Part shown: piece after piece, positions 1 to 64,000 of the stretch | Layout: the number at the start of each line of letters is the position of its first letter | Position numbering within the stretch: the stretch's first letter is position 1 | Source: Urbifossiella limnaea | GTDB lineage: Bacteria; Planctomycetota; Planctomycetia; Gemmatales; Gemmataceae | Direction of reading: 5' to 3' | DNA length: 64,000 bases | Assembly (NCBI RefSeq): GCF_007747215.1 | Contig: NZ_CP036273.1 | Span: 930,001-994,000, forward strand | Made by a program: the position numbers and the translations under genes | Notes under the pieces: generated by a model | The model's input: only the letters and a program-made list of their open reading frames with translations | Told to the model about the DNA's origin: nothing | The model's database searches: none

Positions 1-1
1 C

Positions 2-418
2 GGCACCGCCCGCACGTGGACGCTCGGCCGCATCCGGCCGGGGCCGCGGGCGACACTGCCGCACCCCGCCGCGGTGCAGGCCGTGGCCTACCTGCCCGAC
101 GGCAAGAGCCTGGTGACGGCGTGCGCCGACGGCCGCGTCCGGGTGTGGGATTTGACGGCGCTGAAGCCGGCGGTCCGGGCCGAGTTCGCGGCGTCCGTGC
201 GGGTGCTGGCGGTGACGGGGGACGCGATCGTGGGCACGGCCGAGGGTGCGGCGGTGACGACGTGGGACGCGCGGACCGGGGCGGTGCGGGCGGTGTGGGA
301 AGTGCCCGGCGGGTCCGGCACCGCGGCGGCGCTGACGGCCGACGGGCGGTATTTGGCGCGCGGCACCTCGGCGGGCGTGGTGGGGGTGTACCGCGTGGCC
401 GAGAAGCGGGCGCGATAA
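2..418 (+). CDS. WD40-repeat protein, C-terminal end (5' truncated)
   Basis: The reading frame enters from the left edge and stops with TAA at 416-418, leaving about 138 residues. It shows at least two WD40 blades: one with G-R-V-R-V-W-D followed by L-T-A-L-K-P, and one ending V-T-T-W-D-A-R-T-G. A further degenerate blade ends near V-G-V-Y-R-V. WD40 propellers are protein-interaction scaffolds, and planctomycetes carry many, often fused to kinases. The missing N-terminus could hold a kinase or more blades. The next gene on the same strand is the kinase-tubulin fusion. A functional link is possible but is inferred only from proximity. Confidence 0.75.
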   Translation, partial: GTARTWTLGRIRPGPRATLPHPAAVQAVAYLPDGKSLVTACADGRVRVWDLTALKPAVRAEFAASVRVLAVTGDAIVGTAEGAAVTTWDARTGAVRAVWEVPGGSGTAAALTADGRYLARGTSAGVVGVYRVAEKRAR

Positions 419-429
419 CCGGGCGACCA

Positions 430-454
430 GCCGGCTCACGCCGGCCGTTCGCCG
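430..454 (+). repeat. Single copy of the GCCGGCTGACGCCGGC-type palindromic repeat
   Basis: This 25-nt stretch differs at one position from the right arm of the large inverted repeat at 13790-13893. It contains the imperfect palindrome GCCGGCTCACGCCGGC followed by CGTTCGCCG. It lies just after the stop codon of the WD40 gene and is probably a dispersed REP-like or terminator element. Confidence 0.55.
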
Positions 455-473
455 TCCTGAGCTCCCGCCCGGA

Positions 474-491
474 TGTTAACCCTGGTTAACA
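474..491. promoter_or_regulatory. Palindrome TGTTAACC-CT-GGTTAACA, operator candidate
   Basis: A perfect 8-bp inverted repeat with a 2-nt spacer lies about 40 nt upstream of the -10-like box of the kinase-tubulin gene. It is AT-rich in a very GC-rich region, which favours a protein-binding site over a terminator. The regulator is unknown. Confidence 0.45.
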
Positions 492-529
492 CTCCGGGCC
501 GGTTCTTCCGCCCCGGCCGGAAATTCCTG

Positions 530-538
530 TGCTAGGGT
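530..538 (+). promoter_or_regulatory. Extended -10-like box (TGCTAGGGT)
   Basis: TG-C-TAGGGT at 530-538 matches the layout of the extended -10 before the DJ-1 gene (TGCTAGAAT at 17481-17489). If used, transcription starts near 545. That excludes an upstream in-frame ATG at 529 as the start of the kinase gene and leaves a 35-nt leader before the ATG at 580. No good -35 box is visible. Confidence 0.4.
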
Positions 539-579
539 TCGAACGGTCCACCCCCTCCGCGCCGCCACCGGGGCCGCCG

Positions 580-3500
580 ATGTCCGTCCGTATCGAGAGC
601 CACGCCGAGCCCATCCCGGGCTACAAGCTGCTCGACCGCCTCGGGTCGGGCGGGTTCGGCGAGGTGTGGCGGTGCGAGGCGCCCGGCGGCATCAACAAGG
701 CCGTCAAGGTCATCTTCGGCGACCTCCGCAGCCAGGACAACGACCTCGTCCGCTACGCCGAGCAGGAGCTCAAGGCGCTCAAGCGCGTCAAGCAAGTCCG
801 CCACCCGTACCTGCTCGCCCTCGACCGGTACGACATCGTCGACGGCAAGCTGATGATCGTGATGGAGTTGGCCGACTGCAACCTGTGGGACCGGTTTCGC
901 GAGTGCCGCGAGAAGGGCCACCCGGGCATCCCGCGCGACGAGCTCCTCGGCTACATGCGCGAGGCCGCCGAAGTGCTCGACCTGATGAACGACCAGTTCG
1001 GGTTACAGCACCTCGACATCAAGCCGCAGAACCTGTTCCTGCTGTACAACCACGTGAAGGTCGCCGACTTCGGGCAGGTCAAGGACTTGCAAGGGGTCAT
1101 GGCCAGCGTCACCGGCGGCATCACCCCGGTGTACGCGGCCCCCGAGACGTTCGACGGCCTCGTGTCGCGGTACTGCGACCAGTACAGCCTGGCGTGCGTG
1201 TACCAGGAACTGCTGACGGGGCAGCGGCCGTTCGACGGCACCAGCATGAGCCAGCTGCTGATGCAGCACCTGCAGCTGCCGCCGGACCTGGCCCCGAGCC
1301 CACCCGCCGACCGGCCGGCGCTCCTGCGGGCGCTGGCGAAGCGGCCCGATGACCGCTGGCCGACCGTGTCCGCGTTCGTACGCGCCATCCAGGACGGCGG
1401 CGGCGGCAGCGGTGCCGTCGGCCGCGCCGCGCCGACGGCCGACTCGGCCAACGACCTCGGCCCGAAGCCCGGCTCCGGCATCCACGGCCTGGAGTTGGAG
1501 ACGCCTTCCCCGCGCGGCCTGCTCGACACCGACAACCACGCCGCCCTCATCACGCCCGCCCCGCCCGAGGTCACCGGCGACGGCCCGCTGCGGCCCGCCG
1601 TCGTCATCGGCATCGGGCAGGCCGGCCTGCGGGTGGCGCAGCGGCTGCGATTCGAGCTGGCCGAGCGGTACGGCCCGGCCGAGTTCACGCCACTGGTCCG
1701 CACCCTCGCCATCGACACCGACCCGGACACGCTCGACGACGCCGAGCGGCCGCGGCCACAGGACCGGCTGGCGGCGCTGCCGGCGGACTGCATCATTCCG
1801 GCGAAGCTGAACCGGGCCAGCCACTACCTCAAGCCGCGGCTCAACGGCCGCAACCTCACCGACGGCTGGTTCGACCCGCAGCTGCTGTACCGCATTCCGC
1901 GGACGCCCCAGACGATGGGCCTCCGCCTGTTCGGCCGGCTCGCATTCATGGACCACTACCGCACCGTCATGGCGAAGCTCGGCGCCGAGCTGGAAGCCGC
2001 GCTGGCCCCGGACAGCCTGCACCTGACGGAGCAGCGCACGGGGCTCCGCCGGCGGACGAACCGGCCGCGGGTGTACGTCGTGGCCGGGGCCGGCGGCGGC
2101 ACCGGCGGCGGGATGCTGCTCGACGTGGCCTACGCCGTCCGCGCGCGGCTGAAGCGGATGGGGTACGAGAGCCCGGAGCTCGTCGGCGTGCTATTCCTGC
2201 CGCCGGCCGACGCCTCGCTGGCCCCGCCGCAGGCGCTCGGCAACGCCTACGCCACGCTCACCGAGCTGAACCACTACACCCGGCCGGACACGACGTTCAC
2301 CGCCCACTACGACGACCGCAGCGGGGCGGTCAAGGAGAAGGACGCGCCGTTCACCCGGGTGCTGCTCGTGCCCGGCCCGGCGGGGGCGGTGTTCAACGGC
2401 ACCCGTTCCACGCCGCCGGCCACCGGCGTCGTCGGCCGCGGGGCCCTCACCCGCCCGGCGCCGGCGGGCGTCGGCACGCGAATGACGCCGCCGGGCATCG
2501 CCGTCCCCGGGGCGCGCAAGCCCGGCTCCGGGGCCACCGGCACACCCGGGTCGCGCGTCGTCCCGGTGCCGGGGTTCGGGCAGACGCCGGAACCGGCCGG
2601 GACCGCATTCAAGGCCGTCACCCAGGTCGCCGAGCTGATCCGCCTCGACCTGTTTACCCCGGTCGGTCGGACCGCCGACGCCCAGCGCGAGGCGAAGCTG
2701 GCCGGCCTGCCGCCAGGCGTCACCGTGGGCGCGTTCGGCGTCGCGGCGTTCGATTGGCCGCGTGCCGAGGTCGTGGTCCGGACGGCGGAGACGGTGTCGC
2801 GGAAGGTCCTGACGGCGTGGCTCCTGCCGAACGTGAAGCGTGCCCGCGAGGTGATCCCGACGTGGGCCGCCGCCCAGTGGACGCGGATGGAACTCGACCC
2901 GGACGCGGTGCTGGCGCGGCTCCAGGCCGCGGCTGAATCCGCGACGGGGGCGCGCACCGAAGACCTGATCGCCGCCGCGACCGAGCCGCTGGTCCCGAAG
3001 GGCTGGCTGGCCCGGCTGCCGGAGCCCGAGCGCGTCGCCGTCGCGGTGGACGGGCTGGTGAAGTTGTTCGGCCCGCCGTCGGGGCCGGCGCACCGCGTGC
3101 CGACGGCCGCCGAGGGGGCCGTGGCCGAGGCCGCGCTGGCGGTCGCCAACGAGGCGGCGCTCCACCTGCGGACGGTCGTCGCGGGCCTGGTCGAAGACCC
3201 CCAGTTCCGCCTGGCCGGGGCCGAGGAGGCGACCCGACAGTTCCTGGCGACGACGGACCGCCTCGCCGAGAAGTATTACGCCGAGGCCGCCGCCGCCGAC
3301 CTGAAGGCGACCGCCGCCTACGAGTGCCTCGTGCAGTACACGCACTTTCAGAAGGGGATGCGCAAGCCGGCCGCGGCCGAGATCGCGGACGCGCTGCGGC
3401 TGTTCCCCCGCGCCCGCTACCAGGGCGTGCTGCACCGCACGCTGGCCCGGCTGTACCAGACGGTGCGCGACCCGCTGGAGGCGCAGCTGGCCGACGTCTC

Positions 3501-4194
3501 CGGCTGCCGCGAACGGCTGGCCGAAGTGGCGGGGCCGGTCGGGCCGGCGGCGGCGGACTTCATCCCCGGCCCGCGCCGGCTGATGCCGCCCGGGTGCCTC
3601 GGCGTCGACGACGCGGTGGCCCGGTTCGAGGGCGTGCTGACCGACGCCGACCAGGCGGCCATCGACGCCCGGGTGCAGGCGCTGCTGGAGCCGGAGCACG
3701 GCGGCCTGTTCCAGGCGTGCTTCTCGTCGTCGGCCGGCCCCGAGGGCGTGGTCGCGGCGGTGCGCGAGGAGGCGCGGTCGTACCTCGACGCGCGGCTCGG
3801 CGACGTCGACATGGGGGCGATGTTCGCGGAGCGGTTCCGCAGCCGGCAGAGCGCCGAGGCCGCGGTCGGCCACGCCTTCGCGGAGGCGGAACCGGAGTGG
3901 GTCGGCGGCGGCCCGTGGACCGGCACGGAAGTCACGGTGCTGGCGGTGCCGGACGGCGTGGCCGGCGCCCCGGTGCGGGAGCTGGCGGCGCGGGCGATCC
4001 CCGTCGCGGGGCTGCCGACGGCCGACAGCCGCGACGACGTGACCATCTACCGCGAGTACCCCGCGGTGCCGCTGTCGGCGGTGCCGCACCTGGGGCCGGC
4101 GGGTTCGACGGCGTACCAGAACCTGCCCGAGTCGAACCAGTGCAGCCTCCACAGCCGGCTCGACGTGACGGCGTGGACGGGGGTGGACGACTGA
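580..4194 (+). CDS. Ser/Thr protein kinase fused to a tubulin/FtsZ-like GTPase domain
   Basis: The predicted protein has 1204 residues. Residues ~14-270 form a Hanks-type kinase: glycine loop GSGGFGEV, lysine in AVKV (43), catalytic loop HLDIKPQN (144-151), DFG (163-165) and an APE-type motif. The HRD arginine is Leu, so this is a non-RD kinase with its catalytic Lys and Asp residues intact. After a low-complexity linker comes a nucleotide-binding fold: V-I-G-I-G-Q-A-G near residue 332, and the glycine-rich tubulin signature GAGGGTGGG at 503-511, as in the bacterial tubulin-like (Tubulin_2) family. The remaining ~600 residues are mostly helical and Ala/Glu-rich with no recognised domain. ATG 580 is preferred over the in-frame ATG at 529 because of the -10 position. 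Two GTPase genes follow on the same strand. Substrate and role are unknown. Confidence 0.85.
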   Translation: MSVRIESHAEPIPGYKLLDRLGSGGFGEVWRCEAPGGINKAVKVIFGDLRSQDNDLVRYAEQELKALKRVKQVRHPYLLALDRYDIVDGKLMIVMELADCNLWDRFRECREKGHPGIPRDELLGYMREAAEVLDLMNDQFGLQHLDIKPQNLFLLYNHVKVADFGQVKDLQGVMASVTGGITPVYAAPETFDGLVSRYCDQYSLACVYQELLTGQRPFDGTSMSQLLMQHLQLPPDLAPSPPADRPALLRALAKRPDDRWPTVSAFVRAIQDGGGGSGAVGRAAPTADSANDLGPKPGSGIHGLELETPSPRGLLDTDNHAALITPAPPEVTGDGPLRPAVVIGIGQAGLRVAQRLRFELAERYGPAEFTPLVRTLAIDTDPDTLDDAERPRPQDRLAALPADCIIPAKLNRASHYLKPRLNGRNLTDGWFDPQLLYRIPRTPQTMGLRLFGRLAFMDHYRTVMAKLGAELEAALAPDSLHLTEQRTGLRRRTNRPRVYVVAGAGGGTGGGMLLDVAYAVRARLKRMGYESPELVGVLFLPPADASLAPPQALGNAYATLTELNHYTRPDTTFTAHYDDRSGAVKEKDAPFTRVLLVPGPAGAVFNGTRSTPPATGVVGRGALTRPAPAGVGTRMTPPGIAVPGARKPGSGATGTPGSRVVPVPGFGQTPEPAGTAFKAVTQVAELIRLDLFTPVGRTADAQREAKLAGLPPGVTVGAFGVAAFDWPRAEVVVRTAETVSRKVLTAWLLPNVKRAREVIPTWAAAQWTRMELDPDAVLARLQAAAESATGARTEDLIAAATEPLVPKGWLARLPEPERVAVAVDGLVKLFGPPSGPAHRVPTAAEGAVAEAALAVANEAALHLRTVVAGLVEDPQFRLAGAEEATRQFLATTDRLAEKYYAEAAAADLKATAAYECLVQYTHFQKGMRKPAAAEIADALRLFPRARYQGVLHRTLARLYQTVRDPLEAQLADVSGCRERLAEVAGPVGPAAADFIPGPRRLMPPGCLGVDDAVARFEGVLTDADQAAIDARVQALLEPEHGGLFQACFSSSAGPEGVVAAVREEARSYLDARLGDVDMGAMFAERFRSRQSAEAAVGHAFAEAEPEWVGGGPWTGTEVTVLAVPDGVAGAPVRELAARAIPVAGLPTADSRDDVTIYREYPAVPLSAVPHLGPAGSTAYQNLPESNQCSLHSRLDVTAWTGVDD

Positions 4195-4237
4195 CCGTTC
4201 CGCCGCCCGCGGCGGCGCCCGCCGGCACACCGTTCGC

Positions 4238-4243
4238 TACAAT
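4238..4243 (+). promoter_or_regulatory. -10 box TACAAT before the DUF697 GTPase gene
   Basis: TACAAT lies 32 nt before the chosen ATG at 4276. The same hexamer or TATAAT/TATAAC recurs at similar distances before other genes here. No convincing -35 box. It suggests the GTPase gene can be transcribed separately from the kinase gene. Confidence 0.5.
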
Positions 4244-4275
4244 CGCGCCACGCACCGGTGCGTGGGGAGGAGCGA

Positions 4276-5442
4276 ATGGGCCGCATCTGGGACGTGGTCC
4301 GCCGCATCGCCACCGGCGACAACTCCCCGCCGCCGGACCTCGACGCCACCCTCACGCAACTCCGCGCCCGCACCCCCGCCCCCGTCTTCTGGCTCCTGGG
4401 CAAAACCCAGTCCGGCAAGACCAGCATCACCCGCTTCCTCACCGGCGCCGACGACGCCGTCATCGGCAGCGGCTACCGCCCGTGCACCAAGACCTCGCGC
4501 AAGTTCCAGTTCCCCACGCCCGACGCCCCGCTGATGGAGTTCCTCGACACCCGCGGCGTCGACGAACCCGGCTACGACCCGGCCGAGGACGTCGCCGCGT
4601 TCGACCCCGTGGCCCACGTCGTCGTCGTCACCGCGAAGGCCACCGACTTCGCGCAGGGGAACGTCCGCGCGGGGCTGGAGCCGATCCGCCGGGCGAACCC
4701 GTCGCGGCCCGTGATCCTGTGCGTGACGTGCCTGAACGAGGCGATCCCGCGGCAGCCGCACCCGCCGTACGGGAAGTGGGAGGAGTACGAGCCGCTGCGG
4801 CGGGCCATCGAGGAGCACACGCGGGCGTTCGCCGGGCTGTTCGACGTGTGCGTGCCGATCGACCTGACCCGGCCCGACGACGGCTTCCCCGAGCCGAACT
4901 ACGGCGGCGAGGCACTGAAGGCGGCGCTGCTCGCGTCGCTGCCGGGGGCGTACCGGCAGACGCTGGTACAGTTGAAGGAAGCGACGGACGCGCTGAAGGA
5001 CGTTCACCTCCGCCACGCGGTGCCGGTTATCCTGGGCTACGCCTCGATGGCGGCCAGCGCCGGGGCGGTGCCGGTGCCGTTCCTCGACCTGCTCATCATC
5101 CCGGGCATCCAGAGCCGGATGGTGACGCACCTGGCGGCCATGTACGGCCAGCCAATGACGCCGGAGCGGTACAAGGAGGTGGCCGCGTCACTGGGGGCGG
5201 GGCTGGTGGCCCGGCAGGCGGTGCGCGAGATCACGAAGCTGATCCCGTACGTGGGGTCGGTGGCCGGCGCGGCGGTGGCGTGGGCCAGCACGTACGCCCT
5301 GGGGCGGGCCTTCTGCTACTACTACCAGGCGGTGTGCGAGGGGCACGTCCCCGACACGCAGACGCTGCGGCGGGTGTACCACGAGCAGTACAGCGCCGCG
5401 GAAGGGACGTGGCGCTCGGACCAGGTGAAACGAACCCCGTGA
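4276..5442 (+). CDS. Membrane-associated GTPase with C-terminal DUF697-like domain
   Basis: 388 residues. The Walker A / G1 motif is GKTQSGKTS (42-50) and G3 is DTRG (91-94). The usual NKxD is not clear: the sequence there reads V-T-C-L-N-E-A. Residues ~243-350 form two hydrophobic stretches (around L-D-L-L-I-I-P-G and Y-V-G-S-V-A-G-A-A-V-A-W) with an intervening amphipathic part, as in the DUF697 domain that tethers Era/YcjF-type GTPases to membranes. ATG 4276 has a strong GGGGAGGAG ribosome site 5 nt upstream; an in-frame GTG at 4258 overlaps that site and is unlikely. The stop codon (5440-5442) touches the large inverted repeat at 5441. It probably works with the neighbouring GTPase and kinase-tubulin protein, but this is inference. 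Confidence 0.8.
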   Translation: MGRIWDVVRRIATGDNSPPPDLDATLTQLRARTPAPVFWLLGKTQSGKTSITRFLTGADDAVIGSGYRPCTKTSRKFQFPTPDAPLMEFLDTRGVDEPGYDPAEDVAAFDPVAHVVVVTAKATDFAQGNVRAGLEPIRRANPSRPVILCVTCLNEAIPRQPHPPYGKWEEYEPLRRAIEEHTRAFAGLFDVCVPIDLTRPDDGFPEPNYGGEALKAALLASLPGAYRQTLVQLKEATDALKDVHLRHAVPVILGYASMAASAGAVPVPFLDLLIIPGIQSRMVTHLAAMYGQPMTPERYKEVAASLGAGLVARQAVREITKLIPYVGSVAGAAVAWASTYALGRAFCYYYQAVCEGHVPDTQTLRRVYHEQYSAAEGTWRSDQVKRTP

Positions 5443-5525
5443 AGGGGTGAAGGGGTGAAGGGGTGAAGGGGTGACGAAAGCCGCTCGGTCGTCACCCCTT
5501 CACCCCTTCACCCCTTCACCCCTTC
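5441..5525. repeat. Perfect 37-bp inverted repeat built from GAAGGGGT units
   Basis: The left arm 5441-5477 is four tandem copies of GAAGGGGT plus GACGA. The right arm 5489-5525 is its exact reverse complement. The loop is 11 nt (5478-5488). The first GTPase gene ends at its left edge with a TGA overlapping the arm. In RNA this would be a very stable hairpin, possibly a terminator or processing signal between the two GTPase genes, although no U-run follows. Confidence 0.9.
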
Positions 5526-5556
5526 GCGGCGCTCCCGGTGCAATCGGAGGGTGCCC

Positions 5557-7125
5557 GTGACGAAAGTGCGCCTGGCCACACTCGCCGCGTTGTTCTTCGC
5601 CCCCTGGCTGTTCCTTGTCGGCGTCGGCGGCTACCACCTGTGGGACCGCGGCTGGTGGTTCTGGGCGTGGTGGCCCATGTGCCTCAGCTTCGGGCTGGCG
5701 TACTTCCTCGCCTACCGCTGGACCCGCGGCCGCGGTCTGCTGCCCGACACCGACCAGCCGCCGCCGAACTACTGGACCGACCGCGACAAGGCCGCCTGGG
5801 AGCTGGTCCAGGCCAAGGCCAGGGCGTACGCCGCCGTCAGCGCCGACCAGCTCGGCGACCCGCGGCACTACACCGAGATCGCGCTCGACCTGTCGGAGAA
5901 GGTGTCCGCGATCTACGCCCCCGGCAGCGCCACGCCGATCGACCACCTCACGATTCCCGAAATCCTCGCGTGCGTCGAGCTGGCCGCGGCCGACCTCGAC
6001 GAACTGGTGCGGAAGTACCTGCCCGGCAGCCACATGCTCCGCGTCCGCGACTACCAGCGCGCCCGCCAGGCCGCCGACTGGTACCGCACCGGGCAGAACG
6101 TCTACTGGGCCGGCTCGACGCTCCTCAACCCGGTCGAGGGCGGCCTCCGCTGGCTCGCCACCCGCTACGGCCTCGGCAACCTCGTGGACCGCCTCCAGGG
6201 GAACGTGCTGCTGTGGGTCCACACCGCGTTCGTCCACCAGCTCGGGCACTACCTCGTCGAGATGAACAGCGGCCGCCTCAAGGTCGGCGTGAAGCGCTAC
6301 CGCGAACTCATCGCCGCGCACCTGGCGCCGCCGATGCAGGCCGACCTCGCCCCGCCCGACGCCCCGGAACAACCCGCACCGACGACGACGCCCCCGGCCG
6401 CCACGCGCACCGGCATCGCCGTGTTGGGACCGGTGAAGGCGGGGAAGTCGAGCCTCGTGAACGCGCTGCTCGGCCAGCAGGCCGCGACGGTGGACACGCT
6501 CCCCGTGCCGCACGTCGGCGTGCGCTACAACCTGTCGCTGAACGGCACCTCGCCCGTCACCATTCTCGACACGGCCGGCTACGGCCAGGACGGCGCGAAC
6601 GAGGCCGAGTTCGCCGCGGCCACGAAGGCGAGCACCGAGGCCGACCTGATCCTGTTCGTGACGCCGGCGACGAACCCCGGCCGCCGCGCCGACGTGGACC
6701 TACTGGACCGGCTGAAGGCGTGGTTTGCGGAGCGGCCGCAGTTGAAGCTGCCGCCGGTGATCGCGGTGGTGAACCAGATCGACCTGCTGAGCCCGAAGGC
6801 CGAGTGGGCGCCGCCGTACAACTGGCCGACCGGCACCCGGCCGAAGGAAGTGACGATCCGCGACTGCGTGGCCGCGGTGCGGGAGCAGTTGGGGAGCCGG
6901 GTGATCGCCGTGGTGCCGGTCTGCGCCCGCGGCGGCGACGCCTTCGGCATCAAGGAGGGGCTGGTGCCGGCGGTGGCGGCACAGCTGGACGACGCCCGCG
7001 GCGCCGCCGTGCTGCGGGCGTTCCACGCCGAGGCGGAAGCCGACCAGTGGAAGCGCGTCGGCGCCCAGGTGCTCGAAGGCGGAAAGAAGGCGCTGGGGAT
7101 TCTGTGGGGGAACCTGAAGAAGTAG
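5557..7125 (+). CDS. Membrane-anchored Era/dynamin-like P-loop GTPase
   Basis: 522 residues. Two N-terminal membrane segments (roughly 6-27 and 33-52, rich in Trp/Phe) are followed by a ~230-residue helical region. The GTPase domain has G1 GPVKAGKSS (291-299), G3 DTAGYG (338-343) and G4 NQID (406-409). GTG 5557 is chosen because GGAGG at 5546-5550 sits 6 nt upstream; an in-frame GTG at 5551 directly abuts that site. The order of membrane hairpin, helical region and GTPase differs from the first GTPase, so the two are not simple duplicates. The family is related to small GTPases that act at membranes. Partners are not known from sequence. Confidence 0.8.
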   Translation: MTKVRLATLAALFFAPWLFLVGVGGYHLWDRGWWFWAWWPMCLSFGLAYFLAYRWTRGRGLLPDTDQPPPNYWTDRDKAAWELVQAKARAYAAVSADQLGDPRHYTEIALDLSEKVSAIYAPGSATPIDHLTIPEILACVELAAADLDELVRKYLPGSHMLRVRDYQRARQAADWYRTGQNVYWAGSTLLNPVEGGLRWLATRYGLGNLVDRLQGNVLLWVHTAFVHQLGHYLVEMNSGRLKVGVKRYRELIAAHLAPPMQADLAPPDAPEQPAPTTTPPAATRTGIAVLGPVKAGKSSLVNALLGQQAATVDTLPVPHVGVRYNLSLNGTSPVTILDTAGYGQDGANEAEFAAATKASTEADLILFVTPATNPGRRADVDLLDRLKAWFAERPQLKLPPVIAVVNQIDLLSPKAEWAPPYNWPTGTRPKEVTIRDCVAAVREQLGSRVIAVVPVCARGGDAFGIKEGLVPAVAAQLDDARGAAVLRAFHAEAEADQWKRVGAQVLEGGKKALGILWGNLKK

Positions 7126-7126
7126 G

Positions 7127-7207
7127 GGAGTCGTTGGGAGTCTGCGGGAGTGGAGGAGTTCGAACCCCGATTTCACTCCTCCACTCCCGCAGACTCCCAA
7201 CGACTCC
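7127..7207. terminator. Perfect 33-bp inverted repeat between convergent genes
   Basis: Arms 7127-7159 and 7175-7207 are exact reverse complements with a 15-nt loop. The element fills the gap between the stop of the GTPase gene (7125) and the stop of coaD (7208), so it can act as a bidirectional terminator. The left arm is repeated almost verbatim at 18051-18084. Confidence 0.85.
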
Positions 7208-7708
7208 TCAACTGCCTCTCGCCCGCCGCACGAGCGGCCCCTTGACCGGGTCCGGGAGGAATTTGGACAGGTCGCCGCCGAGCGCCGCGATCTGCCGCAG
7301 CAGCGAGCTGCTGACGTGGCTGAACTCCTCCTTGGCCATCAGGAACACCGTCTCCACGCCGGGGTCGAGGTTCAGGTTCATCAGCGACATCGTGAACTCG
7401 TACTCCATGTCGGACAGGGTGCGCAGGCCGCGGATCATCACCCCGGCCCCGAGCCCGCGGACGAACTGCACGGCCAGCCCGGTGAACGCCTTCACCTCCA
7501 CGTTCCCGAACGGCGCCGCCACCTCCTCCAGCAGCCGCACCCGCTCCTCGATCGAGAACAGCGTCGTCTTCTCAGGGTTGATGCCGACGCCGACGACGAG
7601 CCGGTCGTACAGCCGGCTGCCGCGCGCGATGATGTCGAGGTGGCCGAGGTGAACGGGGTCGAACGTGCCCGTGTAGACCGCGACCCTTGAGCTTAACGGG
7701 TTTGACAT
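7208..7708 (-). CDS. coaD: Phosphopantetheine adenylyltransferase
   Basis: 166 residues, the normal length for the family. It catalyses the fourth step of coenzyme A synthesis, transferring AMP from ATP to 4'-phosphopantetheine. The nucleotidylyl-transferase motif TGTFDPVHLGH (13-23) and the C-terminal S-S-S-L-L-R-Q motif, preceded here by H-V, are clear. The ATG at 7708 gives the canonical N-terminus just before the first beta strand; upstream in-frame codons run into the inverted repeat at 7723 and are not used. It is a cytosolic enzyme and stands alone, convergent with the GTPase gene. Confidence 0.95.
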   Translation of the reverse strand: MSNPLSSRVAVYTGTFDPVHLGHLDIIARGSRLYDRLVVGVGINPEKTTLFSIEERVRLLEEVAAPFGNVEVKAFTGLAVQFVRGLGAGVMIRGLRTLSDMEYEFTMSLMNLNLDPGVETVFLMAKEEFSHVSSSLLRQIAALGGDLSKFLPDPVKGPLVRRARGS

Positions 7709-7722
7709 CGCTTCCCCCGTGG

Positions 7723-7817
7723 CGGAATGACCAATTTCCAAGGACCCACCAATGACCAAGGACAGAACTCACTGTCTTCTTTGGTCATTGGTGGGTCATT
7801 GGTCCTTGGTCATTCCG
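7723..7817. repeat. Inverted repeat of the AATGACCAAGGACC family
   Basis: Left arm 7723-7765 and right arm 7772-7817 are imperfect reverse complements; the outer CGGAATGACCAA and an inner ACCCACCAATGACCAA block match exactly. The right arm contains the last codons and TGA of the aminotransferase gene on the minus strand. A related hairpin lies at 12454-12533. Confidence 0.8.
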
Positions 7818-8941
7818 CGGACCGCGGCGACGAACCGATCGATCTCGCCTTCATTGTTGTAACCGTGCGGGCTGACCCGCACGCGGCCGGCTCGGGCGTT
7901 CACGATCACGCCGGCCGCCCGGCACGCCGCTACAACCGCTTCCGCCGGCACGCCCGGCACCGTCAGCGACACGATCCCCGACGCCTCCCCCGGCCGCCGG
8001 CTCGAATACACGTCCCATCCCGCCGCAGTCGCCTTCTCGCTTAGGTAGTCGGTCAGCTCCAGCACTCGCGCCTGAAGGGCCGGGACGCCCGCGTTCAGCA
8101 ACAGCTCCAGGCTGGCGCCGAAGGCGGTGATGCCGGGGACGTTCAGCGCCCCGCCCTCCCACCGGCCGGCGTGCGGCTTCAGCGTGAAGTCGATCGTGCT
8201 GAACTCCAGCGGCCGCGCCACGCTGAACGCCCCCACGCCGATCGGGTGGAGCCGGTCCACCCACTCGCGCCGCACGTAGCCGAAGCCGGCGCCCTCGGGG
8301 CCGAGCATCCACTTGTGGCCGTCGGCCGCGAGCGCGTCAATGGGCGAGCGCTGCACGTCGATGGGGAACGCGCCGAGCGCCTGGATGGCGTCCACGAAAA
8401 AGAACACGCCGCGCTCGCGGCACAGCTCGCCGAGCGCGTCCAGGTCGGCGCGGAAGCCGGTGGCGAACTGCACCGCCGACACCGCCAACAGGCGCGTCCG
8501 GCCGTCCACCGCCGCGCGCAGGTCGTCGGGCAGCACCCGACCGGCGCGCGTGGGCACGCGGCGGGCCTCGACGCCGCGGCCGGCGAGGTTCAGCCACGGG
8601 TACTGGTTCGCCGGGTACTCGTCGGCCGGGAAGACGACGTTGTCGCCGCTCCGCCACGGGAAGCCTTCCGCGATCACGCCGATGCCGTGCGTGGTGCTGG
8701 GGACGAAGAACACGTCGTCGGCGCTCGGGGCGTTGACAAGCCGGCGGGCGAGCTCGCGCACCTCGCGGACGCGGTGCGTCCAGTCGCGGACGGCAGCGAT
8801 GCCGTTCGCGGCGAGGCTGGCGCCATACTCGTGCAGCGCCGCGACCGCCACGTCCGGCAGCGGCGCGACGGCGGCGTGGTCGAGGAACGCCCAGTGCCCG
8901 GTGACCGGGAAGTGCGAGCGGAACGCGGCCCGGTCCATCAT
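7796..8941 (-). CDS. Class V (Csd/NifS-fold) PLP-dependent aminotransferase-like enzyme
   Basis: 381 residues. The N-terminal L-D-H-A-A-V-A-P motif, the central V-D-A-I-Q-A-L-G cofactor-binding motif and the PLP lysine in A-D-G-H-K-W-M place it in the cysteine desulfurase / isopenicillin epimerase fold. The family covers desulfurases, selenocysteine lyases and epimerases, and the exact reaction cannot be fixed here. A distant paralogue lies at 55190-56311. A GGGAGGGG ribosome site precedes two adjacent ATGs at 8941 and 8938. The last residues (G-M-T-K-D-Q) are encoded by the inverted repeat at 7796-7817, so the element has supplied the end of the protein. Confidence 0.85.
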   Translation of the reverse strand: MMDRAAFRSHFPVTGHWAFLDHAAVAPLPDVAVAALHEYGASLAANGIAAVRDWTHRVREVRELARRLVNAPSADDVFFVPSTTHGIGVIAEGFPWRSGDNVVFPADEYPANQYPWLNLAGRGVEARRVPTRAGRVLPDDLRAAVDGRTRLLAVSAVQFATGFRADLDALGELCRERGVFFFVDAIQALGAFPIDVQRSPIDALAADGHKWMLGPEGAGFGYVRREWVDRLHPIGVGAFSVARPLEFSTIDFTLKPHAGRWEGGALNVPGITAFGASLELLLNAGVPALQARVLELTDYLSEKATAAGWDVYSSRRPGEASGIVSLTVPGVPAEAVVAACRAAGVIVNARAGRVRVSPHGYNNEGEIDRFVAAVRGMTKDQ

Positions 8942-8955
8942 CCCCTCCCGTGACG

Positions 8956-8961
8956 TACAAT
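8956..8961 (+). promoter_or_regulatory. -10 box TACAAT before the site-2 protease gene
   Basis: TACAAT sits in the 53-nt gap between divergent starts, 33 nt before the GTG at 8995. It rules out an upstream in-frame GTG at 8950, which would lie before the transcription start. Confidence 0.5.
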
Positions 8962-8994
8962 CGCAGCGTACCCCGCCGCGGCCGAGGTGTCATC

Positions 8995-9747
8995 GTGTTC
9001 TGCGAGCCCGACCGCACCGGCTACGACCTGAACTTCCGCCTGTTCGGGTTCCCGGTCCGCGTCCACCCGTTCTTCTGGCTGTGCACCCTCATCTTCGGCG
9101 AGAGCGCGTGGAACCCCGACCGGCCCGAGTTCCTCCTCGGCTGGATGGCGGTCGCGTTCGTGTCCTTCCTCGTCCACGAGCTCGGCCACGCCGTCGCCTT
9201 CCGCGCGTGCGGCGTCGGATCGCACGTGGTGCTGTACGCCCTCGGCGGGCTGGCCGTGCCGTGGGACCACGTGAATGGCCGGGGCAAGCGCGTCGCCGTG
9301 TCGCTGGCCGGCCCGGGGGCGGGCTTCGTGCTGGCGGGGCTGGTGTGGGCGTCGAACCAGGCGACGCCGTGGGCCGGGGCCAGCCTGTTCACGGCGTTCC
9401 TGTACACGCAGCTGCTGTGGATCAACATCGTGTGGGGCGTGGTGAACCTGCTGCCGGTGTTCCCGCTCGACGGCGGCCGGGTGTCGCAGGAGGTGTGCGT
9501 GGGCCTGCTCGGCCGCCGCGGCATTCGGGTGGCGCTACAACTGTCGGTCGGAACGGCCGGCGCGGTGGCCGTGTACAGCCTGCTGTGTCTGACCGCGTTT
9601 GCGCCGCTGATGGCGGTGTTGGCCGACGCCCCGTGGTGGGTACCGGTCGGCGGCCTGTGGACGCTCGTGCTGTTCGGCGTGCTGGCGCACCAGAGCTACC
9701 AGCTCCTCCAGCAGCTGAGCTGGACCGAGAGCCACTGGGAGCAATAA
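8995..9747 (+). CDS. Site-2 protease family (M50) membrane metallopeptidase
   Basis: 250 residues. Zinc-binding HELGH is at 61-65 inside a membrane helix, and the distal ligand is in F-P-L-D-G-G-R-V (Asp159), both diagnostic of S2P/SpoIVFB-like intramembrane proteases. Four to six hydrophobic segments are visible and there is no PDZ domain, so this is the minimal class. Such enzymes cleave membrane-bound transcription regulators. The substrate here is unknown, though the membrane-anchored sigma factor at 61140 is a type of protein that could be one. The GTG at 8995 follows GAGGTG with 5-nt spacing. It is divergent from the aminotransferase. Confidence 0.85.
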   Translation: MFCEPDRTGYDLNFRLFGFPVRVHPFFWLCTLIFGESAWNPDRPEFLLGWMAVAFVSFLVHELGHAVAFRACGVGSHVVLYALGGLAVPWDHVNGRGKRVAVSLAGPGAGFVLAGLVWASNQATPWAGASLFTAFLYTQLLWINIVWGVVNLLPVFPLDGGRVSQEVCVGLLGRRGIRVALQLSVGTAGAVAVYSLLCLTAFAPLMAVLADAPWWVPVGGLWTLVLFGVLAHQSYQLLQQLSWTESHWEQ

Positions 9748-9749
9748 GA

Positions 9750-9837
9750 AAGGATGAAGGATGAAGGATGAAGGATGAATCCGAGTCGGCGGCCGCCGGC
9801 GTCTTGATTCATCCTTCATCCTTCATCCTTCATCCTT
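9750..9837. repeat. Perfect 32-bp inverted repeat of ATGAAGG units
   Basis: Arms 9750-9781 and 9806-9837 are exact reverse complements made of four GGATGAA-type units. The 24-nt loop itself holds the palindrome CGGCGGCCGCCG. It fills the gap between the protease gene and trpE, 9 nt before the trpE ATG. Confidence 0.9.
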
Positions 9838-9846
9838 GAGTCCAAG

Positions 9847-11343
9847 ATGCCCCACCTGCCGCCGTTCGACGCCTTCGCCGACTTCGCCCGCGGGCACACC
9901 GTCGTGCCCGTCTACCGCCGCCTCACGGCCGACGCCCTCACCCCGGTGTCGGCGTTCCGCCGCATCGACGACGGCGACCGGGCGTTCCTGTTCGAGAGCG
10001 TCGTCGGCGGCGAGCGGATCGGCCGGTACAGCTTCCTCGGCGCCGGCCCGTTCCGAGTGTTCGAGGCGGCGGGGACGAAGACCCGCACCCGCGACGAAGC
10101 GGGGGCGTGGACCGAGGCCGACGCCGCCGACCCGCTGGCGGTGCTGGAGGAGCAGATCGCGGCGTTCCGCGCCCCGCACCTGCTGGGCCTGCCGCGGTTC
10201 TGCGGCGGCGCCGTCGGGTACGCCGGGTACGACACCGTCCGCTACGTCGAGCGGCTGCCGAACGCCCCGCCCGACGACCGCGGCCTGCCCGACCTGTCGT
10301 TCGCGTTCTTCGACCGCATGGTCATCTTCGACCACGTCGCCAAGACGATTCTGGTCGTGGCCCACGCCCGCGGCGACAGCCGCGCCGCCTACGACGCGGC
10401 GTGCGCGGCCGTGGACAAGCTCGTGGAGCAGCTGTCGCGGCCGGGCAAGGAACCGTCGCTGACGGACATCAACCCCACGAAGAAGGCCGACCGCCCGCGC
10501 GCGGTGGCGGACCGTGTCGAAAGCAACTTCACCCGCGCCGCCTTCGAGGGGGTCGTCTCGAAGGCGCGGGAGTACATCAACGCCGGCGACATCTTCCAGG
10601 TGGTGCTCAGCCAGCGGTTCCGGGCCGAGACGACGGCCGACCCGTTCGACATCTACCGGGCGCTGCGGGTGGTGAACCCGTCGCCGTTCATGTTCTTCGT
10701 CCGCGCCGGCGGCTGCACGCTGGTCGGGGCGTCGCCCGAAATCATGTGCCGGGTGGACGGCGGCGAGATCACCAACCGCCCGCTCGCCGGCACCCGCGCC
10801 CGCGGCGCCACCCCCGACGAGGACAAGCAGCTGGCCGACGAGCTCCTCGCCGACCCGAAGGAGCGCGCCGAGCACATCATGCTCGTGGACCTTGCGCGAA
10901 ATGATGTGGGGCGCGTAGCGACGATCGGCAGCGTCAAGATTTCCGACCTGCTGACGGTCGAGCGGTACAGCCACGTCATGCACCTCTCCAGCACCGTGAC
11001 GGGGAAGCTGCGCGACGGGCTGACGGCGTTCGACGCGCTACGGGCGAGCCTCCCCGCGGGGACGCTGAGCGGGGCGCCGAAGGTGCGGGCGATGGAGGTG
11101 ATCGACGAGCTGGAGCCGCACCGCCGCGGCCCCTACGGCGGCGCCGTCGGCTACGTCGATTTCAGCGGCAACATGGACACGTGCATCGCGCTGCGGACGA
11201 TGGTGATCCGCGGCACCACGTGCGACGTGCAGGCGGGCGCCGGCGTGGTCGCGGACAGCGTGCCGGCCGCGGAGTACCAGGAGACGGTGAACAAGGCGAT
11301 GAGCCTGCTGCGGGCGCTGGAAGTCGCCGAGACGCAGTTGTAA
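9847..11343 (+). CDS. trpE: Anthranilate synthase component I
   Basis: 498 residues, full length for TrpE. It converts chorismate and glutamine-derived ammonia to anthranilate, the first step of tryptophan synthesis. The N-terminal half has the [15 protein letters not shown] motif (equivalent of the LLES tryptophan-binding site). The C-terminal chorismate-binding half has [11 protein letters not shown] and G-P-Y-G-G-A-V-G-Y. No trpG or other trp gene is adjacent, fitting the scattered trp genes of planctomycetes. No strong ribosome site is visible before ATG 9847; the inverted repeat ends 9 nt upstream and could influence translation. Confidence 0.92.
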
Positions 11344-11401
11344 CGGCCGGGTCGCCCGCGCGGTGTCTGTGTTGTTCCGAAACCCCTACCGGAGCCTCCC
11401 C

Positions 11402-12454
11402 GTGCGCCTCCTCGCCCTCGTCCCCGTCGCGCTGCTCGCCGCGCTCGCCCCGGCGCAGCCGCGCTACACGCCCAAGTCCGACCCCGCCCGGCTCGAGCGC
11501 ATCAAGAAGTCGCCCATGCCGAAGGTCACCCAGCCGATCCTTTACAACACGCCCGAGGCCGACGCCGTCTGCGCGGCTCTCGAGGTGTTCCCGCCGGACA
11601 ATCCGTGGAACACCCTCGTCACCGACTGGCCGGTCCACCCGCGATCGAAGCAGATCATCGCCACCGTCGGCGCCGAGAAGCCGCTGCGGGCGAACCCGGA
11701 CATGGCGTTCGTGATCGTGCCGCCGAACCAGAAGAAGGTGCCGCTCCTGTCGCTGGAGTACAAGGACGAGAGCGACCCCGGCCCGTACCCGATCCCGGAC
11801 AACATGCCGCTCGAGGGCTGGCCGGCGGGCTACACCCGCGACCGCAACCTGAACGTTACGCTCCGCGACGTGCAGGAGAACAAGCTGAAGGAGGAGGGCG
11901 ACCGGCACGCGATCGTCGTGGACCCGGTCAACCGCAAGCTGTACGAGTTCTACATCGCGGAGCGCTCCGCCGCGGGGTGGAAGGCGGCGCAGGCGTCGGT
12001 CTTCGACCTGCGCTCGAACAAGCTCCGCCCCGACACGTGGACCAGCGCCGACGCCGCGGGGCTGCCGATCTTCCCCGCCATCATCCGGCACGACGAACTC
12101 GAGCGCGGCGTGATCGACCACGCGCTGCGGGTCACGGTGCGGCGCTCGAAGCGGGCGTACGTCTACCCGGCGACGCACTTCGCCAGCCGGCTCACGGACG
12201 CCGACCTGCCGCGGATGGGCGAGCGGTTCCGGCTGCGGCAGGACTTCGACACGTCGGGGTTCTCGCGGAACGTGCGGACGGTGTTGGAGGCGCTGAAGCG
12301 CTACGGGATGTTCATGGCCGACAACGGCATCGAGTGGGGCATGAGCAGCACCGCCGACGACCGCGTGCCGGTGATGCACGACGAGCTGCGGCGGGTGAAG
12401 GGGTCGGACTTCGAGGTGGTCGTCGCGCCGCCGGGGTACTCTCCCCCGAAATGA
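11402..12454 (+). CDS. Exported protein of unknown function
   Basis: 350 residues beginning with a signal peptide (R-L-L-A-L-V-P-V-A-L-L-A-A-L-A-P-A-Q). The mature part contains N-P-W-N-T-L-V-T-D-W-P-V, A-D-E-S/D-E-S-D-P-G-P-Y-P-I-P, W-T-S-A-D-A-A-G-L-P-I and R-V-K-G-S-D-F-E-V-V. I recall this motif set from unnamed secreted proteins in several phyla, which have no assigned function. GTG 11402 is chosen over a GTG at 11363 because GGAG lies 8 nt upstream and it yields a clean signal peptide. The stop TGA (12452-12454) touches the next inverted repeat. Location outside the cytoplasmic membrane is inferred. Confidence 0.75.
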   Translation: MRLLALVPVALLAALAPAQPRYTPKSDPARLERIKKSPMPKVTQPILYNTPEADAVCAALEVFPPDNPWNTLVTDWPVHPRSKQIIATVGAEKPLRANPDMAFVIVPPNQKKVPLLSLEYKDESDPGPYPIPDNMPLEGWPAGYTRDRNLNVTLRDVQENKLKEEGDRHAIVVDPVNRKLYEFYIAERSAAGWKAAQASVFDLRSNKLRPDTWTSADAAGLPIFPAIIRHDELERGVIDHALRVTVRRSKRAYVYPATHFASRLTDADLPRMGERFRLRQDFDTSGFSRNVRTVLEALKRYGMFMADNGIEWGMSSTADDRVPVMHDELRRVKGSDFEVVVAPPGYSPPK

Positions 12455-12533
12455 CCAATTCCCAATGCCCCACCAATGACCAAGGAAGTACAGCGGCTTC
12501 TTCCTTGGTCATTGGAGGGCATTGGGAATTGGT
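12454..12533. repeat. Near-perfect inverted repeat of the AATGACCAATTCCC family
   Basis: Left arm 12454-12488 and right arm 12500-12533 differ by one base and one gap. The sequence resembles the element at 7723-7817 (shared CCACCAATGACCAAGGA). It lies between convergent stops at 12454 and 12545 and may terminate both transcripts. Confidence 0.85.
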
Positions 12534-12544
12534 CGTTGGGGGTG

Positions 12545-13774
12545 TCACCGCCTGAGCAGCCTCCACGCCAGGAACGCGCCGCAGGTTCCGACCGTGATGT
12601 TCGCCAGCCAGCAGCCGAGCCACAGCGGCAGCTTGCCGTCCTTGCCCATGTTCGAGCCGGCCAGCAGCAGCGGGTAGTACACCAGGATCGTCGGCAGGAA
12701 GCAGATCACGAACGTGCTCAGGTAGTCGGCCCGGTTCGCCCACAACCCCACCGGGCAGCCGATCAGCGCGAACACCAGGCAGCCCACGGCCAGCGCCGGC
12801 CGCATGTAGTACTCGGCCTCCACGTTCCGCGCCTGCCGCTTGATCCCGTCGGCCTGCGACATCAGGTTCAGCCGGTGCTGCACGGCCAGCTGGGCGGCGG
12901 CCCCGTCGGCCGGCACCGGCGCCCGCCCGGCCGCGGCGACGGCCGCCAGCTTCTCCTCGCGCAGCCGCTCCAGCTCGGCGACGCGCGGGCCGAGCTCCTC
13001 CCACGTCAGCGCCCCGGGCCGGGTGCGGGCGTCGGCCGGGTTGAGGAAGTCCGGCAACTGCAGGGCGTACGGCGTCGTCGAGGTGTTGGTCCCCTGGATG
13101 CTCGGGTTGTTGTAAACGAAGCGGTCCGGGTCGATGTACAGGAGGTTGTTCTCCACGTCGACGCGGAGCTGGGCCTCGCGCGCCCGCACCACCAGGTCGT
13201 ACCCGCCGTAGGTCTCGACGCCCTTGCCGTCGGTCACCTTGACGCGCCGCTTCAGCACCACGTCGATGAGCCGGCGGCCCTGCACGTCGCGCACGAACAG
13301 CACGTACGGGAACGTCGGGTGCCGCAGGCAGCGGTCGCGGCGGAGGGTGTTGTACACCACCTCCTCGGGGTCGCGCAGCGCCTCCTCCTGGAGCCGCTGC
13401 TGCGTCTGCGGGATGACCGCGTAGTACAGCGCCCCCGTCGTCGCCGCCGTGATGACCCCCAGGGTCAGCGCCGGTTTAAGGATGGTGGACAGGTGGACGC
13501 CGGCGGCCTTGAGGGCGACGACCTCGTTGTCGTGGGCGAGCCGGCCGTACACCACGCAGGCGGCGAACAGGGTGGTGGCGGGGATCGTGTACGGCAGCGT
13601 GCTGGGGACGAACAGCGGGATGATGGCGACGATCTGCGCCGGCCCGAGGCCGAGCTGGGCGGCCTGCTGGACGAGGCCGGCGAGGAGGAACAGGCCGGTG
13701 AGGCCGCCGAGCGCGAGCAGGAACACCCGCACCAGCTCGGCGAAGATCGTACGGTTCAGGGTCGAGCCGAACAT
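12545..13774 (-). CDS. LptF/LptG (YjgP/YjgQ) family lipopolysaccharide export permease
   Basis: 409 residues. Three hydrophobic helices at the N-terminus (one near F-L-L-A-L-G-G-L-T-G-L-F), a large periplasmic insert of about 200 residues, and three C-terminal helices give the standard topology of the LPS transporter permeases. Typical motifs include A-C-V-V-Y-G-R-L-A-H-D-N-E-V-V-A-L-K-A-A-G (coupling helix) near residues 90-110. In the known Lpt machine, LptF and LptG pair with LptB to extract LPS. Only one permease is here and the partner is not in the window. The insert has an Ala-rich helical stretch around R-E-E-K-L-A-A-V-A-A-A. The AsmA-like gene lies immediately upstream on the same strand, consistent with envelope biogenesis. 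Confidence 0.85.
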   Translation of the reverse strand: MFGSTLNRTIFAELVRVFLLALGGLTGLFLLAGLVQQAAQLGLGPAQIVAIIPLFVPSTLPYTIPATTLFAACVVYGRLAHDNEVVALKAAGVHLSTILKPALTLGVITAATTGALYYAVIPQTQQRLQEEALRDPEEVVYNTLRRDRCLRHPTFPYVLFVRDVQGRRLIDVVLKRRVKVTDGKGVETYGGYDLVVRAREAQLRVDVENNLLYIDPDRFVYNNPSIQGTNTSTTPYALQLPDFLNPADARTRPGALTWEELGPRVAELERLREEKLAAVAAAGRAPVPADGAAAQLAVQHRLNLMSQADGIKRQARNVEAEYYMRPALAVGCLVFALIGCPVGLWANRADYLSTFVICFLPTILVYYPLLLAGSNMGKDGKLPLWLGCWLANITVGTCGAFLAWRLLRR

Positions 13775-13789
13775 GGCGCCTCGGGTATT

Positions 13790-13893
13790 GGCGAACGGCC
13801 GGCGTCAGCCGGCTGGTGGCGACACGGTCGCCTGTGGGGTCATCCCCTAACCGGTCGGCGCAACGACCCGCCGGCTGACGCCGGCCGTTCGCC
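13790..13893. repeat. Perfect 24-bp inverted repeat (GCGAACGGCCGGCGTCAGCC arms)
   Basis: Arms 13790-13813 and 13870-13893 are exact reverse complements, with a 56-nt loop containing CGACACGGTCGCC. Each arm holds its own small palindrome GCCGGCTGACGCCGGC. A related single arm occurs at 430-454. It fills the gap between the AsmA-like gene and the permease gene. Confidence 0.85.
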
Positions 13894-13896
13894 GGG

Positions 13897-16800
13897 CTAC
13901 GGGCTACCCGGCCGCGCCTCGCGCAGCCGCCGCAGCCGCTCCACGATCAGCCGCGCCGGCTCCGTCACCACCGGCACCGGCTCGGGGCGGTAGCGGAACT
14001 CGCCGCCGTTCTCCTTCGTCATCCGGATCACGAACAGATTCCGGCTCAGGAACGCCGACAGGTCGCCGACCGGCGTGTTCACCAGCCGGGCGAGGATCTG
14101 CGAGCCCAGCGTGTAGAACTCGAACTTCACGTTGTCGCCGGTCAGGTCCAGCTCGCCGGACCCGCCGACGCACAGCGCCTTGCCGATCAGGTCGAGCTGG
14201 TCCACGTACACCTTGTCGTCCTTGAGGCGGAACGCGGCGTGCCCCTCCTCGAACGCGGTGCGGTCCGGCGTCTGCAGCTTCAACACCTTCATCAGGTCCA
14301 GCAGGACCGGCAGGTTGTACATCCGGCCCGTCGGCACGTCGAGCCGGCCGCTCCCCTCCTGGCTCCACCGGCCGGTCCGCGGGTCGTAGCGGTTGAACAC
14401 GCGCACCTGCGCCTGCGCCAGCCCCTTCAGGTCGGCGTCGGAGCCGAGACGGTAGTGGCGGGCGACCTCTTCGAGCTGCACGTCGGTGGCCGTCAGCCAC
14501 AGGTCGTAGCGGACCGGGTCGGTCATCACCACGCGGGCCTCGCCGCCGACGGTGCCGTGGAACAGGCCGCCGGTCAGGTTCTGGAACTCGGCCGTCGGCG
14601 GCAGGAAGTGCCCGGGCCGGGCCGGGTCCGGCTGCTGCGGCGGCACGCTGACGCGCCCCTGCACCGCGGTCAGCGGCTGCCGCGCCACCACGGCGCGGTC
14701 GAGGTAAATGTTGCCGCGGACGAGGCCGACGTGCGTGCCCTCGTAGCGGCCGCGGCAGGCCACCGCGCCGTACACCTCGTCCCAGCCGACGCCCGTGTCG
14801 AACGCGGCCCCGGTGAGGCGGAGCTCGGCGTCCCAGTACACGACCGGGTCGGGCGCCGGCGGCGGGGTCAGCGGCGACGCCGCGACCGGCGGCGCCTGGC
14901 CGCGCGCGGCGGACACCGGCGTCGGCTCGTCGGGCGGCGTCAGCACGACGAGGTGCTTGACCTCCAGGTCGGCCCGGCCGCGCAGCTTCAGGCCCTCCAC
15001 GCCGTCGCGCAGCGACCCCGGCAGCGCCTTCAGCAGCGCCTCGTCGGCGACGACGTTCTTGGCCTCCAGCTTGCCGAGGTTCGCCCACACCACGCCCTGC
15101 GGGTAGAAGCGGACCTCGCCGGCTTCGAGCTTCAAGCGCGTCTCGCTGTGCCGGGCCGCGAGGTGGGCCAGGTCCACCCGGCCGCCGCGGTACTGGAGCC
15201 ACCCCGACAGGTCGGTCAGCTCGTAGGGGAAGAACGCCGGCGTGACGGTGGGGCCGTAGAAGTTGAACGTCAGGTTCAGGTCGCTGGCCGGGTTGAACGT
15301 CGGCTCGTCGGCCTTCGGCCGCGGCGCGCCGGGCGGCCGGGCGCGGTCCAGCACCTCCACGTCGGCCGAGAACGCCAGCGCGCCGCGCGGGCTGAGGCTC
15401 TTCCAGATGTCGCCCAGCTTCAGGGCGTCGAGGGCGCCCCGCAGGTCGTCGTCGAGCGGGCACCCGTTGCCGCCGAGGTGGAGTTCGAGCCGGCGGTCGG
15501 CGGTGCCGGGCACGGTGCGGCGCGAGCCGTGCATCCACACGTTGCCGCCGCCGTGCGTGGCCGTGAACCCGTCGAACACCAGCTCGCCGCGGTCCGGCGG
15601 CGGCGCGGCCCCGGGCCGCGGCTCGACCGCGGCCACCCGCGCCACCACCTTCCCCTTCACCTTCTCGAACCGGTACGGGAAGCGGGTGTAGTGGATGGTG
15701 CCGTCGGCCACCTCGACGCGGATCTCCGTCTCGGCGAGGTTCACGCCCGGCTTCTGGGTGATGTCGGCGGTGAAGGTGGCCCGGCCGGCGGGGCGGAACT
15801 GACGGAGCAGGTCGGGGTACTCGTCGGGGAACGCGCCGATGATGCGGTCGTCGATGGGGACGTTCGTGCCGGCGACGCGGAGGGTGACCGCCGGGTCGGG
15901 GCCGCGGCCGTACACCTGGCCTTTCACGGTGACCGCCGCGTCGTTGGCCGCCTTGCCGCGCACGTCCACCGCCAGGGTCGGCTCGCCGCCGGGGGTGATG
16001 CTCTTCTTGATGCTCCCCTCGACGCCGGCGATCGGGTAGGGGAACTTCTCGTACCGGGCGGTGACGCCGCGCGGCCGCACCTCGTACTCGCGCTTCCAGC
16101 CGGGGCCGGCCTCGCGGACGAACTTGTAGCCGATGTCCACGGTGCCGGCGGGGGCGAACATCTTCTTCGTCTTCGCCCCGGCCTCGCCGAGCCGGGCGAA
16201 CAGGTCGTCGGTCAGCGGCACGCCGGCGACGGTCACGTCGGCCCGCTGCACGTGCTCCTCGAACGCCGCGAGTGGGTCGTCCGCCGCCACCGGGGTCGCG
16301 CCCCCCTCGCGGGTCTCCAGCGCGACGCGGACGTGGGCCGGGCCGACCTTCGCGGTCGCGTCCTCGACCTTCACCCGGCCGTCGACGCTCCGCACCTTCA
16401 CGCCGATTTTCTCGACCGGCCACGGCACGTCGGGGTGCTCGAGCCGGCCGTCCTTGATGGACACTTCCACGTCGTGGTGCCACGCCGGCGTGGCGCCGGG
16501 GGTGTACCGCAGCTCGCCCTTGACGGCGGCGGTGGCGGTGAGCTTCTGGAGGTGCGGCGCCACGACCGGGGCGACGCGCTCGGCCACGGCCGCGGCCAGG
16601 TCGCCGAGCGGCAGCGCCTTCAGGTCGAGGTCGACCTTCACCTCGCGGTTGATGCGGTTGAGCCGGGCCTTCACCTCGACCGGGCCGAACAGGTCGGCGT
16701 CGCCCTGGGCGTGCAGCGTCAGGATCGACACGTGCTCGTTCTGGAGGAACAGCTGCGCCCCGCTCAGCCGCACCGCCGGCAGCGCCTCGGGCGACCGGTC

Positions 16801-17265
16801 CGTCACCGTCACGGTCGCGCCCTTGGCCACGAACGACGGCACCGGCCGGTCGGCGGGGCCGGGGCGCACCAGGTCGGCGACGTTCCACTTGCCGTCGGGG
16901 CCGCGCTCGAGGCGGAGGGTGGGGTTCTCCAGCTCGATCTTGCGGATGACGAGCCGGCCGCGGTTCAACTGCTCCTTGTCGTGGAACAGCACGGCACTGG
17001 GGACGACGAGGAGCGGCTGGTCGGGCGGGTCGCCGCGGCGGACCAGGGCGAGGTCGCGGACGGCGATGCCGCCGAGGATGCGCATCCGGGCGGAGCCGAC
17101 GGACGCGTCGACGCCGTCGAGTTGCTCGTGGAGGGCGGCGAGGACTTGTTCGCGGACGCGCTCGGGGCTGACCCAGGTGCTGGCGAACCAGGCGGCGCCG
17201 CCCATGGCCGCGACGGCGGCCAGGATGAGCCCGCGAATCAGCCCGCTCCGCACGGCAGCCCGCAT
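13897..17265 (-). CDS. Giant AsmA-like envelope protein
   Basis: 1122 residues with one N-terminal membrane helix (about 11-29) and a long beta-rich extracytoplasmic part. Near the N-terminus I-R-K-I-E-L-E-N-P-T-L-R-L-E-R-G-P-D-G-K is typical of AsmA/TamB-like bridge proteins. Repeated A-x-V-x-V-x-L-x beta-strand patterns run to the C-terminus, which ends in a conserved-looking L-D-L-T-G-D-N-V-K-F-E-F-Y block. Such proteins are thought to carry phospholipids between membranes or assist outer-membrane assembly. The permease gene follows on the same strand. ATG 17265 gives the membrane helix at the right place. A GTATAC box at 17314-17319 could serve as its -10. Confidence 0.75.
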   Translation of the reverse strand: MRAAVRSGLIRGLILAAVAAMGGAAWFASTWVSPERVREQVLAALHEQLDGVDASVGSARMRILGGIAVRDLALVRRGDPPDQPLLVVPSAVLFHDKEQLNRGRLVIRKIELENPTLRLERGPDGKWNVADLVRPGPADRPVPSFVAKGATVTVTDRSPEALPAVRLSGAQLFLQNEHVSILTLHAQGDADLFGPVEVKARLNRINREVKVDLDLKALPLGDLAAAVAERVAPVVAPHLQKLTATAAVKGELRYTPGATPAWHHDVEVSIKDGRLEHPDVPWPVEKIGVKVRSVDGRVKVEDATAKVGPAHVRVALETREGGATPVAADDPLAAFEEHVQRADVTVAGVPLTDDLFARLGEAGAKTKKMFAPAGTVDIGYKFVREAGPGWKREYEVRPRGVTARYEKFPYPIAGVEGSIKKSITPGGEPTLAVDVRGKAANDAAVTVKGQVYGRGPDPAVTLRVAGTNVPIDDRIIGAFPDEYPDLLRQFRPAGRATFTADITQKPGVNLAETEIRVEVADGTIHYTRFPYRFEKVKGKVVARVAAVEPRPGAAPPPDRGELVFDGFTATHGGGNVWMHGSRRTVPGTADRRLELHLGGNGCPLDDDLRGALDALKLGDIWKSLSPRGALAFSADVEVLDRARPPGAPRPKADEPTFNPASDLNLTFNFYGPTVTPAFFPYELTDLSGWLQYRGGRVDLAHLAARHSETRLKLEAGEVRFYPQGVVWANLGKLEAKNVVADEALLKALPGSLRDGVEGLKLRGRADLEVKHLVVLTPPDEPTPVSAARGQAPPVAASPLTPPPAPDPVVYWDAELRLTGAAFDTGVGWDEVYGAVACRGRYEGTHVGLVRGNIYLDRAVVARQPLTAVQGRVSVPPQQPDPARPGHFLPPTAEFQNLTGGLFHGTVGGEARVVMTDPVRYDLWLTATDVQLEEVARHYRLGSDADLKGLAQAQVRVFNRYDPRTGRWSQEGSGRLDVPTGRMYNLPVLLDLMKVLKLQTPDRTAFEEGHAAFRLKDDKVYVDQLDLIGKALCVGGSGELDLTGDNVKFEFYTLGSQILARLVNTPVGDLSAFLSRNLFVIRMTKENGGEFRYRPEPVPVVTEPARLIVERLRRLREARPGSP

Positions 17266-17480
17266 ACCCGCCCCGGTGGCCCGTCCCCGCCCGTCGGGGC
17301 GGAGGGGGTGCGGGTATACCGGCGGCCGCGGCGCGAGTCTAGGTGAAGTGCGGAGTGCGGAGCGCGGCTCGGGCCTCCGGGTCTGACGGGGATTCCTGGC
17401 AGCACAGAACGGGGAGGTGGGTGAACGTCACAGAACGGGAGCCGGTGTCTGGTTCCGTCTTTCCGCGTTCCGCATTCGCG

Positions 17481-17489
17481 TGCTAGAAT
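17481..17489 (+). promoter_or_regulatory. Extended -10 box TGCTAGAAT
   Basis: It lies 39 nt before the DJ-1 gene start in the 263-nt gap between divergent genes. The TG dinucleotide one base before TAGAAT marks an extended -10, which can work without a -35. Nothing else is recognised in this gap apart from GTATAC at 17314-17319, which may serve the opposite gene. Confidence 0.5.
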
Positions 17490-17528
17490 CCCCTCCCCAC
17501 CCAACGCCCCCACGCCCCCACCGCCGCC

Positions 17529-18041
17529 ATGAAAGCGCTGATTCTGGTTACCGACGGGTTCGAGGATTTGACGCTGTTCCTGCCGTGGTACCGCCTCCGC
17601 GAGGAGGGGTTCACGGTCCGCCTGGCGTCCCCCTTCATGCACGGCCTCACCGGCCTCCACGGCTACCGCGTCGAGCCGGACGAGCGCATCCACGAGGTCA
17701 ACCCCGCCGAGTACGACGCGGTCGTCATCCCCGACGGGCCGTGCGTCGAGAAGCTGCGGCAGCGCGAGGCCGCCGTGGACGTGATCCGCACGTTCGTGTC
17801 CGACGGGTCGAGCCGGGTGGCGGCGATCGGTCACGGGCCGCAGTTGCTCATCAGCGGCGGCGTCCTCGACGGCCGGGTGGTGACGTGCGACCCCGGCATC
17901 CGGGACGACGTGCGCGCCGCCGGGGCCGTGTACCGCGACGAGGCCGTGGTGCGCGACGGCAACCTGATCACGGCGCGCGGGGCCGACGACCTGCCACGGT
18001 TCTGCCGCGAGTTCGTGCGGGCGCTGGCGGCGCGGGTGTGA
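17529..18041 (+). CDS. DJ-1/PfpI superfamily protein lacking the nucleophile cysteine
   Basis: 170 residues, the usual size for PfpI/YhbO-type glutamine amidotransferase-like proteins. The start K-A-L-I-L-V-T-D-G-F-E-D carries the conserved acid Glu12. The nucleophile elbow, normally A-I-C-H-G, reads A-I-G-H-G-P-Q-L-L: codon 101 is GGT instead of TGT, a one-base change. The flanking His and Gly remain. Family members act as proteases, glyoxalases or deglycases, all through that cysteine, so this protein is probably not catalytically active and may bind a ligand or partner instead. The alternative is a sequencing error at one base. Confidence 0.85.
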   Translation: MKALILVTDGFEDLTLFLPWYRLREEGFTVRLASPFMHGLTGLHGYRVEPDERIHEVNPAEYDAVVIPDGPCVEKLRQREAAVDVIRTFVSDGSSRVAAIGHGPQLLISGGVLDGRVVTCDPGIRDDVRAAGAVYRDEAVVRDGNLITARGADDLPRFCREFVRALAARV

Positions 18042-18050
18042 ACAGTCTGC

Positions 18051-18132
18051 GGGAGTCGTTGGGAGTCTGCGGGAGTGGAGGAGTGCGGACGGGGTCTTAC
18101 TCCTCGACTCCCGCAGACTCCCACCGACTCCC
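18051..18132. repeat. Inverted repeat, second copy of the 7127 hairpin family
   Basis: The left arm 18051-18084 is identical over 33-34 nt to the left arm at 7127-7159. The right arm 18099-18132 pairs with it with two mismatches. It starts 10 nt after the stop of the DJ-1 gene and marks the left edge of the lower-GC patch. Confidence 0.85.
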
Positions 18133-18202
18133 GATTTTGCAGGCCAATTCTGGCCGCAATTTCTTTAGCCAACGGACGCGGGATCGGGGGCGCTGGTTCG
18201 CA

Positions 18203-19213
18203 ATGAAGGTCACGGACAGGAATAAGTTTGTCGAGATCGACCAGTCCTATCAGGGCTGCGCCGCGACCTTGAAAACACCGGGACTTGTTGCAGCTGCAAC
18301 GGCTTTTGCCAGCAACATGCATCGGGTGTGGTGCATGGATATGTACGGCATCGAATTAGTACGGCACTGGTCAGACGCTAACCACGTATTCCAACAGGCG
18401 AATATACGGGTCGCCGGTCATCCGCGTCCCGACCTTAACAGTGAATTGCCGGCCGACTTTTTCGACAAGCAATCTGCGGCGGCGCTGGAAATCCAAGCGG
18501 AGTTGGATAAGCGCAGAGCTGACAACCCCGACGAACTAAAGTTTGCTCAGCTTATGGCTTGGGTGTCTGCGGATACTACAACCAAGTTGAACCCCGCCGC
18601 GCAGACGGCCGCCGACGCCATTTTGGACGCGAGGCTCACCGGCACTTGGACGGCTTTCGAGGTCTTGGCCGGAGACCTCTGGGCGGACGCCATCAACTGC
18701 CATCCGAATGGCCTCTCGGAACTGAAGGGTAAGAAGAGGGGCACGGTAAAGGGAAACGACGACTCGAATTCCTTAGACGGGCTGGGCGTGGGAGCGGACG
18801 ATGACGAGGGGAAAACGGTGCCTCTGAAGTTGATTCAGAAGTACAAATTCAACCTCGCGGCACACATGGGGACCATCCTCCGCGCGAAGCTAAGTTTCGA
18901 TTCATTGGTCCGCGTCCGAGATGCGTACCGGAGGGCGTTTTACGACGACTACCGGGACGTAGACGCGGCAATCAACGACGACGCCATCGACAAACTCTTC
19001 TTGGTTCGCAACCTCATCGTCCACAAGGCTGGGATCGTGGACGAAATGTTCGCACGACGCACGCGGAGCGTGCCCGAATTCGCCGGCTTGGAAATCGACA
19101 AGCCCTTCCCTCGCGACGAGAGCAAGGCCATCGCCTTGATCGATCCGGTAATCCGCAGTTCTGTGCGTCTGATATCAGCCGTGGATGACTGGATCGCTAA
19201 CCACGCGGATTGA
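18203..19213 (+). CDS. Protein of unknown function with a HEPN-like Rx4H motif
   Basis: 336 residues, soluble and mostly helical. I do not recognise the family. Near the C-terminus L-F-L-V-R-N-L-I-V-H-K-A-G gives Arg269-x4-His274, the arrangement found in the active site of HEPN-domain RNases and HEPN-like helical bundles. An acidic low-complexity stretch (D-G-L-G-V-G-A-D-D-D-E-G) precedes it. Base composition is clearly less GC-rich than in neighbouring genes, with many A/T third positions, which suggests acquisition by transfer. HEPN proteins often belong to toxin-antitoxin or antiphage systems, but no antitoxin gene is recognisable next to it. ATG 18203 is the first start after the hairpin; the open frame continues upstream without plausible coding. 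Confidence 0.6.
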   Translation: MKVTDRNKFVEIDQSYQGCAATLKTPGLVAAATAFASNMHRVWCMDMYGIELVRHWSDANHVFQQANIRVAGHPRPDLNSELPADFFDKQSAAALEIQAELDKRRADNPDELKFAQLMAWVSADTTTKLNPAAQTAADAILDARLTGTWTAFEVLAGDLWADAINCHPNGLSELKGKKRGTVKGNDDSNSLDGLGVGADDDEGKTVPLKLIQKYKFNLAAHMGTILRAKLSFDSLVRVRDAYRRAFYDDYRDVDAAINDDAIDKLFLVRNLIVHKAGIVDEMFARRTRSVPEFAGLEIDKPFPRDESKAIALIDPVIRSSVRLISAVDDWIANHAD

Positions 19214-19215
19214 CC

Positions 19216-19500
19216 ATGAACTCGTCTGACGGCCTGCCGTCCCTCGAGGCCCCGCGTCACCAGTGCGACGGGACGGGGCTGGAGTACTGGGCGGAAACAC
19301 CCCGGGACACCGATGCCGGAAGTGCGACGGTGCTGGCAGAGTCGCCACCCCGTTCGGGAACCGCGAGTGGGAGTTCGTCCGGCGGCGCCTACGCGCGGAT
19401 CGGCCGGGATATTATGGGCAGGACGAGCGGGATAATCGGCAGGATGGGTTCGGTGTGCAAAGATACGACTCCCGACGACTCGAAACTCGCCCCTCCCGCG
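19216..19500 (+). pseudogene. Possible remnant of a small zinc-ribbon protein gene, frame-broken
   Basis: One frame reads H-Q-C-D-G-T-G-L-E-Y-W and, about ten codons on, another frame reads H-R-C-R-K-C-D-G-A-G-R-V-A. Together they resemble a DnaJ-type CxxCxGxG zinc ribbon interrupted by a frameshift near 19285-19305. No single open frame covers both parts with a good ribosome site. Composition is again less GC-rich than the surroundings, like the gene before it. A short unrecognised real gene in one frame (19263-19571) is possible, but it would run across the promoter and start of the next gene. Confidence 0.35.
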
Positions 19501-19505
19501 CCGGG

Positions 19506-19511
19506 TACAAT
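19506..19511 (+). promoter_or_regulatory. -10 box TACAAT
   Basis: TACAAT preceded by GGG lies 56 nt before the exported-protein start at 19568. It is the same box seen before several genes here. Confidence 0.45.
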
Positions 19512-19567
19512 GTCCCGACCGCCGCCGCCCGGCGGCCCGTTCCCGCCGCGAAAGGATACCCGCCGCC

Positions 19568-20548
19568 ATGACCCGCCTGGTCCGCCCCGCCCTGGGGCTC
19601 GCCGTTGCCGCCGTCCTCTCCGCCGGCCCCACCCGGGCCGCCGACCCGCACCCGCTCCTGCCGACCGACGCCGACGTCGTCATGTCCGTGAACCTCCGGC
19701 AGACGCTGGAGTCGGACATCGTCAAGAAGTACGCGCTCGACGCCCTCAAGGCGCAGCTCAAGGAGAACGACGCCCAGAAGCTCCTCCGCGACCTCGGCCT
19801 CGACCCGCTCAAGGACCTCGACCGCGTCGTCGTCGGCGCGTCGGGCAAGGACGAGACCGACCTCAAGTACCTGGTCATCGTCACCGGCACGTTCGACCCC
19901 GAGAAGCTGTACAAGGCCGCCGAGGCGCAGAGCCGCCAGGACGCCGACCACTTCGCGCTGGTGAAGGACGGCAAGGACGTGATGTTCAAGTACACTCCGG
20001 ACAACGGCAACCCCACCTACGGCACCGTCGTCGACGACAAGACCATCGTCCTGGCCGGCGACAAGAAGGGGATCAGCACCGCGCTGGCGACGCCGAACAA
20101 GGGGAAGGCCGACCTGGGCCGCGAGATGAACACCCTGGTGAAGGGGATGGACGACAAGGCCACGGTGTGGGCGGTGGCGCTGACGAACGGCCGGCTGGAC
20201 AAGGTGAAGCTGAAGGGGCCGGGCGCCAACCCCGGCATCCAGTCTCAGCTCGCCAACCTCCAGAGCCTCAGCACGGTGATCCGCGTCGAGAAGGACGTGA
20301 ACCTCAACATCACCCTGGGGATGAAGGACGACGACGCGGCCGCGGAGACCGGCAAGACGGTCGGCGAGCTGCTCCAGACGGTGCGCGGGGCGCTACCCTT
20401 CCTGGCCGCCAACGAGCCGAAGCTGAAGCCGCTGGTGGAGCCGGCGAAGTCGCTCAAGAGCGAGGTGAAGGACCGCAACGTGGTCATCACCGCGAAGATG
20501 GCCGGCACCGTCATCGGCGACCTCATCGCGCCGGGCAAGGTGGATTGA
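19568..20548 (+). CDS. Exported protein of unknown function
   Basis: 326 residues with a signal peptide (L-A-V-A-A-V-L-S-A-G-P-T-R-A-A-D). The mature part starts H-P-L-L-P-T-D-A-D-V-V-M-S-V-N-L-R-Q-T, a pattern seen in planctomycete secreted proteins that evaluate as 'P-x-D-A-x-x-x-x-x-V-x' folds of unknown function. It alternates charged helices and strands and has no cysteine pairs or catalytic motif that I can identify. AAAGGA precedes the ATG. The gene has its own -10 box and a perfect palindrome after its stop, so it is likely monocistronic. Confidence 0.7.
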   Translation: MTRLVRPALGLAVAAVLSAGPTRAADPHPLLPTDADVVMSVNLRQTLESDIVKKYALDALKAQLKENDAQKLLRDLGLDPLKDLDRVVVGASGKDETDLKYLVIVTGTFDPEKLYKAAEAQSRQDADHFALVKDGKDVMFKYTPDNGNPTYGTVVDDKTIVLAGDKKGISTALATPNKGKADLGREMNTLVKGMDDKATVWAVALTNGRLDKVKLKGPGANPGIQSQLANLQSLSTVIRVEKDVNLNITLGMKDDDAAAETGKTVGELLQTVRGALPFLAANEPKLKPLVEPAKSLKSEVKDRNVVITAKMAGTVIGDLIAPGKVD

Positions 20549-20555
20549 CTTTTCC

Positions 20556-20585
20556 CCGCTTGCGGCGATGCATCGCCGCAAGCGG
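20556..20585. terminator. Perfect 30-nt palindrome between convergent genes
   Basis: CCGCTTGCGGCGATG at 20556-20570 is followed directly by its exact reverse complement at 20571-20585. It separates the stop at 20548 from the opposite stop at 20588. No U-run follows on either strand. It may be a terminator or a REP-like unit. Confidence 0.7.
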
Positions 20586-20587
20586 CG

Positions 20588-21889
20588 TCAGAACGGCCGC
20601 CGCGCCCGAGCCAGCTCGACGGCCCGGGTGGTGAGGTGGTACTTCGTGCGGGCGTTCACCCGCTCCCACGCCGGCACCGACCGCGGGGCCGCGAACGCCC
20701 GCCCGTACTCCGCCATCACCGCCGCGAAGTGCTCCTCGTGCCCCGTCCGCAGCGCCGCCGGGATCGCCAACTTCACCTCCGACCCGCCGTCCACGACCGC
20801 CAGCCCGGGAAACTCCGCCTGCCACCGGCCCACCGCGGCGGTCAGGTGCGCCAGTAGGTCCGCGTGCGACGCCTCGGACGCCCGCACGAACACGTCCGGC
20901 GGCGACCCCGGCTGCTGCCGCACCTCCGCCACGGCGTCGGTCCCGCGCGCCACGGCCACGTGCGTGTCGCCGCCGGGCGAGTCGTACTCCCACTTCGTCG
21001 TCAGCCGCACGTGAATGCCGCGCACGCCGAGCCAGGCCGTGTGGTTGCCGGCGTAGTAGAGCAGGTCGCCGGCCAGCCGCGGGGCGAATTCCGGCGGCAC
21101 CTCGGGCAGGCCGGTGACTTCGGCGAACTGCTCGCGCGTCAGCACCAGCGGCCAGCGGTCGGCGGCGTACACCTCGGCGTCCGCGCCGGGCGCGACGGGC
21201 TCGTCCGGGGCGACGAGCCACAGCGCCAGGTCGGCCAGGTGCGTCCCCACGTCGGCGAGCCCCTCGCCGGCGATGGTCGGGTCGAACCACCACCACGGCC
21301 GGCGGAGCGGGCGGCCGTCCACGGTCTTGTTCAGGTAGTGGGTGCTGGTCAGCGTCAGCGCCGGGTGCATGGCCGAGCCGCCGAGCCAGTCGCCGAACAC
21401 CGCCGGTTCGCGCGTCAGGGCCCGCAGCAGCCGGTTGGCCACCTCGTGCCGCTCGGTCATCACGTCCCAGACGAGCACCTCGCGGTCGTCGGCCTCGGCC
21501 AGCGCCGCGTCGAGTTCCGGCAGGTCGGCGGCGTCGATCACCCACGGCTTGTCGGCGATGACGTGGAGGTTCAGCGCCACGGCCGCGCGGATGAGCCCGA
21601 CCTTGGGGCGGTTGCGGCCGGACAGCACGACCGTGTTCCCCGGCTGCTCGCGGAGGAACCGCTCCCGCCAGTCGGCCCCGGCGCGGACGTCGAGTTCCCA
21701 CGCGGTCGGGTTCTCGGCGCGGCCGTTGAACGCCGCGACCCGGGCGACGTGGGCGACGAGGTCGGCGTCGAGCGGGGCGTAGACGTGGACTCGGCGGTGG
21801 ACGCCGGGGGCGGCGTGCTTCTGGACGAGCGCCGCGTGGAAGTGCCCGGGGGCGACGGTGACCAGGCGGATGGGGCGGGACGTGTCCAT
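20588..21889 (-). CDS. Gfo/Idh/MocA-type oxidoreductase with extended C-terminal domain
   Basis: 433 residues. Instead of the usual G-x-G-x-x-G start it reads V-T-V-A-P-G-H-F-H-A-A-L-V-Q, typical of the planctomycete/Bacteroidetes subfamily with a putative oxidoreductase C-terminal domain. Later N-L-H-V-I-A-D-K-P-W-V matches the conserved E/D-K-P of the NAD(P)-binding fold. The second half contains D-V-G-T-H-L-A-D-L-A. These proteins oxidise or epimerise sugars, but the substrate cannot be told. There is no twin-arginine signal, so it is cytosolic. It is convergent with the exported protein gene and divergent from the CobW gene. Confidence 0.8.
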   Translation of the reverse strand: MDTSRPIRLVTVAPGHFHAALVQKHAAPGVHRRVHVYAPLDADLVAHVARVAAFNGRAENPTAWELDVRAGADWRERFLREQPGNTVVLSGRNRPKVGLIRAAVALNLHVIADKPWVIDAADLPELDAALAEADDREVLVWDVMTERHEVANRLLRALTREPAVFGDWLGGSAMHPALTLTSTHYLNKTVDGRPLRRPWWWFDPTIAGEGLADVGTHLADLALWLVAPDEPVAPGADAEVYAADRWPLVLTREQFAEVTGLPEVPPEFAPRLAGDLLYYAGNHTAWLGVRGIHVRLTTKWEYDSPGGDTHVAVARGTDAVAEVRQQPGSPPDVFVRASEASHADLLAHLTAAVGRWQAEFPGLAVVDGGSEVKLAIPAALRTGHEEHFAAVMAEYGRAFAAPRSVPAWERVNARTKYHLTTRAVELARARRPF

Positions 21890-21914
21890 GCCGGGGGTCG
21901 GTTCCTGTTCGCCC

Positions 21915-21920
21915 TATAAC
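21915..21920 (+). promoter_or_regulatory. -10 box TATAAC
   Basis: TATAAC lies 30 nt before the CobW-family ATG at 21951 in the 61-nt gap between divergent genes. Confidence 0.5.
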
Positions 21921-21950
21921 AGTGGCGTCCGCACCGCACGGGGGCCGCGC

Positions 21951-23057
21951 ATGTCCGTCCGCTTTGTCATGGTCGGGGGCTTCCTCGGGGCCGGGAAGAC
22001 CACCACGCTCGCCCGCCTCGCCCGCCTGTACCAGGCCCGCGGCAGCCGCGTCGGCGTCGTCACCAACGACCAGGCCCACGACCTCGTGGACACCAACACG
22101 TTCCGCGCCCAGGGGCTCGCCACCGAGGAGGTGCCCGGGGCCTGCTTCTGCTGCCGGTTCGACGACCTCGTCGCCAAGGTCGGGGCGCTGTCGGCCGGGG
22201 AGCGGCCGGACGTCATTCTAGCCGAGCCGGTCGGGAGTTGTACGGACCTCGTGGCGACCGTGATCCAGCCGCTGCGGGATTTGTACCGCGGCCGGTTCGA
22301 GGTGGCGCCGTACGCCGTGCTCTTCAAGCCGAGCCACGGGGCGAAGATTCTCCGCGACCAGCCCGCCGGCGGGTTCAGCCCCAAGGCCGCGTACATCTTC
22401 AAGAAGCAGCTCGAAGAAGCGGACGCGATCGTCCTCAACCGCGCCGACGAGCTCCCGCCCGCGGAACTGGACGAGCTGGCCCGCCTCGTCGGCGAGCAGT
22501 TCCCGGACACCCCGGTGCTCCGCGTCTCGGCGAAGACCGGCGCCGGGTTCGACGCCCTGCTGGCGTTCCTCGACCAGACCGGCGGGTTCGGCCGCAAGAT
22601 TCTCGACATCGACTACGACACGTACGCCGAGGGCGAGGCCGAGCTCGGCTGGCTGAACGCCTCGGCGCGGCTGACGGCGGCCGCGCCGTTCGACCTGGAC
22701 GCGCTGCTGACGGCGATCCTGCGCCGGCTGGCGGAGGCGTGCGGCCGGCTCGGCGGCGAGGTGGCGCACCTGAAGCTCATCGGCACCGACGACGCCGGGG
22801 CGTTCGCCGTCGGCAACGTGGTGAGCAGCGACACCGCCGCGGCGCTGAGCCTGCCGAGCGGGGTGCGGCCGGTGGCGGCCGACCTGATCGTGAACGCCCG
22901 GGTGGCGATCGACCCGGCGGTGCTGGAGGCCGAGGTGCGCCGCGTCGTGGCCGAGGTGGCGGGGCAGGGCGGGGTGGCGGCGGAGTTCCGCACGAGCCAG
23001 AGCCTGCGGCCGGGCCGCCCGGTGCCGACGCACCGCTACCCCGCGGCGAAGGGGTGA
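21951..23057 (+). CDS. CobW/G3E-family metal-homeostasis GTPase
   Basis: 368 residues. The Walker A motif GGFLGAGKTT (9-18), the metal-binding C-F-C-C (65-68) in G-A-C-F-C-C-R-F-D-D, and N-R-A-D in the base-recognition position define the COG0523/CobW branch of G3E GTPases. These insert or deliver metals (Zn, Co, Fe) to client enzymes. The C-terminal part has H-L-K-L-I-G but no His-rich tail, and the final ~90 residues differ from classic CobW_C. No metal-responsive operator is recognised upstream. The ATG at 21951 starts directly at the first strand (S-V-R-F-V-M-V-G-G). Which metal it handles is unknown. Confidence 0.85.
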   Translation: MSVRFVMVGGFLGAGKTTTLARLARLYQARGSRVGVVTNDQAHDLVDTNTFRAQGLATEEVPGACFCCRFDDLVAKVGALSAGERPDVILAEPVGSCTDLVATVIQPLRDLYRGRFEVAPYAVLFKPSHGAKILRDQPAGGFSPKAAYIFKKQLEEADAIVLNRADELPPAELDELARLVGEQFPDTPVLRVSAKTGAGFDALLAFLDQTGGFGRKILDIDYDTYAEGEAELGWLNASARLTAAAPFDLDALLTAILRRLAEACGRLGGEVAHLKLIGTDDAGAFAVGNVVSSDTAAALSLPSGVRPVAADLIVNARVAIDPAVLEAEVRRVVAEVAGQGGVAAEFRTSQSLRPGRPVPTHRYPAAKG

Positions 23058-23112
23058 GCGCCGTCGTAATACATCCACACCTCTCCCGTCGCGCGGCCGC
23101 CGAGGGGGGTGT

Positions 23113-23661
23113 ATGCACGGGGACGGACCGGTCACGCTCGTCGTCCACCAGCGGGTGCGGCCGGGGCACGAGGCGGCGTTCGAGGACTGGCTCCGGGGCA
23201 TCACCCGTGCGATGCAGGGGTTCGGCGGGCACCCGGGCTTCCAGGTCCGCCGGCCGACCGACCCGAAGCAGCCCGAATACCTGGTGTTGATCCGGTTCGA
23301 CACGCTACCGGACCTGGAGGCGTGGGAGCGGTCGGACGCCCGCCGGGAGTGGCTGGAGCGGGCGTCGCCGCTGCTGTCGCACCCCTGGGTGCGCGAGCGG
23401 CACACGGGGCTGGAGGTGTGGTTCACGCCGCCGCCGGGCCGGGCCCAGCCGCCGCGGCACAAGCAGGTCGTGGTGACGGCGGTGGCGGTGTACCCGCTGC
23501 TGCTGCTCACGCAACTCGTCGTCACCCCGGCGCTGACCGACTGGCCGGTGCTGGCCCGCCCGCTCGCGGTCGCGGCGCTGATGGTCCCGGCGATGACGTA
23601 TCTGGTGATGCCGCTCGCCACCCGGGCGTTCGCCCGGTGGCTGTACGGCGGCGCGGGATAG
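23113..23661 (+). CDS. Antibiotic-biosynthesis-monooxygenase (ABM) fold protein with two membrane helices
   Basis: 182 residues. Residues 6-100 form a ferredoxin-like ABM domain (V-T-L-V-V-H-Q-R-V-R-P-G-H-E, F-x-D-W-L, P-E-Y-L-V-L-I-R-F). Two hydrophobic helices follow (about 118-138 and 147-167), ending in a short basic tail. The architecture matches the ABM proteins called 'antibiotic biosynthesis monooxygenase' in many genomes, usually of unknown role; the membrane version probably anchors the domain at the inner face. It begins 55 nt after the CobW stop on the same strand and may share its transcript. A GAGGGGGGTG ribosome site precedes ATG 23113. Confidence 0.75.
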   Translation: MHGDGPVTLVVHQRVRPGHEAAFEDWLRGITRAMQGFGGHPGFQVRRPTDPKQPEYLVLIRFDTLPDLEAWERSDARREWLERASPLLSHPWVRERHTGLEVWFTPPPGRAQPPRHKQVVVTAVAVYPLLLLTQLVVTPALTDWPVLARPLAVAALMVPAMTYLVMPLATRAFARWLYGGAG

Positions 23662-23725
23662 GCTCTGGCTACTGGTCCGTGTGTCGCTCGATGTCGGGCT
23701 TCGGCCGCGGTCGGGCCGGCGAACT

Positions 23726-23790
23726 GTTAGGCTGGGGCGCAAGCCCCGTCGGGCGTCCGAACCCCGACGGGGCTTGCGCCCCGGCCTAAC
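23726..23790. repeat. REP-like inverted pair, copy R1 of the transposase-linked family
   Basis: A 65-nt element starting GTTAGGCTGGGGCGCAAGCC and ending with its reverse complement. Each arm is a GTTAGG head followed by a GGGGC-GCAA-GCCCC hairpin. It lies between convergent stops at 23661 and 23821. Other copies: 56337, 56882 and 60997. Confidence 0.85.
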
Positions 23791-23820
23791 AAGCACCGGC
23801 CCCGATCGATCGACGGACCG

Positions 23821-25254
23821 CTACGGCAGCGGCACGTCGCGGAACTCGAACGTCACCTCGTGCGTCGCCTGGACCCACTCGTTCACCACCAGCCGGGCCG
23901 GCGGGCCGAGCTTCTGCACCACGCCGCGCCGGTCGTTCGGCTGGAACGGCAGCGTCATCGTCACCGACCCCTGGTTCTGGTTCATGCTCGACGCGCCGTA
24001 GTTGCGGTACTTGTTCCCCTGGGCGTCCAGCAGCTCCACCTTCTGGTTGATGTTGTTCGACCAGCTGTACGTGTCCGGGTGGTTCGGGTCGAAGCTGCCG
24101 AGCCGGCGGATCGTCAGCGCCACCGAGTACCCGTTGTTCGCCGCCACCACCGAGTCCACGTCCACCTCCACCGTGCGGCCCGACACCTTCAGGTTCTTCG
24201 CCTTCAGCGGCTCCGGCACCGTCACCTCCGGCACCACCGCCGACAGCAGGTTGACGCCCACCTTCCCCTTCAGCGTGCGGATGGTCCGCGCCTCGCGGCC
24301 GCCGCGGACCAGGCTCAGGCTGCCGGACTGCTGGTAGGAGCGGTAGCCGCCGCCGCCGTAGTACGCCTGGCGGATGCCGAACGGCTGGTTCGGCCCGGCC
24401 GGCGGCGGGACCATCGACTGGCCCTGGTCGTCCTCCGCCGTCACCACGACCGGCGCGAGCCCCATCCCGAGCATCGGGTTCTTCGGCTCCGAGAACAGGC
24501 TGAAGGTGAGGCTCACCGACTCCGAGGGGCGGATGAACATGGCCCCGCGCGGGTCGGTGGCCGTGAGTTGCATGCTGCGGTTGAGCTGGATGTTGGTGGC
24601 GCCGACCTTGAACGGCCCGGCGTAGGCCACGAACGGCATCCGCTGCCCGCCGCTGAAGGTGTTCACGTACACGGTGTCGTCGTCGTAGCCGTTGCTGTTC
24701 ACGCTCCCGCCGACGAGGTCGACGACGGCGTCGACGGCCTGCCAGAACGGGGCGTTGGTGAAGCCGATCTTGTGGCGGGCGCCGCCGGCCCCGGGGTCGC
24801 CCTGGAACTGGACGTTGTAGCCGGTCTGCCGGGCGATCTCGTCGAGCGCCTCCTTCACGGTGCGGTCCTTCGTCGGCATCGTGACGCGCCGCGGGCTGAC
24901 GAGCCGCTCGTGGTCGATCTTGCGGACCAGCACCGACAGCCGGCGCGAGACCTCGGGGCTGGTCGTCTCGGCGAGCGCCTTCTTGAGCTGCGGCAGTGCC
25001 TTGTCGCCGAGCGCCTCCAGGTCGCGGCCGGCCTTCTCGCGGAGCTTGTAGTCGTCGGCCCCGAGGTTGCGGATGTGCGCGGCCACGGCGGGGTTGGCCG
25101 GCAGTTCCGGCGCCTTGGCCGCGGGAGCGGGTTCGACGGCCTTCTTCACCGCGGGCGGGCCGGCGGGCGGCGCGGCCGGGGGCGCGGGCTGCGGCTGGGC
25201 GACGACGACGGCGACGAGTCCGAGGATGGCGGCAACGGCCGCGGCGGCGCGCAT
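23821..25254 (-). CDS. Exported HEAT-like / STN-like protein of unknown function
   Basis: 477 residues with a signal peptide (A-A-A-V-A-A-I-L-G-L-V-A-V-V-V-A). A Pro/Ala-rich linker is followed by one HEAT-type repeat (L-R-E-K-A-G-R-D-L-E-A-L-G-D-K-A-L-P-Q-L) and a secretin-STN-like segment (V-T-M-P-T-K-D-R-T-V-K-E-A-L-D-E-I-A-R-Q-T) that resembles short N-terminal domains of TonB-related receptors and secretins. The remaining ~300 residues are beta-rich with no identified motif; a Gly/Tyr-rich stretch lies near the middle. ATG 25254 is preceded by GGAG and sits at the signal peptide; upstream in-frame codons are non-coding in character. A TACAGT box lies about 60 nt upstream. Confidence 0.7.
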   Translation of the reverse strand: MRAAAAVAAILGLVAVVVAQPQPAPPAAPPAGPPAVKKAVEPAPAAKAPELPANPAVAAHIRNLGADDYKLREKAGRDLEALGDKALPQLKKALAETTSPEVSRRLSVLVRKIDHERLVSPRRVTMPTKDRTVKEALDEIARQTGYNVQFQGDPGAGGARHKIGFTNAPFWQAVDAVVDLVGGSVNSNGYDDDTVYVNTFSGGQRMPFVAYAGPFKVGATNIQLNRSMQLTATDPRGAMFIRPSESVSLTFSLFSEPKNPMLGMGLAPVVVTAEDDQGQSMVPPPAGPNQPFGIRQAYYGGGGYRSYQQSGSLSLVRGGREARTIRTLKGKVGVNLLSAVVPEVTVPEPLKAKNLKVSGRTVEVDVDSVVAANNGYSVALTIRRLGSFDPNHPDTYSWSNNINQKVELLDAQGNKYRNYGASSMNQNQGSVTMTLPFQPNDRRGVVQKLGPPARLVVNEWVQATHEVTFEFRDVPLP

Positions 25255-25441
25255 GGCCTGCACTCCGGGTTCCCGCGGAGGCAGCCGGGCCGGCCACCCC
25301 ACAGGATCGGACTGTAGCCTACCAGCCGGAACAACCGGCCTCAAGGGTCCGACCGGGGGGCGGTTCGCGGATTTGGTCGGGATTCGTTAAAGTGATCCCG
25401 CGCGTCCGCGGGCGCCGGTTGTGACGGCGGGGGTGCTGCGA

Positions 25442-26521
25442 CTACGGGACGCGGCTCGCACCCTTCGGCTTCAGCGCCAACCGCGCCCGCCGGAGCACCG
25501 CCGCCGGGTTCACCTTCGCCAGCGGCCGCACCCGGGCGTACAGCGCGCACTCCAGCCGGCCGTAGCCGAAGCCCGCCGCCAGCGCCACGACTCCCGCCAG
25601 CAGTACCGCCGCGCTGCTGTCCGCCAGCCAGCCCCCCCACATGAGCAAGAAGAACGTCCCCATCATCGCCGGGGCGTGCAGCAGGTACACGCCGTAGCTG
25701 TACTCGCCCCACCGCACCAGCCGGTTGGTCGAGGCCAACTGCGGCAACTGCACCGCGAGCCACACCAGCGCCGCCGCCGCGGGGGCGAACGCCAGCCACT
25801 GGCCCTCGAGCGAGTTCGTCCGCGGTGGCACCGTGGCCAGCCACGCCGCCGTCGCCAGGAGCACCGGCCACCGCCATCGGCGGCCGCGGTCGCGCACCTG
25901 GTACACGAGCACGCCCAGCACGAACGACAGGTTCACGACCGAGAACGGCACCTCGCTCCAGCGCGGCAGCTGCACCGCCGCGTAGTCCGGCCACACCGCC
26001 GCCTTCGCCAGCAGCAGCACGGCCCACACCGCGGCGCAGACGGGCAAACCGCGCCGCGCCCCGAACAGGGCCACCGTCGCGGCTACCCACAGGTACAGGG
26101 CCGTCTCGTAGACCAGCGTCCACTCGACGCCGAGGGGGTAGATTTCGGTGCCCGGCTCGCTCGGCAGGAGGAACCAGGACAGGTTCTCGGGCCGGACGTA
26201 GCGGCGGTATTCGGGCGGCCACACGGTGAACCACATGAGCCCCATGACGAGCAGCACCGCGACCCAGTAGCCCGGGTACAGCCGCAGCGCCCGGCCCCAC
26301 AGGAACCGCCCCGCCGACCCGCCGGCCGCGGCCTGCGTCAGGACGAAGCCGCTCACGGCGAAGAACAGCGGCACCGGAAAGCTCATCCAGTTCCCGGCGC
26401 AGAGAAGCTCCGCGGGGAAGGCGGTGGTGCCGAACGTGTGCTGCGCGTAGTGACCGAGGTGGTACACGACGACGGCGACGGCCGCGACCAGGCGAAGAAC
26501 CTGAATGTTGTTAAACCGCAT
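25442..26521 (-). CDS. Acyltransferase 3 family membrane protein
   Basis: 359 residues with about ten hydrophobic helices. The first helix carries Q-V-L-R-L-V-A-A-V-A-V-V-V-Y-H-L-G-H, with the catalytic-type His; V-S-G-F-V-L-T-Q and F-L-W-G-R-A-L-R-L-Y-P-G-Y-W follow as in family members such as OafA and NodX. These enzymes O-acylate cell-envelope glycans or lipids. The acceptor is not known. ATG 26521 starts directly at the first helix and replaces a longer in-frame start at 26578. The ~230 nt upstream contain the conserved element described at 26663-26725. Confidence 0.85.
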   Translation of the reverse strand: MRFNNIQVLRLVAAVAVVVYHLGHYAQHTFGTTAFPAELLCAGNWMSFPVPLFFAVSGFVLTQAAAGGSAGRFLWGRALRLYPGYWVAVLLVMGLMWFTVWPPEYRRYVRPENLSWFLLPSEPGTEIYPLGVEWTLVYETALYLWVAATVALFGARRGLPVCAAVWAVLLLAKAAVWPDYAAVQLPRWSEVPFSVVNLSFVLGVLVYQVRDRGRRWRWPVLLATAAWLATVPPRTNSLEGQWLAFAPAAAALVWLAVQLPQLASTNRLVRWGEYSYGVYLLHAPAMMGTFFLLMWGGWLADSSAAVLLAGVVALAAGFGYGRLECALYARVRPLAKVNPAAVLRRARLALKPKGASRVP

Positions 26522-26662
26522 GACCGAGCTCGGCCCCCGTGTCCGGCCGACGGTAGCGACTCGGCTTGAATCACACAAGCCCGACCGCGGGCGTCGAGAA
26601 CGGCGGAAGTCGTTGCGGCGGAAGCGGATGACGCGGAGCGGAGGCGGGAATTGGTCTGATGT

Positions 26663-26725
26663 ACTTTTGTGTCATTGACTCAATGCGTGCCCTGACCCCC
26701 CGGGGGGTTCCGTGCACACACTGTG
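26663..26725 (-). other. Conserved intergenic element, copy A (C6G6 core)
   Basis: A ~63-nt element in the gap between plsC and the acyltransferase gene. Read on the minus strand, it shares GTGTGT, the core CCCCCCGGGGGGTC, GGCACG, ATTGAGTC and ACACAAAAG, in the same order and spacing, with copy B at 55071-55135 on the plus strand. The rest of the gap 26522-26753 has no gene that I can see. Confidence 0.7.
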
Positions 26726-26753
26726 CGCGGTCGATGCGACGGGCGTGCGGGGG

Positions 26754-27422
26754 TCACTTCCGGCGCAGGCGCTCGGCCGCGGCGTGCTGCGCCACCAACA
26801 CCCGGTGCAGGTCGTCCACCACCCACTCCCGCGGCTTGCCGGCGTAGCGGGTGGGGTCGATCGGCTCGCCGACGCTGAGCGCGATCGCGCCCGGCTGCGG
26901 CTCACTCAGTAGCGGCGCGAACCGCGGCCAGCGGTGGAACCGGTTCCACGCCTCGAACGCGCCGGCGATGCCGACCGGCACGATCGGGCACGTCACCCGC
27001 CTGATGAGCAGCGACACGCCGGCCTTGAGCGGCTGCACGACCCCGGTGTAGGTGCGCTCGCCCTCCGGGAACATCAGCACGGCCCGCCCGGCGGTGAGGG
27101 AGTCGAGGACGTTCTGGATGCCGTCCTTGCCCATGTTGCGGTCGATGGGCACGGCCCCGAGGCTGTGGATGAGCCGGCCGAACCCCGGCCGGTGGAACAG
27201 CGACTTCCGCGCCAGGAACGACAGGTAGCGGCGGCTGGCGAGGCCGACGAGCACCGGGTCGAACATCGACTGGTGGTTGGCGACGACCAGCACGGGGCCG
27301 CGCCGCGGCATGTTCGCCCAGCCGGTGTGGCGGAGGCTGAACCCGAACGTGAAGAACGAGAACGCGGACCAGTAGACGGTGTCGTACCAGACCCGGCCGG
27401 TCAGGTGCGGGCGGGCGAGCAT
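26754..27422 (-). CDS. plsC: 1-acyl-sn-glycerol-3-phosphate acyltransferase (PlsC family)
   Basis: 222 residues. It acylates lysophosphatidic acid to phosphatidic acid at the inner membrane. The catalytic N-H-Q-S-M-F-D (HX4D, His50-Asp55) and the substrate-binding F-P-E-G-E-R (118-123) are clear, with V-P-I-D-R-N and I-V-P-V-G-I as further family blocks. An N-terminal hydrophobic segment (W-S-A-F-S-F-F-T-F-G-F) is membrane-associated. Its ATG (27422) lies inside the end of cmk, a 22-nt overlap, so the two genes are almost surely translationally coupled. The combination cmk-plsC recurs in many bacteria. Confidence 0.9.
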   Translation of the reverse strand: MLARPHLTGRVWYDTVYWSAFSFFTFGFSLRHTGWANMPRRGPVLVVANHQSMFDPVLVGLASRRYLSFLARKSLFHRPGFGRLIHSLGAVPIDRNMGKDGIQNVLDSLTAGRAVLMFPEGERTYTGVVQPLKAGVSLLIRRVTCPIVPVGIAGAFEAWNRFHRWPRFAPLLSEPQPGAIALSVGEPIDPTRYAGKPREWVVDDLHRVLVAQHAAAERLRRK

Positions 27423-28039
27423 CGGCGCACCACCTCCTCCAGCCGGGCCAGCACGTCGTCGGGGGAAAGGCCGGTGGTGTCGATCACGACGGCGTCGGCG
27501 GCCGGCCGCATGGGGGCGGCGGCGCGGCCGGCGTCGCGGGCGTCGCGCTCCTGCTGCTGGGCGAGCACGTCGGCCAGCACCACGGCCTCGCCCTTTGCCA
27601 CGAGTTCGCGGTGCCGGCGCTCGGCGCGGGCGAGCGGGTCGGCGACGAGGTAGAACTTGCACGCCGCGTCGGGGAACACGGCCGTGCCCTGGTCGCGCCC
27701 CTCGCACACCATGTCGCGGCCGGCGGCGATGCGGCGCTGCTCGGCGGCGAGAAACTGCCTTACCGCCGGCACCGTGGCGACGCGGCTGGCCGCCTGCGCC
27801 GCCGCCGGCGTGCGGATGTCGGCGGTCACGTCGCGGCCGTCGAGCAGCACGCGACCGGGCGGCATTTCGAGGCGAACGGCGGCGAGTACGGCGTCCGCGT
27901 CGGCGGCGTCGCGGAGGGCGAGGCCGACGGCGCGGAACATGGCGCCGGTGTCGAGGTAGTCGAACCCGAGGCGGGCGGCGAGGCCGCGGGCGGCGGTGCT
28001 CTTGCCGGACCCGGCGGGGCCGTCGATGGTGACGATCAT
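27401..28039 (-). CDS. cmk: Cytidylate kinase
   Basis: 212 residues, normal length. It phosphorylates CMP/dCMP. The P-loop G-P-A-G-S-G-K-S-T (7-15), Y-L-D-T-G-A-M-F-R (CMP binding) and G-R-D-Q-G-T-A-V-F-P in place of the usual G-R-D-I-G-T-V-V-F-P are seen; the I-to-Q change is a small oddity. R-A-E-R-R-H-R-E fits the lid. The gene overlaps plsC by 22 nt on the same strand. ATG 28039 begins directly with the first strand (I-V-T-I-D-G-P). Confidence 0.93.
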   Translation of the reverse strand: MIVTIDGPAGSGKSTAARGLAARLGFDYLDTGAMFRAVGLALRDAADADAVLAAVRLEMPPGRVLLDGRDVTADIRTPAAAQAASRVATVPAVRQFLAAEQRRIAAGRDMVCEGRDQGTAVFPDAACKFYLVADPLARAERRHRELVAKGEAVVLADVLAQQQERDARDAGRAAAPMRPAADAVVIDTTGLSPDDVLARLEEVVRRCSPART

Positions 28040-28104
28040 GCTCGGGTTCAGCGTACCGGAACGGCGGGCGGGCGTCCCCCCTGGATTCCCGCGCCGCCGT
28101 CCGG

Positions 28105-28110
28105 GATAAT
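28105..28110 (+). promoter_or_regulatory. -10 box GATAAT
   Basis: GATAAT preceded by CCGG lies 33 nt before the start of the TPR-like gene at 28144, between divergent genes. Confidence 0.4.
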
Positions 28111-28143
28111 CGAACGTACCCGTTCCCGCCTCCGGTTCCCGCC

Positions 28144-29157
28144 ATGCCGCTGCCCGCCCAGCCGCCGCCGTCGCCGGCCCTCGCCGCCGCGCTGCACCTG
28201 CTCCGCACCGGCATGGCGGAGCCGGCCGAGACCGTCGTGGTGAAGGCCGCCCGCGACGCCAAGCGCGACCACGGCTCCGGGTCGCACCCGCTGGCGCTGG
28301 CCTACGCCGACATGGCCCGCTTCCACCACGCCGCCGGCGAGGTGAAGCGCGCCGCCACCGAGTTCCAGCACGCGGTGAAGTACCCGGCCCCCGCCGACCC
28401 GGCCGCGAAGAAGGACCGCCTGGCCTTCCTGTTCGGCTACGCCGGCTGCCTGGCCGACCTCGGCCGCACCGCCGACGCCGAGAAAGTGCTCCGCCAGTGC
28501 GTCCTGAAGGCCCGCGAGGTGTACGGGGCGGGCACGGCCGGCGCCGCGGCCGCGACCGTGCCGCTGGCCGAGCACTTCCTCCGCACCGACTTCCCCGCCG
28601 ACGCCGCGCGCCTGCTCGACGCCGCCGCGCCGTCGCTGATCGCCCACCGCGACCCGCTCGGGCCGCTGGCCGCGGCGCTGAAGGCCGAGGCGCACCGGCT
28701 GCTGAACCGCACCGACGACCCGTTCGCCGACCTGGAGCGCGCCGCCCCCGAGACGGCCGCCGCTGCCGTGGCCGCGGGGCTGGAGCGCGCCAAGGCCGAC
28801 CCGCACCCGCGCCGCCGGCCGGTGCTCGACGACCTGGTGAAGTACGCGTGCCGCCGCTTCGGGGACGGCCACGCCGCGGCCGCCGACGCGCTGGCCGGCG
28901 TGGTGCGGCACGAGGCGGCGGTGGGGGCGGCGACCTCGCCGGCGCGGGCGGCGGCGGTGCGGCGGGCGGTCTGGTCGTACGCGGCGCACCGGCCCGAGGG
29001 CGTGGTGCTGGAGAACGTCGAGGTCGGGTTCGACCCCGACGGCACCCTCCACCTGGCCCCGCACCTCGGCCGCGACCCCGGGAAGTCGGAGCTGAGCGCC
29101 GTTGAGGGCGTGTTGGTCGCCGCCCTGGACGACCTGTTCGCCCGCGCGACTCGCTGA
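28144..29157 (+). CDS. TPR-like helical protein of unknown function
   Basis: 337 residues, Ala-rich and almost entirely helical. Residues 10-150 show paired helices of TPR type (A-L-A-Y-A-D-M-A-R-F-H-H-A-A-G-E-V; F-G-Y-A-G-C-L-A-D-L-G-R-T-A-D-A-E-K-V-L-R-Q). The C-terminal ~90 residues are less Ala-biased and end with a motif E-N-V-E-V-G-F-D-P-D-G-T-L-H-L-A-P-H-L that looks like a separate small domain. It has no signal peptide. TPR proteins mediate complexes, and the partner is unknown. It has its own -10 box and is followed by the ArsR regulator on the same strand after 101 nt. Confidence 0.6.
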   Translation: MPLPAQPPPSPALAAALHLLRTGMAEPAETVVVKAARDAKRDHGSGSHPLALAYADMARFHHAAGEVKRAATEFQHAVKYPAPADPAAKKDRLAFLFGYAGCLADLGRTADAEKVLRQCVLKAREVYGAGTAGAAAATVPLAEHFLRTDFPADAARLLDAAAPSLIAHRDPLGPLAAALKAEAHRLLNRTDDPFADLERAAPETAAAAVAAGLERAKADPHPRRRPVLDDLVKYACRRFGDGHAAAADALAGVVRHEAAVGAATSPARAAAVRRAVWSYAAHRPEGVVLENVEVGFDPDGTLHLAPHLGRDPGKSELSAVEGVLVAALDDLFARATR

Positions 29158-29212
29158 ATGTTAAATCAGAGCGGCGATCGGGAATTCCGTCGCACGTCGG
29201 GCCGCTCCGGGG

Positions 29213-29218
29213 TATAAC
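29213..29218 (+). promoter_or_regulatory. -10 box TATAAC before the ArsR-type gene
   Basis: TATAAC preceded by CGGGG lies 40 nt before the GTG at 29259. No operator palindrome is obvious beside it. Confidence 0.5.
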
Positions 29219-29258
29219 CTTCGTCCGTGAACGTTCGCCGTACGCCCGGAGAGTGCCC

Positions 29259-29612
29259 GTGATCGACTACCAGGCCGCCCGCAAGGTGGCGGCACGTCTG
29301 GCCGCGCTGGCCGAGCCGACCCGCGTCCGGGTCATCGACCGCCTGGCCCACGGGCCGCTGCACGTGGGCGCGCTCGCCGAGCTGCTGGACGTGCCGATGG
29401 TGAACCTGTCCCACCACCTCGGCGTGATGCGCCAGGCCGGGCTGCTCGAAGACGAGAAGGAAGGCCGGCGAGTCGTCTACCGCCTCCACCCGGACGTGGC
29501 CCGCCCCGGCGACGGCGACGCCCTCGCGGTGCTCGACCTGGACGGGTTCAAGGTGCGCGTCCGCAAGGGGGCGACGCCGCCGGCGGTGACGGCGAAGCCG
29601 AAAAAGAAGTGA
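29259..29612 (+). CDS. ArsR/SmtB-family winged-helix regulator
   Basis: 117 residues. The HTH core reads L-A-E-P-T-R-V-R-V-I-D-R-L, then L-A-E-L-L-D-V-P-M-V-N-L-S-H-H-L-G-V-M-R-Q-A-G-L-L, then the wing E-G-R-R-V-V-Y-R-L. None of the metal-binding cysteine motifs of ArsR or CadC is present, so it probably senses something else or belongs to the non-metal branch. A basic tail (K-P-K-K-K) ends the protein. GTG 29259 has a GGAGAG site 5 nt upstream; an in-frame GTG at 29253 overlaps it. The target is not clear: glgB is convergent and the TPR gene is upstream. Confidence 0.85.
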   Translation: MIDYQAARKVAARLAALAEPTRVRVIDRLAHGPLHVGALAELLDVPMVNLSHHLGVMRQAGLLEDEKEGRRVVYRLHPDVARPGDGDALAVLDLDGFKVRVRKGATPPAVTAKPKKK

Positions 29613-29656
29613 CGCCGCCCACGGCGTAGCCCCACGGCGGTACGCCGCAGGCGGCG
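29613..29656. terminator. Two-stem hairpin between convergent ArsR and glgB genes
   Basis: Outer stem CGCCGCC/GGCGGCG (29613-29619 with 29650-29656) and inner stem CGGCGTA/TACGCCG (29622-29628 with 29641-29647) around a 12-nt loop. It fills the gap between the two stops. Confidence 0.65.
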
Positions 29657-29659
29657 AAA

Positions 29660-31657
29660 TCAGCCGCGGCCCTTGAAGAACACCGCGGCCAGCGGCGGCA
29701 GCGTGATCGTCACCGAGAACGGCTGCCCGTGCATTGCCGTGGGTTCCGCGAACACGCCGCCGCTGTTCCCCAGGTTGCTGCCCCAGTACAGTCCCGCGTC
29801 GCTGTTCAAAATCTCTTTCCAGAACCCGGCGCTCGGCACCCCTACCCGGTAGCCCGGCCGCGGCACCGGCGTGAAGTTCAGCACGCACACGATCAGTTCC
29901 TCGCCCGTCTTGCCGCGGCGGACGAAGCTCAGCACGCTGGCGTTGGCGTCGGCGCAGTCGATCCAGTCGAACCCGCCCGGCTGGTTGTCGAGCTCGTGCA
30001 GCGCCGGCTCGGCGGCGTAGGCGTGGTTCAGGTCGCGCACCCACCTCTGCACGCCCTCGTGCGGCGCGTGCTGCAGCAGGTGCCAGTCCACGCTCTCCTC
30101 CGACCGCCACTCCCGCCGCTGGGCGATCTCGCCGCCCTGGAACAGCAACTTCTTCCCCGTCATGCCCCACATGTACCCGAACAAGAGCCGCAGGCCGGCG
30201 TACTTCTGCCACTCGTCGCCGGCGCACTTGTCCCACAGCGGCCCCTTGCCGTGCACCACCTCGTCGTGGCTCAGGGGGAGCACGAAGTTCTCGTGGTAGG
30301 CGTAGAGCATCCGGAACGTCAGGTCGTTCTGGTGGTACTTGCGGTGGATCGGGTCCTCGGCGATGTACCGCAGCGTGTCGTGCATCCAGCCCATGTCCCA
30401 CTTGTAGCCGAAGCCCAGCCCGCCGGCGTAGGTGGGGCGGCTCACCATGCCCCAGCTCGTGCTCTCCTCCGCGATCGTCTGCACGTCCGGGTAGTGCTGG
30501 TACACTTCCTGGTTGAACCGCCGCAGGAACTCGATGGCCTCGATGTTCTCCTGCCCGCCGTAGCGGTTGGGCGTCCACTCGCCCTCCTTGCGGGAGTAGT
30601 TCAGGTACAGCATCGACGCCACCGCATCCACGCGGATGCCGTCGATGTGGTACTTGTCGAGCCAGAACAGGGCGCTGGAGAGCAGGAAGCTGCGGACCTC
30701 GTGTCGGCCGTAGTTGAAGATGAAGCTGCCCCAGTCCGGGTGGAAGCCCTGCTGCGGGTCGGCGTGCTCGTAGCAGGCGGTGCCGTCGAACTTCGCCAGC
30801 GCCCAGGCGTCCGTCGCGAAGTGGCTCGGCACCCAGTCGAGGATGACGCCGACGCCGGCCTGGTGGAGCGTGTCGATGAGGTACATCAGGTCTTGCGGGG
30901 TGCCGAACCGGCTGGTGGCGGCGAAGTAGCCGGTGGTCTGGTAGCCCCACGACCCGAAGAACGGGTACTCGGTGATCGGCAGGAACTCGACGTGGGTGAA
31001 CCCCATGTCCCGGCAGTACGCGGCCAGCTTCGGGGCCACGTCGCGGTAGCTGAGCGAGTGGTACGGCGGGTCGGCCTCGCGCATCCACGACCCGAGGTGG
31101 ACCTCGTAGATGCTGACGGGCGCGTCCTGGGCGATCTTCTTGCCGCGGCCGGCCATCCACTCGTCGTCGTGCCACTCGTAGCCCATGTCCCAGGTCACGG
31201 CGGCGTGCTTGGGCGGGATTTCGCAGTGGAACGCGAACGGGTCGGTCTTCTCGGCGGTGAACCCGCCCGGCGCCGCGACGTGGTACTTGTACATCGTGCC
31301 GTTGGTCACCCCCGGCACGAACCCGGCCCAGACGCCGCTGCTGCCGACGGGGGCGAGGCGGTTGGCGCCCTTGTCCCAGCCGTTGAAGTCGCCGACGACC
31401 GCGACGTAGTCGGCGTTCGGCGCCCACACGGCGAACTGGTAGCCGGCCTGGCCGTCGCGGGTGGCGGGGTGGCTGCCGAGCTTCTCGTACAGCCGGACGT
31501 GGCTCCCCTCGTTGAACAGGTACAGGTCTTGCGGCGTGAGCGCGGGGCCGGGTCCGCCGGGGGGTTCGGGCGGGGCCGCGGGCTGGCGCGGCTGGCCGTT
31601 CCCCGCCTCGCTGCCGAACGGGAGGTACTTGGGCTTCGGCGAGGCGGGGCGGGTCAT
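29660..31657 (-). CDS. glgB: 1,4-alpha-glucan branching enzyme
   Basis: 665 residues. It adds alpha-1,6 branches to glycogen. An early CBM48-type module (F-A-V-W-A-P-N-A; V-V-G-D-F-N-G-W-D) is followed by the GH13 barrel with D-G-I-R-V-D-A-V-A-S-M-L-Y (nucleophile Asp), I-A-E-E-S-T (general acid Glu) and L-S-H-D-E-V-V-H-G-K. The C-terminal beta domain ends normally. It lacks the ~100-residue extra N-terminal domain of the E. coli enzyme and has a Pro-rich N-terminus instead. ATG 31657 is preferred over an in-frame GTG at 31693. No other glycogen gene is adjacent. Confidence 0.93.
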   Translation of the reverse strand: MTRPASPKPKYLPFGSEAGNGQPRQPAAPPEPPGGPGPALTPQDLYLFNEGSHVRLYEKLGSHPATRDGQAGYQFAVWAPNADYVAVVGDFNGWDKGANRLAPVGSSGVWAGFVPGVTNGTMYKYHVAAPGGFTAEKTDPFAFHCEIPPKHAAVTWDMGYEWHDDEWMAGRGKKIAQDAPVSIYEVHLGSWMREADPPYHSLSYRDVAPKLAAYCRDMGFTHVEFLPITEYPFFGSWGYQTTGYFAATSRFGTPQDLMYLIDTLHQAGVGVILDWVPSHFATDAWALAKFDGTACYEHADPQQGFHPDWGSFIFNYGRHEVRSFLLSSALFWLDKYHIDGIRVDAVASMLYLNYSRKEGEWTPNRYGGQENIEAIEFLRRFNQEVYQHYPDVQTIAEESTSWGMVSRPTYAGGLGFGYKWDMGWMHDTLRYIAEDPIHRKYHQNDLTFRMLYAYHENFVLPLSHDEVVHGKGPLWDKCAGDEWQKYAGLRLLFGYMWGMTGKKLLFQGGEIAQRREWRSEESVDWHLLQHAPHEGVQRWVRDLNHAYAAEPALHELDNQPGGFDWIDCADANASVLSFVRRGKTGEELIVCVLNFTPVPRPGYRVGVPSAGFWKEILNSDAGLYWGSNLGNSGGVFAEPTAMHGQPFSVTITLPPLAAVFFKGRG

Positions 31658-31799
31658 GGGTGCGGTCCCGGCTGCGGAGAGGGGATAATCCACAACTACC
31701 GAATCGCGTGCCGGTCATCCAGATACGACGGACCGTGCCGGCGACGCCGCCGGGCCGGGTGCAACGGTTGTGCCGGGAGGGTAGGACGTGAGGGCGGGG

Positions 31800-32315
31800 T
31801 CAGCCCGCGACGGCCGCCGGCTCGGGGAGCACGTCGGTCATGTGGAACGTGAGCTTGTGGTTGCACAGCAACAGTTGGTCGCCCGACTGCAACTTGGTCG
31901 GCCCGCCGATCCGCTTGCCGTTCACCAGCGTGCCGTTCTTCGAGGCCACGTCGTAGACCTCGCAGCACAGGTTCGTGTGAACCACCACCGCGCAGTGCCG
32001 GCGTGACACACACTCGTCGCGGATCACCACGTCGTTGTCCGGCAGCCGGCCGACGCTGTTCATCCCCATGTGCAGCGGGTAGACGTCGGGGCCGTCCTTC
32101 AGGTAGAAGGTGAACCGACCGGCGAGGACCGCGGCCTCGGCCGGCGGGGCCACGGTGGGGGCGTCGAGGCGGTCGTCGGGGACGGGGGCGCGGGCGGGGT
32201 CGGAGACGAGGGTGTGGTTCCCGCAGGCCGCGTGGATGGCCTGGCGCGCGGCGCGGAACTGGTCCCGCCGGGCGTGGCCCTCCAGGTGCAAGCTCTGTAA
32301 GCGGGGGTCCGACAT
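31800..32315 (-). CDS. FHA-domain phosphothreonine-reader protein
   Basis: 171 residues. A ~65-residue N-terminal helix/linker precedes a C-terminal FHA domain: V-G-R-L-P-D-N-D-V-V-I, V-S-R-R-H-C-A, then A-S-K-N-G-T-L-V-N-G-K-R-I, i.e. all GR/SxxH/NG phosphothreonine-binding signatures. FHA proteins bind targets phosphorylated by Hanks kinases, of which two are encoded in this window; a direct link is only inferred. ATG 32315 is chosen (S-D-P-R-L-Q); an in-frame ATG at 32339 is possible. A 142-nt gap separates it from glgB and holds no recognised signal. Confidence 0.85.
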   Translation of the reverse strand: MSDPRLQSLHLEGHARRDQFRAARQAIHAACGNHTLVSDPARAPVPDDRLDAPTVAPPAEAAVLAGRFTFYLKDGPDVYPLHMGMNSVGRLPDNDVVIRDECVSRRHCAVVVHTNLCCEVYDVASKNGTLVNGKRIGGPTKLQSGDQLLLCNHKLTFHMTDVLPEPAAVAG

Positions 32316-32543
32316 GCCGCCTCCGGGCGGTGGCCCCATATCAGGGGCCGGCGTAATTCAGCGTCATACCCGTAAGATTCGTCAAGGTCAACGGGCAGTC
32401 AATCCCGATCGACCAATTCCGTCCAAGACTTGTGGCTCGCCAGCGGCGCAGCCGGAACATCACCACCCACACTATAGTATTGGACAGACCCAGGCCGCGA
32501 CAAGATTCCGAGAACTTCGCAGAATTTCCCCAAGCTGCCCGAT
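32316..32543. other. Intergenic gap with lower GC, no gene seen
   Basis: 228 nt before the FHA gene and after the enolase-superfamily gene (both minus). The composition is more AT-rich than the coding DNA. ACTATAGT at 32472-32479 is a perfect palindrome and, read on the minus strand, could be the -10 of the FHA gene. No ribosome site with a meaningful frame was found. Confidence 0.4.
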
Positions 32544-33635
32544 TTAAACACGGAACCGTTCGGCGTCCGGTGCGAGCTCCAGGCCCAACCCCGGCCCCGC
32601 GGGCGGTATTAACTTCCCCTCCGATGCACGGACCGTGCCAGGAAACACGTCCGCCAGCCAGTCCACGCGGTCCACGCGCGTCACCGCCGGTAGGCCGCAC
32701 GCCAACTGCACCCCCACTTCGGGCAACCGCACCGGCGACACCGACACGCCGAACGCCTCCGCCACCGCCGCCACCTTCAGCACCGGGGTGATGCCGCCGA
32801 GCCGGCCCACGTCCGGCCGAACCACGCGGATGACGCCGTCGCGGATCGTCTGGAAGAAGCGGTCGCGGGTGGCGAACGACGAGCCGACGGCGATGGGGAT
32901 TTCCGCCATCCCCGCGAGCTTGGCGTAGCCGATGGTGTCGGTCGCCGGCAGTGGGTCCTCGAACCACTCGACGCCGACGTCCTCGAAGAAGTGCGTCAGT
33001 GCCTCGGCGGTGCCCAGGTCGAACCGGCCGTCGGCCGCGACGCACACGGCCCAGTCGTCCCCGAGGCCGTCGTTGATCTCGCGGACGCGGTCGGCGTCGG
33101 CCCGCACGTCGCCGCCTCCGACCTCGATGCGCACGGCGGTTGCCCCTTGCTTCAGCAGCGGCTTCGCGGCCTTCACCACGTCCGCCGCGGACCGGCCGGC
33201 CGCCACGTCCGAGACGAAGAAGGGTGCCGCCGGCCGCGCCGCGCCGAGCAGCTCCCACAGCGGCACGCCGGCTGCCTTGGCCTTGATGTCCCACAGTGCA
33301 ACGTCCACGGCCGAGTACGCGCGCGCGGCGAGGCCGGCGAAGCCGACGCCGCGGAAGTACGCCTCCGCGGCCGCGAACCGCTTCTCGGGCTGGCGCGGGT
33401 CGGCGCCCACCACCAGGGGCGAAACGTCGGCGTCGATCAGGGCGCGAACGGTGGCGGCGCCGGGGCCGACGACGACGGCGTAGCCGAGCCCCGTGAGGCC
33501 GGCGTCGGTTTCGGCACGGACGAGGATCACGTCGACGGCGGTGGGGCCGGCGGGGGCGGGGTCGGTGAGCGACACACGCCCCGGCCGTGCGAGCGGGACG
33601 CGGAGGTGGTCGGCGGAGAGAGAGACGAGGTGCAT
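32544..33635 (-). CDS. Enolase-superfamily (mandelate racemase/MLE-like) protein with altered active site
   Basis: 363 residues with the normal fold order: N-terminal capping domain, then the barrel (V-D-V-A-L-W-D-I-K-A-K-A-A-G-V-P-L-W). Metal ligands one and two are present (Asp202 in A-A-D-G-R, Glu226 in W-F-E-D-P-L). The third, normally Glu in A-x-G-E, is Ser252 (I-A-V-G-S-S). The K-x-K catalytic pair is replaced by A-V-R-I-E-V (169-171), and no catalytic His is seen in S-P-V-R-L-P-E-V. The R-P-D-V-G-R-L-G-G-I-T block is intact. The protein may not catalyse the usual proton abstraction or may use a different set. ATG 33635 is used; no partner gene indicates a substrate. Confidence 0.8.
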   Translation of the reverse strand: MHLVSLSADHLRVPLARPGRVSLTDPAPAGPTAVDVILVRAETDAGLTGLGYAVVVGPGAATVRALIDADVSPLVVGADPRQPEKRFAAAEAYFRGVGFAGLAARAYSAVDVALWDIKAKAAGVPLWELLGAARPAAPFFVSDVAAGRSAADVVKAAKPLLKQGATAVRIEVGGGDVRADADRVREINDGLGDDWAVCVAADGRFDLGTAEALTHFFEDVGVEWFEDPLPATDTIGYAKLAGMAEIPIAVGSSFATRDRFFQTIRDGVIRVVRPDVGRLGGITPVLKVAAVAEAFGVSVSPVRLPEVGVQLACGLPAVTRVDRVDWLADVFPGTVRASEGKLIPPAGPGLGLELAPDAERFRV

Positions 33636-33681
33636 GCGGTGGTGGGGCGTCGTTGGCAAGGAATGAGACAGTGAGCGTGTT

Positions 33682-34080
33682 CTATGCCGGCCGCCCGGAA
33701 CGGAAGGTACGTTCCCGCGCCCAAATCCAGTAGCCGATCGGCAGGTCGAGTTGGGCGGGTGAGATGTCCTGCGTCTCGATGATTTGGTTCTGGCTGTCAC
33801 GCACTTGAACACCCAGAACTAAGGACACGCGGTGGGCGGCGCCCGATTCCAGCGGCCAGTACCCCTCCAACAAGTCGCAGACGTTGTGGAGGGCGGTGTC
33901 TACCGCCTTCTCGACCGCGGAGCGAGCTTCGGGCGAAGCGTCTGCCGCAACCGTCGCGAGCGCCTCGTCGCGGCAGTGCTTGATGAGGAAGTAACCGAAG
34001 GTGTGGGCGGCATCCTCCGGGCGGTCGAATTGTCCGGTCCGCCAGTCCGGGAAGTCTCGCGGTGGTACGGTCGGATCCAT
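33682..34080 (-). CDS. Protein of unknown function
   Basis: 132 residues, soluble, no signal peptide and no motif that I recognise. It contains an acidic helical part (E-A-R-S-A-V-E-K-A-V-D-T-A-L-H-N-V-C-D-L-L) followed by beta strands (R-V-S-L-V-L-G-V-Q-V-R-D) and an aromatic stretch G-Y-W-I-W-A. Composition is somewhat less GC-rich than in its neighbours. It stands between the enolase-superfamily gene (46 nt downstream) and the repeat cluster at 34132. Confidence 0.5.
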   Translation of the reverse strand: MDPTVPPRDFPDWRTGQFDRPEDAAHTFGYFLIKHCRDEALATVAADASPEARSAVEKAVDTALHNVCDLLEGYWPLESGAAHRVSLVLGVQVRDSQNQIIETQDISPAQLDLPIGYWIWARERTFRSGRPA

Positions 34081-34131
34081 ACGGCACCACTCCTGTCCGA
34101 CGAGTCCGCGTTGCGACCGCCCCGACCGGTT

Positions 34132-34327
34132 TTCAGGCCGACGGCCTGACAGCCCTCAGCCCAGGGCAACGCCCTGGGTCAGGGGTGCGAATGGCCGTGC
34201 AGGCTGAAGGCCTGCGAGCCGGCTCCCAGCCCTTCAGGCTGGGGGGTGGTTTGTTGCCCCGCACCCAGGGCGGCGGTCGCTGCGCTCCCGTGCCCTGGGC
34301 TGAGAGCTGTCAGGCCTTCGGCCTGAA
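34132..34327. repeat. Nested palindrome cluster with 36-nt outer arms
   Basis: Outer arms 34132-34167 and 34292-34327 pair with two mismatches. Each arm contains the palindromes TCAGGCCGACGGCCTGA-type and CCCAGGGCAACGCCCTGGG-type. The centre holds further GCAGGCTGAAGGCCTGC and CAGCCCTTCAGGCTGGG hairpins. It fills the space before the livF stop at 34339. This looks like a REP/BIME-type cluster and may also terminate the liv transcript. Confidence 0.75.
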
Positions 34328-34338
34328 GACGGCGCGAC

Positions 34339-35058
34339 CTACTCGCCCAGATACGCCGCCCGGATGCGCGGGTCGTTCAGCAGCACGTCGGCCCGGTCGC
34401 TCATGGTCACCCGGCCGGTCTCCAGCACGTAGCCGCGGTGGGCCACCTTCAGCGCCATCCGGGCGTTCTGCTCCACCAGCAGCACCGACATCCCCTGCCG
34501 GTTCAGCTCGCGGATCACCTCGAAGATCTGCACCACGATCTGCGGCGCCAGCCCCAGCGACGGCTCGTCCAGCAGCAGCAGCTTCGGCCGGCTCATCAGC
34601 GCCCGGGCGATGGCGAGCATCTGCTGCTGCCCGCCGGAGAGCAGCCCGCCGGCCTGGTGCTGTCGCTCCCGCAGGATCGGGAACATCCCGAACGCCTTCT
34701 CGATGTCTGCCTTCACCCCGTCGGCGTCGGTGCGGGTGAAGGCGCCCATCTGGAGGTTTTCGAGCACCGTCAGCCGCGGGAAGATTTTGCGCCCCTCCGG
34801 CGACTGCGCCAGCCCGAACCGCACCACCTGGTGCGCCGGCACCTTCGCGGCGGTGAGGTCGCGGCCGTCGAACACGACGCGGCCGCCGCGGGCCTTCACG
34901 ACGCCGGACAGGCTCATCAGCGTGGTCGTCTTGCCGGCGCCGTTGGCGCCGATCATGGCGACGATCTCGCCCGGCTCCACCGTGAGCGAGATGCCGTGGA
35001 GGACGTTGATGGGGCCGTAGCCGGCTTCGAGTTTGTCGACCGAAAGCAGAGGAGGCAT
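34339..35058 (-). CDS. livF: Branched-chain amino-acid-type ABC importer ATPase LivF
   Basis: 239 residues. Walker A G-A-N-G-A-G-K-T-T, signature L-S-G-G-Q-Q-Q-M and Walker B L-L-L-L-D-E-P-S are intact, with L-V-E-Q-N as the switch region typical of LivF. It powers uptake with LivG. Its ATG overlaps the livG stop in TGATG (35056-35060), so translation is coupled. GAGG of livG's last codons serves as ribosome site. Confidence 0.92.
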   Translation of the reverse strand: MPPLLSVDKLEAGYGPINVLHGISLTVEPGEIVAMIGANGAGKTTTLMSLSGVVKARGGRVVFDGRDLTAAKVPAHQVVRFGLAQSPEGRKIFPRLTVLENLQMGAFTRTDADGVKADIEKAFGMFPILRERQHQAGGLLSGGQQQMLAIARALMSRPKLLLLDEPSLGLAPQIVVQIFEVIRELNRQGMSVLLVEQNARMALKVAHRGYVLETGRVTMSDRADVLLNDPRIRAAYLGE

Positions 35059-36095
35059 CAGCTCACCTCCTCCTTGCCCAGGTACGCCTCGATCACCTTC
35101 GGGTCGCGGCTCACCTCGGCGGGCGGCCCCTCGGCGATCTTCACGCCGTAGTCCAGCACCGCGACGCGGTCCGAAATCCCCATCACCAGGCTCATGTGGT
35201 GCTCGATCAGCAGCACCGTCACGCCGCGGTCGCGGATCTGGCGGATCAGGCCCATCAGGTTCGCCGTCTCGCTCGGGTTCATCCCCGCGGCCGGCTCGTC
35301 GAGCAGCAGCAGTTCGGGGCTCGTCGCCAGGGCCCGCGCGATTTCGAGCCGCCGCTGGTCGCCGTACGCGAGGTTGCACGCCAACTCGTTGTGCTTGCCG
35401 GCCAGCCCGACGAACGCCAGCCACTCGCCGGCCCTGGCGCGGAACTCGGCTTCTTCGCGGCGGTGCGCCGGCAGGTGGAGCAGCGCCGCCAGAGGGTGCC
35501 CCTTGATGGCCCGGCTCATGCCGACCTGCACGTTCTCCAGCACCGTCATCGCGTGGAACAGGCGGATGTTCTGAAACGTGCGGGCGATGCCGCCCTGCGA
35601 GATCACGTCCGGCGTGCGGCGGCTGCGCCACCACGTCAGCAGCATGCCGGCGGCGCCGACGACGAACCCGAACGCGAACCCGCCGCCGGCCGCGGTGCCG
35701 CGCGCCGAGACGTGCGCGGTGGCGTCCGACAGCGCCTTGCCCCACGGGAAGGTGGCGCGGGCGTCGGTGTAGTTCTGGCGGATGGCCGCCTTCCACAGCG
35801 CGTTGACGTTCACCGCCAGGAGCAGGCACACCAGCCCGGTCAGCAGCCCGACGGCGACGGCCCCGGCGACCGGCTTCCAGGTGAAGGCGCGCTCGATCGG
35901 CCGGCCGCGGAACAGGACGCGCCCCTCGGTCGGCTCGTAGATGCCGGTGACGGCGTTGAACACGGTCGTCTTGCCGGCGCCGTTCGGGCCGATGACGGAG
36001 AAGATGCGGCCGGGCTCGACCGTCAGGTCAACGCCGTTCACGGCGGTGATGCCGCCGAACCGCATGGTGAGCTTTTCGATCTGCAGCAGCGCCAT
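35058..36095 (-). CDS. livG: ABC importer ATPase LivG with an inserted membrane hairpin
   Basis: 345 residues, about 90 more than usual. Walker A G-P-N-G-A-G-K-T-T (37-45), signature L-A-Y-G-D-Q-R-R and Walker B L-L-L-L-D-E-P-A are normal. Between V-L-F-R-G-R-P-I (60-67) and I-S-Q-G-G-I-A-R-T-F-Q-N (Q-loop region) lies an insert of ~95 residues. It carries two hydrophobic helices (about 76-98 and 137-156) joined by a ~35-residue polar loop. In ordinary LivG this place is a short turn. The insert is in frame, so it may anchor the ATPase directly in the membrane. ATG 36095 has GAGG 5 nt upstream; a GTG at 36101 is also in frame. Confidence 0.88.
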   Translation of the reverse strand: MALLQIEKLTMRFGGITAVNGVDLTVEPGRIFSVIGPNGAGKTTVFNAVTGIYEPTEGRVLFRGRPIERAFTWKPVAGAVAVGLLTGLVCLLLAVNVNALWKAAIRQNYTDARATFPWGKALSDATAHVSARGTAAGGGFAFGFVVGAAGMLLTWWRSRRTPDVISQGGIARTFQNIRLFHAMTVLENVQVGMSRAIKGHPLAALLHLPAHRREEAEFRARAGEWLAFVGLAGKHNELACNLAYGDQRRLEIARALATSPELLLLDEPAAGMNPSETANLMGLIRQIRDRGVTVLLIEHHMSLVMGISDRVAVLDYGVKIAEGPPAEVSRDPKVIEAYLGKEEVS

Positions 36096-36111
36096 CGGCA
36101 CCTCGCGGCGG

Positions 36112-37200
36112 TCAACCCAGCTCGTGCTTCGTCCGCGCCGCGGGCAACAGGCCCGAGGGGCGGAACCGCATCATCACGATCAGCGCCGCCCCGAAGATGA
36201 ACAGCCGCCACCCGCTCACCTTCAGGTACTGCTTCCCCTGCATCCACGCCGGGAACAGCTCCTGGAACTCGCGCTTCTGCACGTACGTGTCCAGCACCGG
36301 CGTCAACACCATGTCGTACCCGACCAGCAGGAACACCCCCAACAGCACCCCCGGGCGGTTGCCCAGGCCGCCGAGGATGACGCAGCACAGGGTAATCATC
36401 GAGCGGTTGAAGTCGTACGCCTCCGGCCCGCCGGTCGTCTGCTGCGCCACCGCATACAGCCCGCCGGCGAGCCCGGCGATGGCCGCGCCCAGCGCGATCG
36501 CCGTCAACTTCAGCCGGGCCGGGTTCAGGCCCATGCACGACGCGGCGAGCTCGTCCTCGCGCAGCGCCACCCACGCCCGCCCGAGTCGGCTCCGCTCCAG
36601 GTTCCGCAGCAGCACGTTCGTCAGCGCCAGCAGCCCGAGGCACAGCAGGTAGAAGTACGGGTAGTCGTACCAGTAGCGGCCCCAGCCCAGGTTCGCGGGG
36701 CGGATCGGCCGCAGGTCCGGGTCGTCCACGCCCGGCAGCAGCTTCGGCGTCACCGGGTTCAGCCCGCGCGTGCCTTCCGTGATGGCGTCGAGGTTGCGGA
36801 TCACGAACACGATGATGAGCCCGAACCCCATCGTGACGAGCGCCAGGTAGTCGCCGCGGAGGCGCAGCGTCGGCGCGGTCGTGGCCACGCCGAGCGCCGC
36901 CGACGCCAGCACGCCCACGAGCACGGCCACGGGGAACGCCAGCTGGAACGGGAACGTCTGCACCGTCAGGATGCCGACGGTGTAGGCGCCGATGCCGAAG
37001 AACGCCGCGATGCCGAGGTGCAGCAGCCCAGTGTACCCGACGACGACGTTCAGCCCGAGCGCCAGGAGCGCCAGGATGAAGATCGGCGTGAGCTGCTGGG
37101 CGTACAGCCCGACCTGCTTGTCGGGGACGAACGGCAGGGCGGCCAGGGCCAGGAACAGCACCGGCAGCCACGCCGCGGACAGGACCGCGCGCGGGCTCAT
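36112..37200 (-). CDS. livM: ABC importer permease LivM
   Basis: 362 residues with ten or so membrane helices; G-L-N-V-V-V-G-Y-T-G-L-L-H-L-G and the EAA-like loop E-D-E-L-A-A-S-C-M-G-L-N are the conserved LivM marks. A loop of about 40 residues (around V-D-D-P-D-L-R-P-I-R-P-A-N-L-G-W) between helices is longer than in the E. coli protein. The start codon overlaps the livH stop (ATGA at 37197-37200). Confidence 0.92.
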   Translation of the reverse strand: MSPRAVLSAAWLPVLFLALAALPFVPDKQVGLYAQQLTPIFILALLALGLNVVVGYTGLLHLGIAAFFGIGAYTVGILTVQTFPFQLAFPVAVLVGVLASAALGVATTAPTLRLRGDYLALVTMGFGLIIVFVIRNLDAITEGTRGLNPVTPKLLPGVDDPDLRPIRPANLGWGRYWYDYPYFYLLCLGLLALTNVLLRNLERSRLGRAWVALREDELAASCMGLNPARLKLTAIALGAAIAGLAGGLYAVAQQTTGGPEAYDFNRSMITLCCVILGGLGNRPGVLLGVFLLVGYDMVLTPVLDTYVQKREFQELFPAWMQGKQYLKVSGWRLFIFGAALIVMMRFRPSGLLPAARTKHELG

Positions 37201-38180
37201 ACCTTCTCCCGGGTGCGGGCGCCGAGCAGGCCGTTCGGGCGGAAGATCAGCACGACGACGAGGATGGCGAAGATCAGCGCCTCGCTCCACTCGGACCCGA
37301 TGTACGCCCCGCCGAGCGTCTTCACCAGGCCGATCATGATGCCGCCGAGCACCGCCCCGGGGATGTTGCCGATGCCGCCGAGCACGGCCGCGGTGAAGGC
37401 GTACACGCCGTTCTGGAAGCCCATCTGGTAGTTGACGGTGTTGAAGTACAGGCTGTACACCACCGACCCGACGCCCGCCAGCGCCCCGCCGAGGGCGAAC
37501 GTCGCCGCGATGACGCGGTCCACGTTGATCCCCATCAGCTGCGCCGCGGTCGGGTTCTGGGCGGTGGCCCGCATCGCCTTGCCGAGCGTGGTGTACCGCA
37601 CGAACAGCGTCAGCGCCGCCATCGTCGGCAGCGTCACCAGCACCACCATGAGGTCCTTGAACGTGAACCGCAGGCCGGTGCCGTCGAGGAGGTTGGCGGG
37701 CTCCGGCGGCGCGGCGGCGGGGTCGGTCACGCGCGGGCCGAGTAGGTCGGGGAAGGTCACGTCGGTGGCGCCCTTCCAGAACAGGCCGACGCCCATGAAC
37801 ACGAAGCTGACGCCGATGGCGGACACCAGCGGCGCCAGCTTCGGGGCGGTGCGGAGCGGCTTGTAGACGGCCCGGTCCACGGCGACGTTCAGCGCCGCGC
37901 AGAACAGCGGCGCGGCGACGAGCATGAGGGCGACGGCGGCGAGCCCGGCGGGGGTGCCGGCCTCCGACTGGGTGCGGGCGCCGACCAGCAGGCACACCTC
38001 CAGCGACAGGAAGCAGCCGAGCATGAACAGGTCGCCGTGGGCGAAGTTGATCAGCTCGACGATGCCGTACACCATCGTGTACCCGAGCGCGATCAGGGCG
38101 TAGAGGAGCCCGGACACGAGCCCGATGAGGACGAACTGGCCGAACGCGGCGGCGGGGTCGGCGGCGAAAAGCGGCGTCAT
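37197..38180 (-). CDS. livH: ABC importer permease LivH
   Basis: 327 residues with about eight membrane helices. G-L-V-S-G-L-L-Y-A-L-I-A-L-G-Y-T-M-V-Y-G, then I-N-F-A-H-G-D-L-F-M-L-G, and the EAA-type loop A-Q-L-M-G-I-N-V-D-R identify LivH. ATG 38180 is used; an upstream in-frame start at 38204 would lie in the terminator. It follows livK after a 61-nt gap with a stem-loop. Confidence 0.92.
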   Translation of the reverse strand: MTPLFAADPAAAFGQFVLIGLVSGLLYALIALGYTMVYGIVELINFAHGDLFMLGCFLSLEVCLLVGARTQSEAGTPAGLAAVALMLVAAPLFCAALNVAVDRAVYKPLRTAPKLAPLVSAIGVSFVFMGVGLFWKGATDVTFPDLLGPRVTDPAAAPPEPANLLDGTGLRFTFKDLMVVLVTLPTMAALTLFVRYTTLGKAMRATAQNPTAAQLMGINVDRVIAATFALGGALAGVGSVVYSLYFNTVNYQMGFQNGVYAFTAAVLGGIGNIPGAVLGGIMIGLVKTLGGAYIGSEWSEALIFAILVVVLIFRPNGLLGARTREKV

Positions 38181-38204
38181 CGGGCTCCCGGGCGGGGGAA
38201 ACAA

Positions 38205-38236
38205 GAAAGCCCGGGGACGGCCGCCCCCGGGCTTTC
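38205..38236 (-). terminator. Stem-loop between livK and livH
   Basis: 12-bp stem GAAAGCCCGGGG/CCCCGGGCTTTC (38205-38216 with 38225-38236). On the transcribed minus strand it is followed by TTGTTTCC, a partial U-tract. It sits 5 nt after the livK stop. A leaky terminator here would give much binding protein and little permease, as in many ABC operons. Confidence 0.75.
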
Positions 38237-38241
38237 GGCCG

Positions 38242-39471
38242 TCACTTCTTGTCTACGGTCTTCTGCGGGACGAACTTCCCGCCCTCGACCTTGCTGATGG
38301 TCAGCTGCTGGAGGGTGGTGTCGCCGTCGGCGTCGAAGCTCCACTTGCCGACCACGCCGCCCTCGAAGTCCTTCGTCTCCAGGCACGCCTTCAGGATCGC
38401 CTCGCGGTCCTTCCGGCCGACCTTCTTCGCCGCCGCGAGGAACACCGCGGCGGCCTCGTACCCGTACACGGCGTACGCCTCGGGCTCCTTCGTGTACTTC
38501 GCCTTGTACTTCTCGACGAACTCCTTCCCCTTCCCCTTGAGCATCGACGGGTCGGTGCCGCCGATGGTGGCGTACACGTTGGCCAGGTCCTGGGCCGACG
38601 CCGAGTCGAGGAAGGCCTGCTCGTAGCACCCGTCCGGCACCATCACCGGGCACGTCACCCGGGAGGCCCGCAAGTCCTTGACGAGCTTGCCGGCGGCCGT
38701 CTGGGTGGTGCCGCCGAAGTACACCATGTCGGGGTTCAGCGCCCGCACCTGCTCGGTGATCTCGCGGAACGACGTCTGAGTGTGGACGATCGGCCGGCGG
38801 CCGCCGCCGAGGATCTCGAGCCCGATGGCCCGGCAGCGGGCCTCGAACAGGCCGGCGATGCCGTCGCCGTACAGTTCGTTGTCGTGGAGGATGTACACCT
38901 TCTTGGCGGTCAGCGTCTCCTTGACGAAGTCGGCCGACAGCGGCCCCTGCACGTCGTCGGTCGGGCAGACGCGGCAGAACGTGACGCGCTTCGCGGGGCG
39001 GTACACCTCGGGCTCGCCGGTGGTGTCGCCGGGCTGCTTCTTGGTGAGCCCCGGCCACGTCGCGGCGGGGGAGATTTGCAGCACGCCGCCCTCGTTGAGG
39101 ATCGGCATCGACACCTTCGCGGCGCCGGAGTTGTACGGCCCGATGAAGACCATCACGTCGTCGTCGGCGACGGCGTCGCGGGCGTTCTTCGCCTCGGCGG
39201 CCGCCTCCCACTTGCCGGACGACGCGGTGGCGTCGTCGGCGTCCACGTAGTCGATCCGGTGCCCGGCGACTTCGCCGCCGAAGTCCTCGATCGCCATCTT
39301 GATGCCGTTAACGATCGTGTCCGTCTGCCCCTGTGCGGAGCCGGTGCGCGGGAAGCTGGAGAGGATCTTGAGGACGGGCCGGGTGTCCTTCGACCCGCCG
39401 CACCCGCCGCACCCGGCCATCGACCCGGCCGCCAACCCGGTGGCGGCGGCGAGAAAGCGACGACGATCCAC
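38242..39471 (-). CDS. Branched-chain amino-acid-type substrate-binding lipoprotein (LivK-like)
   Basis: 409 residues. GTG 39471 starts D-R-R-R-F-L-A-A-A-T-G-L, a twin-arginine-type signal ending in the lipobox S-M-A-G-C (Cys after ~19 residues), so it is exported, probably folded, and lipid-anchored. The mature protein has the two-lobed periplasmic-binding fold (I-K-M-A-I-E-D-F-G-G; Y-G-Y-E-A-A-A-V-F-L-A-A-A). An AGGGGGAC ribosome site precedes the GTG. It is the first gene of the liv cluster. Members of this family bind amino acids, amides or urea; the true ligand is unknown, so no gene symbol is assigned. Confidence 0.85.
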   Translation of the reverse strand: MDRRRFLAAATGLAAGSMAGCGGCGGSKDTRPVLKILSSFPRTGSAQGQTDTIVNGIKMAIEDFGGEVAGHRIDYVDADDATASSGKWEAAAEAKNARDAVADDDVMVFIGPYNSGAAKVSMPILNEGGVLQISPAATWPGLTKKQPGDTTGEPEVYRPAKRVTFCRVCPTDDVQGPLSADFVKETLTAKKVYILHDNELYGDGIAGLFEARCRAIGLEILGGGRRPIVHTQTSFREITEQVRALNPDMVYFGGTTQTAAGKLVKDLRASRVTCPVMVPDGCYEQAFLDSASAQDLANVYATIGGTDPSMLKGKGKEFVEKYKAKYTKEPEAYAVYGYEAAAVFLAAAKKVGRKDREAILKACLETKDFEGGVVGKWSFDADGDTTLQQLTISKVEGGKFVPQKTVDKK

Positions 39472-39547
39472 GGCGTGTCCCCCTGGTGGCGTGCGGGCGG
39501 CCCGATGGTAGGCCGGCGCCGCGGCCCCGTCAACGATATTGAGAGGT

Positions 39548-39630
39548 AGTGGGCAGTGGGCAGTGGGCAGTGGGCAGTTAAGACCAGAGCCGGGTGCTAA
39601 CTGCCCACTGCCCACTGCTCACTGCCCACT
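39548..39630. repeat. 33-bp inverted repeat of AGTGGGC units
   Basis: Arms 39548-39580 and 39598-39630 pair with one mismatch. The left arm is four AGTGGGC units plus AGTTA. The dtd stop codon and its last three codons (S-G-Q) lie in the right arm. It sits between dtd and livK on the same strand. Confidence 0.88.
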
Positions 39631-40062
39631 TTCAAGTACGAACGTCACCGGGCCGTCGTTCACCAACTCCACCTGCATGTCGGCGCCGAACCGGCCGGTC
39701 GCCACCGGCAGCCCGACGGCCCGCAGTTCGGCCGCGAACCGCTCGTACAGCGGCTCCGCCACCGCCGGCGGCGCCGCCCCGGTGAAGCTCGGCCGGCGGC
39801 CCTTGCGGGTGTCGCCGTACAGCGTGAACTGGCTCACCACCAGCACGCCGCCGCCCACGTCCAGCACCGAGCGGTTCATCTTTCCGGCGTCGTCCTCGAA
39901 GGCCCGCAGGTGCGCCACCTTGTCCGCGAGCCACACGGCCTCGGCGGGCGTGTCGGCCGGCGCGACGCCGAGCAGCACGAGCCAGCCGGCCTCGACGGCG
40001 CCGACGGTCTCGCCGGTCACGACGACGGCCGCCCGGCGGACGCGCTGGAGGACGGCACGCAT
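39619..40062 (-). CDS. dtd: D-aminoacyl-tRNA deacylase
   Basis: 147 residues. It removes D-amino acids mischarged on tRNA. The two signature motifs are present: [17 protein letters not shown] and N-D-G-P-V-T-F (the conserved GP of the cross-dimer active site). The N-terminus M-R-A-V-L-Q-R-V is textbook. The extreme C-terminus is encoded by the inverted repeat. It stands alone, divergent from two small genes. Confidence 0.95.
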
Positions 40063-40318
40063 CGGCGTCGGTCGGTGGTAGGAGAGGGATTAAGGGTGAT
40101 GGTATGGAGCGGGGCGCCCGGCGGCACGGCCGGCCCAGCCTGCCGCCGCGCCTCGTCCTGCCCCCGCCCCGCGACCGCCACCGCCGGCCCGCCGCGCGGC
40201 GCGGCCGGAGCGGTTCTGTCGGTGGTGGCGTTTGCACGCCGCCCCCCGCCGTGGCAGGATTTACCCGTGGGGCCGGCCCGACCCCTCTCCCCGCCCGCCA
40301 CCTTTCCGGACGACCGAC

Positions 40319-40480
40319 ATGAGCCCGAAGCACGACGACCGTTCCGGGTACGACTCGTTCTGGACCGCAACCGAGCCGGCCACCGCGGCGGCCCCCGCGG
40401 CGGCTCCGCCCGCCCCGCCCGCCCCGCCCGCCCCGACAGACGCCTACGCCGCGTTCGCCGCCGCGGCCGACGGCGAGTAG
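40319..40480 (+). CDS. Small Ala/Pro-rich protein of unknown function
   Basis: 53 residues: a charged start (S-P-K-H-D-D-R-S-G-Y-D-S-F-W), a Pro/Ala low-complexity middle with P-P-A-P triplets, then Y-A-A-F-A-A-A-A-D-G-E. No signal peptide. It is placed between the divergent dtd start and an exported protein gene. No strong ribosome site is visible, so the call is weak; the coding reading rests on a plausible start and stop only. Confidence 0.35.
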   Translation: MSPKHDDRSGYDSFWTATEPATAAAPAAAPPAPPAPPAPTDAYAAFAAAADGE

Positions 40481-40526
40481 GACGACGGCGTCCTCGGTCT
40501 CGCCCGCCCCCCTCACGGAGACCCCC

Positions 40527-40889
40527 ATGCGCTCGCTCGTCCTCGCAGCCGCCTTCGGGCTGACCGCCGCCCTCGCCGCCGCCCAGGACGCCCCGCCGCT
40601 CCTGACCGCCCACGGGTCGGTCGAGAAGGCCGACAAGGACACCCTGACGGTGAAGCCCCGGGCCGCCGACGGCAAGTTCCAGAAGGCCGTGGCCCTGAAG
40701 GTGACCGGGACCAGCCGGGTGACCGTGCTCGCCCCGCAGGTGCGCGACGGGAAGGTGGTCCTCACCCAGCGCGAGGCGGCGGCCGCGGACCTCGCCCCCG
40801 GGCAGGCCGTCGCAGTCATTTATGCCGACGCCGGTAAAGACGGGGCGGTGCTGCTGACGGCCGTGGCCCAGCCCGCCGCGAACAAGTAG
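40527..40889 (+). CDS. Small exported protein of unknown function
   Basis: 120 residues with a signal peptide (L-V-L-A-A-A-F-G-L-T-A-A-L-A-A-A-Q-D). The mature ~100 residues are beta-rich (H-G-S-V-E-K-A-D-K-D-T-L-T-V-K-P-R; V-T-G-T-S-R-V-T-V-L), the look of a small OB- or DUF5666-like single domain. A GGAGACCCC site precedes the ATG. No cysteines or catalytic motif. Confidence 0.65.
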   Translation: MRSLVLAAAFGLTAALAAAQDAPPLLTAHGSVEKADKDTLTVKPRAADGKFQKAVALKVTGTSRVTVLAPQVRDGKVVLTQREAAAADLAPGQAVAVIYADAGKDGAVLLTAVAQPAANK

Positions 40890-40967
40890 CCGGGGGCGCC
40901 GCCCACACCGGCCGCGGTGGGGGACCGAGCCGGGTCGCCGGAACCCCGAGCCACGCCCTGGCGGCAA

Positions 40968-41504
40968 CTACGCTAACCCCAGCACTGCCGACGGCGCCGC
41001 ACCGCCCGCGGCGCGGTCGAGCTGCCAGAACGTCACCGCGTGGGCGTTCCGCTCGTCGGCCGGGTGCCGCTGCACGTTCGTCACCGCGAACGCCAGCCGG
41101 TCGAGCAGGTCCACCGGGAAGCGCGTCGTTCCTGCGAACTCGCCGTCCACCACAGTGAGGTAGAGCCGGTCGGCCAGCGGCAGGAACTCGCGGTACACCT
41201 CGCCGCCGCCGATCACCACCGCCTCCTCGGCGCCGAACGAGGCCGCCAGTTCCAGCGCGTCGGCCGCCGAGCGCACGACGTGCACGCCGGCCGGGGCGAA
41301 GTCCGGTCGGCGCGTGAGGACGAGGTTCGGGCGGTCGGGGAGCGGTCGGCCGATCTGCTCGAATGTGGTGCGGCCGAGGATGATCGGTTTGCCGAGCGTG
41401 AGGGCGCGGAAGTGCTTCAGGTCGCGCGGCAGGTGCCACGGCAGGCCGGTTTCGGTGCCGATGACGTGGTTCCTGCCGAGCGCGGCGATGAGCGCCAGTC
41501 GCAT
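40968..41504 (-). CDS. folA: Dihydrofolate reductase
   Basis: 178 residues. It reduces dihydrofolate with NADPH. The family blocks are I-A-A-L-G-R-N-H-V-I-G, L-P-W-H-L-P-R-D-L-K-H-F-R (with the active-site acid), I-L-G-R-T-T-F-E and V-I-G-G-G-E-V-Y. The ATG at 41504 gives the canonical short N-terminus; an in-frame start at 41564 adds non-conserved residues. No thyA is adjacent. Confidence 0.93.
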   Translation of the reverse strand: MRLALIAALGRNHVIGTETGLPWHLPRDLKHFRALTLGKPIILGRTTFEQIGRPLPDRPNLVLTRRPDFAPAGVHVVRSAADALELAASFGAEEAVVIGGGEVYREFLPLADRLYLTVVDGEFAGTTRFPVDLLDRLAFAVTNVQRHPADERNAHAVTFWQLDRAAGGAAPSAVLGLA

Positions 41505-41881
41505 CTCGTGACCCTGCCGGTGGTTCAGGCGCCGCGCCGCCTCGGCGGCGTCGTTCCAACACAAATGCTTCCAGACGACTCAGTGCTTCCACGGACGGGG
41601 TGTCTCCGTCTCTGGAACCAATGAGAAGCGCCCGAACGAGCCGGCGGCCAGACCGCAACGGACCACCCCGAGGTGAGGCCCGACGGGCGGGTAGCGACCC
41701 GCCGGACTCGGTATCAGTTGTATCGCCGCCGCGGTGCCCGGGCTCGGTCGTCCCTGGCCCGGCGGCACCCTGGCCTGCCTGATGCGTCCTTCCGGTCGGC
41801 GACCGCTGCTCGATTTTTCGCCGACGGCTGAATCCGTGTGGCAGAGTGAACGCGCCCAAACACGCGGCGCGGAGTCCGGTC
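41505..41881. other. Intergenic gap between divergent folA and BON genes, no gene seen
   Basis: 377 nt between the folA start (minus) and the BON protein start (plus). Short frames here lack ribosome sites and coding character. No clear -10 box or large palindrome was found. It must contain both promoters. Confidence 0.4.
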
Positions 41882-42277
41882 ATGCGGCAGATGGCGGCGG
41901 CGCTGATCCTGCTGGCCCTGTTCGTGGTGCTGGTCGGGAGCCGGTTCAGCCCGGCGGACGGCGACAAACTGGCGGCGGTGTCGCGGCTGACGGCGGCGAA
42001 GCTGCGCGACGCCCTGCCGACGGACGCGGCCCTGGCCGGTCCGGTGGGGGCGTTCCGCCGGGGGTTGCCGGACGACCCCGCCGGCCGGGTGAAGGCGCGG
42101 CTCGAGACGGACCGCCGGCTGGCAGGGGTGCCGTTCACGGTGTCGGCCGAGGGCGAGAAGGTGACCCTGCGCGGGGTGGTGCCGGACGCGGCGGCGCGGC
42201 GGCGGGCGGTGAGCCTGGCCGAGAACACGGTCGGCGTGGCCGAGGTGGTGGACGAGTTGGCGGTGCCCGCGGGGTGA
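41882..42277 (+). CDS. Membrane-anchored BON-domain protein
   Basis: 131 residues. One hydrophobic helix near the N-terminus (A-A-A-L-I-L-L-A-L-F-V-V-L-V-G), a linker, then a single BON domain whose end reads V-T-L-R-G-V-V-P-D-A-A-A-R-R-R-A-V-S-L-A-E-N-T-V-G-V-A-E-V-V-D-E-L. BON domains bind phospholipid or other envelope surfaces. ATG 41882 follows GGAG with 7-nt spacing; a GTG at 41846 is also in frame. A second BON gene lies at 44550. Role unknown, envelope-associated by inference. Confidence 0.75.
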   Translation: MRQMAAALILLALFVVLVGSRFSPADGDKLAAVSRLTAAKLRDALPTDAALAGPVGAFRRGLPDDPAGRVKARLETDRRLAGVPFTVSAEGEKVTLRGVVPDAAARRRAVSLAENTVGVAEVVDELAVPAG

Positions 42278-42354
42278 GTCGACCCACGGCTCGCCGTGTT
42301 CCTCGTGCCCGGTAACATACCCGTACCGGACGCCCTCCCCGCAGGAACCCGACC

Positions 42355-43215
42355 GTGAACGCGCCCCCACTCGACGACCGCGACGGCGTCATCTGGCTCA
42401 ACGGCAAGCTCGTCCCGTGGCGGGACGCCAAGGTCCACGTCCTCACCCACTCCCTCCACTACGGCAATGCCGTGTTCGAGGGCGACCGCGTCTACAACGG
42501 CAAAGTCTTCAAGCTGTCCGAGCACTCGGCCCGGCTCATCCGCTCGGCCAAGATGCTCGCCTACGACCTGCCGTACTCCGTCGCGGAGCTCGACGCCGCC
42601 ACGAAGCTCGTCGTCGCCGAGAACAAGCTGGAGTCCGGCTACGTCCGGCCGCTGGCGTGGCGCGGGCCGGAGGTCATCGGCGTCAGCGCGGCGGGAACGA
42701 AGATCCACGTCATGATCGCGGCGTTTCCGTGGGGCAAGTACTTCTCGCAGGCCGCCATCCGCATCTGCACCAGCCGGTGGAAGCGGCCGAGCCCGGAGAG
42801 CAGCCCGGCCGGGAGCAAGGCCGCCGGCCTGTACGTCATCTGCACCCTGGCCCGCGACGAGGCCGCCGCCGCCGGCTACCAGGACGCCCTGATGCACGAC
42901 TACAAGGGCCGCCTCAGCGAGGCGACCGGCGCCAACCTGTTCCTCGTCTTCGACGGCGAGCTGCACACGCCGACGACCGAGACGATCCTCAACGGCATCA
43001 CCCGCCAGACGGTGATGGAGCTGGCCCGCAAGCGCGGCATCACTGTGGTCGAGCGCGAGATCTACCCCGAGGAGCTGGCGCGGGCGTCCGAGGTGTTCCT
43101 GACCGGCACCGCCGTCGAGGTGCAGCCGGTGGGGTCGATCGACGAGCGGGAGTACCCGGTCGGCCCGATCAGCACGCAGTTGCAGGCGGACTACGCGGCC
43201 CTCGTTCGCGCCTAA
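42355..43215 (+). CDS. ilvE: Branched-chain amino-acid aminotransferase (class IV)
   Basis: 286 residues. It transaminates Leu, Ile and Val with 2-oxoglutarate, using PLP. H-S-L-H-Y-G-N-A-V-F-E-G is the typical IlvE substrate-binding block, and the PLP lysine is in A-G-S-K-A-A-G-L-Y. The C-terminal E-V-F-L-T-G-T-A-V-E-V is conserved too. Class IV includes D-alanine aminotransferase and aminodeoxychorismate lyase, but length and these blocks favour IlvE. The GTG start at 42355 has only a weak site. The next gene begins 14 nt downstream, so they form one transcript. Confidence 0.85.
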   Translation: MNAPPLDDRDGVIWLNGKLVPWRDAKVHVLTHSLHYGNAVFEGDRVYNGKVFKLSEHSARLIRSAKMLAYDLPYSVAELDAATKLVVAENKLESGYVRPLAWRGPEVIGVSAAGTKIHVMIAAFPWGKYFSQAAIRICTSRWKRPSPESSPAGSKAAGLYVICTLARDEAAAAGYQDALMHDYKGRLSEATGANLFLVFDGELHTPTTETILNGITRQTVMELARKRGITVVEREIYPEELARASEVFLTGTAVEVQPVGSIDEREYPVGPISTQLQADYAALVRA

Positions 43216-43229
43216 TCCGGGGTACGCTC

Positions 43230-44045
43230 ATGAAGTCGGCCATCACGGTTAGCCTGGTGCCCGAGGCCCGCGGCGGGCCGTTCGTGTTCTGGGACGACCT
43301 GCCCGCCGCCTGCCGGTCGGCGCGAGCGCTGGGGTTCGACGCCATCGAATTGTTCCCGCCCGGCTCCGACGCCGTGGACACCGCCGACCTGAAGGCGCTG
43401 CTCGACGACACCGGGCTGTCACTGGCCGCCGTCGGCACCGGGGCGGGGTGGGTGAAGCACAAGCTGACGCTCACCACCGCCGACCAGGAGGCCCACGCCA
43501 GGGCGATGAAGTTCGTCGAGCGGATGATCGACTTCGCCGCCGTGTTCGACGCCCCGGTCATCATCGGGTCGATGCAGGGCCGCGCCGCCGACCCGGCGGG
43601 CCACGCCACGACGATGGGCTACCTCGCGGAGGCGCTGCTGAACCTCGGCCTGCACGCCAACCAGTACGGGCTGCCGGTGCTATACGAGCCGCTGAACCGG
43701 TACGAGACGAACCTCGTGAACCGCCTCGACGACGGCGTACGGCTGGTGGGCGGGCTGGCGTCGGCGAACGTGAAGCTGCTGGCCGACTTGTACCACATGA
43801 ACATCGAGGAGGCAGACCTGCCGGCGGCGCTGCGCGCGGCCGGGCCGCACGTCGGGCACGTCCACTTCGCCGACTCCAACCGCCGGGCCGCGGGCGCGGG
43901 GCACACCGACTTCGGGCCGATCGTCGCGGCGCTGAAGGACGTGGGCTATGCCGGCTACCTGTCGGCGGAGGTGTTGCCGCTTCCCGACTCGCACGCCGCG
44001 GCGAAGCAGACGATCGAGTCGTTCCGCCGCTACGCCGGGTCGTAG
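43230..44045 (+). CDS. Hydroxypyruvate isomerase-like TIM-barrel sugar isomerase
   Basis: 271 residues in the AP-endonuclease-2/xylose-isomerase-like fold. Blocks seen are L-G-F-D-A-I-E-L-F, the metal-ligand V-L-Y-E-P-L-N-R-Y-E-T, L-L-A-D-L-Y-H-M-N-I-E-E, G-H-V-H-F-A-D-S-N-R and L-S-A-E-V-L-P-L-P. This set matches the hydroxypyruvate/ribulose isomerase group, whose exact sugar varies. It is 14 nt after ilvE, suggesting a shared transcript, but the two reactions are not obviously linked. ATG 43230 overlaps a weak GGGGTACG site. Confidence 0.82.
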   Translation: MKSAITVSLVPEARGGPFVFWDDLPAACRSARALGFDAIELFPPGSDAVDTADLKALLDDTGLSLAAVGTGAGWVKHKLTLTTADQEAHARAMKFVERMIDFAAVFDAPVIIGSMQGRAADPAGHATTMGYLAEALLNLGLHANQYGLPVLYEPLNRYETNLVNRLDDGVRLVGGLASANVKLLADLYHMNIEEADLPAALRAAGPHVGHVHFADSNRRAAGAGHTDFGPIVAALKDVGYAGYLSAEVLPLPDSHAAAKQTIESFRRYAGS

Positions 44046-44101
44046 GCGGGGCCGCGGCGGCGTGAGTGCCTCAGGCTGTCCGCCGTTCCGCAGGTGCCCG
44101 A

Positions 44102-44553
44102 TGGCCGACCTCCCCCGCCCGCCACGTAAAGGGCGACACGCTCGACGTGCTGCTGAAGGCCCGCCGCGACGCGGCCGACGACCGTGGGCGGTTCGTCGCC
44201 GCGTTCGAGCCGGTCCGCCACCGCCACGCCGGGACGCTGGCCGTGGCCAGCCAGCAGGCGGTGGTGTACGGCCTGGCCGCCGACGCCTCCGCGCCGGCCG
44301 TCCGCTCGCGGACCTGCCGCGGTATGAGCGGGCCGTGTACGACCAGTACCTCGACGAGGCGTTCGTCGGCCTCGATCGCGCGGTCACCGACTGGGACTGG
44401 CTCGACATCGTGGGGCTGAGAACGGACCCCGACTTCGACCCGCTCCGCGCCGACCCGCGGTTCGCCCACGCGGTGCGGAAGGTCGAGGAGCGGCTGGCCG
44501 GGCGGAAATTTAGACGTGCCCGGCCGGCGTCGCGGTGCCCGGGTCCGAACTAG
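44102..44553 (+). pseudogene. Broken remnant of a helical (TPR-tail-like) gene
   Basis: Two frames look coding in succession: one with V-K-G-D-T-L-D-V-L-L-K-A-R-R-D-A-A-D-D-R up to about 44300, then another with Y-E-R-A-V-Y-D-Q-Y-L-D-E-A-F and T-D-P-D-F-D-P-L-R-A-D-P-R-F. The last piece is the typical end of planctomycete kinase or TPR proteins. The frame changes by -1 (or +2) near 44300-44315. No good start is present. The stop at 44551-44553 overlaps the BON gene end on the other strand. A sequencing error in an intact gene is the alternative. Confidence 0.45.
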
Positions 44554-45296
44554 CGCGGGAAACTCAACTCGTTCGTGACGCGGCCGACGCCGGGCGTCAG
44601 GCGGACCATCCCTTCCACCACCCGGGCCTCGTCGCCGTCGCGGACCGTGCCGCGGAGGACGACGGCGTTGCCGTCCACCTGCACCTGCACGCTGCCGGCG
44701 GGCAGGGCGAGGCCGGCGCGGTCGATCATGCCGCGCAGGTCGGCCTGGAGGCGCGGGGCGGGGACTTGTGGCACGGCGAACTTCAGCTGTGCGGTGTACG
44801 CGATCTGCCGCGGCAGCTGCACGAGCTGGCCGCCCGGGTCGGTGGAGAACGTGCCGCCGGAGCCGGCGCGGCCGCCCGTCGTCGTCGTCGCGCCAGCACG
44901 AGCGCCGGTGGTCGTACCGTACGACACGGCGCCGAACCCGCCGGGGTTCGTCCCGGCTCGAACCTTGTCGAGGGCGCCCGAGTACAACGGGTTGGCGAAC
45001 GTTGGCCCGAGGAAGTTCGACGACTGGATCACGCCGCCGGAGTTGGTCCCGTACTTCGACGGGGCCGAGATCGTGGGCGCCTTCTCGACCGTCGCCAGCT
45101 CGGTCTGCGCGGTCGAGGCGCCCCCGGTGCTGCCGCCGGTGGTGCCGGTCGTGGCTTGGGTGCCGGTGGTGGTGGGGGTCTGGAAGGTGCCGAGATTCCC
45201 GCCGGTGTTGCCGGTGTTGCCGCCCATCTGGGCCGCCGCCGGGCTCGCGGTCGCCGCCAGTACCACCGCCCACGCCAGCCGTCGCAGGTTCCGCAT
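44550..45296 (-). CDS. Exported Thr/Gly-rich protein with C-terminal BON domain
   Basis: 248 residues. The signal peptide (L-A-W-A-V-V-L-A-A-T-A-S-P-A-A-A-Q) is followed by a ~70-residue low-complexity tract of T-T-G, G-N-T-G and G-S-T-G repeats, an intermediate part with many Gly, and a BON domain at the end (V-D-G-N-A-V-V-L-R-G-T-V-R-D-G-D-E-A-R-V-V-E-G). The low-complexity part may act as a flexible spacer reaching from the surface. ATG 45296 is placed at the signal peptide. It is divergent from the MocA-type gene, 101 nt away. Confidence 0.75.
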   Translation of the reverse strand: MRNLRRLAWAVVLAATASPAAAQMGGNTGNTGGNLGTFQTPTTTGTQATTGTTGGSTGGASTAQTELATVEKAPTISAPSKYGTNSGGVIQSSNFLGPTFANPLYSGALDKVRAGTNPGGFGAVSYGTTTGARAGATTTTGGRAGSGGTFSTDPGGQLVQLPRQIAYTAQLKFAVPQVPAPRLQADLRGMIDRAGLALPAGSVQVQVDGNAVVLRGTVRDGDEARVVEGMVRLTPGVGRVTNELSFPR

Positions 45297-45397
45297 CGGA
45301 GCCCCCCCGTTCGTATCCTCACCCACACCGGCGCGCTTCTTCCGACAGTATCGACGCTGCCGGTCCGGGAATCCAGTCCGCCCGGCGGGAGAAATCG

Positions 45398-46534
45398 ATG
45401 AGACCTCGCGGCGTGGCGGTGGCGGGCACCGGGTTCATCGGCCCGGTCCACGTCGAGGCGGTGCGGCGGCTCGGGCACCGTGTCGTCGGTGTGCTCGGCT
45501 CCACGCCGGCGAAGGGCCGCGCCGCGGCCGACGCCCTCGGCGTGCCGGTCGCCTACGATTCGCTGGCCGCGCTGCTCGCCGACCCGGCCGTCGAGGTGGT
45601 TCATCTGGCGACGCCGAACCGCGCCCACTTCGCGCAGGCGCAGGCGGTTCTCGAAGCGGGCAAGCACGTCGTCGTCGAGAAGCCGCTGGCGATGACCGGC
45701 GCCGAGACGGCGGAGCTCGTGCGGCTGGCGGCGGCGCGGCCCGGGCAGGTGGCGGCGGTGAACTACAACGTCCGCTTCTACCCGCTGTGCCTCGACGCCC
45801 GCGAACGGGTCCGCGCCGGCGAGATCGGCGACGTGCTGCACGTCACCGGCTCGTACCTCCAGGACTGGCTGCTGTACCCGACCGACTTCAACTGGCGCGT
45901 CCTGGCCGCGGACGGCGGCGACCTGCGGGCCGTCGCCGACATCGGCACCCACTGGCTGGATTTGGTTTGCTTCATCACCGGGCTCGAAATCGAGGCCGTG
46001 TGCGCCGACCTGCGGACCGTGTACCCCGTGCGGCAGAAGCCGCTCGGCGGCAGCGAGACGTTCACCGGCTCCGCGGGGCAGGGGGGCGAGTCGGTGGCTG
46101 TGACGACCGAGGACTACGGGTCTATACTGCTCCGCTTCAAGGGCGGCGCCCGCGGCTGCGTGACGGTGTCGCAGGTGACGGCGGGGCGGAAGAACTGTCT
46201 GCGCTTCGACCTGGCCAGGACCAAGGTGTCACTGGCGTGGGACAGCGAGGAGCCGAACGTGCTGCACGTCGGGCACCGCGGCAAGTCGAACGAGTGCGTG
46301 GGCCGCGACCCGGGGCAGCTGGCGGCCGCGGCGCGGCGGTTCAGCGACTACCCCGGGGGCCACGCGGAGGGCTTCCCCGACTCGCACAAGCAGCTGTTTC
46401 GCGCCGCCTACGCGGCCATCGACGGCGACGCGGGGCCGTACCCGACGTTCGCCGACGGCCACCGCGAGGTGGTGGTGTGTGAGGCCGTATTGCGGAGTAG
46501 CCGGACGGGGTCGTGGGAACGGGTCGCGGAATGA
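45398..46534 (+). CDS. Gfo/Idh/MocA-family NAD(P)-dependent dehydrogenase
   Basis: 378 residues. The Rossmann start reads V-A-V-A-G-T-G-F-I-G-P-V-H, followed by H-V-V-V-E-K-P-L-A-M (EKP motif) and D-I-G-T-H-W-L-D-L (the catalytic-His block of the family). A GGGAG site precedes ATG 45398. Sugar or inositol oxidation is likely; the substrate is not known. Its TGA stop (46532-46534) is supplied by the left arm of the inverted repeat at 46529. Confidence 0.87.
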   Translation: MRPRGVAVAGTGFIGPVHVEAVRRLGHRVVGVLGSTPAKGRAAADALGVPVAYDSLAALLADPAVEVVHLATPNRAHFAQAQAVLEAGKHVVVEKPLAMTGAETAELVRLAAARPGQVAAVNYNVRFYPLCLDARERVRAGEIGDVLHVTGSYLQDWLLYPTDFNWRVLAADGGDLRAVADIGTHWLDLVCFITGLEIEAVCADLRTVYPVRQKPLGGSETFTGSAGQGGESVAVTTEDYGSILLRFKGGARGCVTVSQVTAGRKNCLRFDLARTKVSLAWDSEEPNVLHVGHRGKSNECVGRDPGQLAAAARRFSDYPGGHAEGFPDSHKQLFRAAYAAIDGDAGPYPTFADGHREVVVCEAVLRSSRTGSWERVAE

Positions 46535-46600
46535 CGAAGGACGAAGGACGAATGACAGAACCAGGCCGGTTCGTCATTCGTCCTTCGTCCTTCGTCATTC
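46529..46600. repeat. Perfect 28-bp inverted repeat of GACGAAG units, carrying both flanking stop codons
   Basis: Arms 46529-46556 and 46573-46600 are exact reverse complements. TGA in the left arm ends the MocA-type gene; the symmetric TGA in the right arm ends pyrF on the other strand. The 16-nt loop is GC-rich. It probably terminates both transcripts. Confidence 0.92.
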
Positions 46601-47464
46601 GCGCAGCTCAGAAGCTGCCCGTGCAGCTGCCGCAACCACAGCACTTTCCCACGAAGCGTCGTCCGGCTTGAACGGGAACGTCACCCCGCGGGAGCTGTTC
46701 ACCACCGCGCCGAGGCCGTCGGCGCGGTAGCCGGCCTTCACGTCCGCGGCGGTGCCGCCCTGCGCGCCGTAGCCGGGGATCAGCAGCCACACGTCCGGCA
46801 GCGCCGCCCGCAGCTCGCGCAGCTCGGCCGGGTGCGTCGCGCCGACCACCGCCCCCACGTCGCCCAGACCACAGCCGCCGAGCGTCGCTGCGTTCCACTC
46901 CGCCACCGCCGCCGCAACGTGTCGGTAGACCGGCTGGCCGTCACAGACCAAATCCTGGAACAGCCCCGCCCCGGGGTTGCTCGTGCGCACCAGCACAAAC
47001 ACGCCGCGGCCGGCCGCCTGCGCCGCGGTCAGGAACGGCTCCACGGCGTCACGGCCGAGGTACGGGTTGATCGTCAGCGAGTCGGCGTCCCACACCGGGC
47101 CGAACGCGGCGTCGGCGTAAGCGGCCGCGGTGCTGGCGATGTCGCCGCGCTTGGCGTCGAGGATGGTGACGAACCCGAGTTCCTTTGCGGCGGTCATCAG
47201 GCGTTGCAGCGCGGCGAGGCCCGCGGGTCCGGCCTGCTCGAAGAACGCGGCCTGCGGCTTCACCACGCCGGCGTGCGGCCGCACCAGTTCCAGCACGCGG
47301 CGGCCGAACGCCTCGAAGGCCGCGCCGGGCTGCTCGGGCGGCGGCAGGTGCGCCACCGACGCGCGGACCGCCGCCGGCAACGACTCCCAGCGCGGGTCGA
47401 TGCCGACGCACAGCGGCCCGTGGCGGCGGACGGCGGCGGCGAGACGGTCGGCGAACGCTCCCAT
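46595..47464 (-). CDS. pyrF: Orotidine 5'-phosphate decarboxylase (type 2)
   Basis: 289 residues, the length of the long type-2 branch. It makes UMP from OMP. The active-site motif D-A-K-R-G-D-I (103-109) and the start C-V-G-I-D-P-R-W-E-S-L are typical; I-P-G-Y-G-A-Q-G-G is the phosphate-binding end. A GGAGGGGG site lies before ATG 47464. The C-terminal residues are encoded by the inverted repeat. No other pyrimidine gene is adjacent. Confidence 0.93.
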   Translation of the reverse strand: MGAFADRLAAAVRRHGPLCVGIDPRWESLPAAVRASVAHLPPPEQPGAAFEAFGRRVLELVRPHAGVVKPQAAFFEQAGPAGLAALQRLMTAAKELGFVTILDAKRGDIASTAAAYADAAFGPVWDADSLTINPYLGRDAVEPFLTAAQAAGRGVFVLVRTSNPGAGLFQDLVCDGQPVYRHVAAAVAEWNAATLGGCGLGDVGAVVGATHPAELRELRAALPDVWLLIPGYGAQGGTAADVKAGYRADGLGAVVNSSRGVTFPFKPDDASWESAVVAAAARAASELRE

Positions 47465-47485
47465 GATTCCCCCTCCGGAAATGGC

Positions 47486-47519
47486 CGGGGCCGGGGTTCG
47501 TTAAAGAACCCCGGCCCCG
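47486..47519 (-). terminator. 14-bp stem-loop upstream of pyrF
   Basis: CGGGGCCGGGGTTC and GAACCCCGGCCCCG (47486-47499 with 47506-47519) around GTTAAA. It follows the DUF3467 gene and ends ~20 nt before the pyrF start. It lacks a U-run, so it is a probable rather than certain terminator. Confidence 0.7.
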
Positions 47520-47595
47520 TGCCGGTTCGGCCCGCCCGCCCGCCGTTACCCCTTCGGCGGGGGGCTCGCCTGTCGTTGCTCCGAAACCCGCTGGC

Positions 47596-47946
47596 TTAGC
47601 GGTTGGCCGGCGGCTGGACGCGGAGGCGGCGGTTCGGGTCGAGCTCGACCACGCCGAACGCCTGCTCGTGCCGGGCCACGACCACCCGCAGCACCTCGGC
47701 CAGCTTCTTGGCCGTGACGAAGTTCATGACGAGCCGGTGGCTCAGCTCGATCGGCTCCGGGCCGGCGGCCCCCATCACCTGGGAGTACATGCCGAGGTCC
47801 AGCAACACCTCGTCGGGGTTGCCGGTCACCCGGAAGAAGTTGACGTACACCGACGCCATCTCGGCGTCGTTGATCGAGACCTGGATCTGCTGAGCCTGGC
47901 CCGGCGCGGCGGGGGCGGGGGCGGGGGCGGGGGTTTCTTCGGCCAT
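47596..47946 (-). CDS. DUF3467-family protein
   Basis: 116 residues. After a Pro/Ala start the domain reads Y-V-N-F-F-R-V-T-G-N-P-D-E-V-L-L-D-L-G, then H-R-L-V-M-N-F-V-T-A-K-K-L, the shape of DUF3467, a short family of unknown function. No membrane segment or signal. ATG 47946 is preceded by GGACGCTCCG. It is followed by the stem-loop before pyrF. Confidence 0.8.
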   Translation of the reverse strand: MAEETPAPAPAPAAPGQAQQIQVSINDAEMASVYVNFFRVTGNPDEVLLDLGMYSQVMGAAGPEPIELSHRLVMNFVTAKKLAEVLRVVVARHEQAFGVVELDPNRRLRVQPPANR

Positions 47947-48097
47947 CGGAGCGTCCTCGTGTTCGGGAGTGGTGGGGTAACAGCGGGTTGGCCGGGAAGT
48001 CGGCCGGAGTCAGTGTAACGACGGGGCGAGCGCCCGCCCATACGCCCGGCGAAAAAGCAAGCTCGGGCGGAGCCGCTTCGTCGCTCGGACCGGAATT

Positions 48098-48136
48098 CTT
48101 GTTTCCGCCGGGTGAGGGTCCATGTCCGGAAACAAG
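48098..48136. terminator. 10-bp inverted repeat CTTGTTTCCG/CGGAAACAAG
   Basis: 48098-48107 pairs with 48127-48136 across 19 nt. On the minus strand it lies ~45 nt after the esterase stop and could terminate that transcript; the rest of the gap 47947-48179 holds nothing else recognised. Confidence 0.5.
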
Positions 48137-48179
48137 TGCATCGGCCATAGTGCCGATCGTTACAGTGACGTTCGCCGGG

Positions 48180-50321
48180 TCACTCCCCGCCCACCTTCAC
48201 CGTCAGCCGCCCGCCGGTGGCGCCGGCCACCCGCACGGCCTCGGCCCACGCCGCCCGGTCGGCCTCGGCCGCGACGTGGAGCGTCACCGGGTGTATCGTG
48301 GCGACGGACGCCAGCACTTCCGGCACGTCCGAGTACCGATGGGCGTTCAGCAACGGCGGGCCTGATCGGTAAATCGTCGGCAGGTTCCACAGGTCGAGCC
48401 GCGCGTACTCCCGGCTGTCCGGCGGCAGGCCCGCCACCGCGTGGAGCGCCAGCGCGGCGGAATCCCCCCGCCCGTGGAGCGTCAGCTTCATCGGCTCCCC
48501 GTCGCCCGGCGGGAAAACCTCCTTCCACGCCTGCGTGGCCTGCCACACGTCGAACGCCCGCTGGCCGTCGAGCGTCTGGCCGATCAGCGGGAAGCGGCGG
48601 CGGACGTGCGTGTCCTCCTTGCTGCCGGGCGCGGCCCACCGCGTCGGCCCGATGCCGCGCGGCGCGACTGCCGCGAAGCACACCTTGTCGCGTCTCATCA
48701 CCGCCCGGTTCTGCGCGAACATCGCGTCGTTGCGGGCGAGCGGTCCGGGGTACTGGAGTGCCCCGGCGAAGTTCGGGCCGAACGACTCGCACCAGTCCTT
48801 GTACCCGGCCTCGTCGAGAACGCTGAGGATCACTTCCGACGGCTCCTCGACGCCGGCCGCCGTCGCCACCCACATCCGCAGCGACACGTTCGGCTGGGGG
48901 TCGAAGTCGATTGCCCTCAGCCGCACGCCCTCGTGGGTCACGACCTCGGCGACCTTCGCGGTCTGCAGGTGTGGCACCCGGTACTCGGCCCCGAGAACTT
49001 TCGTGTGCAACGCCCGCCAGACGTCCGCGCGGCGCCCCGGCCACCACGCCTTCAGCTCGTCCACGTCCGCCGGCGGGTTGAACTTCGCGGCGGGCACGAA
49101 CGTCTCGTGGATCGTCTCGTTCCGCCGCGGCTCGGGGAGCTTGTCGAACACTTTGAGCTGCTTCGGCTCGAAGCGCTTCGTCAGGTCCGGCGCCGGCTGC
49201 TCCGCGGTGTCGTTCTTGAGCCAGCGGGCCATCCAGGCGTTGATGCCGCGGTGCAACTCCGGCGTGTCGCTGTGCGGCCCCGTCGTTTCGAGAAGCTGGA
49301 ACTTCTCGCCCGCGCCGTACAGGTCGTACACCTTGCGGGCCTTGTCCGCGAGGCGGCGGTAACCCTCGACGGGGAAGATGTCGTCCTTGTCGGAGTTGCC
49401 CAGCAGCAGCGGCCGCGGGGCGATCAGCGCCGCCACCTGCGCGTAGTCCCATCGGTACGTGTTCACCTGGTACATGCAGTCGCAGTGCCCCGCGATCACG
49501 CCGTCGGCCAGGCGCGGCGCCGGCGCCTCGACCAGGTGCGCGTGCAGGTCGGCGATGCCGGCCACGGGCACGACCGCCTTCACCCGCTCGTCCGCGGCGG
49601 CGACCCACCAGCTCGTCGCGCCGCCGCCCGAGCGGCCGGTGAGGCCGAACCGCGTGGCGTCCACCTCGGGGCGGGTTTCGAGGTAGTCGAGGGCGCGCAT
49701 CGCGTTCCACAGCTCGACGCCCGCCGGGGTGTAGCCGCGGCTCTGCCACCACCACATCTTGGCGCCGTGGGTGCCGTGGTGGTCGCCGCGGATCTCGGCC
49801 AGCTCGACGGTGTCGAGGATCAGGCAGGCGTAGCCGTTCGCGGCGAACCAGCTCGGGTGGTACTGGTAATGCACCTTGCTGCCGTACGACACGCCGTCGA
49901 TGACGACGTTGCCGTGACCGCACACGTACAGGATCGTGGGCAGGCGGCCCTCGCGGCGCTTCGGCAGGTACAGGTTGGCGGTGACGTACAGGCCGGGCAT
50001 CGACTGGAAGTGGAGCCGCTCGACGGTGAACGTGCCGCCGTCGGTGGTGCCCGTGACGACGGCGTTGAGCGGCGTCCGCGGCGGCAGCGGGTCGAGGCCC
50101 ATCATGTCGAGGAACTGGCGGCGCAGCTCGGGGCGCTTCTTCTCCCAGGCGTCTTTCGTACTGAGGTCGGCGAGGCAGGCGTCGTTGATCTGTTTGACGT
50201 GGGCGCGGAAGTAGGCGTCGAGCTGCTTGCGGTTGCGGGCGTGGTCCGGGTTCGGTTGCTGCGCCGTGGCGGGGGTGGCGAGGAGCAGCGCGGCGAGGCC
50301 GGCGGGAAGGAGGCGGGTCAT
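48180..50321 (-). CDS. Large exported alpha/beta-hydrolase (acetyl-xylan-esterase-like), two hydrolase halves
   Basis: 713 residues with a signal peptide (L-A-A-L-L-L-A-T-P-A-T-A-Q-Q). The first hydrolase half has the nucleophile elbow G-R-S-G-G-G (Ser), preceded by A-T-R-F-G-L-T, and D-S-D-K-D-D-I-F-P with the acid. The second half (from about residue 410) has W-V-A-T-A-A-G-V, A-V-A-P-R-G-I-G-P and an H-G-R-G segment, but its elbow is degenerate, so it may be an inactive duplicate. Planctomycetes encode many such exported esterases for polysaccharide deacetylation; the substrate is not shown here. ATG 50321. Confidence 0.78.
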   Translation of the reverse strand: MTRLLPAGLAALLLATPATAQQPNPDHARNRKQLDAYFRAHVKQINDACLADLSTKDAWEKKRPELRRQFLDMMGLDPLPPRTPLNAVVTGTTDGGTFTVERLHFQSMPGLYVTANLYLPKRREGRLPTILYVCGHGNVVIDGVSYGSKVHYQYHPSWFAANGYACLILDTVELAEIRGDHHGTHGAKMWWWQSRGYTPAGVELWNAMRALDYLETRPEVDATRFGLTGRSGGGATSWWVAAADERVKAVVPVAGIADLHAHLVEAPAPRLADGVIAGHCDCMYQVNTYRWDYAQVAALIAPRPLLLGNSDKDDIFPVEGYRRLADKARKVYDLYGAGEKFQLLETTGPHSDTPELHRGINAWMARWLKNDTAEQPAPDLTKRFEPKQLKVFDKLPEPRRNETIHETFVPAAKFNPPADVDELKAWWPGRRADVWRALHTKVLGAEYRVPHLQTAKVAEVVTHEGVRLRAIDFDPQPNVSLRMWVATAAGVEEPSEVILSVLDEAGYKDWCESFGPNFAGALQYPGPLARNDAMFAQNRAVMRRDKVCFAAVAPRGIGPTRWAAPGSKEDTHVRRRFPLIGQTLDGQRAFDVWQATQAWKEVFPPGDGEPMKLTLHGRGDSAALALHAVAGLPPDSREYARLDLWNLPTIYRSGPPLLNAHRYSDVPEVLASVATIHPVTLHVAAEADRAAWAEAVRVAGATGGRLTVKVGGE

Positions 50322-50564
50322 GGCGGAGCCCTCGGGGGTGCCGCGATGCTACCCGACGCCACCCGCTCGTGCGAGTACGCGTTGTCGTGGTCTCCGGAAA
50401 ATGGACCGGACGAACAGGATGCCGAACCTCCGCTCGGTTCGGCGGCGGCTTCGCGGGGTGCGTTAGTGGGGTAGGTTGCAGGCGTTTTTGCTGGACCGCC
50501 GGCCGCAACGCCCGGTACTGTTGTCAGTTACACCCGGCGCGGCGGTGTCGACCCCGCGCCGTGA

Positions 50565-50586
50565 TAGATTGCAAAGCCGCAATCTA
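50565..50586. promoter_or_regulatory. 8-bp palindrome TAGATTGC/GCAATCTA, operator candidate
   Basis: Perfect 8-bp arms with the 6-nt spacer AAAGCC, 42 nt before the cupredoxin start, in the 307-nt gap between divergent genes. AT-rich arms in this GC-rich DNA suggest a regulator site or leader hairpin. The rest of the gap shows no gene. Confidence 0.45.
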
Positions 50587-50628
50587 ATTACTGGTTCGGC
50601 CTCGAAGGATTGCTCCGCAGGGGTCCGC

Positions 50629-51405
50629 ATGCGAGTCGCCCTCTTGCTCCTCGTTGCCACGGTCGCCACCCTCGGCGCTCAGCCCCCAGTCCCTCGGGCG
50701 ACAGTTACCGGCCGTGTGGTCCTGCCGGCCAGCGTACCCGTCCCCGAGGCCAAGAGCATCAAGACCACCTACGACCGCGAGCACTGTGGCAACGCCGTGC
50801 CGGACGAGTCGGTGGTGGTGGACGCGAAGACCCGCGGGGTGCGGGACGTGGTTGTGTGGCTGCGGCCCGACGACCCCGACCCGAAGAGCAATCTCGGCCC
50901 CGCCGACCTGCCCCCGGCCGACGCGAAGCGGAAGCCGGCGGACGTTGTGATCGAACTGAAGGGCTGCCAGTTTGTGCCACACGTCGCCACCGCACGAACC
51001 GGCGACACCCTGGTATTCCGGTTCACCGACCCCTGCGCCCACAGCCTGATCTTCCCCGCCGATAACTTCGGCCGCACACAACTACCCATACCAGAGAAGG
51101 GCGAGTGGCGGCGACCCGTGCCCGCGGACGCGACCGTGTTCCCCTTCAAATGTTCCATCCACCCGTGGATGGAAGGGCACCTGCGGGTGTTCGACCACCC
51201 GTACCATGCGGTCACGGACGCGGCCGGGCGGTACACGATTCGCGACGCCCCGGCCGGGAAGTACCGGCTCGTTTACTGGCACCCGATCGTCGGATACCGC
51301 GACGGGAAGGACGGCAGGTCAGGCGTGCCGGTGGTGGTCGCAGCCGGCCTGGACGGAACGCAGGCGCTGCCGCCGGTCGGGTTCGACATCACACGACGGC
51401 CGTGA
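50629..51405 (+). CDS. Exported cupredoxin-like copper protein with C-terminal carboxypeptidase-regulatory-like domain
   Basis: 258 residues: signal peptide, a short beta domain, then a plastocyanin-type module in which A-H-S-L-I-F supplies His138 and F-K-C-S-I-H-P-W-M supplies Cys175, His178 and Met181, the type-1 copper ligand set. The C-terminal part A-V-T-D-A-A-G-R-Y-T-I-R-D-A-P-A-G-K-Y resembles the carboxypeptidase-regulatory beta sandwich. Electron transfer outside the cell membrane is the likely role; the partner is unknown. ATG 50629 is at the signal peptide; an upstream in-frame GTG/TTG start is not supported. No operon partner. Confidence 0.85.
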   Translation: MRVALLLLVATVATLGAQPPVPRATVTGRVVLPASVPVPEAKSIKTTYDREHCGNAVPDESVVVDAKTRGVRDVVVWLRPDDPDPKSNLGPADLPPADAKRKPADVVIELKGCQFVPHVATARTGDTLVFRFTDPCAHSLIFPADNFGRTQLPIPEKGEWRRPVPADATVFPFKCSIHPWMEGHLRVFDHPYHAVTDAAGRYTIRDAPAGKYRLVYWHPIVGYRDGKDGRSGVPVVVAAGLDGTQALPPVGFDITRRP

Positions 51406-52061
51406 GAGGTGCGAGACACCCTGCTCCGGCCGCCCCAGGAACTTCTCTTGACGAGGGGCGCTCGTAGGGCGGGCCGCGGCCGCCAAGTCGAACGCCCCCC
51501 GCCGGTTATGTCGTGCGAGTCGGATCACGGCGCCGCCGGTGAGGTTGCCGGTCGGGCGAGGAGAGTGCATGAACACGGGATCGGCGCGTACCGCGGACGG
51601 GGCCGCCGGGGCGGGCCGCGAAGGGGTTATGCACCTGGCGAACTATGGCCAGGGCGAGTGGCGACCGGCGGGGGAGTCGGCACGGTGTAGTCAGCCGTCC
51701 CAACGGGATCGACCGCCGGTGGTGTGGGTAGGCGGTCGTCACCAAGTGTTTGGCCGAAAGCGCTCCCCGTCCCAATCGAACCCACGGGCCGAGCAGAGGT
51801 CACTCGCCGCACCAGAAACCGGACGGGCTTTGCGCCGGGCGCCGCGGGTAACATAGTCGGCGAGGTCAGCGGAGCCAGCCCCAAGTTCCTGGCGTGCGGG
51901 GGCAGGTCCCCTGCCCGGGGTGGAACCCGTCGCTGCAGCAGACCGCCAGCTCATTGGCGATTCGTAGCGTGCTCGCGCCGTTTGGTCGTGGTACGATCCC
52001 GGGCGGCTGCAAAGCTTCCTGTTCGGCTACCGGTTTACCCGTCCAGTCTACGGATTCCGAA
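51406..52061. other. Gap of ~650 nt without a supported gene
   Basis: Frames here (for example on plus around 51539-51856) give Arg/Gly-rich translations with no ribosome site or family resemblance. The composition is mildly less GC-rich towards 52000. It may hold decayed DNA from a lost gene; nothing else is visible. Confidence 0.45.
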
Positions 52062-54971
52062 TCACCGCCCGCGGTAGCCGGCGGGCTGCACGGCGGCGTT
52101 GCCGCCGGCCAGGATCGGCTCCACCCGCAGGTCGTCGAAGTACGCCACGCCCGCGCCCGTTAGCGCCGCGGTCAGCCCGATCTGGCCCGACGCCGGCACC
52201 GTCCGGTACAGCTGGAAGCGCTGCCACTTCCCCTGCGTCGTCAGCACCCGCACGCCCAGCGGCTCGCCGCCGGCGTCGTCGTACAGGAGCGCCCCGTCGG
52301 CGGTGCCGCCGATGCCGCCCGCCACCTTGATCCACCCGCTGACGCGGACCAGCGTCCCCGGCGGCAGCTGCACCGGCGGGCTGTCCACTGCCAGGAACGT
52401 CCGCTCCAGCGGCATCTGGTACTGGAACGGCTTCCCGCTCGCGTCCGTCCGCGCCGGCTGGCGAACCTCCAGCTTCAGCACCGCCTTGCCGAGCTCGGGC
52501 GTCGGCCGGTGCGCCTCGTCGGGCAGCGGGATCGCCCGGCTCGGGGCGAAGATCCCCTTCTGCTCCTTCGGCAACACCCGGTCGAGGACGCGGTCTTCGA
52601 GCTTGTCCGCCGGCACGATGCCGGCGGCCACCTGGACGCGGTCCGCTTCCAGGCTGCCGGTGCGCGCCGCCCAGCCGGGGAGGCTCGCCACGGGGACGCC
52701 GGCCGGCGGCACCGCGGCGCCGAGCTCGAAGTCGCCGTTCGGCAGGCGGTTCGCGGCGGGCCGGCCGGCCTGCACCTGCTTCGCCAGCTCCCAGTGCTTC
52801 GGCAGCGTGTAGAAGCTCACCGCGTGCGGGCTGGCCGTCGGCACGTCGAGGGTGCCGACGGCCAGCTGCCAGTGCGCCCGCATCAGCACCCGCAGCGGCC
52901 GCAGGGCGCGGGTCGCGTCCTGGTAGGCGCGGTCGTACAGCTCGTTGGCATAGTGCTTCTGCGCCTCGCCGTAGTACTCGTGCGTCTTCGCCAGGAGCTT
53001 GTCGCCGTCCGTCACCGTCACGCCCATGCCGGCCAGCTGGAGGTGGACGGCGCGGGTGCGCTCGTAGGCCACCCGCGCCTGGTCGATCGCCCACCGGGCG
53101 CTGTGCCGGCCGTACCGGCGGGCGTGGTCCTGCCACTCGACCACGAGGCCGCGCGGCCCCAGGTCGTCGGTGAACACGATCGGCGCGACCATGTCGAACT
53201 CGTCGATCTTCACCTCGGTGCCGGACGTGGTGCGCTTCGTGCGGTTGGCGAGGTTCTGCACGCCGGCCGGGGTGACGAGCCACGGGTCGTGCCCGTCCGA
53301 CACGCCCGGCACGGTCAGCGTCAGCCCGGCGACGGCGCCCTGCCCCGGCACGTACTGGTCGCCCGGCCCGAGCCACATCGGGATGACGAGCAGCCCCTTC
53401 TGCCCGGGGATCACGGCGGCCTTGACGTGCGGGTGGCTCGTGTTCAGCCACGCCGCCTTGCCGCCGGTCGTGCCCGACGACGTGAGGACGCGGTCGAGCA
53501 GGTCGAGCTCGGTGTTCAGCAGCGCGACGCCGTGCAGGCGCTCGCTCCCCTCCTTGGCGTCGGCGAGGGCGCGGTCGGACCAGAAGCCGAGGCCGCGGGC
53601 CCCGCTGGCGATGGCGAGGTAGGCCAGCAGCCGCACCTGCTCGGCGTGCGGGCCGGCGCCGGCGTCGGCGGCGGGGTTCCCGTCCGGGATGTGGTTCTGC
53701 ACCCACGTCCAGAACACCGGCCGCGGCCCGGCCAGCTGCCGGCGCTGGGCCAGCCAGTCGCCGTAGCGGGTCAGTTCGAGGCTCGTGAACAGCGGCCAGC
53801 GGTGGGCGCCGACCACGTCGAGCGTCTGCGAGTAGTTCTGGAACCCGTCCCACAGGTCGCCGCCGAGCGGCCGCCGGCGGTCCACCCCGCGCACCTCCTT
53901 CGCCCCCAAGGCCACCTTCCAGTCCTGGTCGTCGGTCAGGCCGCCGCCCAGGTCCCAGAACAGCACGTCGGACGTGACGAACTTGCGGCGGAAGGCGTCG
54001 AACAGGCCGTCGGCGGCGCCGGCCTTCACCTGCGCGAGTTCCACCGGCGGGGCCGACGGGATGACGAGCCAGCCCTCGCGGCCGGCTTCATCGACGAGCG
54101 CCTGCGGGGCGTCGGCGGGGAGCCACACGGCGTCGAACCCGGCGGCGCGGAGCACGTGCAGCGGCGTGCCGCTGTGGCGGATGGCGCGGAAGAAGTGTTC
54201 CTTGCCGTCCACCAGCAGCTGCCCGCCGCGCTGCTCGACCTGCCGCAACCGACCCGCGGGCGTCGGCGCCGGCAGCGCCTGCGCCTTCGGGTTCGCCGTG
54301 GTGACGCCGGGCGCGGTCGCCGCCGGGGCCGGCGCGGCGCGGACGGGGCCGATCTCCAGGTCGTCGATCCACACGTCCACGGGGCCGGGGCCGGTGTAAA
54401 CGTTCAGCACGAGGCGGTCGACGTACGCGCCTTCGGTGTTCACCTCGCGGCCGACCTTCGCCCGCACCGCGGGGAGGTGCTTGCCGAGCAGCTCGGGCAC
54501 GTTCTCGATCGTCAGCTTGTCCCAGCTGCGGGCCTTCTCGTAGCTCTTGCCGACGACAAGGAACGTGAGCAGCGCTTCGGGCCGGGCCGGGTCGCGTTCC
54601 TTCGGCAGCACCACCCGCGCCCGCAGCTGCACGCCGGGCCGCGTGGCCTTCACCCACACGCTCGCGGAGAGCGCCGGCGACACCGGGGCCGGGGGCGTGT
54701 CGTAGCTGTAGTGGACGAACGCGGCGTCGCCGGTGGCGGCGTCGAGCGTCAGTTGCAGGTGCTCGCTGGTGGGGCGGCTCTTGAAGTGCTGGTCCGAGAC
54801 GGCGTGGGTCTTCACTTCCGCTTTGACGTTGGCGTCGCCGCGGACGAGGACGGGGTCGCGGCCGGCGAACGAGTGACGGTGGATGCCGTCGGTCTGGGCC
54901 GTGAGCAGCGCCAGCCCCAGCAGCAGGGCGGCGAGCGGGGCGGCGGCGAAGGCCGTCACGCGGACGGTCAT
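52062..54971 (-). CDS. Large exported protein of unknown function
   Basis: 969 residues. A signal peptide (A-A-A-P-L-A-A-L-L-L-G-L-A-L-L-T-A) is followed by an exported multi-domain protein. Near residues 90-200 lies a beta-sandwich like carbohydrate-binding modules (V-S-P-A-L-S-A-S-V-W-V-K-A; V-D-V-W-I-D-D-L-E-I). A similar second one lies at the C-terminus (V-R-V-S-G-W-I-K-V; V-A-Y-F-D-D-L-R-V). The middle has a barrel-like part (H-V-L-R-A-A-G-F-D-A-V-W-L; G-A-R-G-L-G-F-W). This layout suggests a polysaccharide-acting or surface protein, without a proven catalytic pair. GGAGGAG precedes ATG 54971 by 7 nt. Confidence 0.65.
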   Translation of the reverse strand: MTVRVTAFAAAPLAALLLGLALLTAQTDGIHRHSFAGRDPVLVRGDANVKAEVKTHAVSDQHFKSRPTSEHLQLTLDAATGDAAFVHYSYDTPPAPVSPALSASVWVKATRPGVQLRARVVLPKERDPARPEALLTFLVVGKSYEKARSWDKLTIENVPELLGKHLPAVRAKVGREVNTEGAYVDRLVLNVYTGPGPVDVWIDDLEIGPVRAAPAPAATAPGVTTANPKAQALPAPTPAGRLRQVEQRGGQLLVDGKEHFFRAIRHSGTPLHVLRAAGFDAVWLPADAPQALVDEAGREGWLVIPSAPPVELAQVKAGAADGLFDAFRRKFVTSDVLFWDLGGGLTDDQDWKVALGAKEVRGVDRRRPLGGDLWDGFQNYSQTLDVVGAHRWPLFTSLELTRYGDWLAQRRQLAGPRPVFWTWVQNHIPDGNPAADAGAGPHAEQVRLLAYLAIASGARGLGFWSDRALADAKEGSERLHGVALLNTELDLLDRVLTSSGTTGGKAAWLNTSHPHVKAAVIPGQKGLLVIPMWLGPGDQYVPGQGAVAGLTLTVPGVSDGHDPWLVTPAGVQNLANRTKRTTSGTEVKIDEFDMVAPIVFTDDLGPRGLVVEWQDHARRYGRHSARWAIDQARVAYERTRAVHLQLAGMGVTVTDGDKLLAKTHEYYGEAQKHYANELYDRAYQDATRALRPLRVLMRAHWQLAVGTLDVPTASPHAVSFYTLPKHWELAKQVQAGRPAANRLPNGDFELGAAVPPAGVPVASLPGWAARTGSLEADRVQVAAGIVPADKLEDRVLDRVLPKEQKGIFAPSRAIPLPDEAHRPTPELGKAVLKLEVRQPARTDASGKPFQYQMPLERTFLAVDSPPVQLPPGTLVRVSGWIKVAGGIGGTADGALLYDDAGGEPLGVRVLTTQGKWQRFQLYRTVPASGQIGLTAALTGAGVAYFDDLRVEPILAGGNAAVQPAGYRGR

Positions 54972-55070
54972 GCGGGGCTCCTCCGGTCCGCGAGGCGGAC
55001 GCAACCGGGGGCTATACCGCGACCTTGGGGTGGGGGGAAGGCGAACCGCACGCGGACACTCAAGCCGGGG

Positions 55071-55135
55071 GCATTGTGTGTCGCCGACCCCCCCGGGGGG
55101 TCGAGGCACGAATTGAGTCGAGTACACAAAAGATC
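55071..55135 (+). other. Conserved intergenic element, copy B (C7G6 core)
   Basis: In the 218-nt gap 54972-55189. Blocks in order: TTGTGTGTC, GACCCCCCCGGGGGGTCG, GGCACGAATTGAGTC, ACACAAAAG. The same blocks occur in copy A at 26663-26725 on the opposite strand. Confidence 0.7.
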
Positions 55136-55189
55136 GTTGGGTCGACGCGTGGCCGGCGGAAGATCCGATTCCCCTTCGACTTGCGTGGG

Positions 55190-56311
55190 TTACAGCGCCG
55201 CCCGCAGCTCGCGCAGGAACCGCTCCAAGTCGTCGGCCGTGTTGTACCCGTGGACCGCAACCCGCAGCCGGCCGGCGTGGCTCATGACGTGGACCCCCGC
55301 CGCGTGCAGCGTCGCGTGCAGCTCCGCGGCGCGGGGGTGCTTGAACGCCAGGATGCCCGCCACGTGCTCCGGCTCCGCCGGCGTCAGCAGCTCGACCGGC
55401 AGCTTCCGCACCTCCTCCAGGCAGTGCAGCGTCAGCGGCCGGGCGTGGCGGTCGATCGCCTCCACGCCGACGCCGCGGAGGTACTCCAGTGCCGCCCGCA
55501 CCGCGTACACCGCGGGGTAGTTCGGCATCCCGACCGCGAACGACGCCGCCCCCGGCTTGCTCACTGCGGCCTCGAAGCGGTTCGGGCCGAACGCGTCCTC
55601 CAGGTGGAACCACCCGCCGGCCGGCACCGTCCAGTCCGCGGCCCGCGCCGCCGGCACGCCGACGAGCCCGCCGCCGTGCGACGCCAGAATCCACTTGTGC
55701 GTGCTGCTGACGATCAGGTCCGCGCCCGTCAGGTCGAGCGGGACGCGGCCGAGCGCCTGCGTCACGTCCACGGCCAGGAGCGCCGGCGAGTGCTTCCGCA
55801 CGGCCGCGACCACCTCGGGGAGCCGCACCGCGAACCCGTTGAAGAAGCTCACCAGCGACACGGTGACGAGCCGCGTCCGCGGGCCGAGCAGCGGCACCAG
55901 GTCTTCGACCCGCAGCGCGCCGCCGCGGTTGCGCCACACCTTCGCGGCGGCCGGCGAGTCGGGCTGCAGCCACGGCGTCGCCCCGGCGGGGAAGTCGAGG
56001 TCGTTCACGACCACCTCGTCGCCGGGCTTCGCCCGCAGGGCCAGCGCCGCGAGGTTGTACGCCTCCGACGAGCACGAGCAGACGCCGATCTCGTCGGCGG
56101 TGAGGCCGTAGAACTCGGCGGTGAGGCGGCGGACGGCGTCCCACTCCGCGGCGTGCCGGACGCGGCCGTCCATGCCGAGTTCCTTGTCGGCGGCGTATTG
56201 CGCGAGCGCGGCGGCGACGGCGGGCGGCGGGATGCCCTCGGCGGCGGTGTTGAGGTAGGCGCGCCCCTCCAGCGAGGGGAAGTCGCGGCGGCGGGATTCG
56301 GGCGTCAGCAT
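55190..56311 (-). CDS. Class V aminotransferase-like PLP enzyme (second copy)
   Basis: 373 residues, close in size to the enzyme at 7796-8941. Motifs: Y-L-N-T-A-A-E-G-I, A-V-D-V-T-Q-A-L-G and the PLP lysine in I-V-S-S-T-H-K-W-I. It also carries C-S-C-S-S-E-A near residue 93. The family includes desulfurases and epimerases; the reaction is not determined. ATG 56311 is used; the upstream in-frame codons belong to the palindromic element R2. The two class V genes of this window share the closing G-Y-N-x-x-D/E-x-x-x-F-x-x-x-L/V motif. Confidence 0.83.
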   Translation of the reverse strand: MLTPESRRRDFPSLEGRAYLNTAAEGIPPPAVAAALAQYAADKELGMDGRVRHAAEWDAVRRLTAEFYGLTADEIGVCSCSSEAYNLAALALRAKPGDEVVVNDLDFPAGATPWLQPDSPAAAKVWRNRGGALRVEDLVPLLGPRTRLVTVSLVSFFNGFAVRLPEVVAAVRKHSPALLAVDVTQALGRVPLDLTGADLIVSSTHKWILASHGGGLVGVPAARAADWTVPAGGWFHLEDAFGPNRFEAAVSKPGAASFAVGMPNYPAVYAVRAALEYLRGVGVEAIDRHARPLTLHCLEEVRKLPVELLTPAEPEHVAGILAFKHPRAAELHATLHAAGVHVMSHAGRLRVAVHGYNTADDLERFLRELRAAL

Positions 56312-56336
56312 CGGAGGCTCCGAGGTCCGGTTCGTT

Positions 56337-56409
56337 GTTAGGCCGGGGCGCAAGCCCCGGCGGGTGATCGGGCGCGAACCCGCCGACGGGGCTTGCGCCC
56401 CGGCCTAAC
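56337..56409. repeat. REP-like inverted pair, copy R2
   Basis: 73-nt inverted pair beginning GTTAGGCCGGGGCGCAAGCC. Each arm is a GTTAGG head plus a GGGGC-GCAA-GCCCC hairpin with a GCAA tetraloop. It borders the 3' end of the transposase gene and the start of the class V aminotransferase gene. Confidence 0.88.
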
Positions 56410-56863
56410 GGGTGTCCTGTCCGTCGAGCACGTACGCGATCACCTCAGCCAGTGCCCGGTCGTCGTCGATGTACTCGTCCCAGCCGCGCTCGGTCCACCA
56501 CCTCTCGCGGACGACCTCGGAGGCGGCCTTCAACCGGCGCGTACACCAGGACTTGAACTGCTCGCGCGGCTGCTCGATCGGCCGGCCCCGCGCGGTGACC
56601 ACGACGTGAACGTGGTTGCTCCGGCAGTTCACCGCGTGCAGTTGCCACTTCCGGACGGCGCAGTGGTCGGCGATCGTCTGCTCGACGAGCCGGCGCTGGT
56701 CCGCGTCGAGAACCAGTGGTGCTTCGGCCAGTTCCGCGAGAGATTCGCGGTGCGCCACGGGATCCGGCGCGTGGCTCCCGCCGCCTCGGAGGAACGAGCC
56801 ACGGGGGTCGCCGTGCAGCCAGGTGCCGTAGGTCGTCCACGTCGAAAAGTAGGCGATCGCCAT
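56405..56863 (-). CDS. REP-associated tyrosine transposase (RAYT, Y1_Tnp/HUH family)
   Basis: 152 residues. The HUH-type metal motif is N-H-V-H-V-V-V (His84, His86). The likely catalytic Tyr is Tyr144 in A-E-V-I-A-Y-V-L-D-G-Q. T-W-T-T-Y-G-T-W-L-H-G-D-P-R-G is the family start. ATG 56863 gives this N-terminus; upstream in-frame codons run into element R3. RAYT proteins cut and join single-stranded DNA at REP palindromes and are often domesticated. It is intact, so activity is possible. Confidence 0.85.
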   Translation of the reverse strand: MAIAYFSTWTTYGTWLHGDPRGSFLRGGGSHAPDPVAHRESLAELAEAPLVLDADQRRLVEQTIADHCAVRKWQLHAVNCRSNHVHVVVTARGRPIEQPREQFKSWCTRRLKAASEVVRERWWTERGWDEYIDDDRALAEVIAYVLDGQDTR

Positions 56864-56881
56864 GACCGCGTCCTTCCACTC

Positions 56882-56954
56882 GTTAGGCCGGGGCGCAAGC
56901 CCCGTCGGGCGATCGGCCGCGAACCCACCGACGGGGCTTGCGCCCCGGCCTAAC
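56882..56954. repeat. REP-like inverted pair, copy R3
   Basis: 73 nt, same design as R2 and nearly identical to it, 19 nt upstream of the transposase start and 4 nt from the stop of the FAD oxidoreductase gene. Confidence 0.88.
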
Positions 56955-56958
56955 ACGC

Positions 56959-57993
56959 CTACTGAGACTGTACGAGCCTCACCGCCGCGTCGATCGGCCG
57001 GCCGTCGGTCAGGTGGTCCACCAGCATGGCGCCGTAGGTCGGCGCGTACAGCGCCCCCTTCGACCCGAGGCCGGTCAGCACCGCCAGCCGGTGCCGCGGG
57101 TGGACGCCGAGCATCGGCCGCGTCGTCGTCAGCACCGGCCGCACGCCGGCGCGATGGCCGATCACCTCGAACGGCAGCTTCGAGAACTCGCGCAGCCCCG
57201 CCTCGATCGCGGCGCGGCCGGCCGCGGTCGGCGTCGGGGTGTGGTCATCGCGGTCGTAGGTACTGCCGGCGAGGAACACGTCGCCGCCCTGCGGGGCGAG
57301 CCACACGCCCCGGTGCACCGGCCGCGGCTCGCCGAGGCCGGGCACGCGCAGCGTCAGGATCTCGCCCTTCGCCAGGTTGTACGGCACCGCCGGGAACCAC
57401 GGGTTCCCCGCGCCGGCGGCCCCTTCACAGAAGACCACCCACCCCGCGGTGACGCCCAGCCGCGGCAGCCGCACGCCGGCGTCGGTCGGCTCCACGTCGG
57501 CCGCGGGGTCGAGGTCGAACGCGCGGTACGCGTGGTGTTCCTGGAACAGCGCGCGGTAGGCGTCGAGGAAGCGCGGCACGTCCAGCCGCGCGGCGGGGGT
57601 GAGGTCGAAGCCGCCGTGCGGGGCCGCGAACCACGCCGGGTCGATGCCGCGGTCGAACCGCGTGGCGTCGATCTTGCCGCGGGCCACGTCGCGCTCGGCG
57701 GCGCCCGCGAACAGCCGCAGCGCCGGGGCGTGGTGGAAGACCGTCGCGCCCGTCTCGGCCTGCGAACTGCGGTAGTAGCCCACCGCGATGTTGAAGCAGT
57801 GGTCGAGGTTCCAGGTGCGGGCGACGCGGCGGCCGGTGTACGGGGTGATGAGGCCGGCGGCGACGCGCGACGCGGCGTGCGGGTCGCCGCGGTCGAGCAC
57901 GAGGACGCGCCGCCCGCGCCGCCGCAGCTGCCACGCCACGGCGGTGCCGGCGAGCCCCTGGCCGACGACGACGAACTCGAAGTCCGGTGCCAC
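56959..57993 (-). CDS. FAD-dependent oxidoreductase (D-amino-acid oxidase / glycine oxidase fold)
   Basis: 344 residues. The Rossmann motif V-V-V-G-Q-G-L-A-G-T-A-V-A (in place of G-x-G-x-x-G) is at the N-terminus, followed by R-V-L-V-L-D-R-G-D and later blocks V-R-P-V-L-T-T-T-R-P and T-G-L-G-S-K-G. It likely oxidises an amine with FAD; the substrate is unknown. GTG 57993 is chosen; an ATG at 58017 is also in frame but lies across the opposite gene's ATG. The -10-like TATAAT/ATTATA stretch at 58004-58009 reads in both directions. Confidence 0.75.
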   Translation of the reverse strand: MAPDFEFVVVGQGLAGTAVAWQLRRRGRRVLVLDRGDPHAASRVAAGLITPYTGRRVARTWNLDHCFNIAVGYYRSSQAETGATVFHHAPALRLFAGAAERDVARGKIDATRFDRGIDPAWFAAPHGGFDLTPAARLDVPRFLDAYRALFQEHHAYRAFDLDPAADVEPTDAGVRLPRLGVTAGWVVFCEGAAGAGNPWFPAVPYNLAKGEILTLRVPGLGEPRPVHRGVWLAPQGGDVFLAGSTYDRDDHTPTPTAAGRAAIEAGLREFSKLPFEVIGHRAGVRPVLTTTRPMLGVHPRHRLAVLTGLGSKGALYAPTYGAMLVDHLTDGRPIDAAVRLVQSQ

Positions 57994-58003
57994 CCCGTCA
58001 GGG

Positions 58004-58009
58004 TATAAT
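58004..58009 (+). promoter_or_regulatory. -10 box TATAAT giving an apparently leaderless HEAGH gene
   Basis: TATAAT ends 6 nt before the ATG at 58016, so transcription would begin at or next to the start codon. The complementary ATTATA could act as -10 for the divergent oxidoreductase gene. Confidence 0.55.
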
Positions 58010-58015
58010 CGCGGC

Positions 58016-58486
58016 ATGGACGAGAAGGCGGAATACGACCCGGAGACGGCGTACCACGAGGCCGGGCACGCCGTCGTGGCCCTGGCGCTGGGCCGGCCCG
58101 TTCACCGCGTCAGCGTGCTGCCGAACCGCGACCGCCTGGGCCAGTGCGAGTTCGGGAAGGGCGTGTTCCGGCCGTCGGAGGACTGGGTGGAGCGCGAGGT
58201 GATGATCTCGCTCGGCGGCCTGGCCGCGGAGGCGCGGCACACCGGCACCTACGGCTGGGCCGAGGCCGAGCGCGACCTGCGCCACGTCCGCAAACTGCTG
58301 GCGCAGACGACCGAGCGAACAGCGGCCCGGCTGGAGAAGCGGTTGCTGGCGAAGGTCGAGAACCTGCTGGCGGACGACGGCCACTGGCGCGCCGTCGAGC
58401 GGATCGCCGCGGAGCTTCTGGTTCACGGCGTCATCAGCGGCCGCGCCGCCCGACACCTGTACGAGCAGGCGGTGGAGCAGGACTGA
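58016..58486 (+). CDS. Stand-alone HEAGH zinc-peptidase-like protein (M41-like)
   Basis: 156 residues. The zinc motif H-E-A-G-H is at 15-19 in T-A-Y-H-E-A-G-H-A-V-V-A-L-A-L-G, then R-V-S-V-L-P-N, the look of the FtsH peptidase domain, followed by L-G-G-L-A-A-E-A-R-H and a helical tail. The AAA ATPase and membrane parts of FtsH are absent. A distal acid ligand is not certain. Such lone M41-like proteins are known but poorly studied. The start overlaps the promoter box closely, so translation may be leaderless. Confidence 0.72.
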   Translation: MDEKAEYDPETAYHEAGHAVVALALGRPVHRVSVLPNRDRLGQCEFGKGVFRPSEDWVEREVMISLGGLAAEARHTGTYGWAEAERDLRHVRKLLAQTTERTAARLEKRLLAKVENLLADDGHWRAVERIAAELLVHGVISGRAARHLYEQAVEQD

Positions 58487-58598
58487 GGCGAGCCGAGGGC
58501 GTCAGGCTTCGGGTGCGTCCGCGCATCGAACCACTTCGGACGTGAGTCGAACCGGGTCCGTACCCGGCGGCTGTCGCCACCCGGCTCGCCGGGCCGAT

Positions 58599-60947
58599 CT
58601 ACTTCCGCGGCTCGATGACGCCGCCGTCGTGCTCGATGCGGCACCCGGGCACGGCGGCGTGGAATGCGGCAAGGCCCGCCGCCGTCACCTTTGCTCCTTT
58701 CACGACGAGGTGCTGCAGGGCCTTGCAGTCCGTGAACGGGGCCAGCCCCGCGTCCGTCACCTTCGTGGCGTCCAGCCAGAGGGTTGTCAGGCCTTTGCAG
58801 TCCTTGAAGTGGGCCAGCCCCGCGTCCGTCACCCCGGTGCCGTTCAGGCAGAGGCTCTGCAGCCCCTTGCAGTCCTTGACGTGGGCCAGCCCCGCGTCCG
58901 TCACCCCCGTGCCGTTCAGCCACAGGTCCGTCAGGCCTTTGCAGTCCTTGAAGTGAGCCAGCCCCGCGTCCGTCACCTTCGTGGCGTCCAGGCGGAGGAC
59001 GGTCAGGCCTTTGCAGTCGCTGAATTGCGCCAGCCCGTTGTCCGTCACCTTCGTGCTAATCAGGTTGAGGGCCGTCAGCCCCTTGCACTCCTTGAAGACG
59101 GCCAGGCCCTGCTCCGTCACCCCCGTCTCGCCCAGGCTCAAGACCGTGAGCCCCTTGCAGTCCTTGAAGTGCGCCACCCCCGCGTCCGTCGCCCGGGTGC
59201 CGAATAGGTCGAGGGCCGTGAGCCCTTTGCAGTCCTTGAAGTGCGCCAGCCCCGCGTCCGTCACTGGCGTGTTCAGGAGGCTGAGTTTCGTGAGCCCCTT
59301 GCAGTCCTTGAAGTGAGCCAAACCCGCGTCCGTGAGTTGCGCGTTGCCCCCCAGGCCGAGGTGTGTGAGCCCCTTGCAGTCCTTGAAGTAGGCCAGCCCC
59401 GCGGCCGTCACCGGCGAGTTCCCCAGGTCGATCCACGTCAGCCCCTTGCAGCCCTTGAAGTTCGCCAGCCCCGCGTCCGTCACCTTCGGGCCGCCCAGGT
59501 TGATCAGGGTCAGGGTGAATCGCTCTTTCGGCAGGTCGGCCGCGGCCAGGAAGTCGCGGTTGTGACCGTCGATCCACACGACGCCGCCGACCGACACGAC
59601 GTACTCGGCGGCCGCGCGATCCGGGTCGCCGGCGGCGGCCGGCGCTTTGACGGTGGGGCCGACCTGCGCGAGCGTCTTGCCGGCCTTGTCCTTCACCGTC
59701 ACGGTGGCGCCGTCGGGCACCTCGATCCAGGTCTCGGTCCCGTCCTTGTTGCGGATGACGATGACGACGCCGCCGAGCGCCAGCAGCACCATGCCGGCGA
59801 ACCCGGCCGCGGCCCACAGCCACCGCCCGGCGGGCTTCCGCCCCACCGGCGCCGCCACGGGCACCGCGGCGGGTTCCAGCTCCGTCGCGGACGCGTCCAG
59901 GTCGGCGAACGGGTTGGCGTCGGGCACCGCCGTCACCTGGATCGGCACGTACACCACCTGCGACACCGCGGGCGCAGCCGCCGCAGAAGAAGTCCGCGCC
60001 GCGCCCATCGCCCGAATCCGCTTGACCACCTCGTCGGCCGACGCCGGCCGGGCTCCGACCGACTTGGCGAGCAACTGGTGGATCAACTCGGCGAGCGGTT
60101 CGGGCACGGCCGGGTTCAGGTCGCGCACCGGCGTCGGCTCCTGCGTCCCCAGGGCGATCAGCACCGCCATCGTGTTCGGCCCCTGGAACGGCAGCCGGCC
60201 GGTCACGAGTCGGTACAGCACGGCGCCGAGGCTGAACAGGTCGGTGCGGTGGTCCACCTTCTCGCCGCGGGCCTGCTCCGGGCTCATGTACGCCGGCGTG
60301 CCCACGATCGCGCCGCTCTTGGTCAGCTCGACCTCCGCGTCCACCGGGCGGGCGAGGCCGAAGTCGAGCACTTTGACCCGCCCGGCCGGCGCCTCCAGCC
60401 ACAGGTTGCCGGGCTTCACGTCGCGGTGAACGAGCCCCTGCCGGTGCGCCGCGGCCAGCCCGGCGGCCGCCTCCGCGGCCATCTTCAGTACCTGGGCGGG
60501 GGTGGGGTTCCCCTTCTTCTTCAGGTACTCGTCGAGCGGGTACCCTTCGAGGTACTCCATGGCGATGTACGGCACGCCGTCGCGCTCGTCGGCCTCGTAC
60601 ACGGTGACGACGTTGTCGTGCTTCACCCGCGCGGCGGCGCGGGCCTCGCGGAGGAAGCGCTCCCGCGCGGCGGGGTCGGCGGCGAACTGCGGGAGCATCA
60701 CCTTGAGCGCCAGCCGGCGGTCGAGGCGGGTGTCGATCGCGGCGTAGACGGCGCCCATGCCGCCCTTGCCGAGCTCCTTCACGACGCGGTACGGCCCGAG
60801 GGTGCCGACCTCGCCGGCGGCCGCGGGCGGGCCGAAGCCCGCGGCGGCGCCGGTCGTGGATGCGCCGACGGCGATGGTCTCGTCGACGGCGCTGGGCGCG
60901 GACGGGGCGCTGGTGGCGTCGGTGTGCAGCCGGGCGTGCGGGTTCAT
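58599..60947 (-). CDS. Ser/Thr protein kinase with membrane helix and 12 leucine-rich repeats
   Basis: 782 residues. Kinase domain ~52-315: glycine loop G-K-G-G-M-G-A-V-Y, Lys82, H-R-D-V-K-P-G-N (HRD 174-176), D-F-G at 195-197 and a normal S-P-E-Q. A transmembrane helix (about 375-395) follows a linker. The outer part has a short beta domain and then 12 LRR units of 24 residues with consensus V-T-D-A-G-L-A-H-F-K-D-C-K-G-L-T-x-L-x-L-x-G-T. The outside repeats probably sense a ligand that controls the inner kinase. Start ATG 60947; divergent from the sigma factor gene, with element R4 in between. Confidence 0.9.
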   Translation of the reverse strand: MNPHARLHTDATSAPSAPSAVDETIAVGASTTGAAAGFGPPAAAGEVGTLGPYRVVKELGKGGMGAVYAAIDTRLDRRLALKVMLPQFAADPAARERFLREARAAARVKHDNVVTVYEADERDGVPYIAMEYLEGYPLDEYLKKKGNPTPAQVLKMAAEAAAGLAAAHRQGLVHRDVKPGNLWLEAPAGRVKVLDFGLARPVDAEVELTKSGAIVGTPAYMSPEQARGEKVDHRTDLFSLGAVLYRLVTGRLPFQGPNTMAVLIALGTQEPTPVRDLNPAVPEPLAELIHQLLAKSVGARPASADEVVKRIRAMGAARTSSAAAAPAVSQVVYVPIQVTAVPDANPFADLDASATELEPAAVPVAAPVGRKPAGRWLWAAAGFAGMVLLALGGVVIVIRNKDGTETWIEVPDGATVTVKDKAGKTLAQVGPTVKAPAAAGDPDRAAAEYVVSVGGVVWIDGHNRDFLAAADLPKERFTLTLINLGGPKVTDAGLANFKGCKGLTWIDLGNSPVTAAGLAYFKDCKGLTHLGLGGNAQLTDAGLAHFKDCKGLTKLSLLNTPVTDAGLAHFKDCKGLTALDLFGTRATDAGVAHFKDCKGLTVLSLGETGVTEQGLAVFKECKGLTALNLISTKVTDNGLAQFSDCKGLTVLRLDATKVTDAGLAHFKDCKGLTDLWLNGTGVTDAGLAHVKDCKGLQSLCLNGTGVTDAGLAHFKDCKGLTTLWLDATKVTDAGLAPFTDCKALQHLVVKGAKVTAAGLAAFHAAVPGCRIEHDGGVIEPRK
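58640..59500 (-). repeat. Tandem ~72-bp coding repeats (LRR array)
   Basis: Twelve units, most of 72 bp, encode the leucine-rich repeats of the kinase. Codon-level similarity between units is very high (for example the repeated coding of F-K-D-C-K-G-L-T), which points to recent duplication or gene conversion. Not a CRISPR array: the units are adjacent without spacers and stay in frame. Confidence 0.85.
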
Positions 60948-60996
60948 GGGAAAAGCGTAGCCGATGGGCGCGGGGGCCGCAACCGGTGTGCAAGCC

Positions 60997-61061
60997 GTTA
61001 GGCCGGGGCGCGAGCCCCGTCGGGGTTCTGACGCCCGCCGGGGCTCGCGTCCCGGCCTAAC
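60997..61061. repeat. REP-like inverted pair, copy R4
   Basis: 65 nt, beginning GTTAGGCCGGGGCGCGAGCC, with the tetraloop changed from GCAA to GCGA. It lies between the divergent kinase and sigma genes, unlike the other copies, which sit at gene 3' ends. Confidence 0.85.
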
Positions 61062-61105
61062 GGGCGGCCGGAATTCCCCCCGAGCGCCCGCCCGGCGGCG
61101 GGCAA

Positions 61106-61111
61106 TACACT
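61106..61111 (+). promoter_or_regulatory. -10-like TACACT before the sigma factor gene
   Basis: TACACT in GCAATACACTGG lies 28 nt before the start at 61140. No clear -35. Confidence 0.4.
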
Positions 61112-61139
61112 GGCGGACACCGAGCCCGGAGGCCGGCCC

Positions 61140-63689
61140 ATGCCGACCGCTCCCGTTAGCCTGATGCCCGCGCTGCGGCGGGTGATCGCCGGCCGCGCCG
61201 CCGAGCGCGGCGACGACGACCTCCTCACCGCGTTCGTCGCCGACCGCGACCCCGAGGCGTTCGCCGCCCTCGTCCGCCGGCACGGGCCGATGGTCCTGGG
61301 CGTCTGCCGCCGCGTGGTGCGCGACTACGACGCCGCGGACGACGCCTTCCAGGCCGTCTTCCTGGTGCTGGCCCGCCGCGCCGCCGACGTGCGGCCGCGG
61401 AACCGGGTGGGGGCGTGGCTGTACGGCGTGGCCTACCGGACCGCCCTGAAGGCGCGGGCCGCCCGCGCCCGCCGCCGCACCCGGGAGAGTCAGGTGGACG
61501 CCATGCCCGAGCCGGCCGCGCCGCCGGCCGCCGACGGGTGGGACGAGTTGAAGCCGGTCCTGGACGAGGAGCTGGCCCGGCTGCCGGACCGGCTCCGCGT
61601 CCCGGTCGTGCTGTGCGACCTGGAGGGCCGCCCGCAGCGGGCCGTCGCCGGGCAGCTCGGCATCGCCCCCGCCACCCTCGCCGGCCGCCTCGCCGACGCG
61701 CGGAAGGCGCTGGCCGCGCGGCTCACCCGCCGCGGCGTCACGCTGTCGGCGACGGCGCTGGGTGCGCTCCTGGCCGAGAAGGCGAGTGCCGGGGTGGTGA
61801 ACCCGCAGCTGGCCGCCGGGGTGGTGCGTGCGGCCGAGGCCGTCGCCGCCGGCGGGGCCGCCGCCGGGCTCGTGTCCGCGAACGCCCTCCAACTCTGCGA
61901 CGGGGTGATGCGGATGATCTTCCTCACGAAACTCAAGGCCGCGGCCGCGACCGCGGCGGTGCTGCTGGCGGTCGCCGGCGCGGTCGGGCCGGGCTTGAAG
62001 CCCGCGACCGCCGGCGAGGCGCCGGCCGCGACCGCGACCGCGACCGCGACCGCGCTGCTGGCGGACGACGACGCGGCGTACCTGGACCAGGTGTGCCTGA
62101 TGTTCCGCAACTCGAAGGCGACGGCCGTGGAGCACGGCTACTTCGCCGCGGACAAGGACGCCGACAAGCGGAAGAAGGTGGCCCGCTGGCTGATCGACGG
62201 CCCGACCGCCCCAGCGACCGCCGCGCGGACGGTCACGCTCGGCGCCGACGGGGCACAGCCGTTCTTCACCGACGCGTTCGACCGGGTGGTGGTGTGGGAC
62301 GCGGACACGGCGAAGCCGGCCGGGGTGCAGGCCCACCCCGTGGTGCAGTGGGCCGACCTGGCCCGGTTCATCGACGTGCAGAAGGGCGCCCGCGAGGAGC
62401 GCCGCGTCGAGGTCGTCGTGCCGGGTGACAAGGACGCCAAGCCCGCGGCCCCGGGCGAGCCGGTGCGGGTGAAGGTGGTGGTGGCGACCGACGACGGGAA
62501 GGGCGGGGTGAAGTACACGGTGGAGGAGCGGCTGGCGGTGCCGTCGAAGGCGGCCGAGCCGAAGGCGACGACGGTGCAGGGCTACAAGGTGGAGGTGGTC
62601 ACGCCGCCGGGCAAGGCCGGCCCCCCGCAGGCGCTCCTCCGGTGGGTCGGCGACGGCTCCAAGCCCGCCGGGCTACAGTCGCCGGACCAGACGGTCCGGC
62701 TGTGGGCGGCCCAGCCGCCGGGCAAGGGCGAGGAGAAGCGGTTCACGATGACATGGGCCACGTCGAAGGACGGGGCCGAGCCGGACGCGGCGTTCCTGCG
62801 GCGGGCGGTGACCGAGGCCCGCGGCACCCCGCCGACGGCGCTGGAGGAGCGATACTTCGCGGCCGACCCCGACCCGCGGAAGCGCGAGAAGTTGCTGGAC
62901 GCGCTGCTGGCCGACCCGGCCGCGCTCCGCCGCGTCGGCGACGGGTGGAAGCGACGGATGCTCACGCCGCAGCCGCTGACGGCGCCGGCCACCCCGAAGG
63001 AGAAGGTGCTCGAGATCTACCGCGGCTCCGACCTGACGGTGCAGCCGAAGATCGAGGTGGTGCCGTACACGCCGCAGGGAAAGCTGGTGGTGCCCTACGT
63101 CGCCCCGAGCCCGGTGGCGCCGCCGAAGTTTGAGGTGGTGCCGCTGCCGAAGGGGGACGTGCAGCCGTTCCTGTACACGCAGCCGAAGGCGGTCGTGCGC
63201 GACCTGCTGCTGGACGAGAAGGGGAACGTGCCCCAACCCAGGATCGAGGTGCGCGACCTGTTGGTGACGCCGAAGGCGGACGTGGTGAAGCCGAAGGTGG
63301 TAACGCCGCCCGCCCCGCCCGCCCCGCCCGCCCCGCCGAAGGTCGGGGTGCCGGCCCCGCCAAAGGCGGCGCTGCCGAAGGTGGCGCCGCCGGCGCCGGC
63401 CGCCCCGGCGGTCCGGGCGACATCAACCCGGGTTGTGTCGGACAAGTGGGGTCGGCTGGTGGGCGAGCTGATCGCAGCGGGGAAGACGGACGAGCAGATG
63501 CTGGAGTCGCTGTCGCTGGCGGCGGCGGGCCGCCTGCCGACGGAGGTCGAGCGTCGGCTGTCGCTGGCGGTGCTGCCGACGGCGGCCGACCGGGCGGCCG
63601 GTTGGACGGCGGTGGCCCGCGCTTTGGCGGGCCCGCCGACGCCGCCGACGCCGCCCGCCCCGCCACCGCTGCCGCGGTCGCCACAGTAG
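61140..63689 (+). CDS. ECF sigma factor with membrane helix and large extracytoplasmic C-terminal extension
   Basis: 849 residues. Sigma region 2 (D-P-E-A-F-A-A-L-V-R-R-H-G; D-Y-D-A-A-D-D-A-F-Q-A-V-F) and region 4 (L-P-D-R-L-R-V-P-V-V-L-C-D-L; G-I-A-P-A-T-L-A-G-R-L-A-D-A-R) occupy residues 1-200. A helix at about 267-285 would cross the membrane. Outside, two blocks (Y-F-A-A-D-K-D-A-D-K-R-K-K-V-A-R-W-L and Y-F-A-A-D-P-D-P-R-K-R-E-K-L-L-D-A-L-L) resemble degenerate DUF1549 segments. A Pro-rich spacer and a DUF1553-like end (L-A-A-A-G-R-L-P-T-E-V-E-R-R) follow. Release by proteolysis, for instance by a site-2 protease such as the one at 8995, would free the sigma part; this is inference. ATG 61140; ATG 61164 is an alternative. 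Confidence 0.87.
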   Translation: MPTAPVSLMPALRRVIAGRAAERGDDDLLTAFVADRDPEAFAALVRRHGPMVLGVCRRVVRDYDAADDAFQAVFLVLARRAADVRPRNRVGAWLYGVAYRTALKARAARARRRTRESQVDAMPEPAAPPAADGWDELKPVLDEELARLPDRLRVPVVLCDLEGRPQRAVAGQLGIAPATLAGRLADARKALAARLTRRGVTLSATALGALLAEKASAGVVNPQLAAGVVRAAEAVAAGGAAAGLVSANALQLCDGVMRMIFLTKLKAAAATAAVLLAVAGAVGPGLKPATAGEAPAATATATATALLADDDAAYLDQVCLMFRNSKATAVEHGYFAADKDADKRKKVARWLIDGPTAPATAARTVTLGADGAQPFFTDAFDRVVVWDADTAKPAGVQAHPVVQWADLARFIDVQKGAREERRVEVVVPGDKDAKPAAPGEPVRVKVVVATDDGKGGVKYTVEERLAVPSKAAEPKATTVQGYKVEVVTPPGKAGPPQALLRWVGDGSKPAGLQSPDQTVRLWAAQPPGKGEEKRFTMTWATSKDGAEPDAAFLRRAVTEARGTPPTALEERYFAADPDPRKREKLLDALLADPAALRRVGDGWKRRMLTPQPLTAPATPKEKVLEIYRGSDLTVQPKIEVVPYTPQGKLVVPYVAPSPVAPPKFEVVPLPKGDVQPFLYTQPKAVVRDLLLDEKGNVPQPRIEVRDLLVTPKADVVKPKVVTPPAPPAPPAPPKVGVPAPPKAALPKVAPPAPAAPAVRATSTRVVSDKWGRLVGELIAAGKTDEQMLESLSLAAAGRLPTEVERRLSLAVLPTAADRAAGWTAVARALAGPPTPPTPPAPPPLPRSPQ

Positions 63690-63713
63690 GGTGGTGCGTG
63701 CCCCGCCGGCGGG

Positions 63714-63741
63714 TTGACGACGGCCTGCGGGGCGGTATAAC
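63714..63741 (+). promoter_or_regulatory. tRNA promoter: TTGACG - 16 nt - TATAAC
   Basis: TTGACG at 63714-63719 and TATAAC at 63736-63741 with 16-nt spacing give a near-consensus sigma-70 promoter. The predicted start (near 63748) is just before the tRNA. Confidence 0.7.
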
Positions 63742-63750
63742 AGGAGTGCG

Positions 63751-63823
63751 GGGCAGTTAGCTCAGTTGGTAGAGCGAGCGACTGAAAATCGCTAGGTCCC
63801 CAGTTCAACCCTGGGACTGCCCA
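63751..63823 (+). tRNA. tRNA-Phe (anticodon GAA)
   Basis: 73 nt. The acceptor GGGCAGT pairs with ACTGCCC, with discriminator A at 63823. The D-arm is TAGCTCAGTTGGTAGAGC. The anticodon stem AGCGA/TCGCT encloses loop CTGAAAA, giving GAA at 63784-63786. The T-arm CCCAG-TTCAACC-CTGGG is perfect. CCA is not encoded (ACTCTG follows). Confidence 0.97.
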
Positions 63824-63901
63824 CTCTGGGAAAGCAAGGGTTTCGAGAGACTCCGGTTTCCCGAGAACACCCGCCGGTACAGAATCGCGGTACGGAATGA
63901 T

Positions 63902-63951
63902 GCCTCCGAGGCCGTGACGGGTTACAACCGTCACCAACCCGGAGGCTTTTT
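63902..63951 (+). promoter_or_regulatory. Hairpin with T-run covering the integrase ribosome site
   Basis: GCCTCCG (63902-63908) pairs with CGGAGGC (63940-63946), with inner stem GTGACGG/CCGTCAC (63914-63920 with 63928-63934), then TTTTT. The GGAGG in the right arm is also the best ribosome site for the ATG at 63953. It can be a terminator for upstream RNA or a translation-blocking leader of the integrase gene. Confidence 0.55.
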
Positions 63952-63952
63952 C

Positions 63953-64000
63953 ATGGCCCGCACCCCGAAGCCCTGGTATCGCGAGGACCGGCAGGCTTAC
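63953..64000 (+). CDS. Start of a probable tyrosine-type integrase (3' truncated by window edge)
   Basis: The 16 visible residues begin M-A-R-T-P-K-P-W-Y-R-E-D-R-Q-A-Y. From memory this pattern (basic start, P-K-P-W-Y/F, then aromatic) is the N-terminus of site-specific integrases of planctomycetes. The position 130 nt after a tRNA gene in the same direction supports this, as integrases usually lie next to the tRNA they use as attachment site. The catalytic part is outside the window, so the call is provisional. Confidence 0.5.
   Translation, partial: MARTPKPWYREDRQAY

Follow-up and report, generated by a model that had tools for sequence, protein, structure and literature searches.

A kinase-tubulin fusion beside a conserved GTPase pair in Urbifossiella limnaea: a four-gene neighbourhood that probably arose by chance

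The window, a stretch of 64,000 nucleotides from Urbifossiella limnaea, opens with four plus-strand genes, which encode a WD40 protein, a kinase-tubulin fusion and two GTPase-like proteins, here called G1 and G2. A first-pass annotation had called these four genes, and all are confirmed: each carries a strong GC3 coding signal and has the expected domains, with Pfam matches far above chance. The genes are co-directional, and the gaps measure 64 bp between the kinase-tubulin gene and G1 and 108 bp between G1 and G2. The features are, by window position:

2 to 418, plus strand: 3' part of the WD40 gene (PF00400, E=9.8e-40)
421 to 500, unstranded: two palindromic hairpins in the gap between the WD40 and kinase-tubulin genes (fold -44.5 kcal/mol, z -4.35)
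529 to 4194, plus strand: kinase-FtsZl1 (Tubulin_2) fusion, paralogue A (Pfam, alignment and tree)
622 to 1392, plus strand: Ser/Thr kinase domain, residues 32-288 (Pfam and alignment)
1600 to 2370, plus strand: Tubulin_2 (PF13809) nucleotide-binding domain, residues 358-614 (E=2.2e-30)
2086 to 2112, plus strand: T4 signature loop GAGGGTGGG, conserved in the alignment
2374 to 2598, plus strand: low-complexity insert rich in Gly, Pro and Ala, residues 616-690, mostly unconserved
2599 to 4191, plus strand: C-terminal region of about 530 residues, conserved within the family
4258 to 5442, plus strand: G1, a P-loop GTPase-like protein with a DUF697 membrane-type tail (Pfam and motifs)
5432 to 5534, unstranded: giant hairpin in the G1-G2 gap with 46-nt arms of mirrored GAAGGGGT repeats (-93 kcal/mol, z -11.9)
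5551 to 7125, plus strand: G2, a GTPase with N-terminal membrane helices, a helical middle region and a C-terminal G domain at 289-395 (Pfam and motifs)
7116 to 7218, unstranded: giant hairpin separating G2 from the convergent gene that follows (fold computation)
7208 to 7759, minus strand: cytidylyltransferase-like (PPAT-type) gene, convergent with G2

Only the 3' end of the WD40 gene lies within the window; the whole gene (G000:C1:929429-930418) starts upstream of it and encodes a protein of 329 amino acids. The cytidylyltransferase-like gene is likewise found downstream of G1-G2 in the closest relative, G089.

The kinase-tubulin protein has 1221 amino acids when counted from a GTG codon and 1204 from the ATG at 580, which is the likely start. 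It had been described as a non-RD kinase fused to a tubulin/FtsZ-like domain, and both parts of this description hold. Pkinase (residues 32-243, E=3e-26 for the window protein) and PF13809 match within a single open reading frame, and the catalytic loop reads QHLDIKPQN, with Leu and not Arg before the catalytic Asp, which is D163 when counted from the GTG. The subdomain II lysine, catalytic Asp, Asn and DFG expected of active Hanks-type Ser/Thr kinases are intact, and HLD together with intact catalytic residues is found in 31 of 31 aligned homologues. No Pfam family matched the C-terminal region of about 530 residues. A defence-system reading of the fusion was rejected, since the PADLOC matches (Mad6 and PD-T4-6) fall almost wholly on the kinase domain.

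The PF13809 match of the window protein scores 106.6 bits against a curated cut-off of 27 bits, and the domain opens with a T1-type GIGxxG motif, in this case GIGQAG. The loop GAGGGTGGG occupies residues 520-528 from the GTG and 503-511 from the ATG, and the 503-511 numbering first given for it thus fits the shorter protein. All 28 homologues searched match Tubulin_2, and 21 of the 28 match PF00091 Tubulin. Nearly all of 31 aligned proteins keep the T1 and T4 motifs, which follow one another as they do in tubulins. A single-sequence model of the window domain (mean pLDDT 44) places a strand before the T4 loop and a helix after it. TubZ and FtsZ make up most of the top Foldseek matches of this model (probability at most 0.89, E>0.01, TM<0.35), and a profile search of the PDB with the domain gave no significant match, the best being CetZ-like at E=0.46. 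Judged by the Pfam matches, the conservation of the loop and the strand-loop-helix order of the weak model, 503-511 is a genuine tubulin/FtsZ T4-type loop, as had been proposed.

Three kinase-tubulin copies are present in this genome. The NCBIfam ftsZ model TIGR00065 matched nothing in the whole genome, not even the kinase-tubulins; the same search matched 13 of 14 control genomes. The three fusions are thus the only detected members of the tubulin superfamily in this organism. Because cell division in Planctomycetes proceeds without FtsZ and their membranes are elaborate, fusions of a kinase with a tubulin-type domain deserve experimental study.

The family itself is not new. Makarova and Koonin described planctomycete kinase-FtsZl1 fusions in 2010 and already proposed a cytoskeletal or membrane-remodelling role for FtsZl1 (PMC2875224). 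Their planctomycete branch (PF13809) has the same kinase, Tubulin_2 domain and long C-terminal region as the window protein, with a GGGTG T4 loop, and both lack an FtsZ_C or Tubulin_C domain. What differs here is the presence of three copies in an FtsZ-less genome, with an A/B pair that was ancestrally tandem. In the available part of a 2024 paper (PMC11032199), a tubulin-like domain is the commonest of those found solely in cytoplasmic Ser/Thr kinases of Planctomycetes, in an architecture identical to that of the window protein; gene neighbourhoods, A/B subclades and the HLD (non-RD) feature are not discussed in that part.

Does the tubulin-like domain polymerise? The T6-H7 elements that are needed for classical filaments are reported to be unrecognisable in FtsZl1 (PMC2875224), which makes polymerisation uncertain. 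Tubulin_2 may then be a degenerate, non-polymerising nucleotide sensor of the attached kinase, and the protein a signalling kinase and not a cytoskeletal one. The poor profile match to FtsZ/tubulin structures, the long C-terminal region unlike that of FtsZ, and the GGTSGG found in the T4 loop of some A orthologues are consistent with such a sensor. It is a possible but less favoured reading, given that the T1 and T4 motifs persist in tubulin order in nearly all homologues, and that every tubulin-superfamily protein characterised by 2010 forms filaments (PMC2875224).

G1 and G2 are each single copy in this genome and answer well to their first description, G1 as a P-loop GTPase with a DUF697-like membrane tail and G2 as a GTPase whose membrane helices are N-terminal. 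G1, whose likely start is the ATG at 4276, has a P-loop (GKTQSGKT), a DTRG motif and a DUF697 match (PF05128) at 243-335 (E=9.4e-10, 38.9 bits against a cut-off of 27.7). The usual G4 motif, N/TKxD, is missing and replaced by VTCLN, with VTNLH or LTCLH in orthologues. G1 also matches the DUF697 protein family slr1306 of NCBIfam over 232-317 (E=2.6e-10), but at 39.5 bits it falls far below the curated cut-off of 490 bits, and it differs in being paired with G2.

In G2, MMR_HSR1 matches 289-395 (E=5.2e-12) with the motifs GPVKAGKSS, DTAG and NQID, and the N-terminus is hydrophobic at 8-26, with helices at 5-23 and 36-58 in a model of mean pLDDT 52. The protein shares GxxxxGKS, DxxG and NQxD with TRAFAC-type GTPases of the MMR_HSR1 group (Der, Era, MnmE and HydF), but adds the N-terminal membrane helices and helical middle region, and its score is far under every equivalog cut-off. 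Matches to dynamin-like proteins (dynamin and LeoA) span only part of the G domain, the best stretch of Dynamin_N covering profile positions 1-30 of 168, and the model of G2 has a pLDDT of 52. PF04317, which we take to be the YcjX family of a YcjX/YcjF-type pair, was absent from the Pfam matches of G2 at E<=1. A defence reading of G1 and G2 was also discarded, the LeoA/LeoBC matches being confined to the G domain.

Do the four genes work together? The first-pass annotation had envisaged a single module for cytoskeletal work or membrane remodelling under the control of phosphorylation, with the kinase-tubulin and the two GTPases acting in concert beside a WD40 scaffold. The common orientation and short gaps favour this idea, as does the report that FtsZl1 genes elsewhere lie near predicted GTPases and kinases (PMC2875224). 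An operon that combines the gene with VWA, OmpA-type and distinct GTPase genes is frequent in FtsZl1, but it is not universal and does not define the family. A scan of immediate neighbours showed no VWA or OmpA gene near the three kinase-tubulins, and no GTPase or VWA gene beside the two copies other than A.

Comparison across relatives does not bear out a conserved order of all four genes; only the G1-G2 pair and, separately, a tandem of two kinase-tubulins are kept. This is the outcome that the first-pass annotation had itself named as refuting its module. G2 lies within 500 bp downstream of G1 on the same strand at 28 of 33 G1 loci, and the pair extends to other families of the class. By contrast, a kinase-tubulin gene adjoins G1 at none of 32 G1 loci of relatives, at 28 of which the sequence available upstream was 2.5 kb or longer; the upstream sequence read came to 8.5 kb in same-genus G092, 13.6 kb in G088 and 2.8-2.9 kb in G091 and G090. 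In complete genomes A and G1-G2 lie apart, at 1.45 and 1.29 Mb in G010, 1.00 and 0.43 Mb in G011, and 5.13 and 7.50 Mb in G012. In the fragmented assembly of G089 the G1 contig ends 155 bp upstream of G1, so that an adjacency with intervening DNA is possible there, although the 517 bp that follow the A gene contain no G1. The WD40 gene is near neither the kinase-tubulin nor G1-G2 in any relative locus read, and is thus not a conserved neighbour. A search for related loci recovered six named loci, planctomycete MAGs among them.

In a set of 102 genomes G1 and Tubulin_2 show a weak tendency to occur together (59/3/30/10, Fisher p=0.005), a point in favour of a joint module, although Tubulin_2 is present and G1 not detectable in 30 of them, and three have G1 but no Tubulin_2; lineage-wide loss could produce such an association. 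Together with the hairpins in the gaps that flank the GTPase genes and the different ancestral partner of A, these results make joint action of all four genes highly unlikely. The kinase-tubulin adjoins G1-G2 in this genome only, and the four-gene machine is therefore probably an accident of gene order.

Where did A come from? In at least 15 relatives, including G006, G008, G046, G047, G052, G053, G054 and G075, two kinase-tubulins stand in tandem, B then A, and this head-to-tail order is seen in many genomes of the Gemmataceae family. The window copy groups with the relatives' A genes (tree support 1.0) and a copy at 5.38 Mb with their B genes, so that A now lies 4.4 Mb from B, beside G1. A divergently oriented PF04476 gene is a neighbour of B both here and at the tandem loci of relatives, which indicates that B stayed and A moved. 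As read from the tree, the ancestral partner of A is B and not the GTPases.

A might have been captured into the G1-G2 transcription unit after its move, giving a recent but functional operon of this lineage. The 64-bp gap, the shared strand and the lack of a terminator-like site on the plus strand of positions 1-8000 would suit such a capture. It is distinctly unlikely, however, as no second genome has the arrangement, and G089 shares about 38 bp of the sequence that precedes G1, the match ending 38 bp before the gene, which suggests that G1 kept its own upstream signals.

The cluster is probably made up of two independent units and an unrelated WD40 gene, joined in this lineage by gene dispersal. 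The first unit would be A of a cytoplasmic kinase-FtsZl1 pair. Most likely A binds GTP through its tubulin-like domain, which would self-assemble into a filament or scaffold either on its own or together with B; the fused kinase, predicted to be constitutively competent with its non-RD HLD loop, would phosphorylate the polymer or recruited substrates. In this FtsZ-less cell the state of assembly would thereby set the local output of the kinase. In a bolder but unlikely version, A and B would co-assemble as the two kinds of subunit of a single heteropolymer, with non-RD kinases built in, and this polymer would be the main tubulin-type cytoskeleton of FtsZ-less bacteria, G1-G2 being a separate membrane GTPase system. 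The second unit would be the conserved pair of membrane-associated GTPases, G1 with its hydrophobic DUF697 tail and G2, which most likely cooperate at the inner membrane as a heteromeric switch. A putative cytoskeletal or membrane-remodelling role is plausible for each unit.

On the best reading, then, the fusion family is known from the 2010 and 2024 reports, G1-G2 is a little-described conserved GTPase pair, and the neighbourhood is due to chance. What this analysis adds is that relatives do not conserve the four-gene module, and that the units worth testing are the tandem A/B kinase-tubulins and the G1-G2 pair; recognising a false operon spares wasted effort.

The large hairpins of this region sit in gaps at gene 3' ends. 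The first hairpin of 421 to 500 is one copy of a repeat that recurs many times in the genome, and positions 419-473 have many genome matches of 28-33 nt, often as mirrored pairs.

The DNA was taken from G000:C1:930001-994000 of a genome that forms one contig of 7.8 Mb. All four plus-strand genes listed in the first-pass annotation were found:

mostly upstream of the window, plus strand, WD40 protein (329 aa)
529-4194, plus strand, kinase-Tubulin_2 fusion (paralogue A), from domain matches
4258-5442, plus strand, G1, P-loop and DUF697 protein
5551-7125, plus strand, G2, GTPase with an N-terminal membrane segment

The signature loop of the fusion spans residues 520-528 counted from the first GTG, or 503-511 from the ATG at 580, which is the more likely start.

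Do these genes form a conserved module, as was first proposed? Searches covered 102 genomes of the order; relatives were found by sequence, and the named ones are planctomycete MAGs, several with a Gemmataceae label. G1 was detected in 62 of the 102 genomes and Tubulin_2 in 89, and relatives of G2 are widespread. Comparison of 33 G1 neighbourhoods does not bear out a four-gene module, since the kinase-tubulin gene adjoins G1 in the window locus only. It is found at none of the relatives' 32 G1 loci, although upstream sequence runs to 2.5 kb or more in 28 of these; the loci without it include those of the same-genus genomes G088, G090, G091, and G092. In three complete genomes (G010, G011, and G012) the nearest A gene lies 0.16-2.4 Mb from G1. 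In the closest relative, G089, contigs break near A and near G1; there is no G1 in the 517 bp after A, and no end of A in the 155 bp before G1. At 28 of the 33 loci G2 lies downstream of G1 in the same orientation, no more than 500 bp away, and this adjacency extends to families elsewhere in the class (L109, L111, L113, and L115). G1 and Tubulin_2 occur together in 59 genomes, G1 alone in 3, Tubulin_2 alone in 30, and neither in 10 (Fisher p=0.005, in a test that takes no account of relatedness or genome completeness). The lack of any detectable G1 in 30 of the Tubulin_2 genomes suggests that kinase-tubulins are able to function when the GTPase pair is missing.

How did the fusion come to lie beside G1? 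The genome has three kinase-tubulin genes, at 0.93, 5.38, and 5.40 Mb. A FastTree phylogeny separates clade A, with the window copy, from clade B, with the 5.38-Mb copy; the 5.40-Mb copy stands apart. B and A form a one-strand tandem in at least 15 relatives, seen directly at loci L090-L098 and L101, with further pairs by coordinates; the pair is possibly a two-subunit system. A conserved divergent PF04476 gene adjoins it at no fewer than seven of these directly seen loci. B has this divergent PF04476 neighbour in the window genome as well as at the tandem loci, so it was A that moved and not B; in the window lineage A came to lie beside G1. No GTPase or VWA gene was found among the immediate neighbours scanned of the 5.38- and 5.40-Mb copies. 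In G089, A is split between two contigs (L099, G089:C506, and L100, G089:C342), the split falling at its low-complexity insert. One in-frame TGA is also reported; the break may be real or an assembly fault.

Is the annotated loop that of a tubulin? As far as sequence can say, it is. PF13809 (the FtsZl1 family) matches the fusion with 106.6 bits against a Pfam cut-off of 27; it also matches all 28 homologous domains from relatives and paralogues, and PF00091 (Tubulin) matches 21 of the 28. The T1-type GxGxxG and T4-type GGTG loops are aligned and conserved across homologues. The best PDB match to the family profile, the tubulin/FtsZ GTPase 3zid (E=0.46), and the FtsZ-named chain 4b45 (E=0.87) are not significant; both alignments cover T1 and T4. 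A poor single-sequence AlphaFold model (pLDDT 44) places the loop between strand 170-176 and helix 181-199, and Foldseek with this model returns TubZ and FtsZ as most top matches (prob <=0.89, E>0.01), hinting weakly at a tubulin-type fold.

An ftsZ model found no match in the window genome and matched 13 of 14 control genomes; the tubulin-superfamily members detected in the window genome are thus limited to its three kinase-FtsZl1 proteins. FtsZl1 was defined by Makarova and Koonin in 2010, with four planctomycete members carrying an N-terminal kinase; they proposed that it remodels membranes as part of one system with VWA, GTPase, and OmpA proteins, and the inference of membrane remodelling was questioned by a reviewer within the same paper (PMC2875224). 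The architecture was described again in 2023 (PMC9871819) and in 2024 (PMC11032199); the 2024 study also states that Planctomycetota lack FtsZ, which agrees with the negative ftsZ search here. The remodelling role suggested by the first-pass annotation is therefore close to the 2010 hypothesis, while its support from the window gene cluster falls away.

The kinase is of the non-RD type (HLD), and its K, D, N, and DFG are all intact. HLD is present in 31 of 31 homologues, so the non-RD state belongs to the family as a whole and does not reflect a loss in this lineage. Non-RD kinases are usually independent of activation-loop phosphorylation, and the same would be expected here. The tubulin-like part may self-associate in a GTP-dependent manner, alone or with B, and the assembly would organise the attached kinase. 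A non-polymerising sensor domain is a serious rival, although the less probable one. G1 and G2 probably act jointly as membrane-associated GTPases. G2 has a canonical set of GTPase motifs. In G1 the P-loop and DTRG are intact and the usual G4 motif N/TKxD is absent (VTCLN in the window copy, VTNLH and LTCLH in orthologues); judged by these motifs, its nucleotide specificity may be unusual, and it may be no plain GTPase.

Very strong hairpins occupy the gaps between G1 and G2 and between G2 and the next gene (z -11.9 and -15.8, respectively). Hairpins and repeats are as follows:

5432-5534, 7116-7218, 7722-7818, 9750-9837, 18050-18133, 39548-39630, 46529-46600, giant intergenic hairpins
window 5442-5551; L105:1364-1541; L102:11209-11561; L103:3961-4100; L107:4091-4257; L104:2057-2206; L068:9580-9792; L073:9710-9917, G1-G2 gap in the window and in relatives' loci
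23726-23790, 56340-56406, 56884-56952, 60997-61061, palindromic repeat GTTAGGCCGGGGCGCRAGCCCCG

The giant hairpins have arms of 28-46 nt, many made of mirrored short tandem repeats. By crude, GC3-based gene calls in the window and relatives, long hairpins occur in 19 of 55 convergent, 19 of 112 tandem, and none of 39 divergent gaps, a distribution that fits elements at gene 3' ends and offers a lead. The G1-G2 gap hairpin is equally strong in most relatives (-87 to -194 kcal/mol) with apparently unrelated sequences, which suggests that a hairpin at a fixed site has been replaced repeatedly. The palindromic repeat matches the genome 55 times in forward and 53 times in reverse orientation. Most matches form mirrored pairs about 20 bp apart, their spread is uneven, and the repeat is REP/MITE-like.

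Follow-up and report, generated by a model that had tools for sequence, protein, structure and literature searches.

A probable REPtron in Urbifossiella limnaea: a class 3-like Y1/HUH transposase gene with GTTA-footed REPINs

The window analysed here, a stretch of 64,000 nt (bases 930001-994000 of the genome of Urbifossiella limnaea, hereafter G000, which is complete in one contig of 7,795,793 bp), contains what is very probably a REPtron, that is, a single-copy gene for a RAYT-like Y1/HUH nuclease together with about 53 REPINs that its product would move, now or formerly, in trans. We consider it a GTTA variant near class 3 of the TnpA-Y1 proteins. The cassette has the order REPIN - gene - REPIN and fills positions 56337-56954 of the window (618 bp). 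The features of the window relative to this system are the following:

56405-56863, minus strand: gene of the RAYT-like Y1/HUH transposase, 152 aa (start ATG at 56863, stop TAG at 56405-56407)
56337-56409, no strand assigned: REPIN A, 73 nt (inverted arms 56337-56363 and 56383-56409, spacer of 19 nt)
56882-56954, no strand assigned: REPIN B, 73 nt (arms 56882-56908 and 56928-56954)
56406-56409, minus strand: GTTA foot, putative guide tetranucleotide, of the RAYT-proximal arm of REPIN A
56606-56617, minus strand: codons of the HUH motif NHVH (residues 83-86)
56432-56434, minus strand: codon of the catalytic Tyr144 (YVLDGQ, Y----Q signature), from family alignments
23726-23790, no strand assigned: solitary REPIN, 65 nt, with no transposase gene near
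60997-61061, no strand assigned: solitary REPIN, 65 nt, loop GCGA; the orthologous right flank in the congener G089 has no REPIN

The original prediction, made from the letters of the window, had described a RAYT gene between near-identical 73-nt inverted pairs, and this holds: the two REPINs share 95% identity, and in each of them a 19-nt spacer separates inverted arms of 27 nt. The stop codon TAG of the gene is embedded in the GTTAG foot of the downstream REPIN A, and the start codon lies 18 nt downstream of REPIN B. The solitary copies predicted at 23726 and 60997 are also present and without a transposase, but they are 65 nt in length and not 73.

Pfam Y1_Tnp (PF01797) matched the protein with an E value of 1.7e-5 and a score above the gathering score. 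The RAYT and IS200 models of NCBIfam matched it as well, both below their own cut-offs, which is not surprising for a protein belonging to neither of the two types. Its motifs are NHVH (residues 83-86), WWTERG and YVLDGQ; in the family alignments H84, H86 and Y144 were invariant, N83 and Q149 almost invariant. A sequence search of the PDB gave no match with the single protein as query and, with a profile, a best match of only E 0.13, hence a fold comparison was needed to find a structural match. For this we used an AlphaFold model built from 24 sequences (mean pLDDT 90), on which Foldseek and VIA-align gave IS608, ISDra2 and IS200 TnpA as the best fold matches (Z 13-14), with Z 10.6 in VIA-align for the E. 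coli RAYT 4er8. NHVH, Tyr144, Gln149 and the Y1 fold together make it a Y1 HUH protein with one catalytic tyrosine, as a REPtron has.

A fold nearer to IS608 and ISDra2 TnpA than to RAYT 4er8 is what would be seen if the cassette were an ordinary insertion sequence of the IS200/IS605 type, in which REPIN-gene-REPIN would move as one element and MITE-like deletion would have produced the solitary doublets. The compact cassette, with its stop codon within the foot, and its absence from the orthologous locus of G089 fit this reading too. We nevertheless consider it unlikely, since one coding copy stands against about 50 non-coding doublets: the gene is single-copy in G000, where the next match is 32% identical and no decayed copies were found. 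In addition, each side carries a full inverted doublet instead of a left-end and a right-end hairpin in the same orientation, and the IS200 equivalog model NF033573 gave 25.7 bits against a cut-off of 55. The locus shares with IS608 and ISDra2 the Y1 HUH fold and a guide tetranucleotide, here putative, 5′ of a subterminal hairpin, and differs from these autonomous multicopy elements, with their left and right ends, in having a single gene copy and inverted doublets.

Returning to the REPtron reading, we compared the protein with the published RAYT classes. Class 2 has a 5′ GT[AG]G tag and a Y-motif ending in NP, whereas here the foot is GTTA and the motif YVLDGQ. A planctomycete-centred 'class 3' of TnpA-Y1 proteins with high-copy hairpins was described by Quentin et al. 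2018 (PMC6006769) on the basis of some two dozen proteins, with the signature Y----Q, and was presented as a possible intermediate between IS200 and RAYT, with which our fold scores agree. The window protein, planctomycete as well, has NHVH, W[TA] and Y----Q in 152 aa (class 3 core about 150-155 aa, with ~155 aa as the length considered), and its gene is likewise flanked by several atypical high-copy hairpins; by published motifs, length and taxon it likely belongs to class 3 at the protein level. The hairpins differ, with a GTTA foot throughout the window clade against the reported CnGA and a perfect stem against an interrupted one (PMC6006769). Because the CnGA foot is missing at the locus, we describe it as a GTTA-footed variant near class 3. 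The nearest named relatives by RAYT include records of Fimbriiglobus (Gemmataceae).

Every arm in the window has the layout GTTAGGCCGGGGC-GCAA-GCCCC with the GTTA foot at its outer end. The original prediction had proposed a genome-wide count of such elements, and we obtained 57 + 61 = 118 arms with at most 3 mismatches, against 1 + 2 = 3 for a reversed-pattern control, an excess well above chance. Almost all of them pair as inverted doublets of 63-76 nt (mode 65), and about 53 more or less intact doublets are present in the chromosome, the two of the cassette included. All four doublets of the window fold as full-length hairpins (z = -8 to -12), and their arms have a perfect stem of 6-8 bp. 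Inverted REPs with outward tags, a constrained spacing and the capacity to form a single hairpin, the properties of a REPIN, are all present in these doublets. The predicted hairpin GGGGC-GCAA-GCCCC was thus found, with the loop GCGA in the copy at 60997, while the predicted head GTTAGG, kept in 96 of 109 arms in G000, has to be shortened to a GTTA tag by comparison with relatives. A reversed polarity of the arm, with an inward CCGA-CGGGGC-TTGC-GCCCCG resembling the CnGA foot of class 3, was ruled out by the relatives, in which the conserved foot, CnGA included, occupies the outer side of the arm.

The doublets are dispersed between genes in high copy, as expected of the flanking hairpins of a REPtron, here on both sides of the gene. 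Precisely, 46 of the 53 were intergenic, most between co-directional genes, by a GC-frame heuristic gene call that misplaces at least the copy at 60997, called intragenic though the start codons of divergent genes flank it on both sides. One 126-bp tandem duplication in G000 takes in a doublet with its flanks, and tandem duplications with flanks have been reported for REPINs too (PMC3116915).

On the strand of the foot, the base just outside it is a pyrimidine in ~97% of the G000 arms and the next base in ~80%. TnpAREP enzymes cleave at C|T or CA (PMC8266576), which makes a cut just 5′ of GTTA plausible. We infer that the REPINs are mobilised by the RAYT protein, with a single-strand cut-and-paste chemistry borrowed from the characterised TnpAREP and IS608. 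In single-stranded DNA, for example the lagging-strand template, each arm would fold; a dimer of the protein would read the GTTA foot and the hairpin and cleave via Tyr144 at the pyrimidine-rich site beside the foot; and the excised single-stranded doublet would be pasted at another site.

The window RAYT was matched in 54 of the 95 genomes of the family (E < 1e-8). At about 50 further RAYT loci across Planctomycetota, inverted doublets are present, usually on both sides, with differing sequences and a common design. We considered 63 distinct planctomycete RAYT genes, of which 47 have arms on both sides; the downstream arm, present in 51, has a median distance of 8 nt from the stop codon, and in 27 cases it overlaps the stop or is at most 10 nt away. 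The arms of 28 RAYT-linked loci could be aligned without gaps over 25 columns, giving a common 25-nt arm with a foot NNNA, a G, a stem CCC/CCG/CCT/CAC with the matching GGG/CGG/AGG/GTG, an internal loop and GC-GNNA-GC. Within these 28 arms the stem pair 8-22 is C-G in 15, G-C in 6 and U-A in 2, hence with compensatory changes, and its covariation score was 0.166 against 0.046 for shuffled alignments, a value reached in 0 of 500 shuffles. The window arm retains the common core yet has a perfect stem, like that of one other locus (L162).

The foot varies within this design, with 17 different NNNA feet in 50 loci, among them CTGA, CAGA and CGGA, which are CnGA feet, at other loci of the same RAYT family. 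It changes 22 times on a tree of 61 RAYT proteins, whereas 500 shuffles of the labels gave 34 changes on average and never fewer than 30, and all members of the seven-member clade of the window RAYT (support 99) have GTTA. A relative 64% identical to the window RAYT (L042) shares its foot but has another stem. In the loci compared, therefore, the foot has evolved in step with the RAYT, and this co-evolution is what suggests its putative role as a guide.

The RAYT and REP identity proposed for the locus is borne out by the intact HUH motif and tyrosine, the fold like that of IS608 and RAYT, the REPINs on both sides, the dispersed intergenic copies, a genome with only one RAYT of this kind and a like arrangement in about 50 relatives. 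That copy number would be unrelated to the presence of the RAYT in related genomes had been named as the finding against it. Over 95 genomes abundance tracks the RAYT: at least 10 hits of the arm model were present in 51 of the 65 genomes that have a RAYT, against 8 of the 30 that have none (odds ratio 10, Fisher p = 2e-6, by a statistic that ignores relatedness). Hits were those of a covariance model of the arms, G000 and G089 being entered with pattern counts; model counts saturate at ~82 per genome and miss other arm types, for instance in G012. The exceptions are mostly fragmented assemblies, in which a gene between repeats is easily lost. A one-contig genome of the family, G072, has 27 hits of a class-3-type REP model, and a profile search detected no RAYT in it, so we considered its REPs an orphan population.

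These data also bear on whether the palindromes have been spread or kept for other roles, as terminators, mRNA stabilisers or supercoiling sites, with the RAYT a mere neighbour. Such roles would agree with the position of most copies between co-directional or convergent genes, often tens of bases from a gene end, and with the 8 genomes that are REP-rich without a detected RAYT. They would leave unexplained that the foot and the type of arm follow the phylogeny of the RAYTs, that so many RAYTs have arms on both sides (47/63), that two RAYTs in a single genome go with two REP types and that REP abundance depends on RAYT presence, and we consider this explanation very unlikely.

G000 encodes a second class-3-like RAYT, distant from that of the window, at 6913948-6914532 (L135), with the motifs NHFH and YVLFKQ and the REP GCGAGCCGGGAGCGTGAGCGACCGG on both sides (25 arms in G000); hence there is one full-length RAYT per REP type. 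The same REP has 159 arms in the congener G091, and a variant of it has 52 in G089. A third RAYT, class-2-like, is at 388370-388867 (L041), with DHVH, YIERNP and an upstream palindrome GCCGCTTGCGGCGTAGCGG. Either the second RAYT or an IS transposase might be proposed as the enzyme that moves the window-type doublets, the window RAYT being inactive; the presence of a class-3-like and a class-2-like RAYT in the same genome would allow it, as would the many copies that G089 retains with no detected close RAYT. We regard this as very unlikely, since all the catalytic residues of the window RAYT are intact and a distinct REP of its own stands on either side of the other class-3-like RAYT. Two further loci were examined as candidates. 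At 5649237-5649797, considered as a second copy of the RAYT between two REPINs, the gene is unrelated. The region 6338505-6340077 (L119), considered as a composite element with cargo between single arms, is instead a REPIN that has an IS in its spacer; this IS has an ORF for a transposase of IS4 type, 464 aa in length, and the 9-bp repeat TTCCAGACA on both sides. Insertion sequences targeting REPs are known (PMC1525189).

As regards G089, the nearest congener, we found 75 arms of the window type and detected no close RAYT in its 84%-complete, 770-contig assembly; since it is incomplete and several of its contigs end at REPs, the gene may be missing from the assembly or lost. The genes flanking the RAYT are 84-87% identical between G000 and G089, and at the orthologous site the gap lacks the cassette and holds other palindromes. 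One of these (G089:C211:1835-2076, L136) is a long palindrome that begins with GTAGGTC and ends with GACCTAC; it may be a REPIN from a different family, with the tag GTAG. A GTC extension is present in 77 of 109 G000 arms and in 0 of 48 in G089, and among the G089 sites examined two pairs of doublet sites had flanks common to both genomes, with an uncertain match of the doublets. Lineage-specific doublets at mostly different sites indicate that those of G089 form a distinct subfamily and that the spread came after the split of the two lineages. No exact pair of filled and empty sites fixing an insertion point was obtained between G000 and G089, including at 23726 and 60997, where the orthologous intergenic DNA is too altered.

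We also considered whether the REPINs are nested in another repeat (GGCTGGCCGAATTCCGCAGG), a weak candidate, as the information in the flanks falls after 4 bases. The gapped complementarity of the doublet flanks was at the level of shuffles in G000; in G089 it was 8.1 against 6.4 for shuffled flanks (n = 18), a signal not clear in G000. Some G089 doublets (e.g. L146, L148, L149, L154) lie within longer inverted flanks, as if placed into pre-existing hairpins.

Among known systems, the REPINs of Pseudomonas fluorescens (Bertels and Rainey 2011, PMC3116915) share with those described here the inverted REP doublet with outward tags as the unit, a fixed spacing (GI 16-mers 71 bp apart there, elements of 65/73 nt here), a RAYT beside the doublet type that belongs to it, two or more doublet types in one genome and occasional tandem copies with flanks; they differ in the tag (GTGG/GTAG against GTTA) and in the class of the protein, and here about 53 doublets are intact. 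The TnpAREP-REP systems of E. coli, S. maltophilia and Marinomonas (PMC8266576) likewise have a 5′ tetranucleotide followed by a hairpin, with both bulged and perfect-palindrome REPs and a C|T (or CA) cleavage site partly set by the tetranucleotide. The perfect stem is like the S. maltophilia type in form only, and unlike the window locus, with Y----Q, these systems have a GTAG tag and a Y-motif ending in NP. In TIRtrons, with their TIRYT (Di Nocera et al. 2013, PMC3733652), a tyrosine-transposase gene similarly lies between non-GTAG inverted repeats with dispersed dimers, but those repeats are long and mostly unrelated to one another, whereas one 25-nt arm design recurs here at all loci.

The original prediction had suggested that a planctomycete family with this head and loop may not be described. 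The exact GTTA/GGGGC-GCAA-GCCCC family was indeed not found in the literature searched, but GTAG-type REPs from Planctomycetes (PMC3733652) and class 3 itself (PMC6006769) are already published. Among ~490 planctomycete genomes, the exact REP type reaches high numbers in G000 and G089 alone, and the family is confined to this genus. More broadly, we give about even chances to the view that enzyme-hairpin pairs form a large natural set in Planctomycetota and that their guide tetranucleotide diversified along with the RAYT, the GTTA/perfect-stem pair of the window being a genus-limited branch. If this is true, the GTRG or CnGA tag rule is a property of the first-sampled groups, and tag specificity evolves freely. 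Class 3, earlier set aside as possible intermediates on the way from insertion sequences to domesticated RAYTs, gains a common hairpin design with covariation and, by the loci compared here, a tag that varies along the enzyme tree.

The window also contains repeats of other kinds. Long hairpins at 5432-5534, 7722-7818, 9750-9837, 39548-39630 and 46529-46600 are unlike REPINs, and several of this kind are inverted arrays of 7-8-nt units (AAGGATG, AGTGGGC, GTGAAGGG and others); in the congener G092 one such hairpin, with CAGGTTC units, is at the RAYT-flanking locus. A palindrome family GGCGAACGGCCGGCGTSAGCCGGCTGGT at 424-454, 13790-13820 and 13864-13894 is present also in G089, where the RAYT cassette is absent. 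Finally, about 11 tandem 72-nt units, 76% alike, at 58721-59499 probably encode leucine-rich repeats on the minus strand.
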